NCBI RefSeq assembly: GCF_020991365.1
Contig: NZ_JAJLRA010000009.1
Span: forward strand, 62,001 to 126,000
DNA from: Streptacidiphilus sp. ASG 303
Lineage (GTDB): Bacteria; Actinomycetota; Actinomycetes; Streptomycetales; Streptomycetaceae
Length of the DNA: 64,000 nt
Reading direction: 5' to 3'
The notes beneath the pieces were generated by a model. The model did no database searches, had not been told where the DNA came from, and saw nothing but the letters and a program-made list of their open reading frames with translations. Below are positions 1 to 64,000 of the stretch, piece after piece (the stretch's first letter is position 1; every line of letters begins with the position of its first letter). The position numbers were made by a program, and so were the translations under genes.

Positions 1-1113
1 ACCCTCGGCAGCGCCAACTCCTGCTCGGGCACCGGTGGCACCGGCGGCGGCACCGGGCATCTGCTGGGTGGCGGCGGCTCGCTCACCAGCGGCTGCACCC
101 CCGAGGCGCCCACGGGCACGGGTTCCACCCCGGCGGGCACCTCGGCGTGGCCGGGCGGCCTGGACGTCACGATCGCCGACAACGTCTGCGCGTTCACCAC
201 GTCCACCGGCCCTGAAGGCCGTGACCTGAGCGGGCTGGCGTTCGACCCGGCGAACCCGTCGGTGCTGTGGGCCGCGAAGAACAAGAACTGGCTGTACAGG
301 CTGGTCAAGAGCAACGGCAGGTGGATCCCGGACCCGTCGTGGAGCGCGACCGGCAAGCAGATCCGCTTCGCGGGCGGCACCGGCCAGCCGGACTCCGAGG
401 GCCTGACGGTCGGCGGCAACGGCCACCTCTACGTGACCTCCGAGCGCGACAACACCGACAACACGGTCCCCAAGGACACGATCATGGAGTTCGACCCGGC
501 CGCGGCCGGCTCGACCCTCACCCCGGTGCGCCAGTGGGACATGACCGCGCAGTTCCCGCAGCTCGACACCGGCAGCAAGGACGACGCCAACCTGGGCTTC
601 GAGGGCGTCGGCTACGTGCCGGACAGCTGGCTGACAGCGAACGGCTGGGTCGACCCGCTGACCCACGCCGCGTACAACCCGGCGGACTACCCGCTGCACG
701 GGTCGGGCCTGTTCTTCGCCGGTCTGGAGTGGGACGGCACGCTGCACGTCTACGGCCTGAACTCCGACGGCACGTTCACGACGTTCGGCACGGTCCCGAC
801 CGGCAAGGGCGCCGTGATGGACGTGACGTTCGACGCCGGAACGCAGCGCATCGTCGCGACCTGCGACAACACCTGCGGCGAGACGCACACCTTCATGAAG
901 GTCGACGCCAACGGCACGATCGTTCCGGACGTGACCTACACGAACCCCGCCGTCATGCCGGTCGACAACCTGGAGGGCTTCGCGATCGCACCGGCCTCGA
1001 CCTGCGTCAACGGCCTGCGCGAAGCGGTCTGGAGCGACGACGGCGTCTACGGCTTCGGCTCGGGGAGCTCCTCCTACGGACACGCGCTGTACAGCGGCAC
1101 CCTCCCCTGCTGA
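1..1113 (+). CDS. Secreted SdiA-regulated/phytase-like protein, 3' part
   Basis: The frame is open from base 1, so the 5' end lies outside the window; 370 codons are visible. It begins with a Gly/Thr/Ser-rich, cysteine-containing stretch (TLGSANSC, then a GTGGTGGGTG-like linker) of the kind that ends lamin-tail domains in exported Streptomyces proteins. From about residue 60 it becomes a beta-propeller-like region with repeated blades (DLSGLAFDPANP, EGLTVGGNGHLYVTSE, DNLEGFAIAP), resembling SdiA-regulated or esterase-like phytase domains. Paired cysteines (CDNTCGE and a C-terminal Cys) fit an extracellular protein. Catalytic activity cannot be assigned. It ends at a TGA followed by two strong hairpins. 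Confidence 0.7.
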   Translation, partial: TLGSANSCSGTGGTGGGTGHLLGGGGSLTSGCTPEAPTGTGSTPAGTSAWPGGLDVTIADNVCAFTTSTGPEGRDLSGLAFDPANPSVLWAAKNKNWLYRLVKSNGRWIPDPSWSATGKQIRFAGGTGQPDSEGLTVGGNGHLYVTSERDNTDNTVPKDTIMEFDPAAAGSTLTPVRQWDMTAQFPQLDTGSKDDANLGFEGVGYVPDSWLTANGWVDPLTHAAYNPADYPLHGSGLFFAGLEWDGTLHVYGLNSDGTFTTFGTVPTGKGAVMDVTFDAGTQRIVATCDNTCGETHTFMKVDANGTIVPDVTYTNPAVMPVDNLEGFAIAPASTCVNGLREAVWSDDGVYGFGSGSSSYGHALYSGTLPC

Positions 1114-1201
1114 TCCGCCCGACCGCTGGACACCGCTCACGCAGGGGGCGGCCGCCGGGGCGAGGCGGAACGGGGACTGCCGGCGCCCCGGACGGAACGC
1201 C

Positions 1202-1262
1202 GCGACGAAGCTCCCGCCAGTCGGGGTCACGACCACCCCCTGACTGCCGGGAGCTTCGTCGC
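1202..1262. terminator. Strong hairpin, likely transcription terminator
   Basis: Perfect 15-bp arms at 1202-1216 and 1248-1262 (GCGACGAAGCTCCCG and its complement), with more partial pairing inside (CAGTCGGGG against CCCCTGACTG). It lies about 90 bp past the first gene. No T-run follows, as is usual in Streptomyces. Confidence 0.75.
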
Positions 1263-1306
1263 ACTCGTCCCCGGCCTGCTCCCCGGCCGTCTCCGCCAGG
1301 TGCGCT

Positions 1307-1344
1307 CCCGCCTGCCGGCGGACAACCGTCCGCCGGCAGGCGGG
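1307..1344. terminator. 17-bp perfect hairpin
   Basis: Arms at 1307-1323 and 1328-1344 pair over 17 bp with an AACC tetraloop. It follows the hairpin at 1202-1262, giving two stacked stem-loops after the first gene. Confidence 0.65.
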
Positions 1345-1851
1345 GATACCGGGGAGGTGAGGGGGCCCGAAGCCCGCGCCGGAGTTGCGGCGCAGGGCGG
1401 ACCCGCCGATGCGCAGGGGGCCGGGCGGTCCCTCCTGGCGGGGAGGACCGCTCCGCCGCGCTCTGCGGCCCGGTCGTCCTCCAGCACCGGGCCGGTGGTG
1501 CGTACGCTGCAGCGGTTCCCGTCGGTGTGCACGGCGCCACCGCTGCCGCCGCCGGGAGCCCCAGGGCGCGCGGGGATGGCGCTGTGCCCGACGGCCGCGT
1601 TGCGGGTCAGGGGCGAGGGCGCCGCAGGAGACCCCGACGCTGCCGGGCGCCCCAGCGCCACAGGAAGATTTTGCGATGTCATGGAAGCGCCTTGACTGCC
1701 TTACGACCTGCGCGTTGTCCTCTTTGTCCACGTGCAGGGCCAACCGGTCACGCCACGTTCACCGCACCGACCTTCCTCGGCGTTCTACGCGCGTGGTGTC
1801 ATGTGCGCGCCCACTCACCCCCGTGGGAGTCCACCTGACCGGGAGTCACGC
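1345..1851. other. Gene-free stretch upstream of the phospholipase D-like gene
   Basis: No open frame here has convincing protein character; those present are Arg/Pro/Ala-rich in several frames at once. The stretch from about 1670 is less GC-rich (TTTTGCGATGTCATGG, then TTGACT at 1692-1697) and probably holds the promoter of the next gene, though no clear -10 box can be fixed. Confidence 0.5.
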
Positions 1852-2844
1852 ATGCCGTCGAAGGTCCTCAGCCGTGCCGGTGCCGTCCTGGCGGCCGGCG
1901 CCGCCGTCCTCACCACCGCCGCCCCCGCGAACGCGGCCACCTACTCCGCGTTCGCCTTCTCGCAGAGCGGCAGCCAGCCCACCATCTACGACTTCATCAA
2001 CTCTGCCACCACCTCCCTCGACATGACCATGTACGAGCTGGAGGACACCACGGCGGTCAACGACCTGATAGCGCTCAAGAACAAGGGCGTCACCGTGCGG
2101 GTCGTCCTGGACCGTGCACACCAGAGCGCCAACAGCTCGGCGTACAACTCCCTGACGAGCGCGGGCGTGGGAGTGGTGTGGTCGCCCTCGGCCTTCGTCT
2201 ACACCCACCAGAAAACCATCACGGTGGACGCCGTCAAGTCGCTGATCCTCACCGGCAACCTCACCGCCCAGTACTACACGACCAGCCGTGACTACGGCGT
2301 CTTCGACGACGACAGCCGTGACGTCGCGTCGATCGAGAAGGTCTTCAACGCCGACTACACCGGCACCTCGATCACGCCGACCGACGGCGACCACCTGCTC
2401 TGGTCCCCCACCGACTCCCGCAACCGCCTGCTGTCCCTGGTCGACGGCGCCACCGCGAAGCTCGACGTCGAGGAGCTGGAGCTCGGCGACAGCACGGTGG
2501 TCAACGCCATCGTGGCGCGGGCGAAGGCCGGGGTGAAGGTGCGGGTGGTCCTCGAGACGCCGTCGAACTACTCCAGCCAGGTGTCCGCGATCAAGGCGGC
2601 GGGCGGCACCGTCGTCGGGTACTCCGACCCCAACGGCTTCTACATCCACGCCAAGGCGATGGTCGCCGACTACGGTCTCAGCACCCAGAAGGTGGAGGCC
2701 GGCTCCATGAACATCAGCAGCAACTCGCTGGACAACAACCGGGAGCTGGGCCTTGTCCTCACGGGGACCGGAGTGGCCGAGGCCGTGGCCAGCACCGTCG
2801 AGACCACCTTCAACAGCGACTACGCAGGCGGCACTCCCGCCTGA
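1852..2844 (+). CDS. Secreted phospholipase D-like protein with two HKD motifs
   Basis: A 330-residue exported protein. ATG 1852 is chosen because it begins a textbook signal peptide (basic MPSKVLSR, an Ala/Val core, cleavage near ANAA), although the frame is open further upstream. The mature part holds two PLD repeats with complete HxKxxxxD motifs: HQKTITVD in the first and HAKAMVAD in the second, each followed by a Gly-Asn or Ser-Met-Asn segment (TGNLT, GSMNISSN). This is the classical PLD-superfamily active site, in which two His-Lys-Asp sets form one phosphodiesterase centre. The substrate could be phospholipid or nucleic acid; the short length and lack of other domains resemble the small secreted PLD-like or nuclease-like members more than the ~500-residue Streptomyces PLD. 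Confidence 0.85.
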   Translation: MPSKVLSRAGAVLAAGAAVLTTAAPANAATYSAFAFSQSGSQPTIYDFINSATTSLDMTMYELEDTTAVNDLIALKNKGVTVRVVLDRAHQSANSSAYNSLTSAGVGVVWSPSAFVYTHQKTITVDAVKSLILTGNLTAQYYTTSRDYGVFDDDSRDVASIEKVFNADYTGTSITPTDGDHLLWSPTDSRNRLLSLVDGATAKLDVEELELGDSTVVNAIVARAKAGVKVRVVLETPSNYSSQVSAIKAAGGTVVGYSDPNGFYIHAKAMVADYGLSTQKVEAGSMNISSNSLDNNRELGLVLTGTGVAEAVASTVETTFNSDYAGGTPA

Positions 2845-3264
2845 ACCCCGGCCGGCAGCCCCGAACCGGAGACCGGCGCCGCACGTGCCGGACCACCGGG
2901 CGCTCCCCCGGTCGCACGACCACGGACGGCCTGCGGACAGGCGGTCCTCGACGGTGGTCCCGAGGGCGTCGAGGGCCGCCCTCCACCGGTCCGTCAGCCG
3001 CCCGGGACGTACCACCGCCCGGGGAGTGCCGCCGCCCGGGACGTGACCGGTACAGGGACGTGACCAGTACAGGGACGTGGTCGGCGCCGGGGAGCACCCG
3101 GCGCCGGCCGCCCGGCGGGCGGCACGCTCCGCTGTCCGCGTGCCGCCCGCCCTCCCCCGTGTCCGCCGTGCGGCGGCCGGTGTCGCCGGCGTCCCCCGCC
3201 GAGGCCGTCCGGTTCCCGCGCAGGCGAGGCACCGGCGCCGGAGCACCGGCTGGTCCGTACCGGC
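2845..3264. other. Gene-free intergenic region with a short tandem repeat
   Basis: About 420 bp between convergent genes. Positions 3038-3080 hold 2.5 copies of a 17-bp unit, GGGACGTGACCGGTACA, with one base changed in copy two. No other structure or credible frame was seen. Confidence 0.5.
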
Positions 3265-3819
3265 TCAGCGCACCGGGCGGTAGGTCGCGATGACCACCCC
3301 GCTGCTGGTCGGCCGGGCGCTCACCAGCTCCAGCCTCTTCAGCGCGGCGTCGTCGGCGAACAGCTTCCTGCGGCCCCCGCCGGCCACCACCGGGTGGATC
3401 AGCAGCACCAGCTCGTCCAGCAGGTCCAGCTCCAGCAGCGAACGCACCAGCGTCGGGCTGCCCGCGACCGTGATGTCCTTGCCCTCGCCGGCCCTGAGCT
3501 CGTCGACCGCGGCCGCCAGGTCGCCCTTGACCAGCGTGCTGTTCTCCCAGTCATCGACGCTGTCCAGCGTCGAGGAGACCACGTACTTGGGCGACTCGTT
3601 GATCCACTTGGCGAAACCGGCGTCCTCGCCGCTGGTCACGGTCGGCCAGTACCCGGCCCACTCGGTGAACGTCACCCGGCCCAGCAGGATCGTGTCGGCC
3701 GTCTCCAGCGTGTCGTTCAGCGCGGCGCCCATCTCCTCGTCGAACGCGAACTGCCATTCGTTGGGCGCCTGGACGACACCGTCGAGCGAGACGAACAGAC
3801 CCGAGACGACCCTGCGCAT
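3265..3819 (-). CDS. Dihydrofolate-reductase/RibD-C family reductase
   Basis: 184 residues, matching the usual length of stand-alone RibD C-terminal-domain proteins, a DHFR-like fold that binds NADPH. Seen: the N-terminal strand MRRVVSGLFVSLDGVV, the DTILLGRVTFTEW segment around residues 43-55, and the nucleotide-binding loop ITVAGSPTLVRSLLELDLLDEL, typical of YwjB/YyaP-like proteins. The ATG at 3819 has GGAGGAAT just upstream. These proteins are annotated as reductases of unknown substrate; a folate role should not be assumed. It stands alone, with an AraC regulator about 110 bp upstream on the same strand. Confidence 0.8.
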   Translation of the reverse strand: MRRVVSGLFVSLDGVVQAPNEWQFAFDEEMGAALNDTLETADTILLGRVTFTEWAGYWPTVTSGEDAGFAKWINESPKYVVSSTLDSVDDWENSTLVKGDLAAAVDELRAGEGKDITVAGSPTLVRSLLELDLLDELVLLIHPVVAGGGRRKLFADDAALKRLELVSARPTSSGVVIATYRPVR

Positions 3820-3933
3820 GATTCCTCCATGATGAGTGCGGAAGCCCTGCCCTGGCGCCGGTCCTGACGGTGCTCCGGCCTCGACGGGCCGGCCCCGCCG
3901 GCCGTGCCACGCATGTTAGGCAGGCGCCGGGGG

Positions 3934-4626
3934 TCAGGTCTTGTACAGAAGCGACAGCGGCTCCGCCGCGTCCGGCGCGCCCAGCTGGGTGGCGGTCCGC
4001 CCCACGTACCGCTTCAGGGACCGCGCCAGGTGCGGCTGGTCGAAGTACCCCAGCCGGTGCACGACCTCCTGGGCCGCCGCCCCCTCCTGGAGCAGCACCG
4101 CCGCCCGGCGGGCGCGGTGGATCTGCCGGACGGCGCCCCGGGTCAGGCCGGTCGCCGCGACGAAGCGCCGCTGCAGGGTGCGGTCGGACACGTCCGGGCG
4201 GGCGCCGTCGAGCACGGCGGGCACGAGCGGGTCCAGGTCCACGACGCCCTCCCGGACCATCCGCCGCACGAACGCCTCGGCGTTGCCGTAGTCGGGAACG
4301 TGCCAGGCCGACCCCTTCAGCCACAGCGAACGCCGTGTCACGTCGGGGATCGCCGCGTTGCTGCCCACCAGCCGGCTGACCGGGATGTGCGGCATCGACG
4401 TGCCCAGCGCGAAGCTGATCCCGAAGAAGGCGGCGTCCTCGGGGACCGGGGCAGGGGACGCCTTCGCCTCCGGGCCGAGCACGGCCGCCTGCACCCGGCC
4501 GCGGTGCTCCCAGAACACCAGCTCCCAGTGGGGCGTCGCGACGGACATCATCCGGCCGACGTCGTCGCTGCGGCTACGCCACACCCGCTCGATGTACGGC
4601 AGCTCCGACGGCCGGCTCTCGATCAC
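3934..4626 (-). CDS. AraC-type helix-turn-helix transcriptional regulator
   Basis: 230 residues if translation starts at GTG 4626 (reading VIESRPSELPYIERVW, which matches how such proteins begin); the frame is open further upstream but is Arg/Pro-rich and not protein-like there. An N-terminal ligand/sensing region is followed from about residue 140 by an AraC double helix-turn-helix (SDRTLQRRFVAATGLTRG, then QEVVHRLGYFDQPHLARSL), the canonical layout with DNA binding at the C terminus. Start-site ribosome binding is weak; a GA-rich stretch lies about 20 bp upstream. The target is unknown; the adjacent DHFR-like gene downstream is the simplest candidate. Confidence 0.8.
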   Translation of the reverse strand: MIESRPSELPYIERVWRSRSDDVGRMMSVATPHWELVFWEHRGRVQAAVLGPEAKASPAPVPEDAAFFGISFALGTSMPHIPVSRLVGSNAAIPDVTRRSLWLKGSAWHVPDYGNAEAFVRRMVREGVVDLDPLVPAVLDGARPDVSDRTLQRRFVAATGLTRGAVRQIHRARRAAVLLQEGAAAQEVVHRLGYFDQPHLARSLKRYVGRTATQLGAPDAAEPLSLLYKT

Positions 4627-4654
4627 CAGACCCAACCCGGTTCCCCTCCCCTGG

Positions 4655-4698
4655 CCGCACGTCCCCCTCCGGGTCCGGTCCCGGAGGGGGACGTGCGG
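4655..4698. promoter_or_regulatory. 18-bp perfect hairpin just upstream of the AraC-type gene
   Basis: Arms at 4655-4672 and 4681-4698 pair perfectly with an 8-base loop. It ends about 28 bp before the proposed GTG start at 4626, so it would lie in the 5' leader of that gene. It may be a terminator for something upstream or a leader structure. Confidence 0.45.
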
Positions 4699-5162
4699 GA
4701 CGTGCGGCTGCTGCCGATCCTGCACCAGGCGTCGGACATCCTCCGGGCGCGCCGGGCGAGGTCGGCCAGGGCGATCATGACGGCGTGCCCGGGGCGCCGG
4801 GTGGTGCAGCGGGGCTCCTCGACGACGGCGGCGGCGACGGCCTGCGGCCGGGTGCGTCGAAGGCGTCGACCGCTGTGCGGGCGCACTCCCGGGGCAGACC
4901 GGAGGCGGCGGCGTGCGGCACCCGCGGGGCGGAGGCGGAGGAACGCCCGACGCGCCGGCCGCTCCGCACCCGCGCGCTCGCACGGGCCGGCCCGAGCCGC
5001 TCCCGCAACGGGCTCCGGAACGGGCCGGTGGCGCAGGTGCTCGTGGTGACCTCCTCGGTGCGGCGTGCAGATCCGTCCGGAGGAGGGACGGCGCCCGCCT
5101 GCGCCGCCGGAGGCGGTCGGCGTCCGCCCGGAGCGGGTGCGCCCACGCGCCCGGGCAGCAGC
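4699..5162. other. Gene-free stretch
   Basis: About 460 bp with open frames on both strands, all of Arg/Pro/Ala-rich composition typical of antisense or out-of-frame GC-rich DNA. No start with a good ribosome site and no family signature was seen. It could hold gene remnants. Confidence 0.4.
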
Positions 5163-5213
5163 GGCCCGCCCGCGGCTGCGGCCGCGGGAGGCGGCCGCAG
5201 CCGCGGGCGGGCC
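5163..5213 (-). terminator. 23-bp perfect hairpin after the TetR gene
   Basis: Arms at 5163-5185 and 5191-5213 pair over 23 bp with a five-base loop. It starts 17 bp beyond the stop codon of the minus-strand TetR gene, the position expected of its terminator. This is one of the longest stems in the window. Confidence 0.8.
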
Positions 5214-5229
5214 GGTCCGGCGTCCGGGG

Positions 5230-5862
5230 TCAGCGGTAGGCGGCGAGGAACGCCCGCACGCCGGCGTCGGCACAGCGGTCGAGCTCGGACCGGGTGTGCT
5301 GCGGTCCTCCGTGGAACATCGCCCTGTTCACCGGGATCCACAGCAGCAGGCCGGAGAAGTGGTGGGCGGCCAGGAGCGCGTCGTCGACCCGGAGCAGCCC
5401 CTGGTCGGCCAGGCGCCGGAAGGTGTCGGCCAGGGTGGCCAGGACGCGCTCGAAGCCCCGTTCGTACCAGGAGGCGCCCAGGTCCGGGAAGGCGTCGGCG
5501 TTGGCGATGACGAGGCGCCGCAGTCGGAGCACCCGGGGCTCGGTGAGGGCGGTCAGGAACTGGCGGGCCAGTCGGACCAGGTTCTCCTCCAGTGCGTCGG
5601 CGTCGGCGGGGATGTCGGCCACCAGGTCGACCATGCCCTCGACCCCGTCGGTGGTGGCCAGGATGATCGCGGCGAACAGCTTCTCCTTGTCGGCGAAGTG
5701 CTTGTACACCGTCTGCTTGGACACGGCGGCCAGCCTGGCGATGTCGTCCATGCTCGTGCCGGCGTAGCCGTTGGCCAGGAACGCCGCCGTCGCGGCCTCC
5801 ATGATCGCCTGGTGTTTGCGTGCGGACCGGCCGCCGGGTTCGTTCGGTTCCATCGCTTCCAT
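5230..5862 (-). CDS. TetR-family repressor
   Basis: 210 residues. The N-terminal DNA-binding domain is clear: KHQAIMEAATAAFLANGYAG followed by the helix-turn-helix TSMDDIARLAAVSKQTVYKHF around residues 38-58. The C-terminal part resembles the TetR_C AefR-like type (RRLVIANADAFPDLG and so on). ATG 5862 is the first start; MEPNEPGG three codons later is also possible. It is divergent from the DUF998 gene, and the 123-bp gap holds three copies of a 15-bp palindrome, so it very probably represses that neighbour and itself. The ligand is unknown. Confidence 0.9.
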   Translation of the reverse strand: MEAMEPNEPGGRSARKHQAIMEAATAAFLANGYAGTSMDDIARLAAVSKQTVYKHFADKEKLFAAIILATTDGVEGMVDLVADIPADADALEENLVRLARQFLTALTEPRVLRLRRLVIANADAFPDLGASWYERGFERVLATLADTFRRLADQGLLRVDDALLAAHHFSGLLLWIPVNRAMFHGGPQHTRSELDRCADAGVRAFLAAYR

Positions 5863-5887
5863 GTCCCCTCCTCGACGCTCCTACAGT

Positions 5888-5952
5888 ACTGGACAGTCCA
5901 GTTCTCTTCTGAGTACTGTACCGTCCAGTTCCCCGGTACTGGACAGTCCAGT
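5888..5952. promoter_or_regulatory. Three TetR operator palindromes in a divergent promoter
   Basis: ACTGGACAGTCCAGT, a perfect 7+1+7 palindrome, occurs at 5888-5902 and 5938-5952; a degenerate copy, ACTGTACCGTCCAGT, sits at 5915-5929. Copy spacings are 27 and 23 bp. The first copy contains TGGACA (5890-5895), which is 18 bp from TACTGT (5914-5919), a plausible plus-strand promoter covered by the operators. Confidence 0.8.
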
Positions 5953-5985
5953 TCTGGGATTCGACCTCGACACAGGGGGATCCTC

Positions 5986-6657
5986 ATGACCCAGGTGGTC
6001 GGCACGCCGCTCACGAGCCGCTCCGTCCCGACTCCGCTCTCCACCCGCGCCCTGCTGGCCGGGGGCGCCCTGGCGGGCCCGTTGTTCCTGGGGGTGGGAG
6101 TCGTCGAAGGACTCACCCGCGACGGCTTCGACTTCACCAGGAACGCCATCAGCCAGCTCAGCCTCGGCCCCTGGGGCTGGATCCAGGTGGCGGGCTTCCT
6201 GGTCACCGGCGTGCTGGTCACGGCCGGGGCGGTGGGGGTGCGACGGGCGATCGGCCGCACCCCCGGCGGCACCTGGGCACCGCGGCTGATCGGCGTCTTC
6301 GGCGCGTCGTTCCTGCTGGCCGGGGTGTTCACCGCCGACCCGGGCGGGGGCTTCCCGCCCGGCACGCCGGACGGCCCGGCCACGATGAGCACCCACGGCG
6401 CGGTCCACATGTTCGGCGGCATGGCGGGCTACCTCGCCCTGTGCGCCGCACTCCTCGTCCTGGCCCGGCACTTCGCCGCCCGCGGCCGACGCGGCTGGGC
6501 ACTGGCCTGCCGGCTCGTGCCGGTCGGGGTCCTCGCCGGTTTCGCCGGCTCCGGTGCCACCGTGGCGGCCTTCACCGCCGGAGCGGGCCTCGGCCTGCTC
6601 ACGCTCACCGCGGTCGTCGTCCGGCTCGCCGACCGCGCACCGGCCTCACCGCGGTAG
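5986..6657 (+). CDS. DUF998 family membrane protein
   Basis: 223 residues from ATG 5986, preceded by AGGGGGATCCTC. Six hydrophobic segments are visible (for instance ALLAGGALAGPLFLGVGVV, VAGFLVTGVLVTAGAVGV, LIGVFGASFLLAGVF, MAGYLALCAALLVLA, VLAGFAGSGATVAAF and a last C-terminal one). The first loop DGFDFTRNAISQLSLGPWGW is characteristic of DUF998, as is FTADPGGGFPPG. Molecular function of the family is not known; TetR-paired members are suspected to respond to membrane or small-molecule stress. Control by the divergent TetR through the three palindromes is inferred. Confidence 0.85.
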   Translation: MTQVVGTPLTSRSVPTPLSTRALLAGGALAGPLFLGVGVVEGLTRDGFDFTRNAISQLSLGPWGWIQVAGFLVTGVLVTAGAVGVRRAIGRTPGGTWAPRLIGVFGASFLLAGVFTADPGGGFPPGTPDGPATMSTHGAVHMFGGMAGYLALCAALLVLARHFAARGRRGWALACRLVPVGVLAGFAGSGATVAAFTAGAGLGLLTLTAVVVRLADRAPASPR

Positions 6658-6754
6658 CGGACCCGGCTCCCGCCCCGCACGCCGGCACGCCGGCACGCCG
6701 CCCGGAACCATCCCGCCCCGGACCACCCCACCCAGACGGACAGGACGCAGCGAC

Positions 6755-6973
6755 ATGACCTCACCGGTGAAGGGCCCCGCCAGCTACTTCCCCTCGATCG
6801 AGAAGACGTACGGCCGCCCGGTCGAGGAGTGGAAGGACCTGATCCGCACCTCTCCCCTGACCGGACACATGGAGCTGGTCACCTGGCTCAAGACCGAGCA
6901 CGGACTCGGCCACGGGCACGCCAACGCCCTGGTCGCCCACACCCTCGCCGAACGCGGCAAGGGCCGGCCCTGA
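6755..6973 (+). CDS. DUF4287 domain protein
   Basis: 72 residues. The sequence SYFPSIEKTYGRPVEEWKDL followed by GHMELVTWLKTEHGLGHGHA is the DUF4287 signature, a small helical domain of unknown function found alone or fused to other domains. ATG 6755 is the only sensible start; the upstream context (GACGCAGCGAC) is a weak ribosome site. It follows the DUF998 gene by 97 bp on the same strand and may be in its operon. Confidence 0.8.
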   Translation: MTSPVKGPASYFPSIEKTYGRPVEEWKDLIRTSPLTGHMELVTWLKTEHGLGHGHANALVAHTLAERGKGRP

Positions 6974-7085
6974 CGCGGGTCACGGGCGACCGGACGCGCC
7001 GTCGGCACGCCGCCACCATCACCCTGCCGGACCGAAGCCGGTTAAGCGGTTGCACGCCACCGAGGCGGGGTGTGGGATCCCGGCC

Positions 7086-7952
7086 ATGACGATTGTGCTG
7101 AACGGGCCGACGGCCGACGGAGTGCGCGAGGCCATGGCGGCGCTGCGGGAGTGGCAGCACGACGAGGCGCCGATGCAGCTGCACCCCGGGGACATCGGCT
7201 GGAACCACCGGTTCGGAACGGCCGAGACGGCCGCGGTGGTCCGGACCTGGAGCCGGGACGGACGGATCCTCGCCGTCGGGATGCTGGACTCGCCGACGCT
7301 GGTGCGGATGACGGTCGCTCCCGACGCCTTCCACGACGAGAGCTTGGCGTGGCGGCTCGTCGAGGACTTCTCGCTGCCTGAGCGCGGCGTGCTGCCGGGG
7401 GGAGCGGTGTCCGTCGAGGCGCCGCGGGGCCTGCTGCTCCACGACCTGCTGACCGAGGAGGGCTGGGGCCTCGGCGAGCCGTGGACGCCGCTCTTCCGCG
7501 ACCTCGCCGAGACGGTGGAGGACCCCGGCGTGCGGATCGAGGAGATCGGCCTGGAGCAGGCACAGGACTTCGCCGACGTCCTGCGGTCCGCGTTCAACAC
7601 CACGAGACCCACGCGCGCGTACCGGTACGGGATGTCCGCGGCACCGTTCCACGCCGACGCCCGCTGCCTGGGCGCCTACGACGACCGGGGCAACCCCGCG
7701 GCGGTGGTGACGGTCTGGTCGGCCGGCCCGGGGAAGCCGGGACTGGTCGAGCCGATGGGCGTCCACGAGGACCACCGCGGCCGCGGCTACGGCCGGGCGA
7801 TCACCGTCGCCGGGGCGGCCGCACTGCGGGAGATGGGCTCGTCGAGCGTGCGCGTGTGCACACCGAGCTCCAACACCGGCGGCGTCGCCACGTACAAGGC
7901 GGCCGGGTTCGGGGCGAGACCGGAGATCGCCGACCGGATCCGGACGGTCTGA
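7086..7952 (+). CDS. GNAT-family N-acetyltransferase
   Basis: 288 residues from ATG 7086; the frame is open 12 codons upstream but the shorter start fits domain boundaries. The C-terminal half (about 165-288) is a GNAT domain: EPMGVHEDHRGRGYGRAI contains the acetyl-CoA pyrophosphate loop RGRGYG, followed by VRVCTPSSNTGGVATYKAAG, the usual N...A..Y...GF end. The N-terminal 150 residues look like a second, degenerate acetyltransferase-like lobe (VRTWSRDGRILAVGM). The acceptor is unknown. It is followed by a strong terminator. Confidence 0.82.
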   Translation: MTIVLNGPTADGVREAMAALREWQHDEAPMQLHPGDIGWNHRFGTAETAAVVRTWSRDGRILAVGMLDSPTLVRMTVAPDAFHDESLAWRLVEDFSLPERGVLPGGAVSVEAPRGLLLHDLLTEEGWGLGEPWTPLFRDLAETVEDPGVRIEEIGLEQAQDFADVLRSAFNTTRPTRAYRYGMSAAPFHADARCLGAYDDRGNPAAVVTVWSAGPGKPGLVEPMGVHEDHRGRGYGRAITVAGAAALREMGSSSVRVCTPSSNTGGVATYKAAGFGARPEIADRIRTV

Positions 7953-7980
7953 CCCCGGGGTCCCCGGACCTCCTCGACCT

Positions 7981-8040
7981 GCGGCAGCACCTCGTACGGC
8001 GGCGGTACGAGGTGCTGCCGCGCACGGCCGCCGTACGAGG
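7981..8040 (+). terminator. Terminator with two mutually exclusive stems
   Basis: GCGGCAGCACCTCGTAC at 7981-7997 pairs perfectly over 17 bp with 8005-8021. The segment 7990-8003 also pairs perfectly over 14 bp with 8027-8040. The two stems share sequence and cannot form together. It lies about 30 bp after the GNAT stop codon. Confidence 0.75.
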
Positions 8041-8457
8041 CTCTCTGCTCACGGCTCGGGAGGACATTTCCTGCTCCGGCTCCGAGGACGTCCGGAGGAA
8101 GGGACCATGGGCGGCCGGACGGCCCATGAGCTTCCGGTACCGCCCGCTGCACGCGATGGCGGCCCCTTCACCCCGGCGGCGTTCCGGGTCTCCGGATCAG
8201 CGGGCCGCATCCCGTACCGGCCGTCCGCGAGCTGCTGCCCGGCGCGTACCGCTCCCTCACCGTCCCGGCGAGTACCGCTCCCTCACCGCCGCCCCCGCTT
8301 CATGTTCCTCGCCCTGCACGCCGACCGAGGCGGGCCGGCCTCCGGGGGCGGCGCGCCGGCCCTCCCGGCCGTGTCGGCGGACATGCGGCCCGGGGGCCGG
8401 GACCGGGTCGGGCCGGGAGGGACCCGGCGGGAGGCCGTGCGGGCGGCGGGCCCGGGA
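8041..8457. other. Gene-free stretch before the PoxB-like gene end
   Basis: About 415 bp between convergent genes. A direct repeat GTACCGCTCCCTCACCG occurs twice around 8247-8290. Open frames are composition artefacts. Nothing else was recognised. Confidence 0.5.
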
Positions 8458-10221
8458 TCAGTGGCGGCCGGTGTCGCCGTGGCTGCGCACGACCTCCTTC
8501 ACCTTGGCCACCGCGAAGCCCCAGCCCTGCTCGACGGTCGGCTTGGCCGGGACGGCGATCTCGTCCGGGTTGGTGAGGACGTCCAGCAGGACCGGCCCGG
8601 GGGTGGCGAAGGCGCGGCGCACGGACTCCTCCAGCTCGGCCGGGTCCGTCACGCGGATGCCGGTGATGCCCAGGGCGGTGGCGACGGCGGCGAAGTCGGG
8701 GTTGTCCAGCACGGTGCCGAACTCCGGCAGGCCGGCCTGTTCCTGTTCCAGCTTCACCATGCCCAGGCGGCGGTTGTCGAAGACGACGAGTTTGACGGGG
8801 AGCCGCTGGGTCCTCAGCGTCATGAGGTCGCCGAGGAGCATGCTCAGCCCGCCGTCGCCGCAGAAGGCCACGACCTGGCGCTGCCGGTCGAGGCACTGGG
8901 CGCCGAGCGCCTGCGGCATCGCGTTGGCCATGGAGCCGAGGTTGTACGAGCCGAGGAGCCGCCGGTCGCCGCGCATCTCGACGAACCGGGAGAGCCACAC
9001 CGTGGCCATGCCGGTGTCGGAGGTGAAGACGGCGTCGTCGTCGGCGAGGCGGTCCACCACGGCGGCCAGCGCCTCCGGGCGGATGTCGTGGTCGCGGTTG
9101 TCCAGCGCGGAGCGGACCCGTCCGACCAGGCCCCTGTCATGGGCCGGGTCGGCGAGCCGGGCCTGGCCCGCGCGCCACTCCGCGAAGCGCTTGCGCGCCT
9201 CCTCCAGGTGCGAGCGGTCGCGTGCCCCCTCCGTCCCGGGAGGGGCCGCGGCCAGGTGGCCGAGCAGGTCCCGCACGGTGGCGCCCGTGTCGCCGACGAG
9301 GCCGACCTCAACCGGCACCCGGCGTCCGATGTGGGCCGCCTCGGTGTCCACCTGGATGACGGTCCGGCCCTCCGGGTACCAGTCCCGGTAGGGGAAGTCG
9401 GTGCCCAGCAGCAGGAGCGTGTCCGCGTCCTGGAGGGCGGAGGCCGCCGCGGGGTTGCCGATCAGGCCGGTCTGGCCGACCTGGAAGGGGTTGGCCCCGC
9501 CCTCGAAGCCCTCCTTGGCCTTCAGGGTGAGCACCATCGGCGCGGCCAGGCGGTCGGCCAGGGCCACGACGTCCTCGCGTGCGGCACGGGCGCCCCGTCC
9601 CACGAGCAGCGTGACCCGCTCGGCGCGGTCGAGCAGTTCCGCGGCGCGGCGCACGGCGGACTCCTCCGGGCGGCTCACAGGGGCGCTCAGGGAGAAGCGG
9701 GCGGGCCGGTCGGCGGTCAGTTCGCGGTCGCCGAGGTCGCCCGGCACGGTGAGGACGGCGACGCCCTTGCGGCCCAGCGCGTTGCGCACGGCCGCCTCCA
9801 GCATCTGCGGGAGCTGGTCGGGGGAGGTGATCGTCGCGCGGAAGACGGCCACGTCGCTGAAGAGCGCGTCGTTGTCGACCTCCTGGAAGTAGTCGCTGCC
9901 GAGTTCGGCGAGCGGCACCTGGCCGGCGATCGCCAGGACCGGCGTGCGGCTCTTGGCCGCGTCGTACAGGCCGTTGAGCAGGTGGACGGAGCCGGGTCCG
10001 ACGGTGCCCATGCACACGCCGAGGGTGCCGCCGAGCTGCGACTGGGCGCCCGCGGCGAACGCGGCCGCCTCCTCGTGGCGGCAGCCCACCCACTCGATGC
10101 CGTCGGTGGTGCGGATGGCGTCGGTCAGCGGGTTGAGCGCGTCGCCGACCACGCCGAAGACCTGGCGCACGCCAAGTTCGCTCAGCGCGTCCACGATGAC
10201 GCGGGCAACGGTTCGTGCCAC
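8458..10221 (-). CDS. poxB: Thiamine-diphosphate pyruvate dehydrogenase/oxidase, PoxB type
   Basis: 587 residues, close to E. coli PoxB (about 570). Three ThDP-enzyme domains are visible: the N-terminal PYR domain with the catalytic-glutamate region CRHEEAAAFAAGAQSQLGG near residue 50 and GPGSVHLLNGLYDA; a central domain with VGRGARAAREDVVALADRL; and the C-terminal PP domain with the ThDP/Mg motif GDGGLSMLLGDLMTLRTQ ending in NRRLGMVKLEQ. SDYFQEVDNDALF parallels the PoxB SGYFQE segment. Expected reaction: oxidative decarboxylation of pyruvate to acetate and CO2 with FAD, passing electrons to quinone; acetolactate synthase is a less likely alternative. It lies 13 bp downstream of the glutamate-synthase-like gene, so the two probably share one mRNA. 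Confidence 0.85.
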   Translation of the reverse strand: MARTVARVIVDALSELGVRQVFGVVGDALNPLTDAIRTTDGIEWVGCRHEEAAAFAAGAQSQLGGTLGVCMGTVGPGSVHLLNGLYDAAKSRTPVLAIAGQVPLAELGSDYFQEVDNDALFSDVAVFRATITSPDQLPQMLEAAVRNALGRKGVAVLTVPGDLGDRELTADRPARFSLSAPVSRPEESAVRRAAELLDRAERVTLLVGRGARAAREDVVALADRLAAPMVLTLKAKEGFEGGANPFQVGQTGLIGNPAAASALQDADTLLLLGTDFPYRDWYPEGRTVIQVDTEAAHIGRRVPVEVGLVGDTGATVRDLLGHLAAAPPGTEGARDRSHLEEARKRFAEWRAGQARLADPAHDRGLVGRVRSALDNRDHDIRPEALAAVVDRLADDDAVFTSDTGMATVWLSRFVEMRGDRRLLGSYNLGSMANAMPQALGAQCLDRQRQVVAFCGDGGLSMLLGDLMTLRTQRLPVKLVVFDNRRLGMVKLEQEQAGLPEFGTVLDNPDFAAVATALGITGIRVTDPAELEESVRRAFATPGPVLLDVLTNPDEIAVPAKPTVEQGWGFAVAKVKEVVRSHGDTGRH

Positions 10222-10234
10222 GGGATCCTCCAGA

Positions 10235-11818
10235 TCACACGGTGAAGCGGTCGGGGTCGGCGGCGTGCCAGTCGGCCGCCCAGGACTCGGGCGGCTCGGC
10301 GAGCAGCTGCCCGGGGGCCAGCCAGGTGTAGAGCTCCTCGTAGGAGCGTTCGGTGGACGGGTCGATGCGCCGGTGGAGCATGCGGGGGCGCAGCTGGGAG
10401 GGGTCGGTGACCCCCATGGACGCCATGATCTGCAGGGCGCTGGCCACGGTCGCCTCCTGGAGGCGCCGGACGCGCTCCGTCTTGTCGCCGACGTCGAGGG
10501 CGCGGGCGCGCCGGGGGTCCTGGGTGGTGACGCCGGTGGGGCAGGTGTTCGTGTGGCACCGCTGGGCCTGGATACAGCCGACGGCGAACATCATCGCCCG
10601 TGCGGCGTTGGCGTAGTCGGCGCCCTGCACCAGGCGTTTGACCAGGTCGGCGCCGGTGGCGACCTTGCCGCTCGCCCCGATCCTGACGCGGTCGCGCAGG
10701 CCCGCGCCGACGAGGGCGTTGTGCACGGTGAGCAGCCCCTCGGTGAGCGGGGTGCCGACGTGGTCGGCGAACTCCAGCGGGGCGGCGCCGGTGCCGCCCT
10801 CGGCTCCGTCGACGATGACGAAGTCCGGGGCCGTGCCCTCCTCCAGCATCGCCTTGCAGACGGCGAGGAACTGCCGGCGGGAGCCGGGGCAGAGTTTGAA
10901 GCCGGTCGGCTTGCCGCCGGACAGCTCCCGCATCCTGGCGATGAAGCGGACGAGTTCGCGCGGGGTGGAGAACACCCGGTGGTAGGGGGGCGAGACGACC
11001 GTCCGGCCCTCGGGGACGTCCCGGACCCGCGCGATCTCGGCGTTGACCTTCGCCCCGGGCAGGACCCCGCCGATACCGGGCTTGGCGCCCTGGGAGAGTT
11101 TGAGGGAGACGCACTTGACGTGGTCGTGGGCGGCCTTGTCGGCGAACTCGGCGGGGTCGAAGTCGCCGTCCCGGGTCCGGCAGCCGAAGTAGCCGGTGCC
11201 GATCTCCCAGACGAGGTCGCCGCCCGGCCGCAGGTGGTACTCCGACAGGCCGCCCTCACCGGTGTCGTGGGCGAAGCCCCCGGCTGCGGCGCCCCCGTTG
11301 AGGGCGAGGATCGCGTTGGACGACAGGGAGCCGAAGCTCATGGCCGACACGTTCAGCAGCGCCATGTCGTACGGGCGGCTGCAGTCGGGTCCGCCGATCC
11401 GCACCCTCGGCGGCGTCCGCGGCACCGGCCGGGGCGCCATCGACGGGATCAGGAACTCGTAGCCGGGTTCGTTGACGTCCCGTTCGGTGCCGTACGGCTG
11501 CTCGGCGTCGGTGCCCTTCGCCCGCTCGTAGACGATGCTGCGCACGTCCCGGTCGAAGGGGCGGCCGTCGAAGTTCCGCTCGACGAAGTACTGCTGGATC
11601 TCGGGACGGATCCGCTCCAGGAGGAAGCGGGCATGCCCGATGACGGGGTAGTTGCGCAGCACCGCATGCCGGCGCTGCACCAGGTCCCGCACACCCAGCA
11701 GGCCCAGCAGGGCCAGCGGGACGGCGGCGAACCACCACCACGGGGAGATCCACCAGGCGGCGGCGGCCGCGGCGAGGGCTGCGGCCAGGGTGAGGACGAC
11801 CGATCCGATGCGTATCAC
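10235..11818 (-). CDS. FMN-binding glutamate synthase family protein
   Basis: 527 residues. Two N-terminal hydrophobic segments (VVLTLAAALAAAAAAWWI and a second to about residue 45) suggest a membrane anchor. The rest matches the GltB central/FMN domain: MALLNVSAMSFGSLSSNAI, GGDLVWEIGTGYFGCR, LSQGAKPGIGGVLPG, DGAEGGTGAAPLEFADH and the cysteine cluster CIQAQRCHTNTCPTGV that binds a [3Fe-4S] centre in glutamate synthase. The amidotransferase and GXGXG domains are absent, so it is not a complete glutamate synthase; stand-alone members have no settled reaction. Being first gene before poxB, it may be a flavin/Fe-S electron-transfer partner, which is inference only. Confidence 0.85.
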   Translation of the reverse strand: MIRIGSVVLTLAAALAAAAAAWWISPWWWFAAVPLALLGLLGVRDLVQRRHAVLRNYPVIGHARFLLERIRPEIQQYFVERNFDGRPFDRDVRSIVYERAKGTDAEQPYGTERDVNEPGYEFLIPSMAPRPVPRTPPRVRIGGPDCSRPYDMALLNVSAMSFGSLSSNAILALNGGAAAGGFAHDTGEGGLSEYHLRPGGDLVWEIGTGYFGCRTRDGDFDPAEFADKAAHDHVKCVSLKLSQGAKPGIGGVLPGAKVNAEIARVRDVPEGRTVVSPPYHRVFSTPRELVRFIARMRELSGGKPTGFKLCPGSRRQFLAVCKAMLEEGTAPDFVIVDGAEGGTGAAPLEFADHVGTPLTEGLLTVHNALVGAGLRDRVRIGASGKVATGADLVKRLVQGADYANAARAMMFAVGCIQAQRCHTNTCPTGVTTQDPRRARALDVGDKTERVRRLQEATVASALQIMASMGVTDPSQLRPRMLHRRIDPSTERSYEELYTWLAPGQLLAEPPESWAADWHAADPDRFTV

Positions 11819-11968
11819 CCCCCGCTCGTATCCCGGTGACGGGCCTCCATGTCCTGCGGTGTCGTCAAGAGACCTTCAAGAATCCGCGCAGGCCCGTGGG
11901 TGGGAACGGAGAGGGAAGGGCCGGGGGTCCGGGGACGGGTATTCGGGGACAGCGGAGGACTCCGGTCC

Positions 11969-11974
11969 TACGAT
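11969..11974 (+). promoter_or_regulatory. -10 box of a leaderless VOC gene
   Basis: TACGAT at 11969-11974 ends six bases (GGGCCG) before ATG 11981, the arrangement of leaderless actinobacterial transcripts. There is no ribosome-binding sequence between them. Confidence 0.6.
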
Positions 11975-11980
11975 GGGCCG

Positions 11981-12415
11981 ATGGCGCCGATCAGACAGGT
12001 CCAGATCACCTTCGACTGCGCGGAACCCGAGCGCGTCGCCCGCTTCTGGTGCGAGGTGCTGGGGTACGCCGTCCCGCCGCCACCGGCGGGGTTCGCCTCG
12101 TGGGACGACTTCGACCGCTCGCTGCCGCCCGAGCGCCAGGGGTCGGCGTTCGCCTGCAGCGACCCCTCGGGCGCGGGCCCGCGCCTGTTCTTCCAGCGCG
12201 TTCCCGAAGGCAAGGTCGTCAAGAACCGGCTGCACCTCGACGTGAGGGTCGGCACCGGGCTCGTGGGCGAGGAGCGCGTCGCCGCACTCGAGGCCGAGTG
12301 CACGCGGCTGGTCGCGCTCGGCGCGGTGCGCGTGCGGCTCCTGCGCGCCGACGGCTATAACGAGTCGTGCCTCGTGATGCAGGACGTCGAGGGCAACGAG
12401 TTCTGTCTCGACTGA
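11981..12415 (+). CDS. VOC superfamily (glyoxalase-like) protein
   Basis: 144 residues. The strand-rich pattern QVQITFDCAEPERVARFWCEVLGYAV at the start and CLVMQDVEGNEFCLD at the end mark a glyoxalase/bleomycin-resistance-type (VOC) fold, with RLHLDVRV in the middle supplying a likely metal-ligand His. Metal-dependent lyase, dioxygenase or drug-binding roles occur in the family; none can be picked here. ATG 11981 is favoured over upstream in-frame starts because the preceding sequence is not VOC-like and a leaderless promoter ends six bases before it. Confidence 0.85.
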   Translation: MAPIRQVQITFDCAEPERVARFWCEVLGYAVPPPPAGFASWDDFDRSLPPERQGSAFACSDPSGAGPRLFFQRVPEGKVVKNRLHLDVRVGTGLVGEERVAALEAECTRLVALGAVRVRLLRADGYNESCLVMQDVEGNEFCLD

Positions 12416-12556
12416 GCGGCCGCGGGCACGGCGGCTGCGCGAGCCGGCCGGTGCCGTCCGCCGTCACGCGGGTCACCGTCCTGCGGTGGGCCGGCGGTCC
12501 CGTTCCGGAACCGGCGCCGGTCGCCGTGCCGGTGCTCCTCCACTCCCCGTCCGCCG

Positions 12557-12584
12557 CCCGTCCCTGCCGGTCGGCAGGGACGGG
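12557..12584. terminator. Bidirectional terminator hairpin
   Basis: Arms at 12557-12569 and 12572-12584 pair over 12-13 bp. It lies between the convergent VOC and GH3 genes and can serve both. Confidence 0.7.
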
Positions 12585-12661
12585 CAGGACCGGACGGAGA
12601 GGTCGGGGAGCACGCGGGGCGCCGACGACGGCGCACCCGGTCGCACCGGCCGCCCGCGGGC

Positions 12662-14860
12662 TCACCCGCCGCCGAGGCGGAGCCGGACCGCCGCGGCCTG
12701 CGGATCCCCGCAGTACGCCGCGGCCTCGACGCGGTACAGGCCGGAGGGGGCCGTCCAGGCGCGGGCGGCGGGGTCGCGCCGGGCGAGGGGGCGCAGCGAG
12801 GCGGCGATCCGGACCCGTCGGGACTGGCCTGCCTCCAGGTCCACCCGGGCGAACCCGAGCAGGGCGCGGACGGCGTCGTCGGCGGTGCCGTCCTCCCGGG
12901 CCCCGTAGACCTGCACGACGTGGCTGCCGGCCCGGTCGCCGGTGTTGGTGACGAGGACGGAGACGGTGAGCCCGTCGGGGCCGCCCTCCTCGGCCTGCGG
13001 CCGCGCCAGCGCGAAGGAGGTGTAGGAGAGTCCGGAGCCGAGCGGGTGGGCGGGCCGCAGGCCGCGCCGGTCGAGCAGGCGCTGCCCGTGCCACGGGCCG
13101 TAGCGGACCGTGGCGGCGTCGCGGTCGAAGGCGGGCAGGTGGTCGGCGCTCACGGGCACCGCGAAGGGCAGCCGTCCGGAGGCGTCGCACCGGCCGAGCA
13201 GGACGTCCGCGAGGGCGTTGCCGCCCTCCATGCCGGCGTACCAGAGCACGAGGACGGCCGGGACGCGGTGCCGCCAGCGCTCCGTCAGGACGGCGCCGGC
13301 GGCGACGACGCCGACGACCGTGCGGGGGTTGGCGGCGGCGACCGCGAGGACGAGGGCCTCGTCCTCGGGCCGCAGGGTGAGCAGGGCCCGGTCGCCGCCC
13401 GTGGTGAAGCCGCCCACGAGGGAGGCGTCGGGGTCCGGGGCCCCGCCGTCGTCCCCTCCGGCCCCGGGGCGCGGCCCGGGGGGCAGGAGACGGGAGAGCT
13501 CGGGGTCGGTGAACAGCGCGCTGCTGACGTACTCCCCTTCGTCCTCGGCGGTGTAGCCGGCGACGACGAGCACGGCGTCGGCGTCCGCGGCCAGGCGCGC
13601 GGCGGCATGGAGGTCCTCGCCGGGGTCGTGCACGACCCGGGTGTCCGGCAGGGCCGCGCGCAGACCCGCGAGGAAGGTGACGACCTGCGGTGCCCGCACG
13701 TCGGAGGAACCGTGGTCGCCGGTGTTGGGGAGGTCGGCGAGACGTCCGACCACGGCGAGTCTGCGCAGCCGCGCCGGGTCGAGCGGCAGGACGGGGGCGC
13801 CCTCCACGGGCTCGTTCCGCAGCAGCACCATCGACCGGGCCGCCACGGTGCGGGCGAGGGCCCGGTGCTCGGCGCAGGCGACGACGGAGGGGTCGGGCGG
13901 CGGGGTGCCGTGCAGGCGGGCGGCGAAGCGCAGTTGGGTGGCGAGGACGCGCAGGGCGGAGCGGTCGACGTCCTCCCACCGGGCCCGGCCGGACTCCAGG
14001 TCGGCGGGCAGGTGGCGGGCGCGCTGCTGGCGGAAGGGCATCTCCACGTCCAGGCCGGCCGCGAGGGAGGCGGCGGCGTCCCGGAACCCGAAGACGAAGT
14101 CGGAGACGGTGACCCCCTCGAAGCCCCATTCCTCGCGCAGGACGCCGGTGAGCAGGTCCGGGTTCTGCCCGCACCACGCGCCGTTGACGGAGTTGTAGGC
14201 GCTCATGACGCCCGCGGCACCCGCCTCGACGACCGTGCGGAAGTGCGGCAGGTACACCTCGTGCAGGGTCCGTTCGTCGACCCGGACGTCGACGGTGAAG
14301 CGGGCGTTCTCCATGCTGTTGAGGGCGAAGTGCTTGACGCACGCCATGACGTGCCGCTGGACGCCGCGGACGGCGGCGGCGCCCAGGGCGCCGAGCAGGA
14401 CGGGGTCCTCGGCGTAGGTCTCCTGGGCCCGTCCCCAGGCCGGGTGGCGGGGCAGGTTGACGCAGATCCCGGCGAAGAAGTTGCCGCCCTGGGCGCGGAC
14501 CTCCCTCCCGATCGCGTCGCCCACCCGCTCCTCCAGTTCCACGTCCCAGGCCGCCCCCCGGGCCATGGGGACGGGGAAGGCGGTCGAGGAGCCCATGACC
14601 ACGCCGCGCGGGCCGTCGCTGAAGCGCAGTCCGGGGATGCCGAGGCGGTCGTTCGCCCCCGCCACGTAGGGGGTGCGGTTGTACCCGGTGGCCGACATCG
14701 CCGTCTGGCCGGGCCAGAAGTCCTCGTCGCCGTCGAGGAGGTCGAGCCGCTCCTGCGGCGTGAGCCGGTCGAGCAGTCGCTGCGCGGCCTTCTCCGCCGG
14801 GAGGCCGGCCCGGACCTCCGCGGCGGCCTCGTCGAACGCGTCGGCCGGGGATCCGGTCAC
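12662..14860 (-). CDS. Glycoside hydrolase family 3 beta-glycosidase, intracellular
   Basis: 732 residues, no signal peptide. Layout is the standard GH3 one: an N-terminal barrel (PGLRFSDGPRGVVMG, KHFALNSMENARFTVD), the nucleophile region EGVTVSDFVFGFRD with Asp about residue 254, a C-terminal alpha/beta domain (VVVGVVAAGAVLTERWR, LVLWYAGMEGGNALADVLLG) and a fibronectin-III-like domain from about residue 640 (GSGLSYTSFALAR ... VVQVYGARE). GH3 enzymes remove beta-glucosyl, xylosyl or related residues from non-reducing ends with retention. It overlaps the upstream ROK gene by 4 bp (ATGA), so the two are translationally coupled. A decayed second copy lies at about 46.2-47.5 kb. Confidence 0.92.
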   Translation of the reverse strand: MTGSPADAFDEAAAEVRAGLPAEKAAQRLLDRLTPQERLDLLDGDEDFWPGQTAMSATGYNRTPYVAGANDRLGIPGLRFSDGPRGVVMGSSTAFPVPMARGAAWDVELEERVGDAIGREVRAQGGNFFAGICVNLPRHPAWGRAQETYAEDPVLLGALGAAAVRGVQRHVMACVKHFALNSMENARFTVDVRVDERTLHEVYLPHFRTVVEAGAAGVMSAYNSVNGAWCGQNPDLLTGVLREEWGFEGVTVSDFVFGFRDAAASLAAGLDVEMPFRQQRARHLPADLESGRARWEDVDRSALRVLATQLRFAARLHGTPPPDPSVVACAEHRALARTVAARSMVLLRNEPVEGAPVLPLDPARLRRLAVVGRLADLPNTGDHGSSDVRAPQVVTFLAGLRAALPDTRVVHDPGEDLHAAARLAADADAVLVVAGYTAEDEGEYVSSALFTDPELSRLLPPGPRPGAGGDDGGAPDPDASLVGGFTTGGDRALLTLRPEDEALVLAVAAANPRTVVGVVAAGAVLTERWRHRVPAVLVLWYAGMEGGNALADVLLGRCDASGRLPFAVPVSADHLPAFDRDAATVRYGPWHGQRLLDRRGLRPAHPLGSGLSYTSFALARPQAEEGGPDGLTVSVLVTNTGDRAGSHVVQVYGAREDGTADDAVRALLGFARVDLEAGQSRRVRIAASLRPLARRDPAARAWTAPSGLYRVEAAAYCGDPQAAAVRLRLGGG

Positions 14861-15936
14861 GGTCCCTCCTCGGGGTCAAGGGGTTCGGGGTGGGGCGGTT
14901 CGGGGTGGGGCGGTTCAGGGGCAGGGGGGTGCGCTCCGCCCGGGAGCGCGCTCGGTGCGGGTGGGGTGCCGGCCGCGGGGCGGCGGGCGACTGCGGCGGA
15001 GCGGCGCAGGGCCCAGTCCGCCGCACCGGTCAGGGCCGAGGTGTCCGGCCGCGCGGCCGGCCTCGGCTCCGGCGGGTGGGGGCAGACGGCTCCGAGGCCG
15101 CGGGCGAGGGCGGGACCGACCAGGTCCCACGAGCCCGCGATCGAACCGCCGACGACCACGGCGGCCGCCCCGAACCTGTCGCACCAGGGTCCCAGGGCGC
15201 GCCCGAGGTCCTCGCAGCCGGAGACGACGGCCCGCACCGCGTGGCGGTCGCCGCGGCGGGCACGCCCGGCGATCTCCCGGACGTCCGGGAGCGGGCCCTC
15301 CGCGGGCAGGGCGTCCGGGGTCCCGGGCGCGGCCGGGCGGACCAGGGCCGCGTAGCGCAGCCGGATCGCCCGGCGGGAGACCGACTCCTCCAGCGGCCTG
15401 CCGTGGAGGGTGAGGCGGCAGGCCTCGCCGCCCGGCGGCACGTCGGGTCCCTCGCGCACGGGGACGCCGTCGTCCAGGAAGCAGGAGCCGACACCGGTGC
15501 CCAGGGTGAGGACCAGGACCCGCCGGAGCCCGGCGGCGGCCCCGGAGCGGTGCTCACCGACGGCGAAGGCGTCCGCGTCGTTGAGAAAGTGCAGGTCGAG
15601 GGCGCGGTCCGCGAGGCGGCGGCGCAGTCCGGCACCGACGTCGACGCCGTGCAGGGCCTCGAACTTGCCCGTGCCGCGGTACCGGCCCACACCGGCGGCG
15701 TAGTCGAACGGGCCGGGCAGGGCGACGCCCCAGACGCGGCCGTGGCCGGGGCCGAGGGTCAGGGCCGCGTCGGCGAGGGCGTCGAGGACCGCCGCCGCCG
15801 GGGCGTCGGAGCGCAGGGGGAGGCGGACGGGCGGGCCGCCGGCCGGTTCACCCGTGCGGACGTCGACCACGGCGGCGCTGACGTGCGTGCCACCGACGTC
15901 GAGGACCGGCACGAGGTCCGCCGCCGTACGGTTCAC
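14857..15936 (-). CDS. ROK-family sugar kinase
   Basis: 359 residues from GTG 15936; the frame stays open to another GTG at 15972 (371 residues), neither with a clear ribosome site of its own. The sequence VPVLDVGGTHVSAAVVD is the ATP phosphate loop, WGVALPGPFDY the hinge, FLNDADAFAVGEH the catalytic Asp region and LVLTLGTGVGSCFLDDG the second phosphate motif. The zinc-binding Cys motif of canonical ROK proteins (CxCGxxGCxE) is missing; HGRPLEESVSRRAIR stands in that place, as in ROK members without zinc. There is no helix-turn-helix, so it is a kinase, probably for glucose or mannose released by the neighbouring glycosidases. The Pro-rich C-terminal tail (PEPPHPEPPHPEP) is unusual. GTG 15936 is preferred because a short leader frame with a good ribosome site ends across it. 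Confidence 0.8.
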   Translation of the reverse strand: MNRTAADLVPVLDVGGTHVSAAVVDVRTGEPAGGPPVRLPLRSDAPAAAVLDALADAALTLGPGHGRVWGVALPGPFDYAAGVGRYRGTGKFEALHGVDVGAGLRRRLADRALDLHFLNDADAFAVGEHRSGAAAGLRRVLVLTLGTGVGSCFLDDGVPVREGPDVPPGGEACRLTLHGRPLEESVSRRAIRLRYAALVRPAAPGTPDALPAEGPLPDVREIAGRARRGDRHAVRAVVSGCEDLGRALGPWCDRFGAAAVVVGGSIAGSWDLVGPALARGLGAVCPHPPEPRPAARPDTSALTGAADWALRRSAAVARRPAAGTPPAPSALPGGAHPPAPEPPHPEPPHPEPLDPEEGP

Positions 15937-16010
15937 CGGGGGCACGGCGGGAGGACCGGGACGGCGGAGCACGGGCGGGGGACGGTCGCGGCGGGACGGA
16001 TGCGGCGCAT
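15933..16010 (-). CDS. Possible 25-codon leader peptide coupled to the ROK kinase
   Basis: ATG 16010 is preceded by GAGGAGCGAGCC and opens a 25-codon frame (MRRIRPAATVPRPC...), in a different frame from the kinase. Its TGA overlaps GTG 15936 of the kinase as GTGA. This would supply the ribosome entry that the kinase lacks. It could equally be a chance frame. Confidence 0.35.
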   Translation of the reverse strand: MRRIRPAATVPRPCSAVPVLPPCPR

Positions 16011-16117
16011 GGCTCGCTCCTCGGACGGGTCGGGGTCGTCGGGAGGGGGGTCGGGGTCAGGGGCGTCGAGAGGGCGGTCGGGCGCTGCCGGGCCCCGGGG
16101 AGGGGTCCGGCAGGGAT

Positions 16118-16148
16118 GCCGCGCGGGAGGGACGCCCTCCCGCGCGGC
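16118..16148 (-). terminator. Terminator after the GH5/CBM gene
   Basis: Arms at 16118-16131 and 16135-16148 pair perfectly over 14 bp with a three-base loop. It starts 33 bp beyond the minus-strand stop codon at 16182. Confidence 0.75.
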
Positions 16149-16181
16149 GGACCGTGGCGCCGTCCGCGGGGGCGGACGGGG

Positions 16182-17777
16182 TCAGAACCGGGAGAAGGGC
16201 GACTCGAAGAACCACGAGCCGCTGTTGTTCTCCAGGCCCGGGTCGTCGACGACGTTGCCGGAGCCGTTGTCGAGCGAGGCGTCGTCGAAGTACAGCGTGC
16301 CGCCGGAGGTGGAGTCGCTGACCCGCCAGGTCACCTGGCTGTTGCCGCCGGTGCCGACGGTGACGCTGCACTGCGACCAGCTGCTTCCGCCGCCGGTGCA
16401 CCAGGCCTCGCCGAGGCGGGCGCCCCACTGGCCGGCGTCGACCTCCAGGTGGGCGGTGCCGCTGCCCTTGACCCAGATCGAGGCGGTGTAGGTGCTGTTC
16501 TGGCTGACGGAGGGGAACTGGCCGAAGTTGCGCCAGCCGCCGGCCGCGGCCAGCTGCACGCCGTGGCTGCCGTTGCGGGCGTTGCCGCCCCCGCCGGTGC
16601 TGCCGCCGCCGGAGAGGTTCAGGTCGATGTCGGCGGCGTGCGCGTCGTGGAACGCCTTGAGCCTGTCCTTGACGTCGTTCCAGGAGCCGTAGCCGTCGAT
16701 GCCGGAGTAGCTCCAGGCGAAGGAGCCGAGGTAGCCCTCGTTCCAGCTCTCGTTGATCTTGTAGTCCTCGGTGAAGTAGGTGTCGTCCTTGGCCGGCATC
16801 TCGCCGATGATCACGGGCTTGTCGTCGTCGTTGTAGAAGGACGGGCCGCGGTTCTCCCAGGGGGAGAAGTCGTAGCCGTTGCCCTTCTCCCAGTCGTACC
16901 AGTGCACCTGGTAGAAGTCGCTGTAGGCGTAGGGCTTGTCCGCGTCCGGGACCTGGGCCTTCAGCGCGTCGTCGCTCCACCAGTTGCCGACCGTGACGTC
17001 GCCGTGCGCGGCGTTCCACTTGTAGGACGCCGAGCCGGTGGCGTTGACGTACTTGGTGGTGTTGCGGTGCAGCGCGACGACCTGCTGGGCGACGAAGCGC
17101 TGCATGGCGGACAGCTGGATGAGGTTGCGGTCGGTGGGGTAGCTGCTGCCCCACACGTCGGAGGAGCTGACGGCGAACTCGGGCTCGTTGATGACCTCGT
17201 ATCCCAGCAGCGCGGGGTTGGAGTCGTAGCGCCTCGCCATCGGGACCAGGACGTTGTCGATGTACGTCTGGGTCTTGGAGGCGTCGTTGATGAACGGGTC
17301 GCGCACCGGGCGGATCTGCGTCCAGGCGGAGCCGTTGAAGGTCAGCTCCGGCGCCCACAGGGTGAGCAGCACGGCGACGTTGTGGTTCTTCGCCCGGTTC
17401 AGCAGGTCGTCGAGGTTGCTGTAGAAGGTGCTCGACGCGCCCGAGACGGTGTTGTCGGAGGTGAAGGTCGGCGAGCAGCGGCCGTCGACGTGCACCCAGA
17501 AGCGGACGGCGTTCACGCCGTACGTCTGGAGGTCCGAGAACATCGTCTCGAAGCGGTTGGCGTCGTAGTTGCAGCCGAGGTCGGTGCCGAAGGTGGAGGT
17601 CGAGCCCCACGGCGCGTTGACGCCGTTGAGGTAGATGTTCCTGCCGTTGAACCAGATCCGGTTCGGCGCGGCGGCGTGGGCGGTGCCGGCGCCCACGGCG
17701 GTCGAGGCCAGCGCCGTGCAGACGACGGCCAGGGTGAGGAGGATGCGGTGCAGTGCGGTGGACCATGCTCTGCGCAT
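16182..17777 (-). CDS. Secreted GH5-like endo-glycosidase with carbohydrate-binding domain
   Basis: 531 residues. A signal peptide ends near residue 35 (AGTAHAAAPN). Residues ~37-395 form a clan GH-A barrel: INGRNIYLNGVN-type entry, RFWVHVDGR, VAVLLTLWAPEL, the acid/base motif YEVINEPEF and the nucleophile strand KPVIIGEMPAKDD. A Gly/Ser linker (GGGSTGGGGN) leads to a ~120-residue CBM4/9-type domain (SVSQNSTYTASIWVKGSGTAHLEV...). The family reading is GH5-like, plausibly a mannanase or glucanase given the beta-mannosidase and isomerase-like genes nearby; the precise substrate is not visible. Start ATG 17777 has AGGAGCAGCC upstream. It is one of only two exported hydrolases in the cluster and has a shorter paralogue next to it. 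Confidence 0.85.
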   Translation of the reverse strand: MRRAWSTALHRILLTLAVVCTALASTAVGAGTAHAAAPNRIWFNGRNIYLNGVNAPWGSTSTFGTDLGCNYDANRFETMFSDLQTYGVNAVRFWVHVDGRCSPTFTSDNTVSGASSTFYSNLDDLLNRAKNHNVAVLLTLWAPELTFNGSAWTQIRPVRDPFINDASKTQTYIDNVLVPMARRYDSNPALLGYEVINEPEFAVSSSDVWGSSYPTDRNLIQLSAMQRFVAQQVVALHRNTTKYVNATGSASYKWNAAHGDVTVGNWWSDDALKAQVPDADKPYAYSDFYQVHWYDWEKGNGYDFSPWENRGPSFYNDDDKPVIIGEMPAKDDTYFTEDYKINESWNEGYLGSFAWSYSGIDGYGSWNDVKDRLKAFHDAHAADIDLNLSGGGSTGGGGNARNGSHGVQLAAAGGWRNFGQFPSVSQNSTYTASIWVKGSGTAHLEVDAGQWGARLGEAWCTGGGSSWSQCSVTVGTGGNSQVTWRVSDSTSGGTLYFDDASLDNGSGNVVDDPGLENNSGSWFFESPFSRF

Positions 17778-17815
17778 GGCTGCTCCTTCGCGTGCGGCTC
17801 GCGGGGGGGGTGGGA

Positions 17816-17855
17816 CCGGGTGCGGGACCGGCGGGGAACAGGGCCCCGCACCCGG
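17816..17855 (-). terminator. Terminator after the second GH5-like gene
   Basis: Arms 17816-17826 and 17845-17855 pair over 11 bp around an 18-base loop, between the two GH5-like genes. A 26-bp direct repeat (GTGCCGGACGGGGGCCGGGG core) follows at about 17888-17940. Confidence 0.55.
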
Positions 17856-18018
17856 GTTCTGTGCGTGCGTGGTGGTGCGGTGGGAGCCGTGCCGGACGGG
17901 GGCCGGGGCGGAGGCCGTGCCGGACGGGGGCCGGGGACGCGGCGCGGTGCGGCTCCCGGGATGCGCCCGGTCGCGGGCGCCGACGTGCGACGCCCGGGGC
18001 GGGGACGCGGCGGGCGGC

Positions 18019-19284
18019 TCAGCCGCCGGCGGCGGCGTGGCCGTGGGGTCGGTTCAGGTCAAGGTCGACCTCGGCGGGATGGGCGTCGCGGAAGGCCTTG
18101 AGGTCGTCCTTGATGTCGTCCCAGCCGCCGAAGCCGTCGATGGCGTTGTAGCTCCAGAACAGCACGCCGGCGTAGCCGAGGGCGTAGCTGTCGTCGACCT
18201 TGGCCCGGCGGGTGTAGTAGGCGTCGTCGGCGGCCGGGAGCTCGCCGATGACGACGGGCTTGCCGTCGCTGTTGTAGGCGCCGGGGCCGCGGCCGTCCCA
18301 CGGGGAGAAGCTGTAGCCGGTGCCCTTCTCCCAGTCGTACCAGTGGACCTCGTAGAAGTCGCTGTAGGCCCACCTGCGGTCGTGCGGGGGTGTGACGGCC
18401 CTGAGGGCGGCGTCGCTCCACCAGTTGCCCACGGTGGCGTCGATGCCCGAGGCGGCGAGCCACTTGTAGGCGGCGGAGCCGGCGGCGACGACGTCCTGCC
18501 GCGTGTGCCGGTGCAGGGCGACGACCTGCTGGGCGACGAAGCGCTGCAGGGTCTGCAGGGGGACGGTGTCGCGGTCGGCCGGGCCGTGGCTGCCGGCGCC
18601 CCACACGTCGGGCGAGTCGACGGCGAACTCCGGCTCGTTCATGACCTCGTAGCCGAGGAGGGCGGGTTCGTGCCGGTAGCGCTCCGCCATCGGGACGAGG
18701 ACGCGGTCGATGTAGGTCCGCGTCTTCGAGGGATCGGTGATCAGCGAGGTGCGGTGGGGCCGGACCTGCTCCCAGGCGGCGCCGGTGTTGTCCATGTCGG
18801 GCGCCCAGAGGGTGAGCAGTACGGCCACGTCGTGTGCGCGGGCCCGCCGCAGGAAGTCGTCGAGGTCCTCCCAGAAGTGCGGCGGGACGCCGGTGACATC
18901 GCCGTCCGCGTCGAAGACCGGCGAGCAGCGGCCGTCGATGTGCAGCCAGAAGCGGACCGCGTTGACCCCGTACGCCTGCAGGTCGTCGAACATGTTCTCG
19001 AACCTCTGCGGGTCGTAGGCGCAGGCGATGTCGGTGCCGAAGGTGGAGGTCGACCCCCACGGCACGTTGACCCCGTTGAGGTAGACGTAACGGTCGCCGA
19101 CCCGGACGCGGCCTGCGGGCGGTGCGGCGGGGCGGGCGGCCTGCGGCGCGCCGGTGTGCGCGGACCCGGGGGCGGGCGCGGGGGCCGGGGCGGCCAGGGC
19201 GCCGGTCGTGGCGGCCCCGAGGGCGAGGGCTGCGGCGAGGACGGTGCCGGCGCGGAGGGCGGGGCGGGTTCTTGACGGCTTCAC
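18019..19284 (-). CDS. Secreted GH5-like endo-glycosidase, single domain
   Basis: 421 residues, a paralogue of the preceding gene lacking its linker and binding domain. Signal peptide (RAGTVLAAALALGAATTGAL) then an Ala/Pro-rich stretch to about residue 58. The barrel shows YVYLNGVNVPWGSTSTFGTD, RFWLHIDGRCSPVF, the acid/base motif YEVMNEPEF and the nucleophile strand KPVVIGELPAADD. Large blocks (NPWGSTSTFGTD-, VPMAxRY-, FVAQQVVALHR-like) are shared with its neighbour, so the pair arose by tandem duplication. Start ATG 19284 has CGGAGGAACGCC upstream. Likely acts outside the cell on the same polymer class. Confidence 0.85.
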   Translation of the reverse strand: MKPSRTRPALRAGTVLAAALALGAATTGALAAPAPAPAPGSAHTGAPQAARPAAPPAGRVRVGDRYVYLNGVNVPWGSTSTFGTDIACAYDPQRFENMFDDLQAYGVNAVRFWLHIDGRCSPVFDADGDVTGVPPHFWEDLDDFLRRARAHDVAVLLTLWAPDMDNTGAAWEQVRPHRTSLITDPSKTRTYIDRVLVPMAERYRHEPALLGYEVMNEPEFAVDSPDVWGAGSHGPADRDTVPLQTLQRFVAQQVVALHRHTRQDVVAAGSAAYKWLAASGIDATVGNWWSDAALRAVTPPHDRRWAYSDFYEVHWYDWEKGTGYSFSPWDGRGPGAYNSDGKPVVIGELPAADDAYYTRRAKVDDSYALGYAGVLFWSYNAIDGFGGWDDIKDDLKAFRDAHPAEVDLDLNRPHGHAAAGG

Positions 19285-19346
19285 GGGGCGTTCCTCCGGG
19301 AGGCGGGCGGGGTGGGGGCCGTGCGTCGTGGGTGGCGCTGTCCGCG

Positions 19347-19472
19347 GGAGTGGTGCCGTTCAGGGGGTGGTTCCGTTCCGGGAGTGGTGCTGTTCAAAGG
19401 CGTGGTGCCGCTCAGGGGGTGGTGCCGCTCAGGGGGTGGTGCCGCTCGGAGGCGTGGTGCCGCTCGGGGAGG
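19347..19472. repeat. Degenerate 18-bp tandem repeat, about seven units
   Basis: Units of the form GTGGTGCCGCTCAGGGGG repeat with substitutions between the CE7 and GH5-like genes, about 65-190 bp upstream of the GH5-like start. It may lie in that gene's promoter region. Confidence 0.7.
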
Positions 19473-19563
19473 CGGACCCGTCGCTGGGCGGGTCCGCCCG
19501 TCCGGTGCACGGGTGCGCCTCCCCTGCTCCGGCCAGGCGGCCGGGCGGCGGCCGGGCGCGGGG

Positions 19564-20532
19564 CTAGCCCAGGACGCGGGCGAGCCAGTCCAGGTGCTCG
19601 CCGGTCTGGTGTGCGGCCCCTCCGTCGTGCCCGTTGTAGGTCCACACGCAGATGTCCTTGTCGGTCCCCGCCCAGTGGTTGTAGGCGGCGAAGACCGTGG
19701 ACGGCGGGCAGACCGCGTCCATCAGGCCCACCGAGAACATCGCGGGGGCGTCGGCGCGCGCGGCGAAGTTGATCCCGTCCAGGTAGGACAGGGTGTGGAA
19801 GGTCTCCTCGACCCGGTCGCGCCGGTAGCGCAGGTAGTCGGCGATCTCGCGGTAGGGGTACTCGTCGGTGATCTCGGTGGCGCGGCGGTAGCCGCACAGG
19901 AACGGCACGTCGACCAGGGCGCCGGCCAGGCCCTCGGACAGGCCTGCGGCGGCCAGCGCGATGCCGCCGCCCTGGCTGCCGCCCTTGACCACGATCCGCT
20001 CCGGGTCCACGGCGTCGAGCGTCCTGGCGGTGTCCACGGCCCGCACGGCGTCGGTGAAGAGCCGCCGGTAGTAGTGGGTGTGGGGGCTGCGGATGCCCCG
20101 GGTGGTGAAGCCGCCCACCTGGGGGCTGCCGTCGTGCCCGAGGTCGGGGGTGTCGGCGCTGCCGTAGTGGCTGCTCTGGCCGCGGCTGTCCATGATCAGG
20201 TGCGCGTATCCGGCGGCCGGCCAGAGCTTCATGTCGTACGCCGGACCGCGGCCGCCGCCGTAGCCGAGGTACTCCACGATGCACGGCAGCGGGCCGCCGT
20301 GCCCGCGGGGCAGCCACAGCCAGGCCTTGACGGACTGGCCGGCGAATCCGGTGAAGGTGACGTCGAAGACGTCGGCCATGGTGAGGCGGGTCGCGACGGG
20401 GTCGAGGACGGCGGGCCGCGCCGCGGCGCGGGCCTCGTCCAGGGTCGCCTTCCAGAAGGCGTCGAAGTCCTCGGGCTCGGTGCGCGCGGGGCGGTAGGCG
20501 CGCAGTTCGTCGAGGGGCATGTCCACGTACAT
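19564..20532 (-). CDS. CE7-family acetyl esterase (acetyl xylan / cephalosporin C deacetylase type)
   Basis: 322 residues from ATG 20532 (MYVDMPLDELRAYRP), chosen over an upstream in-frame ATG because it matches the typical CE7 start. No signal peptide, so cytoplasmic. CE7 landmarks are present: the RGQ motif in MDSRGQSSHYG, the nucleophile elbow VVKGGSQGGGIALAAAGL, the acid region FSVGLMDAVCPPST and the histidine in YNGHDGG. Family members remove acetyl groups from short acetylated xylo-oligosaccharides and other acetyl esters. Position among oligosaccharide hydrolases suggests it deacetylates imported oligomers. It has its own upstream region with operator-like palindromes. Confidence 0.88.
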   Translation of the reverse strand: MYVDMPLDELRAYRPARTEPEDFDAFWKATLDEARAAARPAVLDPVATRLTMADVFDVTFTGFAGQSVKAWLWLPRGHGGPLPCIVEYLGYGGGRGPAYDMKLWPAAGYAHLIMDSRGQSSHYGSADTPDLGHDGSPQVGGFTTRGIRSPHTHYYRRLFTDAVRAVDTARTLDAVDPERIVVKGGSQGGGIALAAAGLSEGLAGALVDVPFLCGYRRATEITDEYPYREIADYLRYRRDRVEETFHTLSYLDGINFAARADAPAMFSVGLMDAVCPPSTVFAAYNHWAGTDKDICVWTYNGHDGGAAHQTGEHLDWLARVLG

Positions 20533-20585
20533 GGGGGTTCCACTTCCGTACGGCGGGTGGGGCACCGGATGACCGGGAGCTCTGA

Positions 20586-20604
20586 CACTGAACCAGTTAC
20601 ACGC
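20586..20604. promoter_or_regulatory. Candidate LacI-family operator upstream of the CE7 gene
   Basis: CACTGAACCAGTTACACGC agrees at 13 of 19 positions with 36770-36788 upstream of the ABC transporter, and AxTTACACGCATC recurs at 36531-36543. On the minus strand TTGACG lies 17 bp before TTCAGT, so the element would overlap a promoter of the CE7 gene. A 12-bp perfect palindrome, GCGCTTAAGCGC, sits at 20711-20722. Confidence 0.4.
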
Positions 20605-20736
20605 ATCACCGTCAACGGGTTCGGCAAGGGAGAAAGAGCCGACTCCCCGAACGGGAAAGGCTTCTGACTTGTTCTCATGCCGTTCTTCTGACGCAAGCCC
20701 GTCAACTTACGCGCTTAAGCGCAGGAGGACGCGGTG

Positions 20737-22524
20737 TCAGCCGCCGGCCGGGCCCCCTCCCCCGCCCGGGGCGGCGGCGCGGACGTGGGCACGGACCACC
20801 CGGACCGGCTCCGGGCCCACGGCGCGGAGCCGGTAGGGCCCGCACGCCGCGGGGACCACCAGGGTCTCGGCGTAGGCCAGCGTCGTCCGGGCCGCCGCCG
20901 TCTCGACCGCCGCCCCCCGGCCCCCGACGACGGTGAGGACGTGGAAGCGTCCCCCGGTGCCGGTCCCGGCGACGGCACCGGGGTCGAGCTCGAGGCGGTG
21001 CACGTCGAAGAACATGTCGGGGTGCTCCCCGAGCACGCTCTCGCTCCAGCCCGGCCCGCCGCCCACCGGGCGCGGCTCGGGGACGAGGGTGCGGCCCACC
21101 GCGTCCCCGTTGCGGCCGCGGTCCAGGTTGCGGAAGGCGTGCCCGACGTGGACCGGGCGCCGCCGGCCGGAGCCGTCGGCGCGCAGCCAGTCGTAGAAGC
21201 GCAGCGAGTACAGGTAGGGGGTGGCGCTGATCTCCAGCACGACGTTGCCCTCGCCGCTCCCGTGGGGCGTGCCCGCCGGGACGAGGTACAGCTGGTGCGG
21301 CACGGCGGGGAAGGTCTGCACGTGGCGGGTGACGTCGAAGGGCGTCCCGTGGTCGTGGGCGTCCGCCGCCTCCCGGTGGAAGCGTTCGACGTCCACGTCG
21401 CCGCGCAGCCCGAGGAAGACCCGGCTGCCGCCGCCGGCGGCCATCATGTAGTAGGTCTCGTGCTGGGTGTAGGGCCAGCCGAAGACCTTCCGCATGTAGT
21501 CGCTCTGCGGATGGCAGTGGACCGAGAGGTTGCCGCCGCCGACGGTGTCGAGGTAGTCGAAGCGGATCGGGAAGGACGTGCCGAACTCCCGGTGCACCTC
21601 GGCGCCGAGCACCGCCTCGGGGTGGCGGGCGACGAGGGCCTGGAAGGGGACCTCGACCGCGTCCCGCGCGTCCTCGCCGATCAGTACGCCGCTCTCGGGC
21701 GCGATGAGCTCGTAGCCCAGGGCGGTGTTCTCCTGGCCGGGCGCCATGCCGAGCCGGTCCCGGCCCCAGTGGCCGCCCCAAGGGGCGGTGCTGAAGGTCG
21801 GCCGGGTGCGGACGGGACGGCCCGACAGGGTGCGGAGGGTGGCCCGCAGCGCGGCGCCGTCGAGCACGGCGGGGCGTTCGGGGTCCTGGCCGTCGATCCA
21901 CCAGTCGAGGCGGTCCAGCAGGCCGTCGCGGTGGGCGTCGAGCAGCGGCCAGTCGGTGTAGAGGAGCCGCCTGGCCGAGGCCGCCGGTCCGGCCCCGCGC
22001 CCGCCGACGTGCCGGACGCGGGGGGCGGCGGAGGCGGTGGAGGCGGCGGAGACACCGGCGGCCTCGGCGGCGACGGCGGCCTCGGCGTGGCGCTTGGGCA
22101 GGTCGAGGTACCAGAGCACGTCGTGCCGGGAGAGCGCGGCGCCGGGGCCCACGACGGCGGTGACGCCGCCGGAGGGGGCGGCCTCGACCGGCCGGTCGAC
22201 GAGGTCGCGCAGCGCGAGGGCGGGCAGCGCCTCGAAGTGGGGGTCGTCCCGCAGCCCGGGCGAGGACGTCCGTTCGACGACCTCCTCCCAGGGGGCCATG
22301 CCGTCCACGGCGTGCAGCACCCGCAGCTCCAGGCCCCGCCGTCCCAGGACGGCGGCGAGTGCCGCGGCCAGCTCGTCCCAGGGGGCGACCGCCGTGCCGT
22401 CCACGGCGACGACGCTCCCCGCGGTGAGCCCGGCGGCCGGGACGTCCCAGCCGCGGCGGACGGCTCCGCCCGTCGGCGGGTGGAGGGGGTCGGGATCGTA
22501 GGGGCGCACGGCGGCGGTGCCCAT
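20737..22524 (-). CDS. Class I mannose-6-phosphate isomerase-like protein
   Basis: 595 residues, longer than ordinary ManA (about 400). The C-terminal two thirds show the type I phosphomannose isomerase cupin features: TFSTAPWGGHWGRDRL, the metal-site segment NLSVHCHPQSDYMRKVFGWP with QHETYYMM, and LVPAGTPHGSGEGN. The N-terminal ~200 residues (VVAVDGTAVAPWDELAAAL...) resemble a nucleoside-kinase-like region without a clear P-loop. It could isomerise mannose-6-phosphate from the beta-mannosidase and alpha-mannosidase products, or be a divergent sugar isomerase. Its ATG shares one base with the stop of the GH2 gene (TGATG), so coupled translation is expected. Confidence 0.8.
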   Translation of the reverse strand: MGTAAVRPYDPDPLHPPTGGAVRRGWDVPAAGLTAGSVVAVDGTAVAPWDELAAALAAVLGRRGLELRVLHAVDGMAPWEEVVERTSSPGLRDDPHFEALPALALRDLVDRPVEAAPSGGVTAVVGPGAALSRHDVLWYLDLPKRHAEAAVAAEAAGVSAASTASAAPRVRHVGGRGAGPAASARRLLYTDWPLLDAHRDGLLDRLDWWIDGQDPERPAVLDGAALRATLRTLSGRPVRTRPTFSTAPWGGHWGRDRLGMAPGQENTALGYELIAPESGVLIGEDARDAVEVPFQALVARHPEAVLGAEVHREFGTSFPIRFDYLDTVGGGNLSVHCHPQSDYMRKVFGWPYTQHETYYMMAAGGGSRVFLGLRGDVDVERFHREAADAHDHGTPFDVTRHVQTFPAVPHQLYLVPAGTPHGSGEGNVVLEISATPYLYSLRFYDWLRADGSGRRRPVHVGHAFRNLDRGRNGDAVGRTLVPEPRPVGGGPGWSESVLGEHPDMFFDVHRLELDPGAVAGTGTGGRFHVLTVVGGRGAAVETAAARTTLAYAETLVVPAACGPYRLRAVGPEPVRVVRAHVRAAAPGGGGGPAGG

Positions 22525-25082
22525 CAGCTCCCCTCCCCGGGCCCGTCGGACGGCGCGGGCGTATGCCCGGGGGACGGCGCCGGCGTGTCCAGGTCGTTGA
22601 CGCAGCGCAGGACCAGCGGGTGCCGCCAGCGGGGGTCGTCGGCGCGGGCGGCGGTGCGCACCGCGAAGACGTGCCGCTCGCCGGGGAGCAGGGTGACCAT
22701 CTGCTCGTCCACCCGGGCGTCGGCGGACACCCGGTCGGCGCAGAGCACGAGGTCGCGCAGCAGGCTCCCGGCGGTGACCGCGACGTCGACGCCGGTGCCG
22801 TCGGCGCGGTCGGTGACGTCGGCGGCGAGCCGCGGGAACGGCAGGGCGGCGGCGATGTCCTCGCAGGTCAGGTCGCGGGCCAGGATGTCCCGCCCGGCGC
22901 GCACGGTGATCACGAGGGGTTCCGCGGCGCCGCCCGGCGCGGTGGCGGGCAGGTCGACCGGGAGGGTCAGCCGCCCGCCCGGGGCGAGGTCGAGGCGGTG
23001 CCGGGCGGTGGCGCGCTCCACGCCGTCCGGGGTGTGCAGCTGCACGTCCAGGACGGCCTCCCAGCGGTCCGTGCCGTGGTTGACCAGGTGGACGGCGGGC
23101 CGCCGTCCGTGGGCGCGGGCGATCGCCGCGAGCCGGGGCCGGTGGGCGCGCCGCACGGCGTACCAGAGCAGTTTGCGCCGGCCGTCGCCGTCGACCGCGG
23201 ACCAGGAGCTGACGGGCCAGCAGTCGTTGAGCTGCCAGACGACGGTGCCGGTGCAGCGCGGCCACTCGGAGCGGAAGTGCTCGATGCCGAACCGGACGGC
23301 GCGGGCCTGGTTGAGCTGGGCGAGGTAGATCCAGTCGGCGAGTTCGACGGCGGGGTCGCCGCGGCGGGGCGCGGGCAGGTGGGGGCGCATGCCGTCCCGG
23401 AGCTTGCGGCTGCCGCCGTCGGCCTTCTGGTGGGCCTCGGCGACGGGGCCGTCCGGGCGCGGCGGGCCGTCGTCGATCGCGCGCTCGACGGTGGGCAGGC
23501 AGGCCGGGCCCTGGAAGCCGAACTCGGCGACGAAGCGGGGGTGGCGTTCGGCGTAGGCGCGGTAGTCGCGCTCGTTCCAGACGTCCCAGACGTGGATCGG
23601 CCCGTGCCGCTCGTCGTTGGGATGGATCGCGGGGTCGCCGGACCAGGGGCTGCCCGGCCAGTACGGGCGGGTGGGGTCGAGCTCGGCGACGACGGCCGGC
23701 AGCAGCCCGGTGTAGTAGCCGAGGCCCCAGGCCCGGTCGCCGAGGGCCTCCTGCCAGCCCCAGTCGGCGTGGCCCCAGATGTTCTCGTTGTTGCCGTTCC
23801 ACAGCACGAGGCTCGGGTGGGGGGCGAGACGGGCGACGTTGTCCCGGGCCTCGGCGAGCACCTCGCCCCGCAGCGGCTCGTCCTCGCTGTAGGCCGCGCA
23901 GGCGAAGAGGAAGTCCTGCCAGACCAGCAGGCCGCGTTCGTCGCACAGGTCGTAGAAGTCGTCCTTCTCGTAGATGCCGCCGCCCCACACGCGCACCAGG
24001 TTGACGCCCGCCTCGACGGCGTCGTCGAGGCTGCGGGCGTAGCGGTCGCGGTCGACGCGGGAGACGAAGCAGTCGTCGGGGATCCAGTTGACGCCGCGGA
24101 CGGGGACCAGGGTGCCGTTGACCCAGAACTCGAAGGGGGTGCCGTCGGCGTCCGGGACGGTGTTGAGCTCCGCGGTGCGGAAGCCGATCCGGCGCTGCCA
24201 GCGGCCGGCGTCCGCGCCGTCGGCGTCGGTGAGGGCGACCCGCAGGTCGTACAGCGGCTGGCCGCCCAGGCCGGTCGGCCACCACAGGTCGACGCCGGCG
24301 ACGGGGAGGACGACCTCCGCGCGGTCGGTGCCGGCCGCGATCTCGTGCACGGCCTCGGCGCCGGCCGCCGCGACGGTCAGCCGCAGCGGGCCGGGCGGCC
24401 GCGCGGGGTCGCGGCGCACGTCGGCGACGACGGTGACGGTCGCCGGGTGGGCGGGGTCGGCGTGGTCGACCCGCACGAGCGGGCGGACGGCGTCGAGCCG
24501 GGCTCCGGTCCAGGTCAGCAGTTCGGCGGGCTTCCAGATGCCGGCGGTGACGAGGGTCGGCCCCCAGTCCCAGCCGAAGTTGGCGGCCATCTTGCGGACG
24601 TGGTTGAACGGCTCGTCGTAGGCGGCGGGGAACTCGCCGGTCTTCTCGCGGGCCGCGTCGGTGTGGTCGTAGACGCTGGAGAACACGACGGCGAGCTCGT
24701 TCGCGCCGGGCGCGACCAGGTCGGTGACGTCGACCGTGTACGTCCGGTGCATGTTCTCGGTGCGGGCCGCGCTGCGGCCGTTGACCAGGATCTCCGCGAC
24801 GGTGTCCAGGCCCTCGAAGCGCAGCTCGTGCCGGGCCCCCGGGACATCGGGGAGCACGAAGGCGGTGCGGTAGCGCCAGGCCGAGCGGCCGATCCAGTGC
24901 TGGAGCTGCTCGTTGAGGCCGACGTACGGGTCGGCCAGCAGCCCGGCGGCCAGCAGGTCGGTGTGGACGCAGCCGGGGACCTCGGCGGGCACGCTGAGGC
25001 CGTGCAGCTCCTCGGGCGTGCTCTCGTGCGGGGTGAGCAGGGTGAGGGTCCAGCCGGTGTCGAGCGGGGTGCGCGTCAGCAT
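22524..25082 (-). CDS. GH2 beta-mannosidase, intracellular
   Basis: 852 residues. Standard GH2 architecture: jelly-roll sugar-binding domain (residues ~1-200, MHRTYTVDVTDLV), immunoglobulin-like domain, and barrel with VRGVNWIPDDCFVSRV, NLVRVWGGGIYEKDDFYDLC, the acid/base motif LWNGNNENIWG and a later FVAEFGFQG carrying the nucleophile Glu. WDWGPTLVTAGIWKP is diagnostic of beta-mannosidases within GH2. It releases mannose from manno-oligosaccharides. ATG 25082 has ACAGGAGCC upstream and overlaps the GH78 gene by 7 bp. No signal peptide. Confidence 0.92.
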   Translation of the reverse strand: MLTRTPLDTGWTLTLLTPHESTPEELHGLSVPAEVPGCVHTDLLAAGLLADPYVGLNEQLQHWIGRSAWRYRTAFVLPDVPGARHELRFEGLDTVAEILVNGRSAARTENMHRTYTVDVTDLVAPGANELAVVFSSVYDHTDAAREKTGEFPAAYDEPFNHVRKMAANFGWDWGPTLVTAGIWKPAELLTWTGARLDAVRPLVRVDHADPAHPATVTVVADVRRDPARPPGPLRLTVAAAGAEAVHEIAAGTDRAEVVLPVAGVDLWWPTGLGGQPLYDLRVALTDADGADAGRWQRRIGFRTAELNTVPDADGTPFEFWVNGTLVPVRGVNWIPDDCFVSRVDRDRYARSLDDAVEAGVNLVRVWGGGIYEKDDFYDLCDERGLLVWQDFLFACAAYSEDEPLRGEVLAEARDNVARLAPHPSLVLWNGNNENIWGHADWGWQEALGDRAWGLGYYTGLLPAVVAELDPTRPYWPGSPWSGDPAIHPNDERHGPIHVWDVWNERDYRAYAERHPRFVAEFGFQGPACLPTVERAIDDGPPRPDGPVAEAHQKADGGSRKLRDGMRPHLPAPRRGDPAVELADWIYLAQLNQARAVRFGIEHFRSEWPRCTGTVVWQLNDCWPVSSWSAVDGDGRRKLLWYAVRRAHRPRLAAIARAHGRRPAVHLVNHGTDRWEAVLDVQLHTPDGVERATARHRLDLAPGGRLTLPVDLPATAPGGAAEPLVITVRAGRDILARDLTCEDIAAALPFPRLAADVTDRADGTGVDVAVTAGSLLRDLVLCADRVSADARVDEQMVTLLPGERHVFAVRTAARADDPRWRHPLVLRCVNDLDTPAPSPGHTPAPSDGPGEGS

Positions 25083-27676
25083 GCGGGGCTCCTGTCGGGC
25101 CGGGTCGGCGGAGGGGCGGGTCGGGCCGTACCGCCCGGTCCGGGGGTCGGGGCGGGGGGCGATCCGGGGGTCGGGGCGGGGGCGGGGCGGGGCGGCAGGT
25201 GCAGCTCCGCGCGGGTGCGGGGGGCGTCGGGGTCGGCGAGCAGGACCGCGCCGCCGTCCCGCAGTCCCGCCGGGCGCAGCCCGGCGGGCAGGTCCAGGAG
25301 GAGGGCGGTGCCGCCGTCCGCGGCGCGGGCCGCGATCCGCAGCGGACCGCAGGGGGTGTGCACCGATCCGGCGGCGGACGGCAGGTCGCCCAGTTGCGGG
25401 GCGACCCGCAGCGCCGTGGCGCCGGGGCGGGTGACGGTGCAGCCGAGGACGCCCTCCAGGAAGGCGGCGAGCGGGCCGGCGGCGCAGTGGCTCCACTGGG
25501 CGTTGCTGTCCGGGCGGGCGTCCCACATCTCCTGGAGGGTGCGGTTGTGCACCACCGAGGGCAGCGTCGCCCAGCGGGTGCGCAGCTCGTCCAGCACCGG
25601 CTGGATCCGGCCTGCGGCGATCAGCGCCCGGAAGCGCCAGACGGCGTTGGCCGGGTAGGACAGGCCGAGCCGGGCGTCGGGGCGGGCCAGCAGCTCCACG
25701 GCCGGGCCCTCGCGGCCGTCCGGGGCGAGGCCGTAGCGCACCGAGGTGGCCAGCGACCGGTCGTCGCAGCGCAGTTCGGCCTCGGAACCGGCCCAGGGCA
25801 GGTTGTTGGCCCACAGACCGGAGGGCTCGTGCCAGAAGGCCCGGCGGGCCGCGGCGAGCAGGTCGTCGGCCAGCCCGCGGGCCGCGGCCGCGTCGCCGTC
25901 GCGGCCCGCCAGTTCGGCGAGGGGCGCGTAGGCGTGCCGCAGCATCACCGCCGCGTACAGGGTGAAGGCGCAGGTCTTGTGCCGCTGTTCGGCGAAGGCG
26001 TCGTGGTCGATCCAGACCGACGTGGGCTCCAGGCCGGTGACCGGCAGCAGGCCGTCGGCGCCGCGCAGCCCCTCCAGGTGCCCGACGAAGCGGCGCAGCG
26101 CCGGGAGGACCGCCAGGGGAGTCGCGGCGTCCCCGGTGTCCCACCAGTGGTGGTGGCAGTCCATGACGAAGCCCACGCCGTGGTCCAGCATGGAGCCCCA
26201 GGAAGTGAGGCCCAGCTCGTTCTGGCCGAGCCGGACCAGCCGGTCGTGGCCGGGCCAGCTGTCCAGGAAGTAGCCGTCGCGGGTGAGGCCGCGGGCGTAG
26301 GTCCGCAGGAAGCGGGCGGACTGCGCGTGGGCCCCCAGCAGCCGCCGGGTGACGGCGAGCTGGTGGCTGCCGTCGCCGCTGTACTGCTGGCGTTCGCGGC
26401 CCATGCCGTCGACGACGCCGTCCTGGGCGCTGTTGCCCAGCGTGTTGAGGTTGGCGTCCAGCACGGCGGCGAGCGCGGGGTCGGCGGTCTCGATCCGCGG
26501 CTCGTGCGGCCAGGGGTACCGGCGGTCGCGCAGTGACACGCCGGTGACGCGCACCGGGCCGTCGGGGTTGCGGACGTGCAGCTGGATCCAGGCGCAGCAC
26601 TCGTACTCGAAGGCCTCCCAGCGCACCGGGGAGCCGTCCAGCACCAGCCGGGACCAGCTGTACTGGCCGTGGTCCAGCCAGCCGGTGGCGTCCGGGTCGT
26701 GGCCCTCGGCGGTGACGACCTCCACGACGGTGCCGGCCGGGCCGTCGAGCTCAACGACGGGCCAGCCGACCCGCTGGCGGTCCAGGCGCCAGGTGGCGTA
26801 GCGGGTGCGGCCGTTGCCGGAGGGCGGCAGCCGCAGGCCCTCGGGGGTGCGCCAGGAGGCGGGCCGGGCGGAGTCGGTGGCGGGCGGGGCGGGGGTGCGG
26901 AAGTCGAACCAGTCGTCGGGGTCGGCCCGTCCGGCCCCGCTCCCCCAGTCGGCGCTGCCCCAGTCGGTGAGCCCGGCGGTGAGCAGGTCGTGCTCGGCGA
27001 GCAGGGGGATGCCGCGCTCGACCAGGTGCACCGGGGTGCCGGCGGGCAGCCAGGTGTCGCCGACCACGTCGGTGAGGGTGCCGGCGATCGGCGGCCGGTC
27101 GGCGGGGACGTCGAGTGCGACGGCCGGGCGCCAGCCGGCGTCGTCGTGGCGCAGCGGGCAGCGGCGCAGGTCGGTGGTCTCCTGCCAGCCGCGCAGGAAG
27201 GAGCGGCGGGGGGCGCCGGGGGGCCGGCTGCGGTCGGTGCGGGCCCGCCAGGAGGCGTCGGTGCCCAGGACGAGGGGGGTGCCGTCGGCCTGCTCGGCCT
27301 CCAGCAGTGCGAGCAGGCCGGGGCGGCCGGCGACGTAGGTCCCCTCGCCGGTGCCGAGGTACAGCACCTCCACCAGGAGGGTGTTGACGCCCTCGTGCAG
27401 CGCCGCGGTGAGGTCGACGGTGTCGGCCTCCAGCACCCGGGGGTCGCAGGGCGCGGGCCCCCAGGCGGTGCGTTCGCCGTTGACGTGCAGCCGGTAGCGG
27501 CTGTCGGCGGTGATGCGCAGGCGGGCGCGGGCCGGGGCGGCGGGGAGCAGCAGTGCGCGACGGAACAGGGCGACGGTGTTGGGCAGGGCCCGTTCGCCGC
27601 CGATCCAGATCCAGCGGGCGGGGGCGAGGTCGACGGTGGTGTCCGCCCCCGGCCACAGGGGGTGCGTGTCAGCCAC
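25076..27676 (-). CDS. GH78 alpha-L-rhamnosidase-like enzyme, intracellular
   Basis: 866 residues from GTG 27676, which overlaps the GH42 stop (8 bp) and so fits coupled translation. An N-terminal lectin-like part (residues ~15-150, RYRLHVNGERTAWGPAPCDP) and a concanavalin-type domain precede an (alpha/alpha)6 barrel. DGMGRERQQYSGDGSHQ reproduces the Asp-x4-Glu-x6-Asp spacing of the catalytic segment known from GH78 (the Asp/Glu/Asp trio), and LQEMWDARPDSNAQWSHC near the end matches the distal Glu region. It is expected to remove alpha-L-rhamnose from oligosaccharides. The C-terminal tail is Pro-rich. Confidence 0.87.
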   Translation of the reverse strand: MADTHPLWPGADTTVDLAPARWIWIGGERALPNTVALFRRALLLPAAPARARLRITADSRYRLHVNGERTAWGPAPCDPRVLEADTVDLTAALHEGVNTLLVEVLYLGTGEGTYVAGRPGLLALLEAEQADGTPLVLGTDASWRARTDRSRPPGAPRRSFLRGWQETTDLRRCPLRHDDAGWRPAVALDVPADRPPIAGTLTDVVGDTWLPAGTPVHLVERGIPLLAEHDLLTAGLTDWGSADWGSGAGRADPDDWFDFRTPAPPATDSARPASWRTPEGLRLPPSGNGRTRYATWRLDRQRVGWPVVELDGPAGTVVEVVTAEGHDPDATGWLDHGQYSWSRLVLDGSPVRWEAFEYECCAWIQLHVRNPDGPVRVTGVSLRDRRYPWPHEPRIETADPALAAVLDANLNTLGNSAQDGVVDGMGRERQQYSGDGSHQLAVTRRLLGAHAQSARFLRTYARGLTRDGYFLDSWPGHDRLVRLGQNELGLTSWGSMLDHGVGFVMDCHHHWWDTGDAATPLAVLPALRRFVGHLEGLRGADGLLPVTGLEPTSVWIDHDAFAEQRHKTCAFTLYAAVMLRHAYAPLAELAGRDGDAAAARGLADDLLAAARRAFWHEPSGLWANNLPWAGSEAELRCDDRSLATSVRYGLAPDGREGPAVELLARPDARLGLSYPANAVWRFRALIAAGRIQPVLDELRTRWATLPSVVHNRTLQEMWDARPDSNAQWSHCAAGPLAAFLEGVLGCTVTRPGATALRVAPQLGDLPSAAGSVHTPCGPLRIAARAADGGTALLLDLPAGLRPAGLRDGGAVLLADPDAPRTRAELHLPPRPAPAPTPGSPPAPTPGPGGTARPAPPPTRPDRSPAC

Positions 27677-29786
27677 GGGCGTTCCCGGTGCGGTGGCCCG
27701 CGGCGGGGGCGTCGGCGGTGCGCAGCACGACCAGGCGGTGGCCCCAGGGGCCGAGGCCGAGGGTGTCGCCGTCCTTGCCGGGCGCGCGGTCGCCCGCCAG
27801 GTCGTACCAGCCGTGCGGGGCGTGCACGGTGACGGAGGCCGGCTCCCAGGACCAGTTGGCGTACAGCGCGACGCGCTCCCCCGCCGCGGTGCGGGCGGTG
27901 GCGCGGGTGACGCCGGCCGGCAGGTCGGGGAGCGCCTGCCCGAGCAGCCGGCGGGCGAGGGCCCGGCCGAGGGCCTGGTCGGGCAGGGTGGCGACGGTGG
28001 TGATCCGGCCGGCGCCGACCGGGCGGTCGGTGACGGCGGCGTAGGCGGAGAAGAAGGGGTGGCCGGTCCAGGAGGCGAGCACCTCGGTGTCGTCCGCGGT
28101 GGGCTCCAGCAGGTCGGCCCAGGCGGCGCCGGCGCCGCTGAGGGCGCCGGCGACGGCGAGCGGGGCGGCCAGGGCGCTGGACTCGTCGTAGTCCACACCG
28201 GCGGCGCGCAGCAGCTCCGGCCGCGTCGACCGGGCGCGGGCCAGCTCGTCGGCGTAGCCGGTGCGCGGGCCGAGGACGAGGCGGCCGCCGGCGCGGGCGT
28301 AGGCCAGCAGCAGGTCCAGCTGGGCGTCGGTCGCCGCGTACAGGGCCGGGGCGAGGACGACCGGCCAGCGCTTCGCCATCGCGGCGGCGTCGGGCAGGCC
28401 GCGCACGTCGTGGACGGCGAGCTGCGCGCCGGCGGTGTGGAAGGCCCGGTAGAAGGCGTCGACGATACGGCCGTGGGAGTTGCGGTCCGGTCCGGTGTTG
28501 CCGGGGGTGGTCAGCGGCGGCTGGAACTCCAGGGCGCGGCGGGAGGCGTGGCAGGTGACCAGCAGGACGTCCTCGTCGGGGCGCAGCCCGGCCAGGACGT
28601 CCTCGGCGGCCGAGGCGGCACGGGCGGTGCCGGCGATCTCCCGGTAGGCGCGGCCCAGCTCCAGACGGTGGTTGAGGATGCCGCCCCAGTGGGTCTCGGC
28701 GCCGAAGTGCAGGCTGTGCCAGTGCCAGTACTCCACCGTGGTCGCGCCGCGCAGCAGCATGGTCAGGGCGGCGAGGGTGCGCTGGCCCGGGTAGGGCGGG
28801 TTGTTGACCTCGGACAGGCCGATGGAGACGGCGTTGGTCTCGGTGACGAGGAACGGCTCGTCGCGCAGGCCGCGGGCGGTGTCGGCGGCCTGGTGCAGCC
28901 GCCACTCGCCGGCCTCGTCCTCCCACCAGGGCGAGCCCTGGGCGGTGGTGGGCGCCGGCTCGGTGCCCAGGGCGTCCTGGGTGGCGTAGTAGAGGTTGAC
29001 GGCGGTGCGGTCCAGGGCCCGGGCGAGGCCCCACGCGTCGGCGGCCGGCTGGTGGCCGGCGATGCAGGTCGTGACGAACTGGTCGGGGCGGGCCAGCTCG
29101 TGGACGATGCCGGCCTGCCAGGCGATGAACCCGGTGACCAGCTCGTCCTGGTAGCGGCGCCAGGCCAGGTCGTAGGACGGGACGGTGTTGGAGTCGGGGC
29201 GCCACAGCTGGTCGAAGTCGGTGATCCGGTGCGACCAGAACACCAGGCCCCAGGCCTCGTTGAGCGCCTCGGGGGTGCCGTGGAGCCGCTTGAGGTGCTC
29301 CACGAAGCCGGCGAGGACGCCGGGGTTGTGCAGCAGGTGGGCGCCGGGCTCGTTGTCGACCTGCCAGCCGACGACGGCGGGGTGGTCGGCGTAGCGGGAG
29401 ACCACGGCCCGGATGATCCGCTCGGCGTGGGCGCGGTAGCCGGGGTGGAGCAGGTCGGCGTTCTGCCGGCCGCCGTGGCCGACGACGCTCCCGGTGGCGT
29501 TCTGCGCGAGGGCGTCGGGCTCCTGCGCGGCGAGCCACGGCGGGATCGCGTAGGTGGGGGTGCCGACGACGGCGTCGATGCCCCGGGCGGCGGCGCCGTC
29601 GAGGACGGGCTGCAGCCAGTCCAGGCGCAGGTCGCCCTCGGCGGGCTCCCAGGTGGACCAGACGGACTCGCCGACGCGGATGATCCGCAGGCCGGCCTCG
29701 GCCATCAGGTCCAGGTCGGTGTCCAGGCGGCCGGGGGGCAGGTACTCGGGGTAGTAGGCGGCGCCGAGGCGGAGGCGGTCGGTCAT
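27669..29786 (-). CDS. GH42 beta-galactosidase
   Basis: 705 residues from ATG 29786 (MTDRLRLGAAYYPEYLPP). GH42 features: the entry AAYYPEYLPPGRLDTDLDLM, RVGESVWSTWEPAEG, the acid/base motif VGWQVDNEPG, FVTTCIAG, the nucleophile strand LVTETNAVSIG, and a GH42 beta-galactosidase trimerisation-type domain from about residue 400 (VLLVTCHASRRALE). Cytoplasmic. It would cleave beta-linked galactose (or related pyranosides) from short oligomers. It is 47 bp downstream of GH38 and overlaps GH78, so these genes are one transcription unit. A GTG 11 codons upstream is an alternative start. Confidence 0.9.
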   Translation of the reverse strand: MTDRLRLGAAYYPEYLPPGRLDTDLDLMAEAGLRIIRVGESVWSTWEPAEGDLRLDWLQPVLDGAAARGIDAVVGTPTYAIPPWLAAQEPDALAQNATGSVVGHGGRQNADLLHPGYRAHAERIIRAVVSRYADHPAVVGWQVDNEPGAHLLHNPGVLAGFVEHLKRLHGTPEALNEAWGLVFWSHRITDFDQLWRPDSNTVPSYDLAWRRYQDELVTGFIAWQAGIVHELARPDQFVTTCIAGHQPAADAWGLARALDRTAVNLYYATQDALGTEPAPTTAQGSPWWEDEAGEWRLHQAADTARGLRDEPFLVTETNAVSIGLSEVNNPPYPGQRTLAALTMLLRGATTVEYWHWHSLHFGAETHWGGILNHRLELGRAYREIAGTARAASAAEDVLAGLRPDEDVLLVTCHASRRALEFQPPLTTPGNTGPDRNSHGRIVDAFYRAFHTAGAQLAVHDVRGLPDAAAMAKRWPVVLAPALYAATDAQLDLLLAYARAGGRLVLGPRTGYADELARARSTRPELLRAAGVDYDESSALAAPLAVAGALSGAGAAWADLLEPTADDTEVLASWTGHPFFSAYAAVTDRPVGAGRITTVATLPDQALGRALARRLLGQALPDLPAGVTRATARTAAGERVALYANWSWEPASVTVHAPHGWYDLAGDRAPGKDGDTLGLGPWGHRLVVLRTADAPAAGHRTGNARG

Positions 29787-29833
29787 GGACGGCTCGCAAT
29801 CTCGTGGCGTGGGCGGCACGGTGTGACGGTTCG

Positions 29834-32800
29834 TCAGCAGATGCGGCGCAGGTCGAGGTCGGCCAGGCCGTACGGGGCCAGGGCGACCGGAACGGCGCCG
29901 TCCGGGGCGGCCGGGGTGTCCCCGGCGGTGTCCATGGCGGTGTCCTCGGCGACCCAGCCGGCGGGCAGCGGCACGGTGGTGCGCACCGGCTCAGGCAGCA
30001 GGTTGACGACCTGCACCCGCATCCGGTCCTCGGCGGTGCGGGCGAGGGAGACCCGGCAGTGCGGCGCGGCCCGCAGGTCCAGGACGGTGCCCTCGGCGTA
30101 CCGGGGAGGGCGGCCCGCGGTGAAGCGGTCGAGCGGGGTGACCTCGCCGGTGAGCGCGCCCAGCCGGGCGAGGGCGCCGAACCGGGAGGCCGCCGCCGGG
30201 TCGTGGGCGGCCACGGGCGCGAAGACGAACCGGAACCGGGCCGGTCCGGGCTGCACCGGCGGGGTGTTGCAGGGCCAGAAGTTGTTGGTCACGCACGCGT
30301 ACAGCCGGCCGTCGCGGTCGGTGAAGCGCTCCGGCCAGCCGCCCCGGACGAGGTCGCCGGCCGAGACCAGCGGGGTGTCCGGCGCGGCCCACACCACGCC
30401 GGGGCCGTCGGGGGCGGTGACGGTGACGGCGGAGACGGGCACCAGCCACTCGTTGCACGCGCCGGGGCCGTGGTCGCGCGCGGGCTCCACCCAGCCGAGC
30501 TGCCGGTCGTAGCGCAGCACGGGTCGTTCGACGAGGAAGGGGAAGGCGACGGACAGGGACTCCATGTCCAGCACCGCCTCCTTGACCAGGTCCACCGTCA
30601 GCTCGCAGCTGCCCGCGTCGCGCAGCAGCAGCTCCACCACCAGCTCGGACAGCCCCGCGCCGCGGCCGGCCCAGCGCAGCCGCAGGCCGTCGGGGACGGC
30701 CCGGGCGCCCAGCAGGCGCAGCTCGGCGGGGCGCTCGGCCAGGTCGGTGGCCCCGGGGTGGTAGCGGGAGTCGAGCTGGAGGATCCGCTCGCGGCCGTGG
30801 GGGCCGCCCCGGCCGGCACCGGCGGCGAGCAGTTGCACCGGCAGGCCGAGGGGGTGCGGGGCGGCCGGGTCCAGCAGCTGCCGGCCGGTGGGCAGGTGCC
30901 ACAGTTCGGCGGGCAGGCCGGTGGACGGGTCGGTGCGCAGCCGCCACACGGCGGTGACCGCCTCGGCGCCGGGGGCGAGGGGGCGGACGGGGGTGTGTTC
31001 GTGCAGGAGGCCGGCGGCAGGGGTGTCGGGGGCGGGCGTGTCGGGGGCGGGGGTGTCGGGGCCGGGGGTGTCGGCAGTGCCACCGGGGCGGGATGCCTCC
31101 TCGCCGGCGGGGACGACGTCGGCGGTCTCGGTCAGCGGCAGGAAGCGCCAGCCGTGGGCGGGGAGTTCGCCGGGGACCAGGCGGACCCGGGTCATGCCGG
31201 CGCAGTCGGCGAGCACCTCGACGGGCACCTGCCCGCCGTAAGCGTCCAGCAACCGGCCGGCGGCGGGCAGGTCGAGTTCGGCGGCGGGTGCGGCCGGCCA
31301 CGGGTGCGGGTTGTAGAGCAGCACGCCGGGGCCGTCGAGCCCGAGGGTGTCGGCCAGGGCGCTCAGGCAGCGGCGGGTCTCGTCCAGCGCGAGCCGGGCG
31401 GCGTCGTCGATGGCGCGGAGCTTCCAGTGCAGCTGGTCGCCGGTGTGCGGGGCGTGCGGGTGGGTGGTGGCGCGGGCCCAGGTCCAGGTGTGCTCGCCGC
31501 CGATCAGCAGGCCGTCCCAGGCGCGGTCCAGGGCGCGACGGTCGGGGCGGTGCCGGTCGTCGGCCAGGGCCAGCGCGGCGGCGAGCTCCTCGGCGGCGGG
31601 CAGCAGCGCCTGCGCACCGCGGTGGGCGGCGGCCGCGGCGGCGGAGGCGGCGACGCCGTCCTCCCAGTAGCTGCCGCCCTCGGCGGTGTGCACCGGGAGG
31701 CGCTCGCGCAGCGGTTCGACGGCCTGGAGGTACTCCAGGAAGGTGGAGACGCGGACGCGGGGCCAGGCGAAGGCGGCGTTCCACCGCCCGGCGAAGGAGG
31801 TGTCGCCGTCCGCGAGGTCCTCGTTGTCGGCGTGGGTGCCGATCAGGGCCAGGTCGCGCGGCAGGTAGTCGGGGCGCTCGTAGCGGCGCAGGTAGCGGTC
31901 CAGGCCGTCCACCGCGCCGGCCACCGCCTGCGGGTCGGCGGCGATGAAGCGCAGCTGCGAGTAGTGGTCGGCGAAGTGGGCCAGCACCTCGCTGCCGTCG
32001 GCGGCGCGCCAGCGCACCGGCGAGGCCAGGTGCAGTTCGTCGCTGCCGTCGGTGGCGGCGCGGTGGTGGTTGGCCATGCCGACGAAGGCGTCCACGCCGG
32101 CGGCGCGCAGCACCGCGGGCAGCACCCCGGTGAGCACCGGGACGTCGGTGATGTTGGCGTACCGGGCGAGCGGGCCGGGGGCGGCGGGCAGCGCGGTGCC
32201 GGACCGCAGGGCGCGGCGCAGGTCGTCCAGGCCGGTGACGCCGGTGAGCAGGTTGCTGTGGAAGGCGTTGACACCGATCCGCCCGGCGGCCACCGCGGCC
32301 AGGAACTCCTCGCCGCGGCGCGGGGAGCGGGTGCGCAGGTACTCCTCGGCGACGAAGGAGCCGTCCACGCAGAACCGGAAGCCGGGGTCGTGCGCGAGCC
32401 GGTCCAGGGCGCGGTCGATGTTGCGGCAGTGCAGCTCGACGGCCTTGGCCTGGGTGTCGGTGAACCCCAGGTCGAGGTGGACGTGCGGGACGAGGTGCAG
32501 GGTCCAGCGCCGGGCCGGGGCGAGGACGGCGCGGTGCAGTTCGGCGCCGGAGGCGGCGTGGACGGTGGCGTCGTGCAGGGTGAAGAGGGTTCCGGCGGTG
32601 AAGCCGGGGGCGGGCAGCCGGTGGCGGAGCATGCCGAAGTCGCGGCCTCTGCCTGCGGCAGGCACAGCGATCTCCCGGTCGCCGTGGCGCAGCACGAGCG
32701 GGCCGGGCGGCTCGGCACCGGCCGGGACGGTCGCGGTGAGCTCCACCAGCGGGACCGGTTCGGCGCCGGGGGTCTCGCCGTGCAGGTGGAAGGGGGTGGC

Positions 32801-33481
32801 CCGCAGCTCCCAGCGGACGGAGGGCTCCGGGGCGTCGGCGGGTCCGGGGGCATCGGCGGTCTCCAGGCGCGCGGCGCGCCAGGTGAGGTACGAGCCGAAC
32901 CAGTGGCCGTAGTGGGAGCGGGCCGGGGGCAGCTCCTCGCCGGGGCGCAGGGCGGCGTCGGGGTCGTCGGTCGGCGCGGCTCCGGTGGCGGCGGCCTCGT
33001 CGCACACGGTGGTGACGGTCAGGTCGTGGCGGCCGGGGCCGAGCCAGGCGGCGGGCAGCGGGACGCGCAGCACGCCGTGGCCGGCGACCGGTCCGGGTTC
33101 GCCGGTGCGGCTGCGGTCGCGCCGCTCGACCGGGGGGTGGAACACGCCGCGGTGCCGGCCGTCGAGGACGATCTCGAGGTCGGGGCACGGGCCGCGGTCC
33201 GCCGCGTACTCCAGGTGCAGCACGGCGCTGCGGGCCTCGTGCAGGGGCTCGTGCAGGGCTTCGTCCAGGGTGAAGGAGACCCGGACGCGGTGGCCGCGGT
33301 GGCCGCCGTGGGCGTCGTGGATGCCGGGATGGCGGGCCGGCCACGTCCCGCCGCGGTCGAGGTCGACCACGGCGACGGGCAGGCCGTCCTCCTCGGACCA
33401 GGGAGCGGGCAGCGGGGCGACGGTCGCCGTCCACAGGGGTGCGGCCTGCGGGACGACGGTGCCGCGGGAGTCGCTGGGCAT
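29834..33481 (-). CDS. GH38 alpha-mannosidase-like protein
   Basis: 1,215 residues; ATG 33481 has CAGGAAACCCC upstream. After ~330 residues of beta-rich accessory region the metal-dependent GH38 domain starts at LVPHVHLDLGFTDTQAKAVE, equivalent to the HxHxD zinc site. VDGSFVAEEYL, NAFHSNLLTG, LIGTHADNEDL and the middle-domain segment GEHTWTWARATTHPH follow, then C-terminal beta-sandwiches (SCELTVDLVKEAVLDMESLS). The family hydrolyses alpha-linked mannose with retention. The catalytic segment differs from HSHLDPGW of the eukaryotic type, so substrate may also differ. A Pro/Asp/Thr tandem (PDTPAPDTPAPDTP) near residue 820 is an unusual insertion. Confidence 0.82.
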   Translation of the reverse strand: MPSDSRGTVVPQAAPLWTATVAPLPAPWSEEDGLPVAVVDLDRGGTWPARHPGIHDAHGGHRGHRVRVSFTLDEALHEPLHEARSAVLHLEYAADRGPCPDLEIVLDGRHRGVFHPPVERRDRSRTGEPGPVAGHGVLRVPLPAAWLGPGRHDLTVTTVCDEAAATGAAPTDDPDAALRPGEELPPARSHYGHWFGSYLTWRAARLETADAPGPADAPEPSVRWELRATPFHLHGETPGAEPVPLVELTATVPAGAEPPGPLVLRHGDREIAVPAAGRGRDFGMLRHRLPAPGFTAGTLFTLHDATVHAASGAELHRAVLAPARRWTLHLVPHVHLDLGFTDTQAKAVELHCRNIDRALDRLAHDPGFRFCVDGSFVAEEYLRTRSPRRGEEFLAAVAAGRIGVNAFHSNLLTGVTGLDDLRRALRSGTALPAAPGPLARYANITDVPVLTGVLPAVLRAAGVDAFVGMANHHRAATDGSDELHLASPVRWRAADGSEVLAHFADHYSQLRFIAADPQAVAGAVDGLDRYLRRYERPDYLPRDLALIGTHADNEDLADGDTSFAGRWNAAFAWPRVRVSTFLEYLQAVEPLRERLPVHTAEGGSYWEDGVAASAAAAAAHRGAQALLPAAEELAAALALADDRHRPDRRALDRAWDGLLIGGEHTWTWARATTHPHAPHTGDQLHWKLRAIDDAARLALDETRRCLSALADTLGLDGPGVLLYNPHPWPAAPAAELDLPAAGRLLDAYGGQVPVEVLADCAGMTRVRLVPGELPAHGWRFLPLTETADVVPAGEEASRPGGTADTPGPDTPAPDTPAPDTPAAGLLHEHTPVRPLAPGAEAVTAVWRLRTDPSTGLPAELWHLPTGRQLLDPAAPHPLGLPVQLLAAGAGRGGPHGRERILQLDSRYHPGATDLAERPAELRLLGARAVPDGLRLRWAGRGAGLSELVVELLLRDAGSCELTVDLVKEAVLDMESLSVAFPFLVERPVLRYDRQLGWVEPARDHGPGACNEWLVPVSAVTVTAPDGPGVVWAAPDTPLVSAGDLVRGGWPERFTDRDGRLYACVTNNFWPCNTPPVQPGPARFRFVFAPVAAHDPAAASRFGALARLGALTGEVTPLDRFTAGRPPRYAEGTVLDLRAAPHCRVSLARTAEDRMRVQVVNLLPEPVRTTVPLPAGWVAEDTAMDTAGDTPAAPDGAVPVALAPYGLADLDLRRIC

Positions 33482-33504
33482 GGGGTTTCCTGGGAGTTCG
33501 GGGC

Positions 33505-33608
33505 GGGCCGGGCGGGGGCATGAGCAGCGCGGGCCGGGCGGGGGCATGAGCAGCGCGGGCCGGGCGGGGGCATGAGCAGCGCGGGCCGGGCGGGGGCACG
33601 AGCGGCGC
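33505..33608. repeat. 26-bp tandem repeat, four copies
   Basis: Copies at 33505-33530, 33531-33556 and 33557-33582 are identical (core GGGCGGGGGCATGAGCAGCG); the fourth at 33583-33608 has two changes. Two copies of a related 39-bp unit (GGCCGGACGGGGAGCAGAAG) follow to about 33690. They fill the gap between the GH28 and GH38 genes. Confidence 0.9.
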
Positions 33609-33738
33609 GGGCCGGACGGGGAGCAGAAGGCGACACGCGGGCGGCGCGGGCCGGACGGGGAGCAGAAGGCGGCGCGCGGGCGGTGGGCCGGCCCCGGGCG
33701 GGTGCGCCCGGCCCGGGGCCGGCGGGCGTGCGGGGCGG

Positions 33739-35232
33739 TCAGGCCGCGCCGTCGGAGGGCAGCGGGGCGGCGGCTCCGTCGTGCAGCAGGGCGTCGGCGG
33801 GGCCGGCCGGGTCGTCGGCGTGCAGGTCGCGCCAGGTGACGTCGGCGCTGTCGCGGACCTCCAGGACCGGGCCGAACCCGTCGCGGTGCGCGGGGTCGAC
33901 GGTGATCCGCACGTCCCGCAGCCGCACGTCGCGGGCGCCCTCGACGAGGACCGCGGGGGGCAGGGCGGGCCGCAGGCCGTTGATGTCCCACTCCCGGCCG
34001 GGGAAGGGCTCGGCGGAGGTGATGGGCCGCAGGTCCTGCCGGCGGCCGGGGTGGTCCGTCCAGCGGGTGAGCTCCAGGCGGACGTCGCCGATGACGACGT
34101 CCTCGATCGCGCCGGGGGCGGTGGCGTGGACGACGATGCCGTTCTCACTGCGGGCCAGGACGTTGCGGACGCGCACGTGGCGGATCGCGCCGGCCTCCCG
34201 GTGCCAGGGCGCGGAGCGCAGCAGGATCGGCTCGCCGCAGCCCCACCAGTCGTCCACGTCGTGGCGGGTCTCGATGACCAGGTCGCTGAACAGCACGTTC
34301 TCCACGTACCCGCCGGTGCCGGTGCCGACGGACACCGAGACGCCGCGGTGGCTGTCGCGGATGACGCAGCCGGTCACCACGACGTTGCGCAGCGGCTGTT
34401 CGGTGTCCGCGCCGACGGTGATCGCGGTGGAGCGGGAGGTGACGGTGCAGGCGGAGACAACGACGTCCTCGCAGGGCCCGTACCGGACGAACTCGTCGGA
34501 GGTCTTCAGCGAGATGCCGTCGTCGGGGCAGACGATGTCGCAGCCGGTGATCCGCACCCGGCGGCAGTGGTCGATGTCGATGCCGTCGGCGTTGGGCACC
34601 CGCATGTCGTTGGCGATGCGCACCCCGTCGATGCGCACGTCGGTGCAGCCCGACAGCCGCATCGTCCACAGCGCGGCGTCGGTGAAGCGCACGTCGCGGA
34701 TCACCACACCGGTGCAGCCGATGAGGAACAGCGGGAAGGGGCGGTCGCGGCGCATCCGGTGGATCTGCTCGCCCTCCTCCACGACGTAGGCGGCGGCGGA
34801 GCCGTCGACGGTGCCCGCGCCGGTGATGGCGATGTCGGTGGCGTCCTCGGCCCACAGCAGCATGCCGTTGGCGACGGCGCTGTGGGTGGACAGGCCGCCG
34901 CTGAGGGCGCCGACGACGTGGCTGCGGGAGAAGTCGGCCGGGTCGGTTGCGGCGGCGAGGCGGGCGCCGGCGGGGAGGTGCAGCTCGATGCGGTCGCGCA
35001 GTCGTACCGATCCGCAGCGGTAGACGCCGCCGGCGGGCAGCACGACCCGGCCGCCGCCGCGGGCGGCGAGGGTGTCGATGGCGGCCTGGACGGCGGCGGT
35101 GTCGTCGGTGGTGCCGTCGCCGACGGCGCCGAGGTCGAGGACGGAGAGCTCGTGGGGCGGGAGCGCGTGGGACGGGAGCGCGTGGGGCGGGAGCGCGTGG
35201 GGCGGGACGGCGGGGGCCGGTTCGATGCGCAC
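33739..35232 (-). CDS. GH28 polygalacturonase-like protein
   Basis: 497 residues from GTG 35232, chosen because GAAGGAC lies seven bases upstream; an ATG 11 codons earlier is in frame. The protein is a right-handed beta-helix: the entry motif VLDLGAVGDGTTDDTAAVQAA, then repeated coils, and the GH28 catalytic motifs NADGIDID, CPDDGISLKTS and DSHRGVSVSVG (standing for NTDG, DD and HG). The usual RIK is not obvious. It would hydrolyse alpha-galacturonosyl or rhamnogalacturonan-type linkages. No signal peptide is seen, so cytoplasmic action on imported oligomers is inferred. The N terminus carries a HALPPHALPSHALPPHE repeat encoded by 15-bp direct repeats. Confidence 0.85.
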   Translation of the reverse strand: MRIEPAPAVPPHALPPHALPSHALPPHELSVLDLGAVGDGTTDDTAAVQAAIDTLAARGGGRVVLPAGGVYRCGSVRLRDRIELHLPAGARLAAATDPADFSRSHVVGALSGGLSTHSAVANGMLLWAEDATDIAITGAGTVDGSAAAYVVEEGEQIHRMRRDRPFPLFLIGCTGVVIRDVRFTDAALWTMRLSGCTDVRIDGVRIANDMRVPNADGIDIDHCRRVRITGCDIVCPDDGISLKTSDEFVRYGPCEDVVVSACTVTSRSTAITVGADTEQPLRNVVVTGCVIRDSHRGVSVSVGTGTGGYVENVLFSDLVIETRHDVDDWWGCGEPILLRSAPWHREAGAIRHVRVRNVLARSENGIVVHATAPGAIEDVVIGDVRLELTRWTDHPGRRQDLRPITSAEPFPGREWDINGLRPALPPAVLVEGARDVRLRDVRITVDPAHRDGFGPVLEVRDSADVTWRDLHADDPAGPADALLHDGAAAPLPSDGAA

Positions 35233-35371
35233 GGGACGGTCCTTCGTTCGGGCGGGGAACGGCAAGGGGGTGCCGCGCCGGTGGCGCGGCGGGCGGTCCG
35301 ATGGTGCGGGAGCGGGGCTCGGTGGCGGCCGGCGTCGGGGCCGCGGATCAGCAGGTCAGCAGGTCAGCAGC

Positions 35372-36454
35372 TCAGCGGGCCTCGTACGGCGGGCGCGGGC
35401 GGACCGGGCGGGTGGACTCGCGGATGTTGAGGGTGCCCGGCGGCAGCACGGCGTGTTCGACGGTGCCGTCGGCGATGGTCCGCAGCAGGGCGCGGGCGGC
35501 CAGTTCCGCCTGCCGGGCAGGGGTCTGCTCGACGGCCGTGATGGCGGGGACGACGATCTGGCACAGGTCGGAGTCGTCCCAGGCGACCACCGAGACGTCG
35601 TCCGGGACCCGCAGGCCCATCTCGGCGGCGACCCGCAGGGCGGCCGCGGCCATGACGTCGTTGTCGAAGACCACGGCGGTGGGCGGTTCGGCCGACGCCA
35701 TCAGCCGGCGCATGGCCCGCATGCCGGAGGCGGGGCTGTAGTCGGTGTAGACCACCTGGTAGCCGGCCGGGTCGAGGCCGGCGGCGACGACGGCCCGCTC
35801 GTAGGCCAGGTCGCGGCGCCAGGTGTGGTACAGGTCGGCGTTGCCGGCGATACGGGCGATCGACCGGTGTCCCAGGGCGCGCAGGTAGGTGACGATGGCG
35901 GAGGTCATCTCCGGCATGTCGGCCTCGACCGTGCTGAAGCCCGCCACCTCGGGGTCGCCGCCGATGAGCGCTGCGGGCAGGCCGATCTCCGTGAGGGCCG
36001 CCAGCCGGGGGTCCCCGCGCCGCAGGTCGGTGACGATGACCCCGTCGACGTGGCGCCCGGCCCACCAGGCGCGGTAGACCTCCAGGGTGTCCTCGATGGC
36101 GTCGACCAGGTGCAGCACCAGGGCGATGCCGTTGCGGTTGAGTTCGGCCTCGACGCCGCTGAGCATCTGGGTGAAGTAGGAGTCGACGGTCATCACCCGC
36201 GGCGGGCGGACGAGCACCATGCCCACGGCGTTGGCGCGCGAGGCGACCAGGGCGCGGGCTGCGGTGTTGGGTGCCCAGCCGAGCTCCCGCGCCGCCTGGA
36301 GCACGCGGGCCCGGGTCTCCTCCGACACCCCGGGGCGCTGGTTGAGGGCGTAGGAGGCGGCCGCGTGGGAGACACCGGCATGGAGTGCCACCTGACGGAT
36401 CGTCACCCTGTGGGACCGCGACGCCGGCGCGCCGCTCTCCGGTTCGGCAACCAC
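35372..36454 (-). CDS. LacI-family regulator of the polysaccharide locus
   Basis: 360 residues from GTG 36454, six bases after GGAAGGGA; an in-frame GTG at 36460 would abut that site and is less likely. The helix-turn-helix HRVTIRQVALHAGVSHAAAS and hinge (VLQAARELGWAPNTAARALV) are typical, followed by a periplasmic-binding-like sugar sensor (VGMVLVRPP, DGVIVTDLRRG, VVFDNDVMAAAALRV, VAWDDSDLC). It sits at the divergence point between the minus-strand hydrolase genes and the plus-strand ABC transporter, so it most likely represses both until an oligosaccharide binds. It may be the first gene of the minus-strand operon. Confidence 0.9.
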   Translation of the reverse strand: MVAEPESGAPASRSHRVTIRQVALHAGVSHAAASYALNQRPGVSEETRARVLQAARELGWAPNTAARALVASRANAVGMVLVRPPRVMTVDSYFTQMLSGVEAELNRNGIALVLHLVDAIEDTLEVYRAWWAGRHVDGVIVTDLRRGDPRLAALTEIGLPAALIGGDPEVAGFSTVEADMPEMTSAIVTYLRALGHRSIARIAGNADLYHTWRRDLAYERAVVAAGLDPAGYQVVYTDYSPASGMRAMRRLMASAEPPTAVVFDNDVMAAAALRVAAEMGLRVPDDVSVVAWDDSDLCQIVVPAITAVEQTPARQAELAARALLRTIADGTVEHAVLPPGTLNIRESTRPVRPRPPYEAR

Positions 36455-36527
36455 GGCCACTCCCTTCCGGTGCTGCGAGCATACGAGGTCGGCGCCGGAC
36501 GAGTGGCCGGCCCTCCCTACGGAGCAC

Positions 36528-36543
36528 GTAACTTACACGCATC
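36528..36543. promoter_or_regulatory. Candidate operator in the lacI upstream region
   Basis: GTAACTTAC at 36528-36536 is a palindrome (4+1+4) and runs into ACTTACACGCATC, which recurs nearly exactly at 20595-20607 upstream of the CE7 gene. It lies 70-90 bp before the LacI start, where autoregulation would act. Confidence 0.4.
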
Positions 36544-36769
36544 CGTTGCGACGCGGGATGCCTGGCGCACTTCGTTTCGGCCATCCCGTCGGCAACGGCA
36601 GCGCAGCGGCTCCTGCAGATCCCACTGGAGAGCCCCTTCCACCTGCGGTTACCTGGAACGGGGCATCCGGCGGGCCACGCACCGAAGAGCCGGCCACGGG
36701 AACCGGACAGGCCGGGGATGCGCTGCCGACGCGTAACGGATTGATGACGGGCACGTTGCCGAGTGTTCT

Positions 36770-36791
36770 CACTGAAACGAGTAAGCGCTAC
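36770..36791. promoter_or_regulatory. Candidate operator/promoter upstream of the ABC transporter
   Basis: CACTGAAACGAGTAAGCGC (36770-36788) resembles 20586-20604; the near-palindrome GTAAGCGCTAC (36781-36791) overlaps TACGCT at 36789-36794, a possible -10 box for the substrate-binding-protein gene, which starts about 80 bp downstream. Confidence 0.45.
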
Positions 36792-36871
36792 GCTCGCCGC
36801 CAATCGAGCACGGGAGCCCGAGCGCCTTCCAGGTCTCCCCGCATGCCCGTCATCGACGATGGGAGCATTCC

Positions 36872-38167
36872 GTGAGAAAGCAGAGCCTCACCGTTCTCGC
36901 CGGGGCCTGTGCGGCCGCGCTGGCCCTGGCCGCCTGCAGCAGCGGGGGGAGCAGCACCGAGGGGAAGGGCGGCGGCAAGGCCGGCCGGGAACTGACGATC
37001 CTGAGCATCGCCACCCCCTCGAGCCCGGACTTCAAGGACTTCAAGGCCGCCATCGCGCAGTTCGAGCAGGAGACGGGCGCGAAGGTCAAGCTGACCACCG
37101 GCACCGGCGACACCGTCACCAGCCAGTTCGAGTCCACCTCGCTGGCCGGCAAGGAGCCCGACCTGGTCAACATCAACCCGGTCGGCGCCGTGCGCAACTG
37201 GCTCGCCAGCGGCGCGGTCCACCCGGTGGACGACTACCTGGACTCCTGGGGCATCCGCGGCACCGTCAACCCCGACGCGATCAAGGAGTGGACCATCGAC
37301 GGGAAGGTCATCGGCTTCCCTTACCAGACCTTCACCTGGCCGCTGTGGTTCAACACCGAGCTGCTGAAGAAGGCCGGGATCGCCCGGCCGCCGGCCACCA
37401 TGGCGGACCTGGAGTCGGACGTCGACAAGCTCAAGGCCGCGGGGATCACCCCGTGGGCCATCGGCGGCAGCGACTGGACCGGCCAGGACTTCGTCCAGAA
37501 GTTCATCGAGCTGTACCTGCCCGTGTCCGACTACGACAGCGTGTTCAAGCAGGGCAAGTACTGCTCGAACGGCCATGTGATGGACGCGCTGAACGAGCTG
37601 GTCAAGCTGCGCGACAAGGGCCTGTTCGCCAAGGACGTCCAGGGCCTGACCTCCAACGACATGACGGCCGCGTTCAACACCGGCAAGGCCGCCATGATGC
37701 TCTCGGGCTCCTGGGGGTTCGGCGGTACGCCCAAGGACCTGCTCCCGAAGATCACCGTCGGTGGCATCCCCGCCCCGCAGGGCGGCGCGGTGACCCGGCC
37801 CGCCTTCGCGGTGGGCTACTCCTCCGCGGGCTGGATCGTGAGCAGGAACGGGGCGGCGAAGGCCGACCTGATCAGGAAGTTCATGGAGATCCAGTACAGC
37901 GATCCGGTCGTCACCAAGGCCATGGTCGACTCCGGCTTCGTGCCGGCCGTGGCCAAGGTCCCGGCCATGCCGACGGACGCCAACCCGCTGCTGGGCCCGG
38001 CCACCAAGGCGGTCGGCGAGACCGACCGGCTCCACTCCACCGACTCCTACATCCCGCCGGCGGTGACCTCCACCTACATCAAGGCCTCGGCGGTCGCCTT
38101 CACCCCGGGCAAGTCGGCGCAGGACACCTGCTCGGCGCTGGAGCACCTCTACACCTCCGCGGGCTGA
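36872..38167 (+). CDS. ABC sugar transporter, solute-binding lipoprotein
   Basis: 431 residues from GTG 36872, with GGGAGC upstream. A lipoprotein signal peptide ends in the lipobox LAACSS, so the mature protein is anchored at the outer membrane face by Cys-22 or so. The body is an extracellular solute-binding protein family 1 fold (LTILSIATPSSPDFKDF, FNTGKAAMMLSGSWGFGG). It captures an oligosaccharide for the two permeases that follow 100 bp downstream. The ligand is inferred from context (xylo-, manno- or mixed plant cell-wall oligomers). Confidence 0.92.
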   Translation: MRKQSLTVLAGACAAALALAACSSGGSSTEGKGGGKAGRELTILSIATPSSPDFKDFKAAIAQFEQETGAKVKLTTGTGDTVTSQFESTSLAGKEPDLVNINPVGAVRNWLASGAVHPVDDYLDSWGIRGTVNPDAIKEWTIDGKVIGFPYQTFTWPLWFNTELLKKAGIARPPATMADLESDVDKLKAAGITPWAIGGSDWTGQDFVQKFIELYLPVSDYDSVFKQGKYCSNGHVMDALNELVKLRDKGLFAKDVQGLTSNDMTAAFNTGKAAMMLSGSWGFGGTPKDLLPKITVGGIPAPQGGAVTRPAFAVGYSSAGWIVSRNGAAKADLIRKFMEIQYSDPVVTKAMVDSGFVPAVAKVPAMPTDANPLLGPATKAVGETDRLHSTDSYIPPAVTSTYIKASAVAFTPGKSAQDTCSALEHLYTSAG

Positions 38168-38270
38168 CCGCGCGGCGGCGCAGCCGCAGCCGCCTCCACG
38201 AGCCCGCCGCGGGGCCGGTCCGACCCGGCCCTGCGGCGGCCCGGCGCCCGAGAGGAAGGATCGCGACGCC

Positions 38271-39215
38271 ATGACGCAGACCATCACCGCGGGAAGCGAG
38301 GCGGTCGCCGCCCCGCGGCCCGCTCCGCACCGCGGCGGCAGCCGCAACGCCCGCAGGGCGGACCGGGCGCTGACGATCTTCGCCGCCCCCTCCCTGCTGT
38401 TCTACCTGCTGTTCACCATCGGCCCGCTCGTCGCGGTGTTCTACCTCGCGTTCCTGAGGTGGCCCGGCCTGCTCGCCCCGCACTCCTGGGTCGGGCTGGG
38501 CAACTTCCGTCGGGTGCTGGACGATCCGGAGTTCTGGCAGGCCTGCCGGACCACCGTCGTGCACCTGATCGCGACCGTGCCGGTGCTGGTCGCGCTGTCC
38601 TTCATGCTCGGCTACTACGTGTCGCTGAACCCCCCGGGCGCGCGGGTGCTGCGGGTGCTGCTGTTCATACCCGGCCTGCTGTCCCTGGCCGCACAGGCGA
38701 CGGTGTTCTTCGCGACCTTCGCCCCCTACGGTCTGATCAACAGCGTGCTGGACGGCATCGGCCTCGGCTCGCTCACCAAGCCGTGGCTGGCCGACCCGTC
38801 CACCGCCCTGCCCTCCGTCATCGCGGTCACCCTGTGGGGCGGCATCGGCTACACCTCGATCCTGTTCGCCGCGCACCTCGGCGGCATCGACGCCTCGGTG
38901 TACGAGGCGGCCCAGCTCGACGGCGCCGGCCGTTTCCGCACCATGTGGCAGATCGCCTTCCCGATGGCGCGCGGCTACGTCGGCGTGATCACCATGCTCC
39001 AGTTCCTGTGGAACCTCTTCGGCTCCGCCGGCGTGGTGCTGCTGCTGACCAAGGGCGGCCCCGAGTCGCGCACCACGACCCTGTCCTACCTGGTCTACGA
39101 GAAGGCGTTCCTGGGATACGACGTCGGCTACAGCCAGGCCGTGGGCGTGCTGCTGTTCGCCGTCGGCCTGATCGGCATCGTCGTCATCCGGCGGGTCTTC
39201 CGCTCCCGTTACTGA
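38271..39215 (+). CDS. ABC sugar transporter, MalF-type permease
   Basis: 314 residues with six hydrophobic segments, beginning LTIFAAPSLLFYLLFTIGPL. The EAA loop YEAAQLDGAGRFRTMWQIAFP, which docks the ATPase, is present in the second half. AGAGGAAGGATCGCGACGCC supplies ribosome binding for ATG 38271. Middle gene of a three-gene uptake set. Confidence 0.92.
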   Translation: MTQTITAGSEAVAAPRPAPHRGGSRNARRADRALTIFAAPSLLFYLLFTIGPLVAVFYLAFLRWPGLLAPHSWVGLGNFRRVLDDPEFWQACRTTVVHLIATVPVLVALSFMLGYYVSLNPPGARVLRVLLFIPGLLSLAAQATVFFATFAPYGLINSVLDGIGLGSLTKPWLADPSTALPSVIAVTLWGGIGYTSILFAAHLGGIDASVYEAAQLDGAGRFRTMWQIAFPMARGYVGVITMLQFLWNLFGSAGVVLLLTKGGPESRTTTLSYLVYEKAFLGYDVGYSQAVGVLLFAVGLIGIVVIRRVFRSRY

Positions 39216-39251
39216 ACCGGCCCCCGCCACCTGACCGGAAAGGGCGTCCCG

Positions 39252-40091
39252 ATGACCTCCCGCACACGTTCCACGCGGTCGATGTGGCCGGCGCACCTCG
39301 CCGTCTGGCTCTACGCGGCCGTGCTGTGCATCCCGCTGTACTTCGTGCTGGTGTCCTCGGTGAAGGACGACACCGCCATCTTCGCCAACGGCTTCTCCCT
39401 GCCCGGCAGTTGGCACTGGGACAACTTCTCCAAGGCCTGGGACCAGGCCCAGCTCGGCCCGGCGATGCTCAACTCGCTGTTCATCACCCTGGGCGCCGAG
39501 GTGGGCGGCCTGGCACTGGCGATCCCCGCCGCCTACGCGCTGGCCAGGTCCGGCAGCCGGTTGGCGGCGTGGGCCGAGAAGGCCTTCTCGCTGGGCTTCC
39601 TCATCCCCGGCCTCGCGGCCCTCGTCCCCACGGTGCTGCTCGCCATCGAGCTCCAGCTGTTCCAGACCCGGCTCTTCCTCATCCTGCTGTTCACCGCGAA
39701 CGCGCAGCCGCTCGCGGTGATCCTGCTGACCCAGTTCATGCGGGGCATTCCCCGCGAGCTGGACGAGGCGGCGGTGGTGGACGGCGCGAGCAGGCTGCGC
39801 GTCCTGTTCCACATCTACCTGCCGCTGGCGATGCCGGGCGTCGCGACCGTCTTCATCCTCAACTTCCTCGGCATCTGGAATGAGTACCTGTTCTCCGCGA
39901 CCCTGCTCAGCTCGGACGTCTCGGTGCGGACCCTCCAGGTGGCGCTGCCGACCCTGCAGTCCCAGACCAACCCGCAGTACGGGGTGCTGCTGGCCGGCAC
40001 GCTGCTCTGCTCCGTCCCGATGTTCGCCCTGTTCGCAGGTCTCCAGCGGCGGATGATGACCGCGCTGACCCAGGGCAGCCTCAAGGCGTGA
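39252..40091 (+). CDS. ABC sugar transporter, MalG-type permease
   Basis: 279 residues, six hydrophobic segments. The EAA loop reads DEAAVVDGASRLRVLFHIYL and the preceding QFMRGIPREL is typical of MalG-type subunits. ATG 39252 follows GGAAAGGGCGTCCCG. No ATPase gene lies in the set; in Streptomyces such transporters are usually energised by the shared ATPase MsiK encoded elsewhere. Its stop overlaps an in-frame GTG of the next gene (GTGA). Confidence 0.92.
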   Translation: MTSRTRSTRSMWPAHLAVWLYAAVLCIPLYFVLVSSVKDDTAIFANGFSLPGSWHWDNFSKAWDQAQLGPAMLNSLFITLGAEVGGLALAIPAAYALARSGSRLAAWAEKAFSLGFLIPGLAALVPTVLLAIELQLFQTRLFLILLFTANAQPLAVILLTQFMRGIPRELDEAAVVDGASRLRVLFHIYLPLAMPGVATVFILNFLGIWNEYLFSATLLSSDVSVRTLQVALPTLQSQTNPQYGVLLAGTLLCSVPMFALFAGLQRRMMTALTQGSLKA

Positions 40092-40183
40092 CCCCGTCCA
40101 CCGCACCGACCGGGGCATCCGCACCGGCCGGAGTGCCCGCACCGACCGCACCGCGCCGCAGCGACCGCGAGGGGAACCGCACC

Positions 40184-42358
40184 ATGCACCGCAGCACCGA
40201 CCCGTACGAGAACACCCCGTCCGGGAACAGTCCCGCCGGGGGCGCCCCCGCCGGTGGCGCCGCGACGGGCGAGGCCGTGCGCGCGGCCCTGGCCGTGGTC
40301 AACGTCCAGCACTCCCCGATCGGCGCCTTCGCGTCCTTCACCCTGGGCCACCCCGGGGCGCACGGCGGCCTGGGCCTGGGACTGGGCGGCCCGGCCGGGC
40401 AGGACGTCCTGGTGGGCCTGGAGCGCGCCCCGGGCAGCGGCGACTTCGACGCGCTGCCGTTCTTCGCCGGGGCGGAGCGGGGCGGCGACGCCGGGGGTGT
40501 GAGCGACGCCGCCCGGTTCCAGGTGGGGGACGCCCCGGTGCGGGAGGAGGGTGTGCTCAACGCCTTCCCGGCGCACGCGGTCTCCCGGACGTTCACCGTC
40601 ACCACCGACACCTGGACCGCGGGGGACCTGACCTTCACCGTCCGCTCCCCCGTCGGCCCGGTGCCCGATCCGGCCGACCCGGCGGCCGGGCCGGCGCTGC
40701 GCGACGCGCTGCTGCCCGCGGTGCTCGTCGAGCTCACGGTGGACAACACCGCGGGCGCCGGGCCGCGGCGGGCGTTCTTCGGGTACCGCGGCAGCGACCC
40801 GTACCTGGGCATGCGGCACCTGGCCGGCGACGGCCTGACCGGTGTGGCGCAGGGCACCCGGACCGCGATCGTCACCGACTCGCCTGACGCGCGCTCGGCG
40901 ATCGGCTTCGACGTGCCGTACGTGCTGCGCCCGGGCGAGGAGGACAACTGGGGCTTCGGCCTGGGCGACACCGCGCTGCTGGTGCTGGACATCCCGGCCG
41001 GGCAGCGGCGCAGCCACCGGTTCGCGGTGTGCTTCCACACCGCGGAGTACCTCACCTCCCCCAGGCGTTGCCGCTTCCTGTACAACCGCTGGTACCCCGG
41101 CGTCGAGGCGGTCGCCGCCGCCGCGCTGGAGCGCTTCGACGCGCTCACCGCCGCCTGGGAGCGGGCCGAGGCGGATCTCGGCGCGGCCGGGCTGCCCCCG
41201 GAGCGGGCCTTCCAGCTGGCGCACGCGGTGCGCAGCTACTACGGCAGCACCCAGGCGCTGGAGGACGAGGACGGCGAGGTGGTGTGGGTCGTCAACGAGG
41301 GCGAGTTCCGGATGATCAACACCCTCGACCTCACCGTCGACCAGGCGTACTTCGAGGCCCGGCAGCATCCCTGGACGCTGCGCAACGTCCTGGAGCACCA
41401 CCTGCGCGACTACAGCTACCGCGACCGCTACGGGCTGAGCTTCACCCACGACATGGGCGTGGCCAACGTCTTCGCGCCCCGAGGCCGCTCCGCCTACGAG
41501 CGCAGGGGGCTGACCGACTGCTTCTCGTACATGACGGCCGAGGAACTGGCCAACTGGGTGCTCGCCGCAGGCGTGTACGCCCACACCACCGGGGACACCG
41601 GCTGGCTCGCCGGGCACCGTGCCACCTGGCTGGACTGCCTGGAGAGCCTGCTGGCCCGCGACCCCGACGGCACCGGCACCCACGCCCGGGACTCCGACCT
41701 GGTCGGCGCGGGCGCGGAGATCACCACCTACGACAGCCTGGACACCTCGCTCGGCCAGGCCCGCTCCAGCACCTACCTGACCGTGAAGAACTGGGCCGCG
41801 TACCGCTGGCTGGAACGCACCCTGCGCCAGGTGGGCGAGGAGGAGGCCGCCGACCGGGCCGCGCGCCACGCCGGCCTCGCCGTGCGGGCGGTGCTCGGCG
41901 CGGTGACCGCCGACGGCACGCTCCCGGCGCTGCTGGAGGACCCGGCCGGCGCGCGGATCGTCCCCGTGGTCGAGGGCCTGGCACTGGCGCACCTGACCGG
42001 CACCGACACCGCGGCGGAGCACGACCTGGTCGCGGCCCTGGCCGGGCATCTGCGGGCGGTGCTGGTACCGGGGCGCTGCCTGTTCGACGACGGCGGCTGG
42101 AAGCTCTCCTCCACCAGTGCCAACTCCTGGCTGTGCAAGATCTACCTGGGCCAGTTCACCGCGCGCCGGCTGCTGGGCCTGCCCGACGACGAGGCGGCGG
42201 CCCGCGCCGACCGCGCGCACGTGGGCTGGCTGGCCCACCCCACCGAGTCACGCTGGGCCTGGAGCGACCAGATCCTCGCCGGGGTGCCGATGGGCAGCCG
42301 CTACTACCCGCGCGGCGTCACCTCGGCGGTGTGGCTGCTGGAACGCGACGCCGCCTGA
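40184..42358 (+). CDS. GH52 beta-xylosidase
   Basis: 724 residues from ATG 40184, which has GAGGGGAACC upstream; GTG 40088 overlapping the permease stop would add 32 Pro/Ala-rich residues. The sequence follows the Geobacillus GH52 enzymes throughout: NVQHSPIGAFASFTLG, DTWTAGDLTFTVRSPVG, SFTHDMGVANVF, the nucleophile motif WVVNEGEFRM (Glu about 372), the acid/base region EITTYDSLDTSLGQA (Asp about 517) and the end GSRYYPRGVTSAVWLLE. It releases xylose from imported xylo-oligosaccharides. GH52 is a small family. Linkage to the ABC operon ties transport to intracellular hydrolysis. Confidence 0.93.
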   Translation: MHRSTDPYENTPSGNSPAGGAPAGGAATGEAVRAALAVVNVQHSPIGAFASFTLGHPGAHGGLGLGLGGPAGQDVLVGLERAPGSGDFDALPFFAGAERGGDAGGVSDAARFQVGDAPVREEGVLNAFPAHAVSRTFTVTTDTWTAGDLTFTVRSPVGPVPDPADPAAGPALRDALLPAVLVELTVDNTAGAGPRRAFFGYRGSDPYLGMRHLAGDGLTGVAQGTRTAIVTDSPDARSAIGFDVPYVLRPGEEDNWGFGLGDTALLVLDIPAGQRRSHRFAVCFHTAEYLTSPRRCRFLYNRWYPGVEAVAAAALERFDALTAAWERAEADLGAAGLPPERAFQLAHAVRSYYGSTQALEDEDGEVVWVVNEGEFRMINTLDLTVDQAYFEARQHPWTLRNVLEHHLRDYSYRDRYGLSFTHDMGVANVFAPRGRSAYERRGLTDCFSYMTAEELANWVLAAGVYAHTTGDTGWLAGHRATWLDCLESLLARDPDGTGTHARDSDLVGAGAEITTYDSLDTSLGQARSSTYLTVKNWAAYRWLERTLRQVGEEEAADRAARHAGLAVRAVLGAVTADGTLPALLEDPAGARIVPVVEGLALAHLTGTDTAAEHDLVAALAGHLRAVLVPGRCLFDDGGWKLSSTSANSWLCKIYLGQFTARRLLGLPDDEAAARADRAHVGWLAHPTESRWAWSDQILAGVPMGSRYYPRGVTSAVWLLERDAA

Positions 42359-42363
42359 ACGAC

Positions 42364-42390
42364 GGCGCCCGGCCACGGCGACCGGGCGCC
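42364..42390 (+). terminator. Terminator of the ABC-GH52 operon
   Basis: GGCGCCCGG at 42364-42372 pairs with CCGGGCGCC at 42382-42390 around a nine-base loop, five bases after the GH52 stop. Confidence 0.65.
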
Positions 42391-42452
42391 CACCGCCCCC
42401 TGCCCGCCCCTCGGTCCGCTCCTCGGCCGGCACCCCCCGTCCGCGGGGCCCT

Positions 42453-42458
42453 TAAGCT
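42453..42458 (+). promoter_or_regulatory. -10 box of a leaderless GntR gene
   Basis: TAAGCT ends six bases (GGGCCG) before GTG 42465 with no ribosome site between. The same TAnnnT-GGGCCG layout occurs before the VOC gene at 11981. Confidence 0.6.
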
Positions 42459-42464
42459 GGGCCG

Positions 42465-43205
42465 GTGACGGACCTGAGCCACGCCCCCCGCTACGTGCAG
42501 ATCGAGCATGCCCTGCGCCGCCGGATCGCCCGGGCCTCGGCCGGCGACGCGCTGCCGTCGGAGAGCGAGCTGTGCCGGGAGTTCGGCGCCAGCCGGATGA
42601 CCGTGCGGGCGGCGATGGCCCGGCTGGTCGACGAGGGCCTGGTGCACCGGCAGGCCGGGCGCGGTTCCTTCGTCGCCGAGGCGCCGCCGGCGCGCCGCGC
42701 CGACCTGCTGGTGGGTTTCGGAGCCGAGATGCGGCGTCAGGGCCGGGTGCCGGGATCGCGCGAGGTGGCGGTCCGGCTGCGGCGGGCCGCGGAGGAGGAG
42801 GCCCACCGGCTCCGGCTGGGACGCGAGGCGTCCGTGGTGTCGGTGCGGCGGGTGCGGGTGGCGGACGGCGTGCCGATCGCCTGGGAGCACGCCGTCTTCC
42901 CCGGTGCCCTCTCCGGGCTGGCCGAGACCGACCTGGTGCACGGCTCGCTGCACGAGGCCCTGGTGAAGCTGGGTTTCGTACCGACGGCGGGCCGCTCGTG
43001 GATCACCGCCGCGGTCGCGGACGAGGAGCGGGCACGGGTGCTCGAGGTGCCGCCCGGCTCGGCGCTGCTGGTGGAGGAGCGGGTGATCGACGACCAGGAC
43101 GGGACCCCGCTGGAGTTCACCCGCTCCGCCTACGCCGCCGACCGCTACCGGCTGTCGGTGGGCTTCCACGTCGACCGGCCCGGCAGCGGGCGGGCACCGG
43201 CCTGA
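42465..43205 (+). CDS. GntR-family regulator, HutC subfamily (UTRA domain)
   Basis: 246 residues. The winged helix-turn-helix is RYVQIEHALRRRIARASAGD, LPSESELCREFGASRMTVRAA and LVDEGLVHRQAGRGSFVAE. The C-terminal UTRA effector domain (about residues 85-240; VRRVRVADGVPIAWEHAVFP, VIDDQDGTPLEFTRSAYAADRY) places it in the HutC subfamily, which binds sites of type yGTMTAKAC. A matching site lies between the neighbouring GH1 and deoC genes, the probable targets. UTRA domains sense small molecules, often sugar phosphates. Confidence 0.9.
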   Translation: MTDLSHAPRYVQIEHALRRRIARASAGDALPSESELCREFGASRMTVRAAMARLVDEGLVHRQAGRGSFVAEAPPARRADLLVGFGAEMRRQGRVPGSREVAVRLRRAAEEEAHRLRLGREASVVSVRRVRVADGVPIAWEHAVFPGALSGLAETDLVHGSLHEALVKLGFVPTAGRSWITAAVADEERARVLEVPPGSALLVEERVIDDQDGTPLEFTRSAYAADRYRLSVGFHVDRPGSGRAPA

Positions 43206-43215
43206 ACGCCGCGAC

Positions 43216-43245
43216 CGGCGCCCCGGGCCGCGGGCCGGGGCGCCG
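43216..43245. terminator. Bidirectional terminator between GntR and GH1 genes
   Basis: CGGCGCCCCGG at 43216-43226 pairs over 11 bp with 43235-43245. The two genes converge here. Confidence 0.7.
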
Positions 43246-43257
43246 TCGGGTGCCCGG

Positions 43258-44705
<1,448 letters not shown>

Positions 44706-44739
44706 TGCGCCGACCGGTGCGCCCAGGAAGGCGGCCCCC

Positions 44740-45486
44740 GTGGGCACGGATTTCGTCCCGCCCGTCTCGCTCGGAGCGGCCGACGTCGCCGCGATGATCG
44801 ACCACTCGCTGCTGCGGCCCGAGCTCACCTCCGCCGAGGTGGCGGCCGGGTGCGAGCTGGCCGCCTCCTACGCGGTGGCGAGCGTGTGCGTCAGGCCCGC
44901 CGACGTCGCCGCCGCGGCCGCCCTGCTGGCCGGCACCCCGGTCGAGGTCGGGACCGTGGTGGGCTTCCCGCACGGCTCCAACGCGACCGCGACCAAGGCG
45001 GCCGAGGCCCGGCAGGCCCTCGCGGACGGCGCGCGGGAGCTCGACATGGTGCTCAACATCGGCCGGCTGCGCTCGGGCGAGCACGCCGCGGTCGGCGCCG
45101 ACGTCGCCGCCGTGGTGGCGGCGGCCCGGGGCGAGGGCGCGCTGGTGAAGGTGATCCTGGAGAACGCCTACCTCACCGACGAGGAGATCGTCACCGGCTG
45201 CCGGCTGGTCGAGGAGGCGGGCGCGGACTTCGTCAAGACCAGCACCGGCTTCGCGCCCGGCGGCGCGGTCCTGGAGCAGGTGGCGCTGATGCGGCGCTCG
45301 GTCGGCGAGCAGGTCGGGGTCAAGGCGGCGGGCGGCGTGCGGACGCTGGACGCACTGCTGCGGCTGGTCGCCGTGGGCGCCACCCGGTTCGGCGCGACGG
45401 CCACCGCAGCGATGCTGGACGACGCGCGGGCCCGGACCGCCGGGCACGGGGCGATCGCCGTCCCGCAGGCGGTCATCGCCCGGTAG
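44740..45486 (+). CDS. deoC: Deoxyribose-phosphate aldolase
   Basis: 248 residues from GTG 44740, with CAGGAAGGCGG upstream. Class I aldolase fold: MIDHSLLRPELTSAEV, VGFPHGSNATATKAAEARQA, ELDMVLNIGRL, LVKVILENAYLTDEE and the Schiff-base lysine in FVKTSTGFAPGGA, plus VGVKAAGGVRTLDALL. It converts deoxyribose-5-phosphate to acetaldehyde and glyceraldehyde-3-phosphate. Shared control with a beta-glucosidase is unusual for DeoC. Its 3' end overlaps the convergent TetR gene by 14 bp. Confidence 0.93.
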   Translation: MGTDFVPPVSLGAADVAAMIDHSLLRPELTSAEVAAGCELAASYAVASVCVRPADVAAAAALLAGTPVEVGTVVGFPHGSNATATKAAEARQALADGARELDMVLNIGRLRSGEHAAVGADVAAVVAAARGEGALVKVILENAYLTDEEIVTGCRLVEEAGADFVKTSTGFAPGGAVLEQVALMRRSVGEQVGVKAAGGVRTLDALLRLVAVGATRFGATATAAMLDDARARTAGHGAIAVPQAVIAR

Positions 45487-46135
45487 CCCCCGGATGCCGT
45501 CCGGCCCCCTCGGACAGGAAGCGCCGCGAACCCCACCGCCAGGCCTCCACCAGGTCGAACCCTTCCCCCGCGGACAACCACTGCAGCTGCAGCCCGTCCA
45601 TGGCGGCGATCACCTGCCGGGCCGTCGGGACGGGTTCGGCCACCCGTCCTCGGAGCAGCCCGGCGACGAACCGGACGGCTCGGCGATAACGGCGCCGGAA
45701 GTACGGGTGGGCGGGGTGCGCCGGGTCGCTCGCCTCCGCCCCGAGCACCGCGTACAGCCGAACGACCTCCGGTTGGCCCGCGCTGCGTTCCACCACCGCT
45801 TCCAACAGCCGGACCGGATCGTGCCGGTGGTCGGCGTGCAGGGCGCCGACGGACTCCATGTCCCGGCGGTCGCGGTCCTCCAGGACCGCCACGAGCAGTG
45901 CGGTCTTGTGGGGGAAGTGGTGCAGCAGCCCCGGCACGGTCAGACCGCACGCTTCAGCCACGTCCTGGCTCGCCAGCCCGTTGAAGCCACGGGTGGCGAT
46001 CAGCGAACCGGCCGCGACGAGGATCTCCTGACGCCGTTCCGCGGCCGGCTTGCGGATCCGCGGCCGCCCACGTCCGGGCGGCCGCGGCGCGCGGGGCGCC
46101 CCGGTCCCGCCGCCCTCGGCCCCTGCCGTCGCCAC
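45473..46135 (-). CDS. TetR-family regulator
   Basis: 220 residues from GTG 46135 (GGGAGGGGTGAC upstream). DNA-binding helices: RRQEILVAAGSLIATRGFNG and LASQDVAEACGLTVPGLLHHF around residues 33-75. The C-terminal part (YFRRRYRRAVRFVAGLLRGR, QLQWLSAGEGFDLVEAW) resembles the TetR group often found beside glycosidase genes in actinomycetes. It is divergent from the remains of a GH3 gene whose start it probably once controlled. Confidence 0.85.
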   Translation of the reverse strand: MATAGAEGGGTGAPRAPRPPGRGRPRIRKPAAERRQEILVAAGSLIATRGFNGLASQDVAEACGLTVPGLLHHFPHKTALLVAVLEDRDRRDMESVGALHADHRHDPVRLLEAVVERSAGQPEVVRLYAVLGAEASDPAHPAHPYFRRRYRRAVRFVAGLLRGRVAEPVPTARQVIAAMDGLQLQWLSAGEGFDLVEAWRWGSRRFLSEGAGRHPGATGR

Positions 46136-46201
46136 GTCACCCCTCCCGGGCCCGTGCCGGCCGGTCCGTCCCGGACGGGCGCACTCTATCCGCGGGGCGC
46201 G

Positions 46202-47472
46202 CCCCGCGGCGTGGTCATGGGCTCCTCCACCGCCTTCCCCGTCCCCATGGCCCGCGGCGCCACCTGGGACACCGGGTTGGAGGAGCGGATCGGCGACGCG
46301 ATCGGCCTGGAGGTCCGCGCCCAGGGCGGCAACCTCTTCGCCGGCGTGTGCATCAACCTGCCCCGGCCCCCGCCTGGGGACGCATCCAGGAGACCTGTGC
46401 CGAGGACCCCCGGTGCTGCTCGGCGCCATGGGCGCGGCCCTGGTCCGCGGTGTGCAGCGCCACGTCATGGCGTGCGCCAAGCACTTCGCCCTCAACAGCA
46501 TGGAGAACGCCCGCTTCACCGTCGACGTCGCGGTGGACGAGCGCGCGCTGCACGAGGTCTACCTCCCGCACTTCCGCCAGGTGGTCGAGGAGGGCGCCGC
46601 GGGCATCATGAGCGCCTACAACGCGGTCAACGGCGAGTGGTGCGGCCAGCACCCCGTGCTGCTCACCGAGGTGCTGCGCGAGGAGTGGGGCTTCGAGGGA
46701 ATCATGATCTCGGACTTCGTCTTCGGCCTGCGCGACGCCGCCGCCTCGCTCGCCGCGGGACCGGACGTCGAAGCGTCCTTCCGCCCGCAACGCGCCCTGC
46801 ACCTGCCGGACGACCTGGCCGCCGGCCGGGCCCGCTGGGAGGACGTCGACCGCTCGGCCCTGCGCATCCTCACCACCCAGCTGCGCTTCGCCGCCCGCCA
46901 CCACGACGTCCCCGCGCCAGGCCCCGAGGTCGTCGCCTGCGCCGCCCACCGCGCCCTCGCCCGCACCGCCGACCCGGACGGTGCTGACTCCGCCGCCCCT
47001 GACGGACCGCTCGCGGACACCGGCGCCAACCTGATCGGCAGCTTCAGCACCGGCGGCGACCGCGACCGGCCGACCCTGCACCCGGAGGACGAGGAACTCG
47101 TCCTGGCCGTCGCGGATGCCCACCCGCGCACCGTCGTCGGTGTCGTGACCGCCGGCGCCGTACTCACCGGGCGCCGGCGCCACCGGGTCCCGGCGCTGCT
47201 GATGCTCTGGTACGCCGGCATGGAGGGCGGCAACGCCCTCGCCGACGTCCTGCTCGGCCGGTGCGACGCCGCCGGGCGGCTGCCCTTCTCCGTCCCCGAG
47301 CACACCGACCACCTGCCCCCCTTCGACCGGGACGCCCGCATCGCGCACTACGACCTGTGGCACGGGCAGCGCCTGCTGGACCGCCGCGGCCGGCACCTAC
47401 CGGGTCGAGGCCGCGGCCCACCGCGGTGACCCCGGAGCGGCTGCGGTCCGCCTCGTCCTGGATCGCGCCTAG
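46202..47472 (+). pseudogene. Decayed GH3 beta-glycosidase, second copy
   Basis: Translated in pieces this closely matches the intact GH3 protein at 12662-14860: RGVVMGSSTAFPVPMARG, VQRHVMACAKHFALNSMENA, SDFVFGLRDAAASLAAG, LMLWYAGMEGGNALADVLLG and the last residues TYRVEAAAHRGDPGAAAVRL. The first ~85 codons are missing; the frame changes near 46370 and again near 46410; about 120 residues in the middle and the fibronectin-like domain are deleted. The final fragment, in another frame, runs to TAG 47470-47472. It therefore cannot make an active enzyme. Confidence 0.9.
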
Positions 47473-47474
47473 CG

Positions 47475-47495
47475 GGGCCGGCCGGCGGCCGGCCC
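47475..47495. terminator. Terminator hairpin between the GH3 pseudogene and xylB
   Basis: GGGCCGGCC at 47475-47483 pairs with GGCCGGCCC at 47487-47495. It lies 38 bp past the xylB stop on the minus strand. Confidence 0.6.
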
Positions 47496-47533
47496 GGTCG
47501 TGCTCGGCGCCCGCCGGGCCGGCTGCCGCCGGG

Positions 47534-48961
47534 TCAGCCCCCGCCGAGCAGCGGCGCGCCGGCGGCCAGCACGGCGGCGATCCGCTCCGTCGCGGCGGTG
47601 TCGCGTTCGACCGGTTCCAGGACGGGGCCGGCCGCGGTGCCCCAGCGGCGGGCGACGGCCGCCGGGTGCTCACCGGTGAGCAGTCCGGCGGCCTGGGCGG
47701 CGGCGCCGAGGGCGACGAGCTCTGACGCGACGGGCACCTGGACGGCGCGGCCGGAGAGCCGCCGCACGGTGTCCTGCCAGGCGTGGCCCCGGGCGCCGCC
47801 GCCGATGAGCAGCAGGGGGGCGTCGCCCGCGCTCTCGCCGCCGGCGCCGAGCACCCGGTCGAGGGCGGCGAGCAGGGTGTGGGCAGCGCCGTCGTAGGCG
47901 GCCTGGAGCAGCTGGCCGGCGGTCGTGTCGTGGCGCAGGCCGTGGACCAGGCCGGCGGCGTGCGGCAGGGCGGGGGTGCGCTCGCCGTCCAGGAAGGGCA
48001 GCACGACGGCCCGGCCGCCGGGCTCGACCGCCTCCCGGTCGCGCCCGAGGAGGGCGGCGACGCGGTCGACGGCGAGGGTGCAGTTGAGGGTGCAGGCGAG
48101 CGGCAGCCAGTCGCCGTGGGCGTCGGCGAAGCCGGCGACGGTGCCGCTCGGGTCGGCGGGCCGGCCGCGGGTGGCGGCGTACACGGTGCCGGAGGTGCCC
48201 AGGGAGAGGACGGGCCGGCCGTGCACTGCGCCGGGGCCGCCGCCGAGGCCGAGCCCCAGCGCGGCGGCGGCGTTGTCGCCGGCGCCCAGGGCGACGGGGG
48301 TGCCGGGGCGCAGCCCGCCGAAGGCGCCGCGGGTCTCACCGGCGGGGGTGCCGGGCTCCTGGAGCGGCGGGAGGAGGGCGGGGTCGAGGCCGACGAGGCC
48401 GAGGATCCCCTCGTCCCAGCCGTGCCCGTCCCACCAGCCGGTGCCGGAGGCGTCGCTGCGCTCGGCGACGGGGCGGCCGGTGAGCCGCTCGGTGAGGTAC
48501 TCGTGCGGGAGGCGGACGGCGGCGACCCGGCCGGTGAGCCGCCGGTCGCGCAGCCAGGCCCACTTGCTGACGGTGAACGAGGCGTTGGGCACGCTGCCGG
48601 TGCGGCGGGCCCAGGCGGCGGGGCCCAGTTCCTCGACGAGGGCGGCGGCCTGCCCGGCGGAGCGGGTGTCGTTCCAGAGCAGGGCCGGGTGGACGGGCCG
48701 GCCGTCGGCGTCGAGGGTGACGAGGCCGTGCTGCTGGCCGCCGACGGCGACGGCCTCGGCGCGCCCGGCGTGGCCGGTGGCGGCGACGGCGTCCTGGAGG
48801 GCCTGCCACCACTGGAGGGGGTCGCTCTCGCGGGCGCCGCCGGTGCCGGTGACGGTGTGGGGGGCCCGGCCCCCGCCCAGGACCCGGCCGGTGTCGGCGT
48901 CGACGGCGAGGGCCTTGGCGGCCTGGGTGGAGCTGTCCACCCCGATGACGATCCGTGCCAT
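47534..48961 (-). CDS. xylB: Xylulokinase
   Basis: 475 residues from ATG 48961, with CAGGGAGTTGGAC upstream. FGGY kinase: the phosphate loop VIGVDSSTQAAKALA, GGQQHGLVTLDADG, LLWNDTRSAGQA, the catalytic-base region VALGAGDNAAAALGLG, LSLGTSGTVYA and LLIGGGARGHAWQD. It phosphorylates D-xylulose to xylulose-5-phosphate. Divergent from xylA across about 100 bp, the usual Streptomyces arrangement, with presumed shared xylose-responsive control. No xylR gene is in the window. Confidence 0.93.
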   Translation of the reverse strand: MARIVIGVDSSTQAAKALAVDADTGRVLGGGRAPHTVTGTGGARESDPLQWWQALQDAVAATGHAGRAEAVAVGGQQHGLVTLDADGRPVHPALLWNDTRSAGQAAALVEELGPAAWARRTGSVPNASFTVSKWAWLRDRRLTGRVAAVRLPHEYLTERLTGRPVAERSDASGTGWWDGHGWDEGILGLVGLDPALLPPLQEPGTPAGETRGAFGGLRPGTPVALGAGDNAAAALGLGLGGGPGAVHGRPVLSLGTSGTVYAATRGRPADPSGTVAGFADAHGDWLPLACTLNCTLAVDRVAALLGRDREAVEPGGRAVVLPFLDGERTPALPHAAGLVHGLRHDTTAGQLLQAAYDGAAHTLLAALDRVLGAGGESAGDAPLLLIGGGARGHAWQDTVRRLSGRAVQVPVASELVALGAAAQAAGLLTGEHPAAVARRWGTAAGPVLEPVERDTAATERIAAVLAAGAPLLGGG

Positions 48962-49065
48962 GTCCAACTCCCTGTCCGGTGCCGGGACTTCCCATCCGCG
49001 TGCCGGCACCCTAGTTTGTTTTCCGCCCTGACGAACAGGCCCCGGCAGATCTGGAGCACCCCGCC

Positions 49066-50226
49066 ATGCCCACCCCCACCCCCGCGGACAAGTTCACCTT
49101 CGGCCTGTGGACCGTCGGCTGGCAGGGCCGCGACCCGTTCGGCGACGCCACCCGCCCCGCCCTCGACCCGGCCGAGACCGTGCACCGCCTGGCGGGACTC
49201 GGCGCGTACGGCGTGACCTTCCACGACGACGACCTGGTCCCGGCCGGCTCCTCGGAGGCGGACCGCGACGCCGCGGTCAAGCGCTTCCGCGCCGCCCTGG
49301 ACGCCGCCGGCCTCCGGGTGCCGATGGCCACCACCAACCTCTTCACCCACCCGGTCTTCAAGGACGGCGCGTTCACCGCCAACGACCGCGACGTGCGCCG
49401 CCACGCCCTGCGCAAGACCGTCCGCGCCATCGACCTGGCGGTCGGGCTCGGCGCCACCACGTACGTCGCCTGGGGCGGCCGCGAGGGCGCGGAGCACGGC
49501 GCGTCCAAGGACGTCCGGGTCGCGCTGGACCGCCTGAAGGAGGCCTTCGACCTGCTCGGCGAGTACGTCCACCGGCAGGGCTACGACCTGCGCTTCGCCA
49601 TCGAGCCGAAGCCGAACGAGCCGCGCGGCGACATCCTGCTGCCGACCGTCGGCCACGCGCTGGCGTTCATCAACAGCCTGGAGCGCCCGGAGGGGGTCGG
49701 CCTCAACCCGGAGGTCGGACACGAGCAGATGGCGGGCCTGAACGTCGCGCACGGCGTCGCCCAGGCGCTGTGGCACGGCAAGCTCTTCCACATCGACCTC
49801 AACGGCCAGTCCGGCCTCAAGTACGACCAGGACCTGCGCTTCGGCGCCGGCGACCTGCGCCAGGCGTTCTGGCTGGTCGACCTCCTGGAGTCGTCCGGCT
49901 ACGACGGTCCCCGGCACTTCGACTTCAAGCCGTCGCGCACCGAGGACGCCGACGGCGTCTGGGCGTCCGCCGCCGGGTGCATGCGGAACTACCTCCTCCT
50001 CAAGGAGCGGGCCGCCGCCTTCCGCGCCGACCCGGCCGTCCGGGAGGCGCTGCGCGCCGCCCGCCTGGACGAGCTGGCCGCACCGACCGCCGCGGACGGC
50101 CTCGACGCGCTGCTCGCGGACCGCTCGGCGTCCGAGGAGTTCGACGTGGACGCGGCCGCCGTCCGCGGCATGGCCTTCGAGCAGCTCGACCAGCTCGCCC
50201 TGGAGCACCTGCTCGGCGCCCGCTGA
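49066..50226 (+). CDS. xylA: Xylose isomerase
   Basis: 386 residues, the length of Streptomyces class I xylose isomerases. Active-site and metal segments are intact: [17 protein letters not shown], the catalytic-His region [70 protein letters not shown] and [13 protein letters not shown]. It converts D-xylose to D-xylulose, taking the product of the GH52 enzyme. Upstream, AGTTTGTT (49013-49020) and GACGAACA (49030-49037) are a weak inverted pair that may be a xylose-regulator site. Confidence 0.95.
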
Positions 50227-50235
50227 CGCCTCCCG

Positions 50236-50264
50236 GGCCGGGCCGTCCGCCGCACGGCCCGGCC
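50236..50264 (+). terminator. Terminator after xylA
   Basis: GGCCGGGCCGT at 50236-50246 pairs over 11 bp with 50254-50264, ten bases after the xylA stop. A purine-rich, G-dense strand runs on to about 50395. Confidence 0.75.
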
Positions 50265-50402
50265 GTGCCGTCGGGGCGGGGACGGGCGGAGACGGGGGCG
50301 AGTGAAGGCGGGGTGAGTGGAGGCGGGGGCACGAGGGGGGCGGGGACGGGCGAGGCAGGGGACGAGCCGGGCCGGGGGGCGCACGCCGGTGCCGGGTGCG
50401 GG

Positions 50403-51053
50403 TCAGGGGACGAGGTCGGCGTCGCGGGCCAGGAGGGCGGCCTGGACGCGGTTGGAGACCTCCAGGGCGGTCAGGATGCGGCTGACGTGGGACTTGACCG
50501 TGCTCTCCCGCATGCCGAGGCGGTCGGCGATGTCGGCGTTGGTGTCGCCGCGGGCGAGGAGGGCCAGGACGTCGCGTTCACGGGGTGTGAGGCGTTCGAT
50601 CCGGGCGCGGGCGGCGGCGGCCCGGGGCCGTCCGGCCCGGTGGTAGCGGTCGATGAGGCGGCGGGCGGCGGCGGGGTGGAGCATGGCGGACCCGGTGGCC
50701 ACGAGGTGGACGGCGCGCAGGATCTCGGCGGGGTCGGTGTCCTTGAGGAGGAAGCCGTCGGCACCGGCGGCGAGGGCGTTGTAGACGTACTCGTCGAGGT
50801 CGAAGGTGGTCAGGGTGACGACCCTCGGCGGGTGCGGCAGTGCGCGCAGGCGGGCGGTGGCGGTGATGCCGTCCATGCGGGGCATGCGGACGTCGACCAG
50901 GGCGACGTCGATGCGGTGGGCGGCGGCCAGTTCGACCGCCTGCACACCGTCCGCCGCCTGGGCGACGACCTCGATGCCGTCGTCGGCGTCGAGGAGGTCG
51001 GCCAGGCCGAGGCGGACCAGGGCGTCGTCGTCGACGATCATGGCGCGGATCAT
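50403..51053 (-). CDS. NarL/LuxR-type response regulator
   Basis: 216 residues. The receiver domain shows the acidic pair MIVDDDALVRLGL, the phosphoryl-acceptor Asp-54 in VALVDVRMPRMDG, the switch residue in VVTLTTFDLDEYVYNAL and Lys in GFLLKDTDPAEIL. The C-terminal LuxR helix-turn-helix is LTPRERDVLALLARGDTNAD ... ESTVKSHVSRILTALE. ATG 51053 overlaps the kinase stop by 4 bp (ATGA), so the two proteins are made together. Confidence 0.93.
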   Translation of the reverse strand: MIRAMIVDDDALVRLGLADLLDADDGIEVVAQAADGVQAVELAAAHRIDVALVDVRMPRMDGITATARLRALPHPPRVVTLTTFDLDEYVYNALAAGADGFLLKDTDPAEILRAVHLVATGSAMLHPAAARRLIDRYHRAGRPRAAAARARIERLTPRERDVLALLARGDTNADIADRLGMRESTVKSHVSRILTALEVSNRVQAALLARDADLVP

Positions 51054-52192
51054 GTGCGGGTGCCGTTCTGCTCGGTGGGTGCGGGGTGGGGGATGCGGGC
51101 GGCCAGCCGCCACCTGCCGGGGCCGTGGGGCCCGGCGTCCAGGTGCCCGCCCAGGGCGCGGACGCGCTCGCCCAGGCCGACCAGTCCGAAGCCGGAGGGG
51201 GCGGCGTCCCCGGCCGCCGCGCCCGGACCGTTGATGACCTCCACGAGGGTGGCGGGCGGCCCGTGGTCCAGGCGGACGTGCACCGGCGCGCCCGGGGCGT
51301 GCTTGCGGGCGTTCGTCAGCCCTTCCTGGACCAGCCGGTACAGGGCCAGGCGGTGGGCGGCGGGAGCGTGTTCGGGCACGCCCTCGACCTGCAGGTCGAT
51401 CTGCTGCCCGGCCTCGCGCGCCTGCTCGACCAGGTCGCGCACGTCGCGCAGGACGGGGGCGGGCGCCTCGCCGTCCCCGGCGGAGCCGGTGTGCAGGGCC
51501 CCGAGGATGTCGCGCAGGTCGGCCAGGGCCTCGGTGGAGGCGGTGCGCAGCAGGGCCAGGCGCTCGGCGACCGGGGCGGGCAGGGTGTCGGCCCTGGTGG
51601 ACAGGACCCCGGTGTGCAGGGCGATCAGGCTGAGGCGGTGGGCGAGGACGTCGTGCATCTCGGCGGCGATGCGGGACCGCTCCGCGGTCCGGGCGGCCTC
51701 CTCCCGCAGCTCGCGCTCGACGCGCAGGTGGTCGACCCGGGCGTGCAGGGCCTCGACGAGACGGCGGCGGTTCCCCGCCCACAGCCCGCCCACGACGGCC
51801 AGCAGCAGGAACAGGACGGCGCCGTACGGCTGCGGCCGCCACAGCGAGACCGCGGCCGGCGCCACCCCGCCGACGGCCAGGGCGACGGCGCAGCAGCCGA
51901 CGGCCGCCGCGACACGGCGGCGGGCGGCCAGGTCGAACAGCGCGACGAGCAGCAGCGGCAGCATCGGCCACCCGCACAGCCCCGTCGCCGCGGTGGCGAG
52001 CAGCGGGGCGGCGGCCCAGGGGAGCCGGCGCACCAGCAGTGCCGTCCCGCACAGCACCGCGGCCGCGGTGCACGGTGTCAGGTACCGGCCGCCGGCGGTC
52101 GCGGCGCCGTTCTGGACGGCGGCCGCCGTCAGCACCAGGACCGCCCCGCAGCGTCCGGGGACGGCCCACCGGGAATTCCGTTTGCGGTTCAC
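51050..52192 (-). CDS. Sensor histidine kinase (HisKA_3 type)
   Basis: 380 residues from GTG 52192. The N-terminal ~135 residues hold about five hydrophobic segments with short loops, so the sensor is probably membrane-embedded rather than extracellular. A coiled-coil-like linker leads to the dimerisation/phosphoacceptor helix RSRIAAEMHDVLAHRLSLI (His near residue 180), then HATPase_c boxes (LYRLVQEGLTNARKHAPGA, GFGLVGLGERVRALGG). TAGGAT ends six bases before GTG, so the mRNA is likely leaderless. Divergent from the methyltransferase gene, its likely target. Confidence 0.92.
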   Translation of the reverse strand: MNRKRNSRWAVPGRCGAVLVLTAAAVQNGAATAGGRYLTPCTAAAVLCGTALLVRRLPWAAAPLLATAATGLCGWPMLPLLLVALFDLAARRRVAAAVGCCAVALAVGGVAPAAVSLWRPQPYGAVLFLLLAVVGGLWAGNRRRLVEALHARVDHLRVERELREEAARTAERSRIAAEMHDVLAHRLSLIALHTGVLSTRADTLPAPVAERLALLRTASTEALADLRDILGALHTGSAGDGEAPAPVLRDVRDLVEQAREAGQQIDLQVEGVPEHAPAAHRLALYRLVQEGLTNARKHAPGAPVHVRLDHGPPATLVEVINGPGAAAGDAAPSGFGLVGLGERVRALGGHLDAGPHGPGRWRLAARIPHPAPTEQNGTRT

Positions 52193-52245
52193 CTGGAAAT
52201 CCTAGGCAGGGGCCGCCGGGCACGCCTCCGCCGATCTTCGACGGC

Positions 52246-52270
52246 CCTCCCCCACTTTCGTAGGGGGAGG
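52246..52270. promoter_or_regulatory. Inverted repeat in the kinase/methyltransferase divergent promoter
   Basis: CCTCCCCC (52246-52253) and GGGGGAGG (52263-52270) flank ACTTTCGTA. The element is midway between the two leaderless promoters (TAGGAT on minus at 52204-52199; TAGGGT on plus at 52311-52316) and is a candidate response-regulator site. Confidence 0.4.
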
Positions 52271-52323
52271 CCGTCGCACAGCGACGGATCCGCCGGCGCG
52301 AACCCGTTCCTAGGGTCGGATCC

Positions 52324-53103
52324 ATGGACACATGGACCACCTCGCACGACCGTGCCGTCGCGCAGCGCCATGCCGAGGGCTGGATGTTCCTCATCGAGGC
52401 AGCCCGCGACATCCGCACCACGGGCGCGGTCGCGCCCAGCAGCACGGCGCTCGCCCACGCGCTGACCGAACCGGTGCGCGCCCGGGCGGGGCGGCCGCTG
52501 AACGTCCTCGAGGCGGGCGCCGGGACGGGCGCGGTCACCCGCGCCCTCATCGACCGGCTGCCGTCCGGCAGCAGCCTGGACGTCGTCGAGGCCAATCCGC
52601 GCTTCGCCGCCCGCCTGGACCGGCTCGCCACCGCGCACCCGCGTCCGGCGGGGCACACGGGGCGGGACACGCGGCAGGTCCGCGTCCACGCCCGGCGGGT
52701 GGAGGACCTGGACCCCGGCCGGCGGTACGACGTGATCGTCTCCGGTCTGCCCTTCGCCAACTTCACCCCCCGCCAGGTCGAGACGATCATGGGCCGCTAC
52801 CTGGAGCTGCTGCGCCCCGGCGGCACGCTGACGTACTTCTCCTACCTCGGCACCCGGCAGGCCCGCACCCTGCTCGCCTCCCGCGCCCGGACGCTCCGGC
52901 ACCGGGCCGTCGAAGAGGTCCTGGCCGGCTACCGGCGCCGCTGCGCCACCGGCTGCCGGACGGTGTGGGCCAACCTCCCCCCGGCCAGGGTCTGGCAGCT
53001 CGAGCGGCCCACGACGGCCGCGTCCGGCCCCGCCCGGCCTGTGGCCGGGGGCGCGGTGAGGTCCGAGGCCGGGGCCGAGGCCGGGTCCGGGGCTGACCGT
53101 TGA
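52324..53103 (+). CDS. Class I SAM methyltransferase, phospholipid N-methyltransferase-like
   Basis: 259 residues from ATG 52324. Motif I is NVLEAGAGTGAVTRALIDRL, motif II LDVVEANPRFAARL, and the acceptor-site region VIVSGLPFANFTPRQVETIM resembles PmtA-type phosphatidylethanolamine N-methyltransferases and rRNA adenine dimethylases. MFLIEAARDIRTTGAVAPSS at the N terminus is also PmtA-like. TAGGGT ends seven bases before ATG, pointing to leaderless expression. Its TGA overlaps the DedA start (TTGA), so a membrane-lipid role is the more attractive reading. The C-terminal tail is low-complexity. Confidence 0.75.
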   Translation: MDTWTTSHDRAVAQRHAEGWMFLIEAARDIRTTGAVAPSSTALAHALTEPVRARAGRPLNVLEAGAGTGAVTRALIDRLPSGSSLDVVEANPRFAARLDRLATAHPRPAGHTGRDTRQVRVHARRVEDLDPGRRYDVIVSGLPFANFTPRQVETIMGRYLELLRPGGTLTYFSYLGTRQARTLLASRARTLRHRAVEEVLAGYRRRCATGCRTVWANLPPARVWQLERPTTAASGPARPVAGGAVRSEAGAEAGSGADR

Positions 53104-53765
53104 GCGCCCTGGCGGACGCTCTCGGACACGTGCCCCCTGCGGCGGCCTACGTGATCGTGGCCACGGCCGTCCTGGCCGAGTCGGTGCTGCTCGTCGGGGC
53201 CTTCGTCCCCACGTTCACGCTGCTGCTGACGGGCGGGGCACTGGCACGAGCGGGACAGCTGGACCTCCCCCTCCTGGTCGCGGCGGCCGCGGGCGCGGCG
53301 GCGGCGGGCGACTTCCTCGCCCACCGCACCGGACGCGCGCTCGGCGGCCGCCTGCGCACCGGCCGGCTCGGCCGCCGACTCCCCTCCGCCGCGTGGCGGC
53401 GGGCCGAGGCGCTGACGGCCCGCCACGGCGGGCGGGCCGTCTTCCTGGCCCGCTTCCTCCCGGTGGTCCGCACCCTCGTCCCCCATCTCGCGGGCGCCGC
53501 CCGTCTGCCCTACCGCGGCATCGCCGGCCACAGCCTCGCCGCGGCCCCGCTGTGGGCCGCCGCCGAGGCGGGCACCGGGTACGCGGCCACCGCCTCCCTC
53601 CAGCACGCCCTCGACCTCGGCGGCCCCGTCCTCGCCGCGAGCGCGGCGGCCGTAGCCGTCGCGGGGTCGGCCCGGGCGGCGATCCGGCACCGCCGCAGGC
53701 CGGCGGCCGGTGCCCGCGGCCCCGCCGTCGCACCGGCCGCCCTGCCACCGGCGCACGGCCGTTGA
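53100..53765 (+). CDS. DedA-family membrane protein
   Basis: 221 residues from TTG 53100, which overlaps the preceding TGA. DedA/SNARE-associated features: SVLLVGAFVPTFTLLLTGGA at the start, the GDFLAHRTGRALGGRL segment, and the family signature FLARFLPVVRTLVPHLAGAARLPY followed by hydrophobic helices. DedA proteins are membrane transporters implicated in lipid or undecaprenyl-phosphate translocation and envelope stress. Coupled translation with a phospholipid-methyltransferase-like gene is notable. The C-terminal 30 residues are Pro/Ala/Arg-rich. Confidence 0.88.
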   Translation: MSALADALGHVPPAAAYVIVATAVLAESVLLVGAFVPTFTLLLTGGALARAGQLDLPLLVAAAAGAAAAGDFLAHRTGRALGGRLRTGRLGRRLPSAAWRRAEALTARHGGRAVFLARFLPVVRTLVPHLAGAARLPYRGIAGHSLAAAPLWAAAEAGTGYAATASLQHALDLGGPVLAASAAAVAVAGSARAAIRHRRRPAAGARGPAVAPAALPPAHGR

Positions 53766-54146
53766 GCGGACCTGCCGGGGATCCCGGGCACCGGCCGCCC
53801 GGTTCCGGAGCGGCGGAGCGGCGGAGCGGCGGAGCGGCGGAGCGGCGGAGCGGCGGAGCGGCGGAGCGGCGGAGCGGCGGAGCGGCGGGTCAGGGGTCCC
53901 CGGCAGGGCCGGGATCCAGGACGACCGCCGGTTCCGGCGCCCCGGCCCCGGACGGTCACGGGAGAGGGCCCTCGGGGTGAACGGGCGGCGGCCGGGGGGC
54001 GCCCTCGACGCGGAGCGGAGGCACGAGTCGCGCCCTGACACCTGCCAACGCACCCCCGAGTCGCTACCGTGGAACCCGAAGCCCGGATGTCGTACCGCAC
54101 CCGGGCCTCCGACCACGGCAGCCACCCGCGAGATGCGGAGACCACG
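53766..54146. other. Intergenic region with tandem repeat
   Basis: About 380 bp without a gene. It contains the 8-bp tandem repeat at 53806-53888; the remainder shows no credible start or family signature. Confidence 0.5.
53806..53888. repeat. 8-bp tandem repeat, about ten units
   Basis: CGGAGCGG repeats perfectly about 10.4 times with no interruption. Because the unit is not a multiple of three, every frame reads the same periodic peptide. Such an uninterrupted array is prone to copy-number change. Confidence 0.97.
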
Positions 54147-54452
54147 ATGAGCGCCCACCCCTACGAGCCCGCACCACGCCCGCGAGCCCGGGTCGAGCCC
54201 ACCATCCGCAGCATCCGCAACGCGCTCCCCGAGGACCACCGCGCCGCGTTCCAGGCCGAGATCGAGCAGACCCCCCTGCACCGGATCACCCGGATCCTCG
54301 CCGCCTGGGACGTCCGTGCGCGGGCCCTCGCCACCCCCGAGCTGATGGACGCCGCAGGCCGTGCCGAGGAGCGACGCCTCTCCGGCGCCCCCGCACCCGA
54401 GGTGCTCACCGATGCCGAGGTTCGGGCCCTCTTCCCCCGCCTGCGGCCCTAA
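54147..54452 (+). CDS. DUF6247-like protein, candidate antitoxin
   Basis: 101 residues from ATG 54147 (GCGGAGACCACG upstream). It begins with a Pro/Arg-rich stretch, then RSIRNALPEDHRAAFQAEIE, a pattern seen in DUF6247 proteins of Streptomyces, and ends DAEVRALFPRL. The body is predicted helical (RITRILAAWDVRARALATPE). The next gene starts nine bases later and looks RelE-like, so a type II antitoxin role is proposed. There is no obvious DNA-binding motif. Identification as DUF6247 rests on memory of the family pattern. Confidence 0.7.
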   Translation: MSAHPYEPAPRPRARVEPTIRSIRNALPEDHRAAFQAEIEQTPLHRITRILAAWDVRARALATPELMDAAGRAEERRLSGAPAPEVLTDAEVRALFPRLRP

Positions 54453-54455
54453 CCT
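54450..54455 (+). promoter_or_regulatory. -10 box of a leaderless start inside the candidate TA pair
   Basis: TAACCT overlaps the stop of the DUF6247-like gene (CCC TAA) and ends six bases (GGACCG) before GTG 54462. This would let the second gene be transcribed separately as a leaderless message. Confidence 0.5.
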
Positions 54456-54461
54456 GGACCG

Positions 54462-54707
54462 GTGGCCTATGTGATCGACTTCCCCCGCGACTTCCGCGCC
54501 CAGGTCGAACGGCTGCCCCACCCCGTCCGGCAGGACCTCGAGACGGCCCTCGTCGAGGCGTCACTCGACCCCTACCTGCTGCCGGCCCTCATCGACTCCG
54601 CCCCGCACCTGCGGATCCTGGAGTTCTCCGATCGCGGCACCTGCCTGCTGGTGGTCGACGACATCGCCGAGCGGGTCCTCGTCGACCAGTTCGTCTGGCG
54701 CGGCTGA
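54462..54707 (+). CDS. Small RelE/ParE-like protein, candidate toxin
   Basis: 81 residues from GTG 54462. The pattern VIDFPRDFRAQVERLPHPVRQDLETALVEASLDPY followed by LRILEFSDRGTCLLVVDD and RVLVDQFVW follows the RelE order: N-terminal strand, two helices, the ~dP turn, then antiparallel strands ending with an aromatic residue. It is shorter than typical RelE (about 85-95) and lacks the usual final basic/Tyr catalytic cluster, so toxicity is uncertain. Pairing with the preceding DUF6247-like gene suggests a toxin-antitoxin module. Confidence 0.6.
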   Translation: MAYVIDFPRDFRAQVERLPHPVRQDLETALVEASLDPYLLPALIDSAPHLRILEFSDRGTCLLVVDDIAERVLVDQFVWRG

Positions 54708-54873
54708 CCGTCGGACGCACCCTGGGTGGACCGGGCGGCCGGATCGTGCGGGGCACGCCTGGGAGGTACCAGGCGGAGAGGCCCGGTCCGCGTCGGCGCC
54801 CGGTCGGGGCGGCCGCCGGGCGGGGCGGAGGAGGCTGTTCGCAGCCGAGGGCCCGCCGCCCCGTCGCCCGGCG

Positions 54874-55155
54874 TCAGGCGGGCGGGAGCGTCTGGGCGCG
54901 GTACTGGCGCACGGTGCGGCGCCAGACGGCGGCCGGGCCGAGCGGGGGCTCCTGCTGGGCGGGGGCGAGAAGGCGCAAGCGGGCTTCGAGGACGGCCAGG
55001 CGTCGCTGCAGGTCGGGGTTGCGGCGGGGTGCGAGGGCGGCGTCCAGGCGCAGCAGGGCGGCCTGCTGGCTGAGTTCCTGGTACTCGGTGAGGGGGCCGT
55101 GCGGGGCGGGCAGGGCGTAGGCCAGGCGGCGCAGCAGGTGGAGCAGGCGGTGCAT
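54874..55155 (-). CDS. Small hypothetical helical protein
   Basis: 93 residues from ATG 55155. Leu/Ala/Arg-rich and probably helical: MHRLLHLLRRLAYALPAPHG, then a coiled-coil-like LTEYQELSQQAALLRLDAAL and RRLAVLEARLRLLAPAQ. No family was recognised. TACCAT (55168-55163, minus strand) ends seven bases before the ATG, a leaderless promoter signature that supports expression. Confidence 0.55.
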   Translation of the reverse strand: MHRLLHLLRRLAYALPAPHGPLTEYQELSQQAALLRLDAALAPRRNPDLQRRLAVLEARLRLLAPAQQEPPLGPAAVWRRTVRQYRAQTLPPA

Positions 55156-55438
55156 GGGGATGATGGTAGTTTCCGCCGTTTTGAGGGCTGCGGGCGGGGT
55201 GGCGGGGAGCGCAGGGGCGGGGCGGGCGAGCGGGTATGAGGCGGGCGGGGGCGGGAGGCACGCACATGCGGACAGCGGGCGTGAGCTGCGCCGGTCCGGG
55301 TTCCTCTGCGCCGTGACGGGGAGGGACGCGGACCGGAGGCACGGGGAGGGTGTTGGCCGGGCGCCGTTCGGGGCAGGCGCCTTTCACCACAGCGGTCCTG
55401 CCGGACCGTCAGGACACCGGACCATGAGGGATGTGACC

Positions 55439-55699
55439 ATGACGAAGGGCACGCGTCAGACCGGGCAGAAGGCCGCGACCGCCGCAGGGAAGTCGCTCGG
55501 CAGCGCCAGGACCACCGGGAAGCAGAAGACCGCGGCGGCCAGCGCCGTCTCCCAGGCGCCCGACAGCACCGGCCGGACCGGCAAGAAGGCCGCCTCCGCC
55601 GCGGCCGCGACGCTGGCGGACAAGAAGGCGACCAAGGCCGAGAAGTCCGCCGCCGCGAGCGCCCTGTCCCAGGCCCGGTCCACGGGCAGGAAGAAGTAG
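55439..55699 (+). CDS. Small basic Lys/Ala-rich protein with an internal repeat
   Basis: 86 residues from ATG 55439, with GAGGGATGTGACC upstream; an ATG five codons earlier is possible. Two imperfect copies of a ~30-residue unit are seen: AATAAGKSLGSARTTGKQKT with AAASAVSQAP, and AASAAAATLADKKATKAEKS with AAASALSQAR. The high Lys content and lack of acidic residues recall the histone-H1-like tails of Streptomyces nucleoid proteins. Similar short TSKASKSAA-type proteins occur widely in the genus without known function; DNA binding is a guess. Confidence 0.7.
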   Translation: MTKGTRQTGQKAATAAGKSLGSARTTGKQKTAAASAVSQAPDSTGRTGKKAASAAAATLADKKATKAEKSAAASALSQARSTGRKK

Positions 55700-55991
55700 G
55701 GGCGGACATGTGCGGCGGCCGCGCGGGTGCGTGCGGCCGCCGCAGTGCGTCCGCACGCCGGGGCGCGGCGGGACATCCGATTCCCCAGGGGGCGTCCGGC
55801 ACGCGTACCGGCGGCCGGCCCGCGTGCCCGGACACGCCTGCTGCGCCCGTGCACGTCGCCCGGCGGGCGGGGCGTCGGCGGGGACAGCCGTCACGCGGAC
55901 CGTCCGGGACGGGTGTCGGCGCCGGTCCGCACGGTGGCCCCACCCGTACGCTGAGCGGGATCCGACCCTCCTCGAAGAACGGACCGGTTCC

Positions 55992-56279
55992 ATGGACATC
56001 GCTTTCACCGGGCAGGTCGTCGAATGGCGGGGTCCTTCCCCGTTCTTCTTCGTGCCGGTGCCGGAGGAGCAGTGCGCCGACATCCGCGACGTGGCGGCAG
56101 CGGCAACGTACGGGTGGGGCGTCGTCCCCGTCGAGGCCCGGATCGGCGGGAGCACCTTCACCACGTCCCTCTTCCCGAGGGACGGCGGCTACCTGCTGCC
56201 GGTCAAGGATGCGGTGCGCAGACCGCAGGGCCTCGCGACGGGGGACACGGTGACCGTGGAGATGACCGTTCGCCTGTAG
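55992..56279 (+). CDS. DUF1905 domain protein
   Basis: 95 residues from ATG 55992. The sequence FTGQVVEWRGPSPFFFVPVP, then YGWGVVPVEARIGGSTFTTS, FPRDGGYLLPVKDAVR and GDTVTVEMTVRL is the complete DUF1905 beta-barrel pattern. The family is of unknown biochemical function. It is convergent with tpg, 64 bp away. Confidence 0.88.
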   Translation: MDIAFTGQVVEWRGPSPFFFVPVPEEQCADIRDVAAAATYGWGVVPVEARIGGSTFTTSLFPRDGGYLLPVKDAVRRPQGLATGDTVTVEMTVRL

Positions 56280-56343
56280 CGCCCGGTGCGGACCGGTGCG
56301 GGCGCCGGTTCCGGGAGCACCCGGGCGGCGCCGCCGCGGAGGG

Positions 56344-56886
56344 TCAGATGCCGAAGTCGACGAAGTCGATGCCGGTGAACTCCACCTCCAGCCCGGTGGC
56401 CCGGCGGCCGCCGTCGCGGAAGTAGGCGTGGGCGAGCCCCTGGGCGAGGATCCGGGCCTGGTGGTCCTCGGAGGCGCCGGCGTCGCGGGCGGCGAAGAGC
56501 GCGGCCGCGGTCTCGGCGGGGACGTGCTGGGTGATCATCCGCAGCCGCGGGTCGTCGGTGGAGCCGGGAGCCGCGGTGAAGCCGAACCGGGCCCGGGTGT
56601 GGATCACCATGCCCCCGGCCTCCGCCTGCCGGCGGATGCGGCGGCGCACCCGTGGCTGCCAGTCGGCACGCACCTGCTCCTCGATCCGGGCCGCCGCCTC
56701 GGGCCTGGGGTGGCGGTCGCCCTTGAGCCAGTGCTGCACAGCGCGCTGGGACACCCCGAGCCGGAGCGCCAGCGCCCTGGTGGAGCCCTTCTCCCGGCGG
56801 AGCAGGAACCGCAGGCGGGCCGCGGTGGACTGCGGGAGGGGCCGGGTGTGCAGGGCGCGTTCCAGGCCGTCCTCGATCTCGCCCAC
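56344..56886 (-). CDS. tpg: Telomere terminal protein Tpg
   Basis: 180 residues, close to known Tpg proteins (about 184). Shared features: IEDGLERAL at the N terminus, the helix-turn-helix STRALALRLGVSQRAVQHWL near residues 35-54, EEQVRADWQPRVRRRIRRQA, GGMVIHTRARFGFTAAPGST, AARDAGASEDHQARILAQGL and the ending HAYFRDGGRRATGLEVEFTG. In Streptomyces Tpg is covalently attached to the 5' ends of linear DNA and primes telomere patching. Thr-110 in GSTDD lies near where a linking Thr has been reported (around 114), an alignment from memory. It follows tap by six bases in one operon. Confidence 0.93.
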   Translation of the reverse strand: MGEIEDGLERALHTRPLPQSTAARLRFLLRREKGSTRALALRLGVSQRAVQHWLKGDRHPRPEAAARIEEQVRADWQPRVRRRIRRQAEAGGMVIHTRARFGFTAAPGSTDDPRLRMITQHVPAETAAALFAARDAGASEDHQARILAQGLAHAYFRDGGRRATGLEVEFTGIDFVDFGI

Positions 56887-56892
56887 GGCGGC

Positions 56893-59208
<2,316 letters not shown>

Positions 59209-59434
59209 GGCCACCTCCTACGAGTCGTTCCGAGAGCGGTCGGGCGGGCGGGGGACCGTCCCGCGCCGGAGAGGCCCGCGCCGGTCCGCCGCACGGGCGG
59301 CGCCGAGGCGCGCCCGGGCGCCGTCCGCCTCGGGAAGCGGCCGTCGGGCGGCGAGGGCCGCGACCGGGACGGGCAGGTCCGGAGGAAGCGCCCGGGACCG
59401 GGCCCGCGCCCGTGGCGTCGGGGGAATCGGGGCG

Positions 59435-59698
59435 TCAGTTCCGGGCAAGGCCTGCTTCCCGGCTCGCGGGGAGGGGCGCGGGAACGGGGCGCGGACGGGT
59501 GCGGGCCCCCGCGGCGGGCCGGCGGCCGAGCGGGTCGGCACCCGGAGACGCACGGACGGGAGCGGCACCGGCGGGCACGGCGGCCGCACGGGCGCGGGTG
59601 CGCCCGGAGCCGGGACCGCCGGGCGGGCGGCGGGCTCCGCCGAGGGCGGCCTGTCCGGAGCCCCGGCGTCCGGCCCGGATCGGGGATGCCTCTGCCAC
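59435..59698 (-). CDS. Possible small leaderless ORF upstream of tap
   Basis: 87 residues from GTG 59698. TAGAGT (59711-59706, minus strand) ends seven bases before the GTG, the leaderless layout. The product is Arg/Pro/Ala-rich (SGQAALGGARRPPGGPGSGR) and may be a composition artefact. If real, it would be co-directional with tap. Confidence 0.3.
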   Translation of the reverse strand: MAEASPIRAGRRGSGQAALGGARRPPGGPGSGRTRARAAAVPAGAAPVRASPGADPLGRRPAAGARTRPRPVPAPLPASREAGLARN

Positions 59699-59933
59699 GG
59701 CGCTCACTCTACAGCCGTTGACCAGGCATACCGGCCCGGGCTGCACGCTCCCGGCGGCAGGCCCACGGCGGGCGCAGCCGGCTGCCCCCGTGCCCGGCGC
59801 CCCTCCCCTCCGGTCGCACCGGAGGACGGCACCCGGCCGCACCCGACGGGCGGCCGCGGGCGGGGCCCACCGGTCGGCCCACCGGTCGGTGCACCGGGCG
59901 GCCGCGCCGGGGACGGGGCCTTCGGCGGCGGGA

Positions 59934-60113
59934 TCAGGGGTCGCCGGCAGCGGCGTCGGCAGGGCCGTCGGCGGGTGCGGCCGGTGCCGGCGGAGGCACC
60001 GGGTTGGGCTCGTCGGGGTAGGCGACGCAGCCGCCGTCGATGGTCAGCTGCAAGGGCCGCGCGGCCCGGCGTTCGAGCCACGCCACGAGGTCGAGCTGTT
60101 CCCGGCCGCTCAC
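59934..60113 (-). CDS. Small hypothetical protein (second of a pair)
   Basis: 59 residues from GTG 60113, which overlaps the stop of the upstream small gene (GTGTGA). MSGREQLDLVAWLERRAARP reads as an amphipathic helix, LQLTIDGGCVAYPDEPNPVP as strand plus turn, then a Pro/Ala tail. No family was recognised. The coupled start and protein-like N terminus favour a real gene. Confidence 0.5.
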   Translation of the reverse strand: MSGREQLDLVAWLERRAARPLQLTIDGGCVAYPDEPNPVPPPAPAAPADGPADAAAGDP

Positions 60114-60439
60114 ACCGCACGCTCCGGCCCGCCCTCGCCTGCCGGTCGGCGTTTCACGGAACGCGCCAGGCTGCGGGCACCGAGCTCCAGCAGGCCGGTG
60201 GTGAGGACCACCGACCCGGCGCAGGCGGCCCAGCAGATGCCCGCCGCCGTCTCGTACGCGCCCGCGTAGCGGTCGACGAGACGGACCAGCTCGGAGAGCG
60301 CGCCGCCCTCGCCACCGCACCGCCCGCCGCCCGCACCGGCCCCGCCCCCCGCACCGCCCGCCGGATGCTCCCCGGTGCGGGCGGTCCGAGCGGCTGCCGG
60401 ATCACCCCGGTTCTCCTGACACACCGTCCCCTGATGCAC
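60110..60439 (-). CDS. Small hypothetical protein with one membrane helix
   Basis: 109 residues from GTG 60439, which has GGCAGGAGGTCTGC upstream, a near-ideal ribosome site. A low-complexity Gly/Ala/Arg region precedes LSELVRLVDRYAGAYETAAG and a hydrophobic segment ICWAACAGSVVLTTGLLELG, then a basic tail (ARSLARSVKRRP). A single membrane span with a cytoplasmic basic tail is suggested. No family was recognised. It is coupled to the 59-residue gene that follows. Confidence 0.55.
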   Translation of the reverse strand: MHQGTVCQENRGDPAAARTARTGEHPAGGAGGGAGAGGGRCGGEGGALSELVRLVDRYAGAYETAAGICWAACAGSVVLTTGLLELGARSLARSVKRRPAGEGGPERAV

Positions 60440-60794
60440 GCAGACCTCCTGCCCCCGTGGCGGCGTCCCACGCAGCTCCCCCACCACCCGTGCCGTCCGT
60501 ACCGCACGGCCGGGGCGGGGGGAGTCCGCCCCGGGCGGGCTCCCCCTCGCCGTCGGCGCGCGGACGCGCCGCCCCTGACGCCGGGCCCCGCACCGGGCAT
60601 CCCGGTGCGACGCGGAGCGGGCTTCCGGGCGGCTCCGCCGGGACGCCGTCGGGACACCGTCGGGACAGGGCGGTGCAGACGGGACGGAGCAGGCCGGGCA
60701 GGCCTGCCCCCCCCGGGCCGTGCTCGAAGGACCGGCACGGCCGCCGTCCCGTCGCGGCCCCTGGGCCGCAGGCGCGGGGCAGGTCGCAATTGCG
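60440..60794. other. Gene-free stretch upstream of the methyltransferase
   Basis: About 350 bp with only compositional open frames. A short repeat CGTCGGGACA occurs two to three times near 60645-60668. Promoter activity for the small gene pair must lie here on the minus strand, but no box is clear. Confidence 0.4.
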
Positions 60795-60823
60795 TGGACA
60801 GCCCCCGCCGCGCCCGGCAGAGT
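60795..60823 (+). promoter_or_regulatory. Promoter of the SAM methyltransferase gene
   Basis: TGGACA (60795-60800) and CAGAGT (60818-60823) are separated by 17 bp. The -10 box ends eight bases before GTG 60832, so initiation would fall at or next to the start codon. Confidence 0.5.
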
Positions 60824-60831
60824 GGGCGCCC

Positions 60832-61572
60832 GTGACGAGCAGCGAGCTGTGGACCCGTGCGAACGCCGAACGCTATGACGCCGAGGAGAGCGAGATGTCC
60901 TCGGCCGCCGTTCTCGGACCGACTCTCGGCTTCCTCGCCGGGCTCGCCGGAGGCGGCCGCGCGCTGGAGTTCGCCATCGGAACCGGACGGGTGGGCGTCC
61001 CCCTCCGGGAGCGGGGGGTGCCCGTGGTGGGCATCGAGCTGTCCGAGCACATGGCAGCGGTCCTGCGGCGCAAGATCGACGAGGACGCGCTCCCGGTCGT
61101 CGTCGGGGACATGGCCACGACCGTCGTCCCCGGCAAGTTCACCCTGGTCTATCTCGTCTACAACACGATCACGAACCTGCTCACGCAGGACGAGCAGGTC
61201 GAGTGCTTCCGCAATGCCGCACGCCACCTGGCGCCCGGCGGGCGGTTCGTCATCGAGCTGGGTGTCCCTCCCCTGCGGTTCCTGCCGCCCGGGCAGGTCG
61301 CGGTGCCGTTCGACGTCTCCGACCGGCATCTCGGCTTCGACACCTTCGACCTGGTCGAGCAGGTCCTCGTCCCGCACCACCTCACCCGCGACGGCGAGGA
61401 CGGCCGCTACCGCCGCGGCGAATCCCGGCACCGGTACGCATGGCCGGCGGAGCTCGACCTGATGGCGCGGATTGCAGGGCTCGAGCTGGAGCGGCGCGTG
61501 GCGGACTGGGACGGGGCGCCGTTCACCCAGGACTCCGCGAAGCACATCTCCGTGTGGCGCAAGCCGGCCTGA
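60832..61572 (+). CDS. Class I SAM-dependent methyltransferase
   Basis: 246 residues from GTG 60832 (MTSSELWTRANAERYDAEES). Motif I is ALEFAIGTGRVGVPLRERGV, motif II VVGIELSEHMAAVL, and LVYLVYNTITNLLTQDEQVE with HLAPGGRFVIELGVP are typical of the family-25/11-type small-molecule methyltransferases in Streptomyces. The last residues AKHISVWRKPA complete the fold. Substrate unknown. No partner gene is adjacent. Confidence 0.88.
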   Translation: MTSSELWTRANAERYDAEESEMSSAAVLGPTLGFLAGLAGGGRALEFAIGTGRVGVPLRERGVPVVGIELSEHMAAVLRRKIDEDALPVVVGDMATTVVPGKFTLVYLVYNTITNLLTQDEQVECFRNAARHLAPGGRFVIELGVPPLRFLPPGQVAVPFDVSDRHLGFDTFDLVEQVLVPHHLTRDGEDGRYRRGESRHRYAWPAELDLMARIAGLELERRVADWDGAPFTQDSAKHISVWRKPA

Positions 61573-61842
61573 GGCCGCCCCTCCCGGTCCCGCCCCCCGG
61601 CCCCGTCCCCCGGTCGGGCGCAGCACGGCGAGGAGGCCGACGACGGCGGGAGGCACCCCGCCGTCCCGGGTGCGTGGCCGTCCGGCACACCGGCTGCCGT
61701 GTCCCGCGCCCAGGCCGGCCGGCGGCGGCCGGCGGGATCGCGCCGCCTGCAGCTGCGGACGGGGTCGTTACAGTCGGTGCGGGCACCGGGCCGGTCGCGC
61801 CGGTGCGGCGGCCGAAGGTGCCGAGCGGCAGGAGGAGACCTG

Positions 61843-62487
61843 GTGGTCCGTGTGCTCATGACCGGATTCGAGCCCTTCGACGGGGCGTCCGCCAACCCTT
61901 CGTGGGAGGCGGCCCGCCTGGTCGCCGAGGAGCCGCCGCCCGGGACCGAGGTCTCACCCCTCCTGCTGCCCTGCGTCTTCGGCGACTGCCTGCGCGTCCT
62001 GTACGACGCGGTGGAGCGGACCGCTCCCGACCTGGTGCTCTGCACCGGCCAGGCGGCCGGCCGCAGTGGCCTGACGGTGGAGCGGATCGCGGTCAACGTC
62101 GACGACGCGCGCCTGCCCGACAACGCCGGCCGGCAGCCGGTGGACCGTCCGGTCGTGCCCGGCGGACCCGCCGCGTACTTCGCCACCCTCCCGGTCAAGG
62201 CCTGCACGGCCGCGGCCCGGGCGGCGGGCGTGCCGTGCTCGGTCTCCCAGACCGCGGGAACCTTCGTGTGCAACCACCTCTTCTACGGACTGATGCACCT
62301 GCTCTCCACCCGGTACCCGGACGTCCGGGGCGGCTTCGTGCACGTGCCCTCCCTCCCGGAGCAGGTCCTGGACGGCGCAGGTCCCGCGATGCCGGCGGAG
62401 ACGGCCGCGCGCGGGCTGCGGGCGGTCCTCACCGCCGCGGCCACCGTGCGCGAGGACATCCGCCTGGCCGCCGGGGCCGTGCACTGA
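61843..62487 (+). CDS. pcp: Pyroglutamyl-peptidase I
   Basis: 214 residues from GTG 61843, with AGGAGGAGACCTG upstream. Cysteine peptidase family C15: RVLMTGFEPFDGASANPSWE, the Glu of GLTVERIAVNVDDARLPDNA, the catalytic Cys in QTAGTFVCNHLFYGL and the His in GGFVHVPSLPEQ are all present and in order. It removes N-terminal pyroglutamate from peptides in the cytoplasm. A 16-bp tandem repeat follows its stop. Confidence 0.94.
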   Translation: MVRVLMTGFEPFDGASANPSWEAARLVAEEPPPGTEVSPLLLPCVFGDCLRVLYDAVERTAPDLVLCTGQAAGRSGLTVERIAVNVDDARLPDNAGRQPVDRPVVPGGPAAYFATLPVKACTAAARAAGVPCSVSQTAGTFVCNHLFYGLMHLLSTRYPDVRGGFVHVPSLPEQVLDGAGPAMPAETAARGLRAVLTAAATVREDIRLAAGAVH

Positions 62488-62525
62488 CCGGCTGACCGTC
62501 GGGGCCGTGGACCGCCCGGCCGCCC

Positions 62526-62573
62526 GACCGGCCGACCCGCCGACCGGCCGACCCGCCGACCGGCCGACCGGGC
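62526..62573. repeat. 16-bp tandem repeat, three copies
   Basis: GACCGGCCGACCCGCC occurs at 62526-62541 and 62542-62557 exactly and at 62558-62573 with changes. Each unit contains the palindrome CCGG/GGCC core, so the array can fold and may help terminate pcp transcription. Confidence 0.85.
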
Positions 62574-62650
62574 GGCGCAGGGCACGGCGGCGGCCTCGGG
62601 GCACCGCCCGTCGGGCGCCGTCCGGCGCCCGCCGTCAACGCGTCAGCGCG

Positions 62651-63376
62651 TCAGCGGGAGAGGATCCGGCCGTCGCCCAGCTCGACGACCCGGTCGGCGA
62701 GCTCCATGAGCTGGGGGTCGTGCGTGGCGACCAGGGCGGTCACCCCCTCGCTGTGCACCACGGCCCGCAGCAGCTGCATGACGGCCCGCCCGGTGGCCGA
62801 GTCCAGCTGGCCGGTGGGCTCGTCGGCGATGACGAGCGAGGGCTCGTTGGCCAGGGCGCGGGCGATGGCGACGCGCTGCTGCTGGCCGCCGGAGAGTTCG
62901 CCCGGGCGCTGGGCGGCGTGGTCGGACAGGCCGACCAGCGCGAGGAGGTCCCGCACCCGTTCCTCGCGTTCGCGGGCCGGGAGGCGGCGCAGCCGCATGG
63001 GCACACCGACGTTCTCGGCGGCGGTGAGGACCGGTATCAGGCCGAAGGACTGGAAGACGAAGCCGATCCGGTCCCGGCGCAGGTCGAGCAGGCCGTCCTC
63101 GCCGAGGGCGGAGAGGTCCTGCCCGCCCACCAGGATCCGCCCGGAGTCGGGCCGGTCCAGACCCCCGACCAGGTTGAGCAGGGTGGTCTTGCCGGAGCCG
63201 GACCGGCCGCGGAGGGCGGTCAGCTCGCCGCGCCGCGCGGTGAGGGAGACCCCGCGCAGGGCGTGGACGGCGGTGGGGCCGCTGCCGAAGGACCGGTGGA
63301 CGTCCTCCACGGCGACCATGGGCGCGGCCGGTGCGCCGGTCGCGGCCGTGCCCTCCGGTGCGGTGCTGCTGCTCAC
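62651..63376 (-). CDS. MacB/LolD-type ABC transporter ATPase
   Basis: 241 residues from GTG 63376 (GGGGGGATCCGG upstream). Walker A is GRSGSGKTTLLNLVGGLDRP, the Q-loop FVFQSFGLIPVLTAAENV, the signature LSGGQQQRVAIARAL and Walker B SLVIADEPTGQLDS, followed by the switch His in ALVATHDPQL. This is the class that powers FtsX-type permeases in lipoprotein or peptide/antibiotic extrusion. Its permease partner is probably the divergent gene at the window edge. Confidence 0.93.
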   Translation of the reverse strand: MSSSTAPEGTAATGAPAAPMVAVEDVHRSFGSGPTAVHALRGVSLTARRGELTALRGRSGSGKTTLLNLVGGLDRPDSGRILVGGQDLSALGEDGLLDLRRDRIGFVFQSFGLIPVLTAAENVGVPMRLRRLPAREREERVRDLLALVGLSDHAAQRPGELSGGQQQRVAIARALANEPSLVIADEPTGQLDSATGRAVMQLLRAVVHSEGVTALVATHDPQLMELADRVVELGDGRILSR

Positions 63377-63595
63377 CCGGATCCCCCCCTGTCCGTGGCC
63401 TGCCGTCCATGGCCCGCCGTCCGCGGCCGGCTGCCGGGCCGCGCGGTTGCAGCAGCCTACGGCCCGGCACGGACAGGACGCACACGCCGCCCGTGCCCGC
63501 AGGGTTCGGACCTGCCGTCGGGAGGTCCGGATGTCGGCGGGGTGTGGCAGGATCCGTGCCCGACGCCGTGTGCGAACGGTCGAACGGGGGGTTCG

Positions 63596-64000
63596 GTGGG
63601 TGGTTTCGTGGTGCGCAGGCTGCGGGCGCACCGGCTGCTGGTGGCCGCCGCGGCGCTGTCGGTGCTGCTCACCACGTGCGTGCTGGCGGCGCTCACCGCG
63701 TTCGCCGCCTCGGTGGGCGACGCGGGGCTGCGCCGTGCCCTTCAGGGGGCCGACGCGGCGGCCACCCCCCTGGTGGTCACCGGGAGCGTCGGGTATCCGG
63801 AACGGGCCGCCGCCGACCGGACCGTGCGCGAGCAGGCACGGCGTGCCTTCGCCGGCCTGCCCGTGACCGTCCGCTCGGTCGCCTCCAGCGGTCCCTACGG
63901 CCTGCCCGCGCCGCCCGGCACGTCCGCCGACGACACCCCGGACACCACCTTCGCCGCCCTCGACCGGGGCAGGCTGCGGCTGCTGCGCGGCGCGTGGCCC
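63596..64000 (+). CDS. FtsX/MacB-type ABC permease, 5' part
   Basis: 135 codons are visible before the window ends; the frame is open to base 64000. GTG 63596 (GGGGGGTTC upstream) gives MGGFVVRRLRAHRLLVAAAA; GTGs at 63608 and 63611 are alternatives. One membrane helix (LLVAAAALSVLLTTCVLAAL) is followed by a large extracellular domain beginning SVGDAGLRRALQGADAAATP, the usual start of FtsX-like exporters. It is divergent from the matching ATPase across 219 bp, an arrangement less common than one operon. Confidence 0.82.
   Translation, partial: MGGFVVRRLRAHRLLVAAAALSVLLTTCVLAALTAFAASVGDAGLRRALQGADAAATPLVVTGSVGYPERAAADRTVREQARRAFAGLPVTVRSVASSGPYGLPAPPGTSADDTPDTTFAALDRGRLRLLRGAWP

What the first reader, a model, noticed from the sequence alone, without database searches (positions are those of the whole stretch)
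54147..54707. DUF6247-like / RelE-like pair as a candidate toxin-antitoxin module
Two small genes nine bases apart; the second follows the RelE strand-helix-strand pattern and the first is a small helical protein of the DUF6247 type. A leaderless -10 box overlapping the first stop could let the second gene be expressed alone. DUF6247 has no established function, so this would be an uncharacterised TA pairing.
Basis: inference. Interest (0 to 1): 0.65.

Follow-up and report, generated by a model that had tools for sequence, protein, structure and literature searches.

The report
DUF6247 with RelE-fold partner: toxin-antitoxin candidate
Two small neighbouring genes form a pair that recurs in many actinomycetes, and the second has the predicted fold of known bacterial growth-stopping toxins, which suggests that the first, a protein family without a known function, is its antidote.

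Summary

Fold: the best AlphaFold2 model of B (pLDDT 92; the other four 49-57) has RelE topology. Its closest solved match is Mycobacterium tuberculosis RelE2 (Z 12.4); 48 of the 50 entries listed are titled as toxins or toxin-antitoxin complexes.

Co-occurrence: of 122 DUF6247 loci examined, 87 have a B-family frame just downstream, against 1 upstream and 0 antisense. Of 25 strong B hits, 23 have DUF6247 9-74 bp upstream.

Weak relatives of A precede PIN-domain (VapC-like) frames in Actinacidiphila, suggesting partner exchange. The -10-like box on A's stop codon is kept in all five loci of this subfamily.

B lacks counterparts of two of three essential RelE residues, so its activity is open; toxicity is untested. 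No paper in the library names DUF6247. Most likely an unrecognised type II toxin-antitoxin family: a new variant of a known kind.

The parts
54147..54452 (+). Gene A: DUF6247 protein, 101 aa, ATG start; proposed antitoxin
   Evidence: ORF; PF19760 27.1 bits, cut-off 26.9; upstream of a B-family frame in 87 of 122 DUF6247 loci
54462..54707 (+). Gene B: 81 aa, GTG start; RelE/ParE-superfamily fold; proposed toxin
   Evidence: ORF; AlphaFold2 best model pLDDT 92.2; VIA-align Z 12.4 to 3g5o_B; leave-window-out profile E 7.1e-7 at Z 1000
54450..54455 (+). TAACCT: candidate -10 box overlapping A's stop codon, six bases before B's GTG; candidate leaderless promoter of B
   Evidence: TANNNT-N6-GTG in 5 of 5 loci of the subfamily; not tested experimentally; no sigma-70 consensus promoter found by scan
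54137..54140 (+). GGAG: Shine-Dalgarno-like site of gene A, six bases before its ATG
   Evidence: Sequence; GGAG 6-7 bases before the start in all five loci of the subfamily

Best explanation
The two genes are a type II-like toxin-antitoxin module. A (DUF6247) is the antitoxin, made from an mRNA with a Shine-Dalgarno site. B is a small RelE/ParE-superfamily toxin that A holds inactive by direct binding. If A falls (proteolysis, or loss of the DNA that carries the pair), free B slows growth, most likely by acting on translation or another nucleic-acid target. In this subfamily B probably also has a leaderless transcript of its own from a -10 box laid over A's stop codon, whereas most other DUF6247 pairs examined overlap the stop of A with the start of B. 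Shown here: gene anatomy, recurrence of the pair, predicted fold of B, conserved junction. Inferred: that B is toxic, that A binds and neutralises it, that the internal promoter works. Unknown: B's target.
For: Fold: AlphaFold2 best model and structure matches to RelE toxins; a 29-member profile of DUF6247 partners, B included, hits solved RelE chains of M. tuberculosis, Thermus and Pyrococcus at 2e-6 to 9e-6. Co-occurrence 87 of 122 downstream, 1 of 122 upstream, 0 of 122 antisense; reverse test 23 of 25. In 46 of 73 loci with an intact partner frame the genes overlap by 4 bases, in 11 they abut. Weak relatives of A precede PIN-domain frames in 4 of 8 loci read (one tested; profile link). Relatives of B lie on 88 plasmid records. 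Junction kept in 5 of 5.
Against: No experiment. Only 1 of 5 AlphaFold2 models was confident. B alone and its five-member subfamily hit no RelE chain by sequence. Two of three essential RelE residues have no counterpart. The A-B fusion model is weak (pLDDT 73, pTM 0.61) and gives no interface confidence. 35 of 122 DUF6247 loci have no recognised partner. XRE-DUF397, once proposed as a toxin-antitoxin system on genome context, did not behave as one (PMC6262351 abstract).
Confidence: 0.7

Rival explanations
1. A regulatory protein pair and not a toxin-antitoxin module: A and B act together as a regulator, with the RelE fold reused for binding.
For: Precedent: XRE-DUF397 pairs of Streptomyces, proposed as toxin-antitoxin systems; Scr1/Scr2 did not behave as one and instead raises antibiotic production (PMC6262351 abstract). 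B lacks counterparts of RelE R61 and Y87.
Against: B's fold is that of toxins; relatives of A also go with PIN-domain frames; neither protein matched a DNA-binding family.
Confidence: 0.14
2. B is a ParE-like gyrase poison with A as its antitoxin (a toxin-antitoxin module with a different target from the one favoured above).
For: ParE toxins share the fold and lack the RelE catalytic set (the latter recalled, from no call). Two of 13 partner proteins scanned score weakly with Pfam ParE_toxin (E 0.08 and 0.1, below the cut-off).
Against: Matches to RelE chains rank above those to ParE in structure and profile search.
Confidence: 0.15
3. B of the window is a decayed or inactive toxin kept with its antitoxin, for example as protection against related active pairs.
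For: Two of three essential RelE residues absent; a decayed copy of the pair exists in Actinacidiphila oryziradicis (L043).
Against: B is an intact frame in all five loci, with more change at third codon positions (0.48) than at first and second (0.38, 0.35), and the junction is conserved; the partner clade as a whole, not this copy alone, lacks the R61 counterpart.
Confidence: 0.1

Closest known systems
RelBE2 and RelBE1 of Mycobacterium tuberculosis (3g5o, 9g12)
   Same: Fold of B (Z 12.4 over 79 residues and 11.3 over 79); small antitoxin gene first, toxin second (for the window; for RelBE by recall)
   Different: A matched no known antitoxin family; B lacks counterparts of RelE1 R65 and Y89; only 15-16% identity
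relBE of Escherichia coli
   Same: Fold of B (Z 11.6, 23% identity over 79 residues)
   Different: Essential R61 and Y87 (PMC2807027 passages) have no counterpart in B; A is a DUF6247 protein
axe-txe of Enterococcus faecium
   Same: An internal promoter within the antitoxin gene yields a further transcript that helps set the toxin ratio (PMC3760812 abstract)
   Different: Here the candidate -10 box lies on the antitoxin's stop codon and would give a leaderless toxin mRNA; different antitoxin family
XRE-DUF397 pairs of Streptomyces (Scr1/Scr2)
   Same: Actinomycete two-gene pair with a DUF protein, proposed as toxin-antitoxin from genome context (PMC2701414 passages; PMC6262351 abstract)
   Different: There no toxin-antitoxin behaviour was seen for Scr1/Scr2; here one partner has a toxin fold

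Membership tests
Pfam PF19760 DUF6247 (gene A) | Score over the curated cut-off (26.9 bits) | tested here: met
   27.1 bits for the ATG-started protein, but 23 bits in the six-frame search; profile comparison probability 96.7
RelE/ParE toxin superfamily (gene B) | RelE-type fold | tested here: met
   Strand, two helices, three strands; Z 12.4 to RelE2, 48 of 50 listed entries titled as toxins or toxin-antitoxin complexes; 1 of 5 models confident
RelE/ParE toxin superfamily (gene B) | Sequence-profile relation to solved RelE proteins | tested here: met
   29-member partner alignment including B: 2.2e-6 to Mtb RelE2; B alone and its subfamily: no RelE hit
RelE ribosome-dependent nuclease | Counterparts of RelE R61, R81 and Y87 | tested here: not met
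   R61 column is T60 in B by the alignments; Y87 impossible as B ends at 81; R81 may correspond to R80 but is not kept in relatives. By sequence alignment, not by superposed coordinates. Residue roles from PMC2807027 passages
Type II toxin-antitoxin module | Two small adjacent co-directional genes conserved as a unit | tested here: met
   87 of 122 against 1 of 122 and 0 of 122; 23 of 25 in reverse
Type II toxin-antitoxin module | Antitoxin binds toxin | tested here: inconclusive
   Fusion model pLDDT 73, pTM 0.61, no interface confidence given
Type II toxin-antitoxin module | Toxicity relieved by the antitoxin | not testable with these tools
   Needs expression experiments
Type II toxin-antitoxin module | Autoregulation through operator binding | not tested
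   No DNA-binding family matched in A; upstream regions of the five loci align at 55% mean column identity; no operator analysis was made
ParE gyrase inhibitor | Gyrase as target | not testable with these tools
   Only weak sub-threshold ParE_toxin scores in 2 of 13 partner proteins scanned

The most novel reading that the evidence does not exclude
DUF6247 is a hub antitoxin family of actinomycetes that accepts RelE-fold and PIN toxins, and in the window's subfamily the unequal wiring is itself the switch: the antitoxin mRNA has a Shine-Dalgarno site, the toxin mRNA is leaderless. If B, like its close structural neighbour M. tuberculosis RelE1 (PMC12620021 abstract), removed the anti-Shine-Dalgarno end of 16S rRNA, the damaged ribosomes would keep making toxin but not antitoxin, a self-reinforcing arrest. 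The hub part has some support; the feedback part rests on anatomy alone and is weakened by B's missing catalytic residues and its GTG start (leaderless mRNAs prefer AUG, 76.4% in S. coelicolor, PMC4895711 passages).
Probability: 0.07. Interest if true: 0.88.

Novelty: new variant of a known kind. Interest (0 to 1): 0.56.

Why it matters
It would give a function to a Pfam family of unknown function found in 159 of 297 Streptomycetaceae genomes and 74 of 345 genomes drawn across the class, and let annotators name a partner that no Pfam model recognised over its cut-off in the 13 partner examples scanned. It also points to a RelE-fold clade without the RelE catalytic set, so a different toxic mechanism may be waiting, and to a testable case of toxin expression from a leaderless internal promoter.

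Tried and rejected
Direct search with B alone: 4 of 297 family genomes, the window's own included, and no confirmed relative in a pattern-limited scan of genome contigs; B is too divergent, so gene A and profiles were used. A profile of five close A relatives against PDB sequences found nothing meaningful. Fold search with the A-B fusion model listed mostly RelE-type toxin chains, presumably its B part, so the fold of A stays open. No phage record matched A or a Streptomyces B, and no viral contig matched that B in a pattern-limited scan, so phage carriage is not indicated. No plasmid record matched the window's A, although relatives of B are on plasmids. The promoter and terminator scan of 53800-54900 found nothing of sigma-70 consensus type. 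I considered that the novel Streptomyces pair Orf2769/Orf2770 (PMC6521030, abstract and results section read) might be this family: there the toxin gene comes first and no Pfam domain was found, so I dropped it without comparing sequences. A 140-aa partner of a long DUF6247 protein (L147) matched no family and was not followed.

Caveats on counts. The 122 loci are not a random sample: best-scoring hits plus a hand-picked spread from the lists; one of 123 (L065) was dropped for truncation. The single upstream hit (L077) is probably the partner of a second DUF6247 gene next to it (one search lists two in that contig); I did not check this. The B profile was trained on genes next to DUF6247, so it favours such genes; its hits under 45 bits were not examined. 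The exceptions are L165 (B in one frame with what looks by eye like a truncated A tail) and L178 (no A recognised). The five loci with the conserved junction are related by descent and are not five independent events.

Full report
What is there. Gene A (54147-54452, +, ATG, 101 aa) and gene B (54462-54707, +, GTG, 81 aa) are open, co-directional and nine bases apart. A has GGAG six bases before its ATG; four relatives keep GGAG 6-7 bases before the start. Codon-position G+C supports both as genes. A belongs, narrowly, to Pfam DUF6247 (27.1 bits, cut-off 26.9; 23 bits in the six-frame search), and profile comparison with eight other DUF6247 proteins supports the relation (probability 96.7, E 4.3e-10). 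B matches no Pfam, NCBIfam or PADLOC model at E 10.

Relatives of the exact pair. A five-member profile of A finds four other intact loci, all in the genus Actinacidiphila: A. oryziradicis (L039), A. soli (L040, L042) and A. glaucinigra (L041), plus a decayed copy without B in A. oryziradicis (L043). A is 46-59% identical to these, B 31-43%. In all four the order, the nine-base gap and the GTG start are the same. B is not found in the two other genomes held of the window's genus, so the pair is accessory.

Fold of B. AlphaFold2 on a five-row alignment gave one confident model (pLDDT 92.2, pTM 0.79) and four poor ones (49-57). The confident model is strand, two helices, three strands. Foldseek ranks M. 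tuberculosis RelE2 first (E 5e-4), then Thermus RelE and E. coli RelE. VIA-align gives Z 12.4 (2.3 A, 79 residues) for RelE2 and 11.6 for E. coli RelE; of 50 entries listed, 48 are titled as toxins or toxin-antitoxin complexes (RelE, ParE, YoeB, YafQ and HigB types among them), and the other two are a hypothetical Helicobacter protein (2otr) and Txp40 (7xbj, Z 7.3). Sequence evidence is weaker: B alone and its subfamily hit no RelE chain, but a 29-member alignment of such partners including B hits Mtb RelE2 (2.2e-6), Thermus RelE (2.4e-6), the Pyrococcus protein 1wmi (6.8e-6) and Mtb RelE1 (9.3e-6). Frataxin hits at E 0.08-0.2 in the same list are taken as chance.

Co-occurrence. DUF6247 is found in 159 of 297 Streptomycetaceae genomes, in 74 of 345 genomes drawn from the class (31 of 127 genera), and in 0 of 14 control genomes. 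I examined 122 DUF6247 loci (123, one truncated). A B-family profile grown from 25 seeds outside the window's subfamily finds a B-like frame within about 420 bases downstream in 87 of 122, upstream in 1 of 122 and antisense in 0 of 122. Trained without the window it still finds the window's B (E 7.1e-7 at Z 1000), although the seed model alone gave only 0.016. In 73 loci with a partner frame in the start window the gap is -4 in 46 and 0 in 11; +9 occurs only in the window within that set. In reverse, of 25 B hits above 45 bits in 197 genomes, 23 have a DUF6247 match 9-74 bases upstream on the same strand. One exception has B in one frame with what looks like an A tail, the other has no recognised A. 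The 35 DUF6247 loci without a B hit include frames that look broken just after the start of B (for example L066 and L085), but I did not score these one by one.

Partner exchange. Eight weaker relatives of A in Actinacidiphila (L047-L054) were read. Four are followed, with a -4 overlap, by a 142-aa frame that in the one case tested is a PIN domain (3.3e-15; VapC model 6.4e-15 but under that model's cut-off). Two are followed by small frames that look RelE-like by eye (L047, L049), one locus is truncated (L048) and one broken (L052). Profile comparison links the PIN-paired proteins to A (probability 91.8) and to DUF6247 (92.7), with few sequences behind it; by Pfam alone the one tested scores 15.4 bits, under the cut-off. 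An antitoxin type that goes with two toxin classes is what partner exchange among toxin-antitoxin systems would give.

Junction. Aligning A's stop to B's start in the five loci gives TA..CTG.....GTG: the stop is TAA or TAG in all five and each locus has TANNNT six bases before the start codon. In the window 3 of 1753 ATG/GTG triplets have this. In Streptomyces the -10 box is TANNNT and about a fifth of mRNAs are leaderless (PMC6742748 and PMC4895711, passages). Against it: leaderless mRNAs prefer AUG (76.4%, PMC4895711) and all five B genes start with GTG; no consensus promoter was found; the five loci are related by descent. An internal promoter has a precedent in axe-txe (PMC3760812 abstract).

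Mechanism. RelE cleavage depends on R61, R81 and Y87 (PMC2807027 passages); Mtb RelE1 toxicity depends on R60, R65, R85 and Y89 (PMC12620021 passages). In the profile alignment with RelE1 the R65 column is a hydrophobic residue in the partner consensus and, through alignment A6, T60 in the window's B. B ends at 81, so no Y87/Y89 counterpart is possible; R80 may stand where R81/R85 does but is not kept in relatives. B is therefore RelE-like in fold but fails the residue test for a RelE-type nuclease. RelE-fold toxins act in more than one way (RelE1 cuts 16S rRNA, RelE3 mRNA; PMC12620021 abstract), so toxicity is still the best guess, with an open target.

What is known. DUF6247 occurs in none of the 5.39 million papers searched (openly licensed PubMed Central papers only). 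Two further searches (20 and 15 papers listed) showed no such pair in titles or abstract openings, and passages of the 2009 survey of toxin-antitoxin systems (PMC2701414) showed none. An annotated Streptomyces linear plasmid carries the pair as 'DUF6247 family protein' and 'hypothetical protein' with a 4-base overlap; relatives of B lie on 88 plasmid records. Whether toxin-antitoxin databases list the pair could not be checked here.

Verdict. It is best read as an unrecognised type II toxin-antitoxin family: known toxin fold, new antitoxin family, with a sub-branch that may express the toxin from a leaderless internal promoter. The caution is XRE-DUF397, proposed as toxin-antitoxin on genome context, of which Scr1/Scr2 proved to be a regulator (PMC6262351 abstract).

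Noticed in passing
window 56344-56886 (-) and 56893-59214 (-): Telomere genes tpg and tap of linear Streptomyces replicons lie 1.6 kb downstream of the pair (NCBIfam Tpg 1.1e-66, Tap 3.1e-289), so this stretch may belong to a chromosome arm or a linear plasmid.
   Followed up: partly
G000:C132:16275-16550 (L001): The same genome holds a second DUF6247 gene with an 87-aa partner frame (8-base overlap) of a different subtype.
   Followed up: partly
L006, L014, L015, L018, L019, L022, L023, L026, L028, L032, L033: Of 11 top-scoring DUF6247 loci on contigs over 5 Mb, 9 lie within 330 kb of a contig end; of 13 such loci among the weaker hits fetched does. Some occur in both ends of one chromosome (G162, G247, G087).
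   Followed up: no
L147 (G433:C49): A 158-aa protein has a DUF6247 match only in its C-terminal part (26.7 bits, just under the cut-off) and is followed by a 140-aa frame without family; possibly DUF6247 as the toxin-binding part of a longer antitoxin.
   Followed up: no
L106, L107, L108: A 107-aa partner type, a separate BLAST cluster of three, follows DUF6247 genes with a 4-base overlap; the one scanned has no Pfam family.
   Followed up: no
L037 beside the A-B pair: A frame that by eye looks like Ku lies on the other strand's side of the pair in this Actinacidiphila locus, and other loci have other neighbours, so the pair's surroundings differ from locus to locus.
   Followed up: no
window 53812-53888: A tandem run of the 9-base unit GCGGAGCGG (read by eye as repeated gagcggcg) lies in the gap before gene A.
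   Followed up: no
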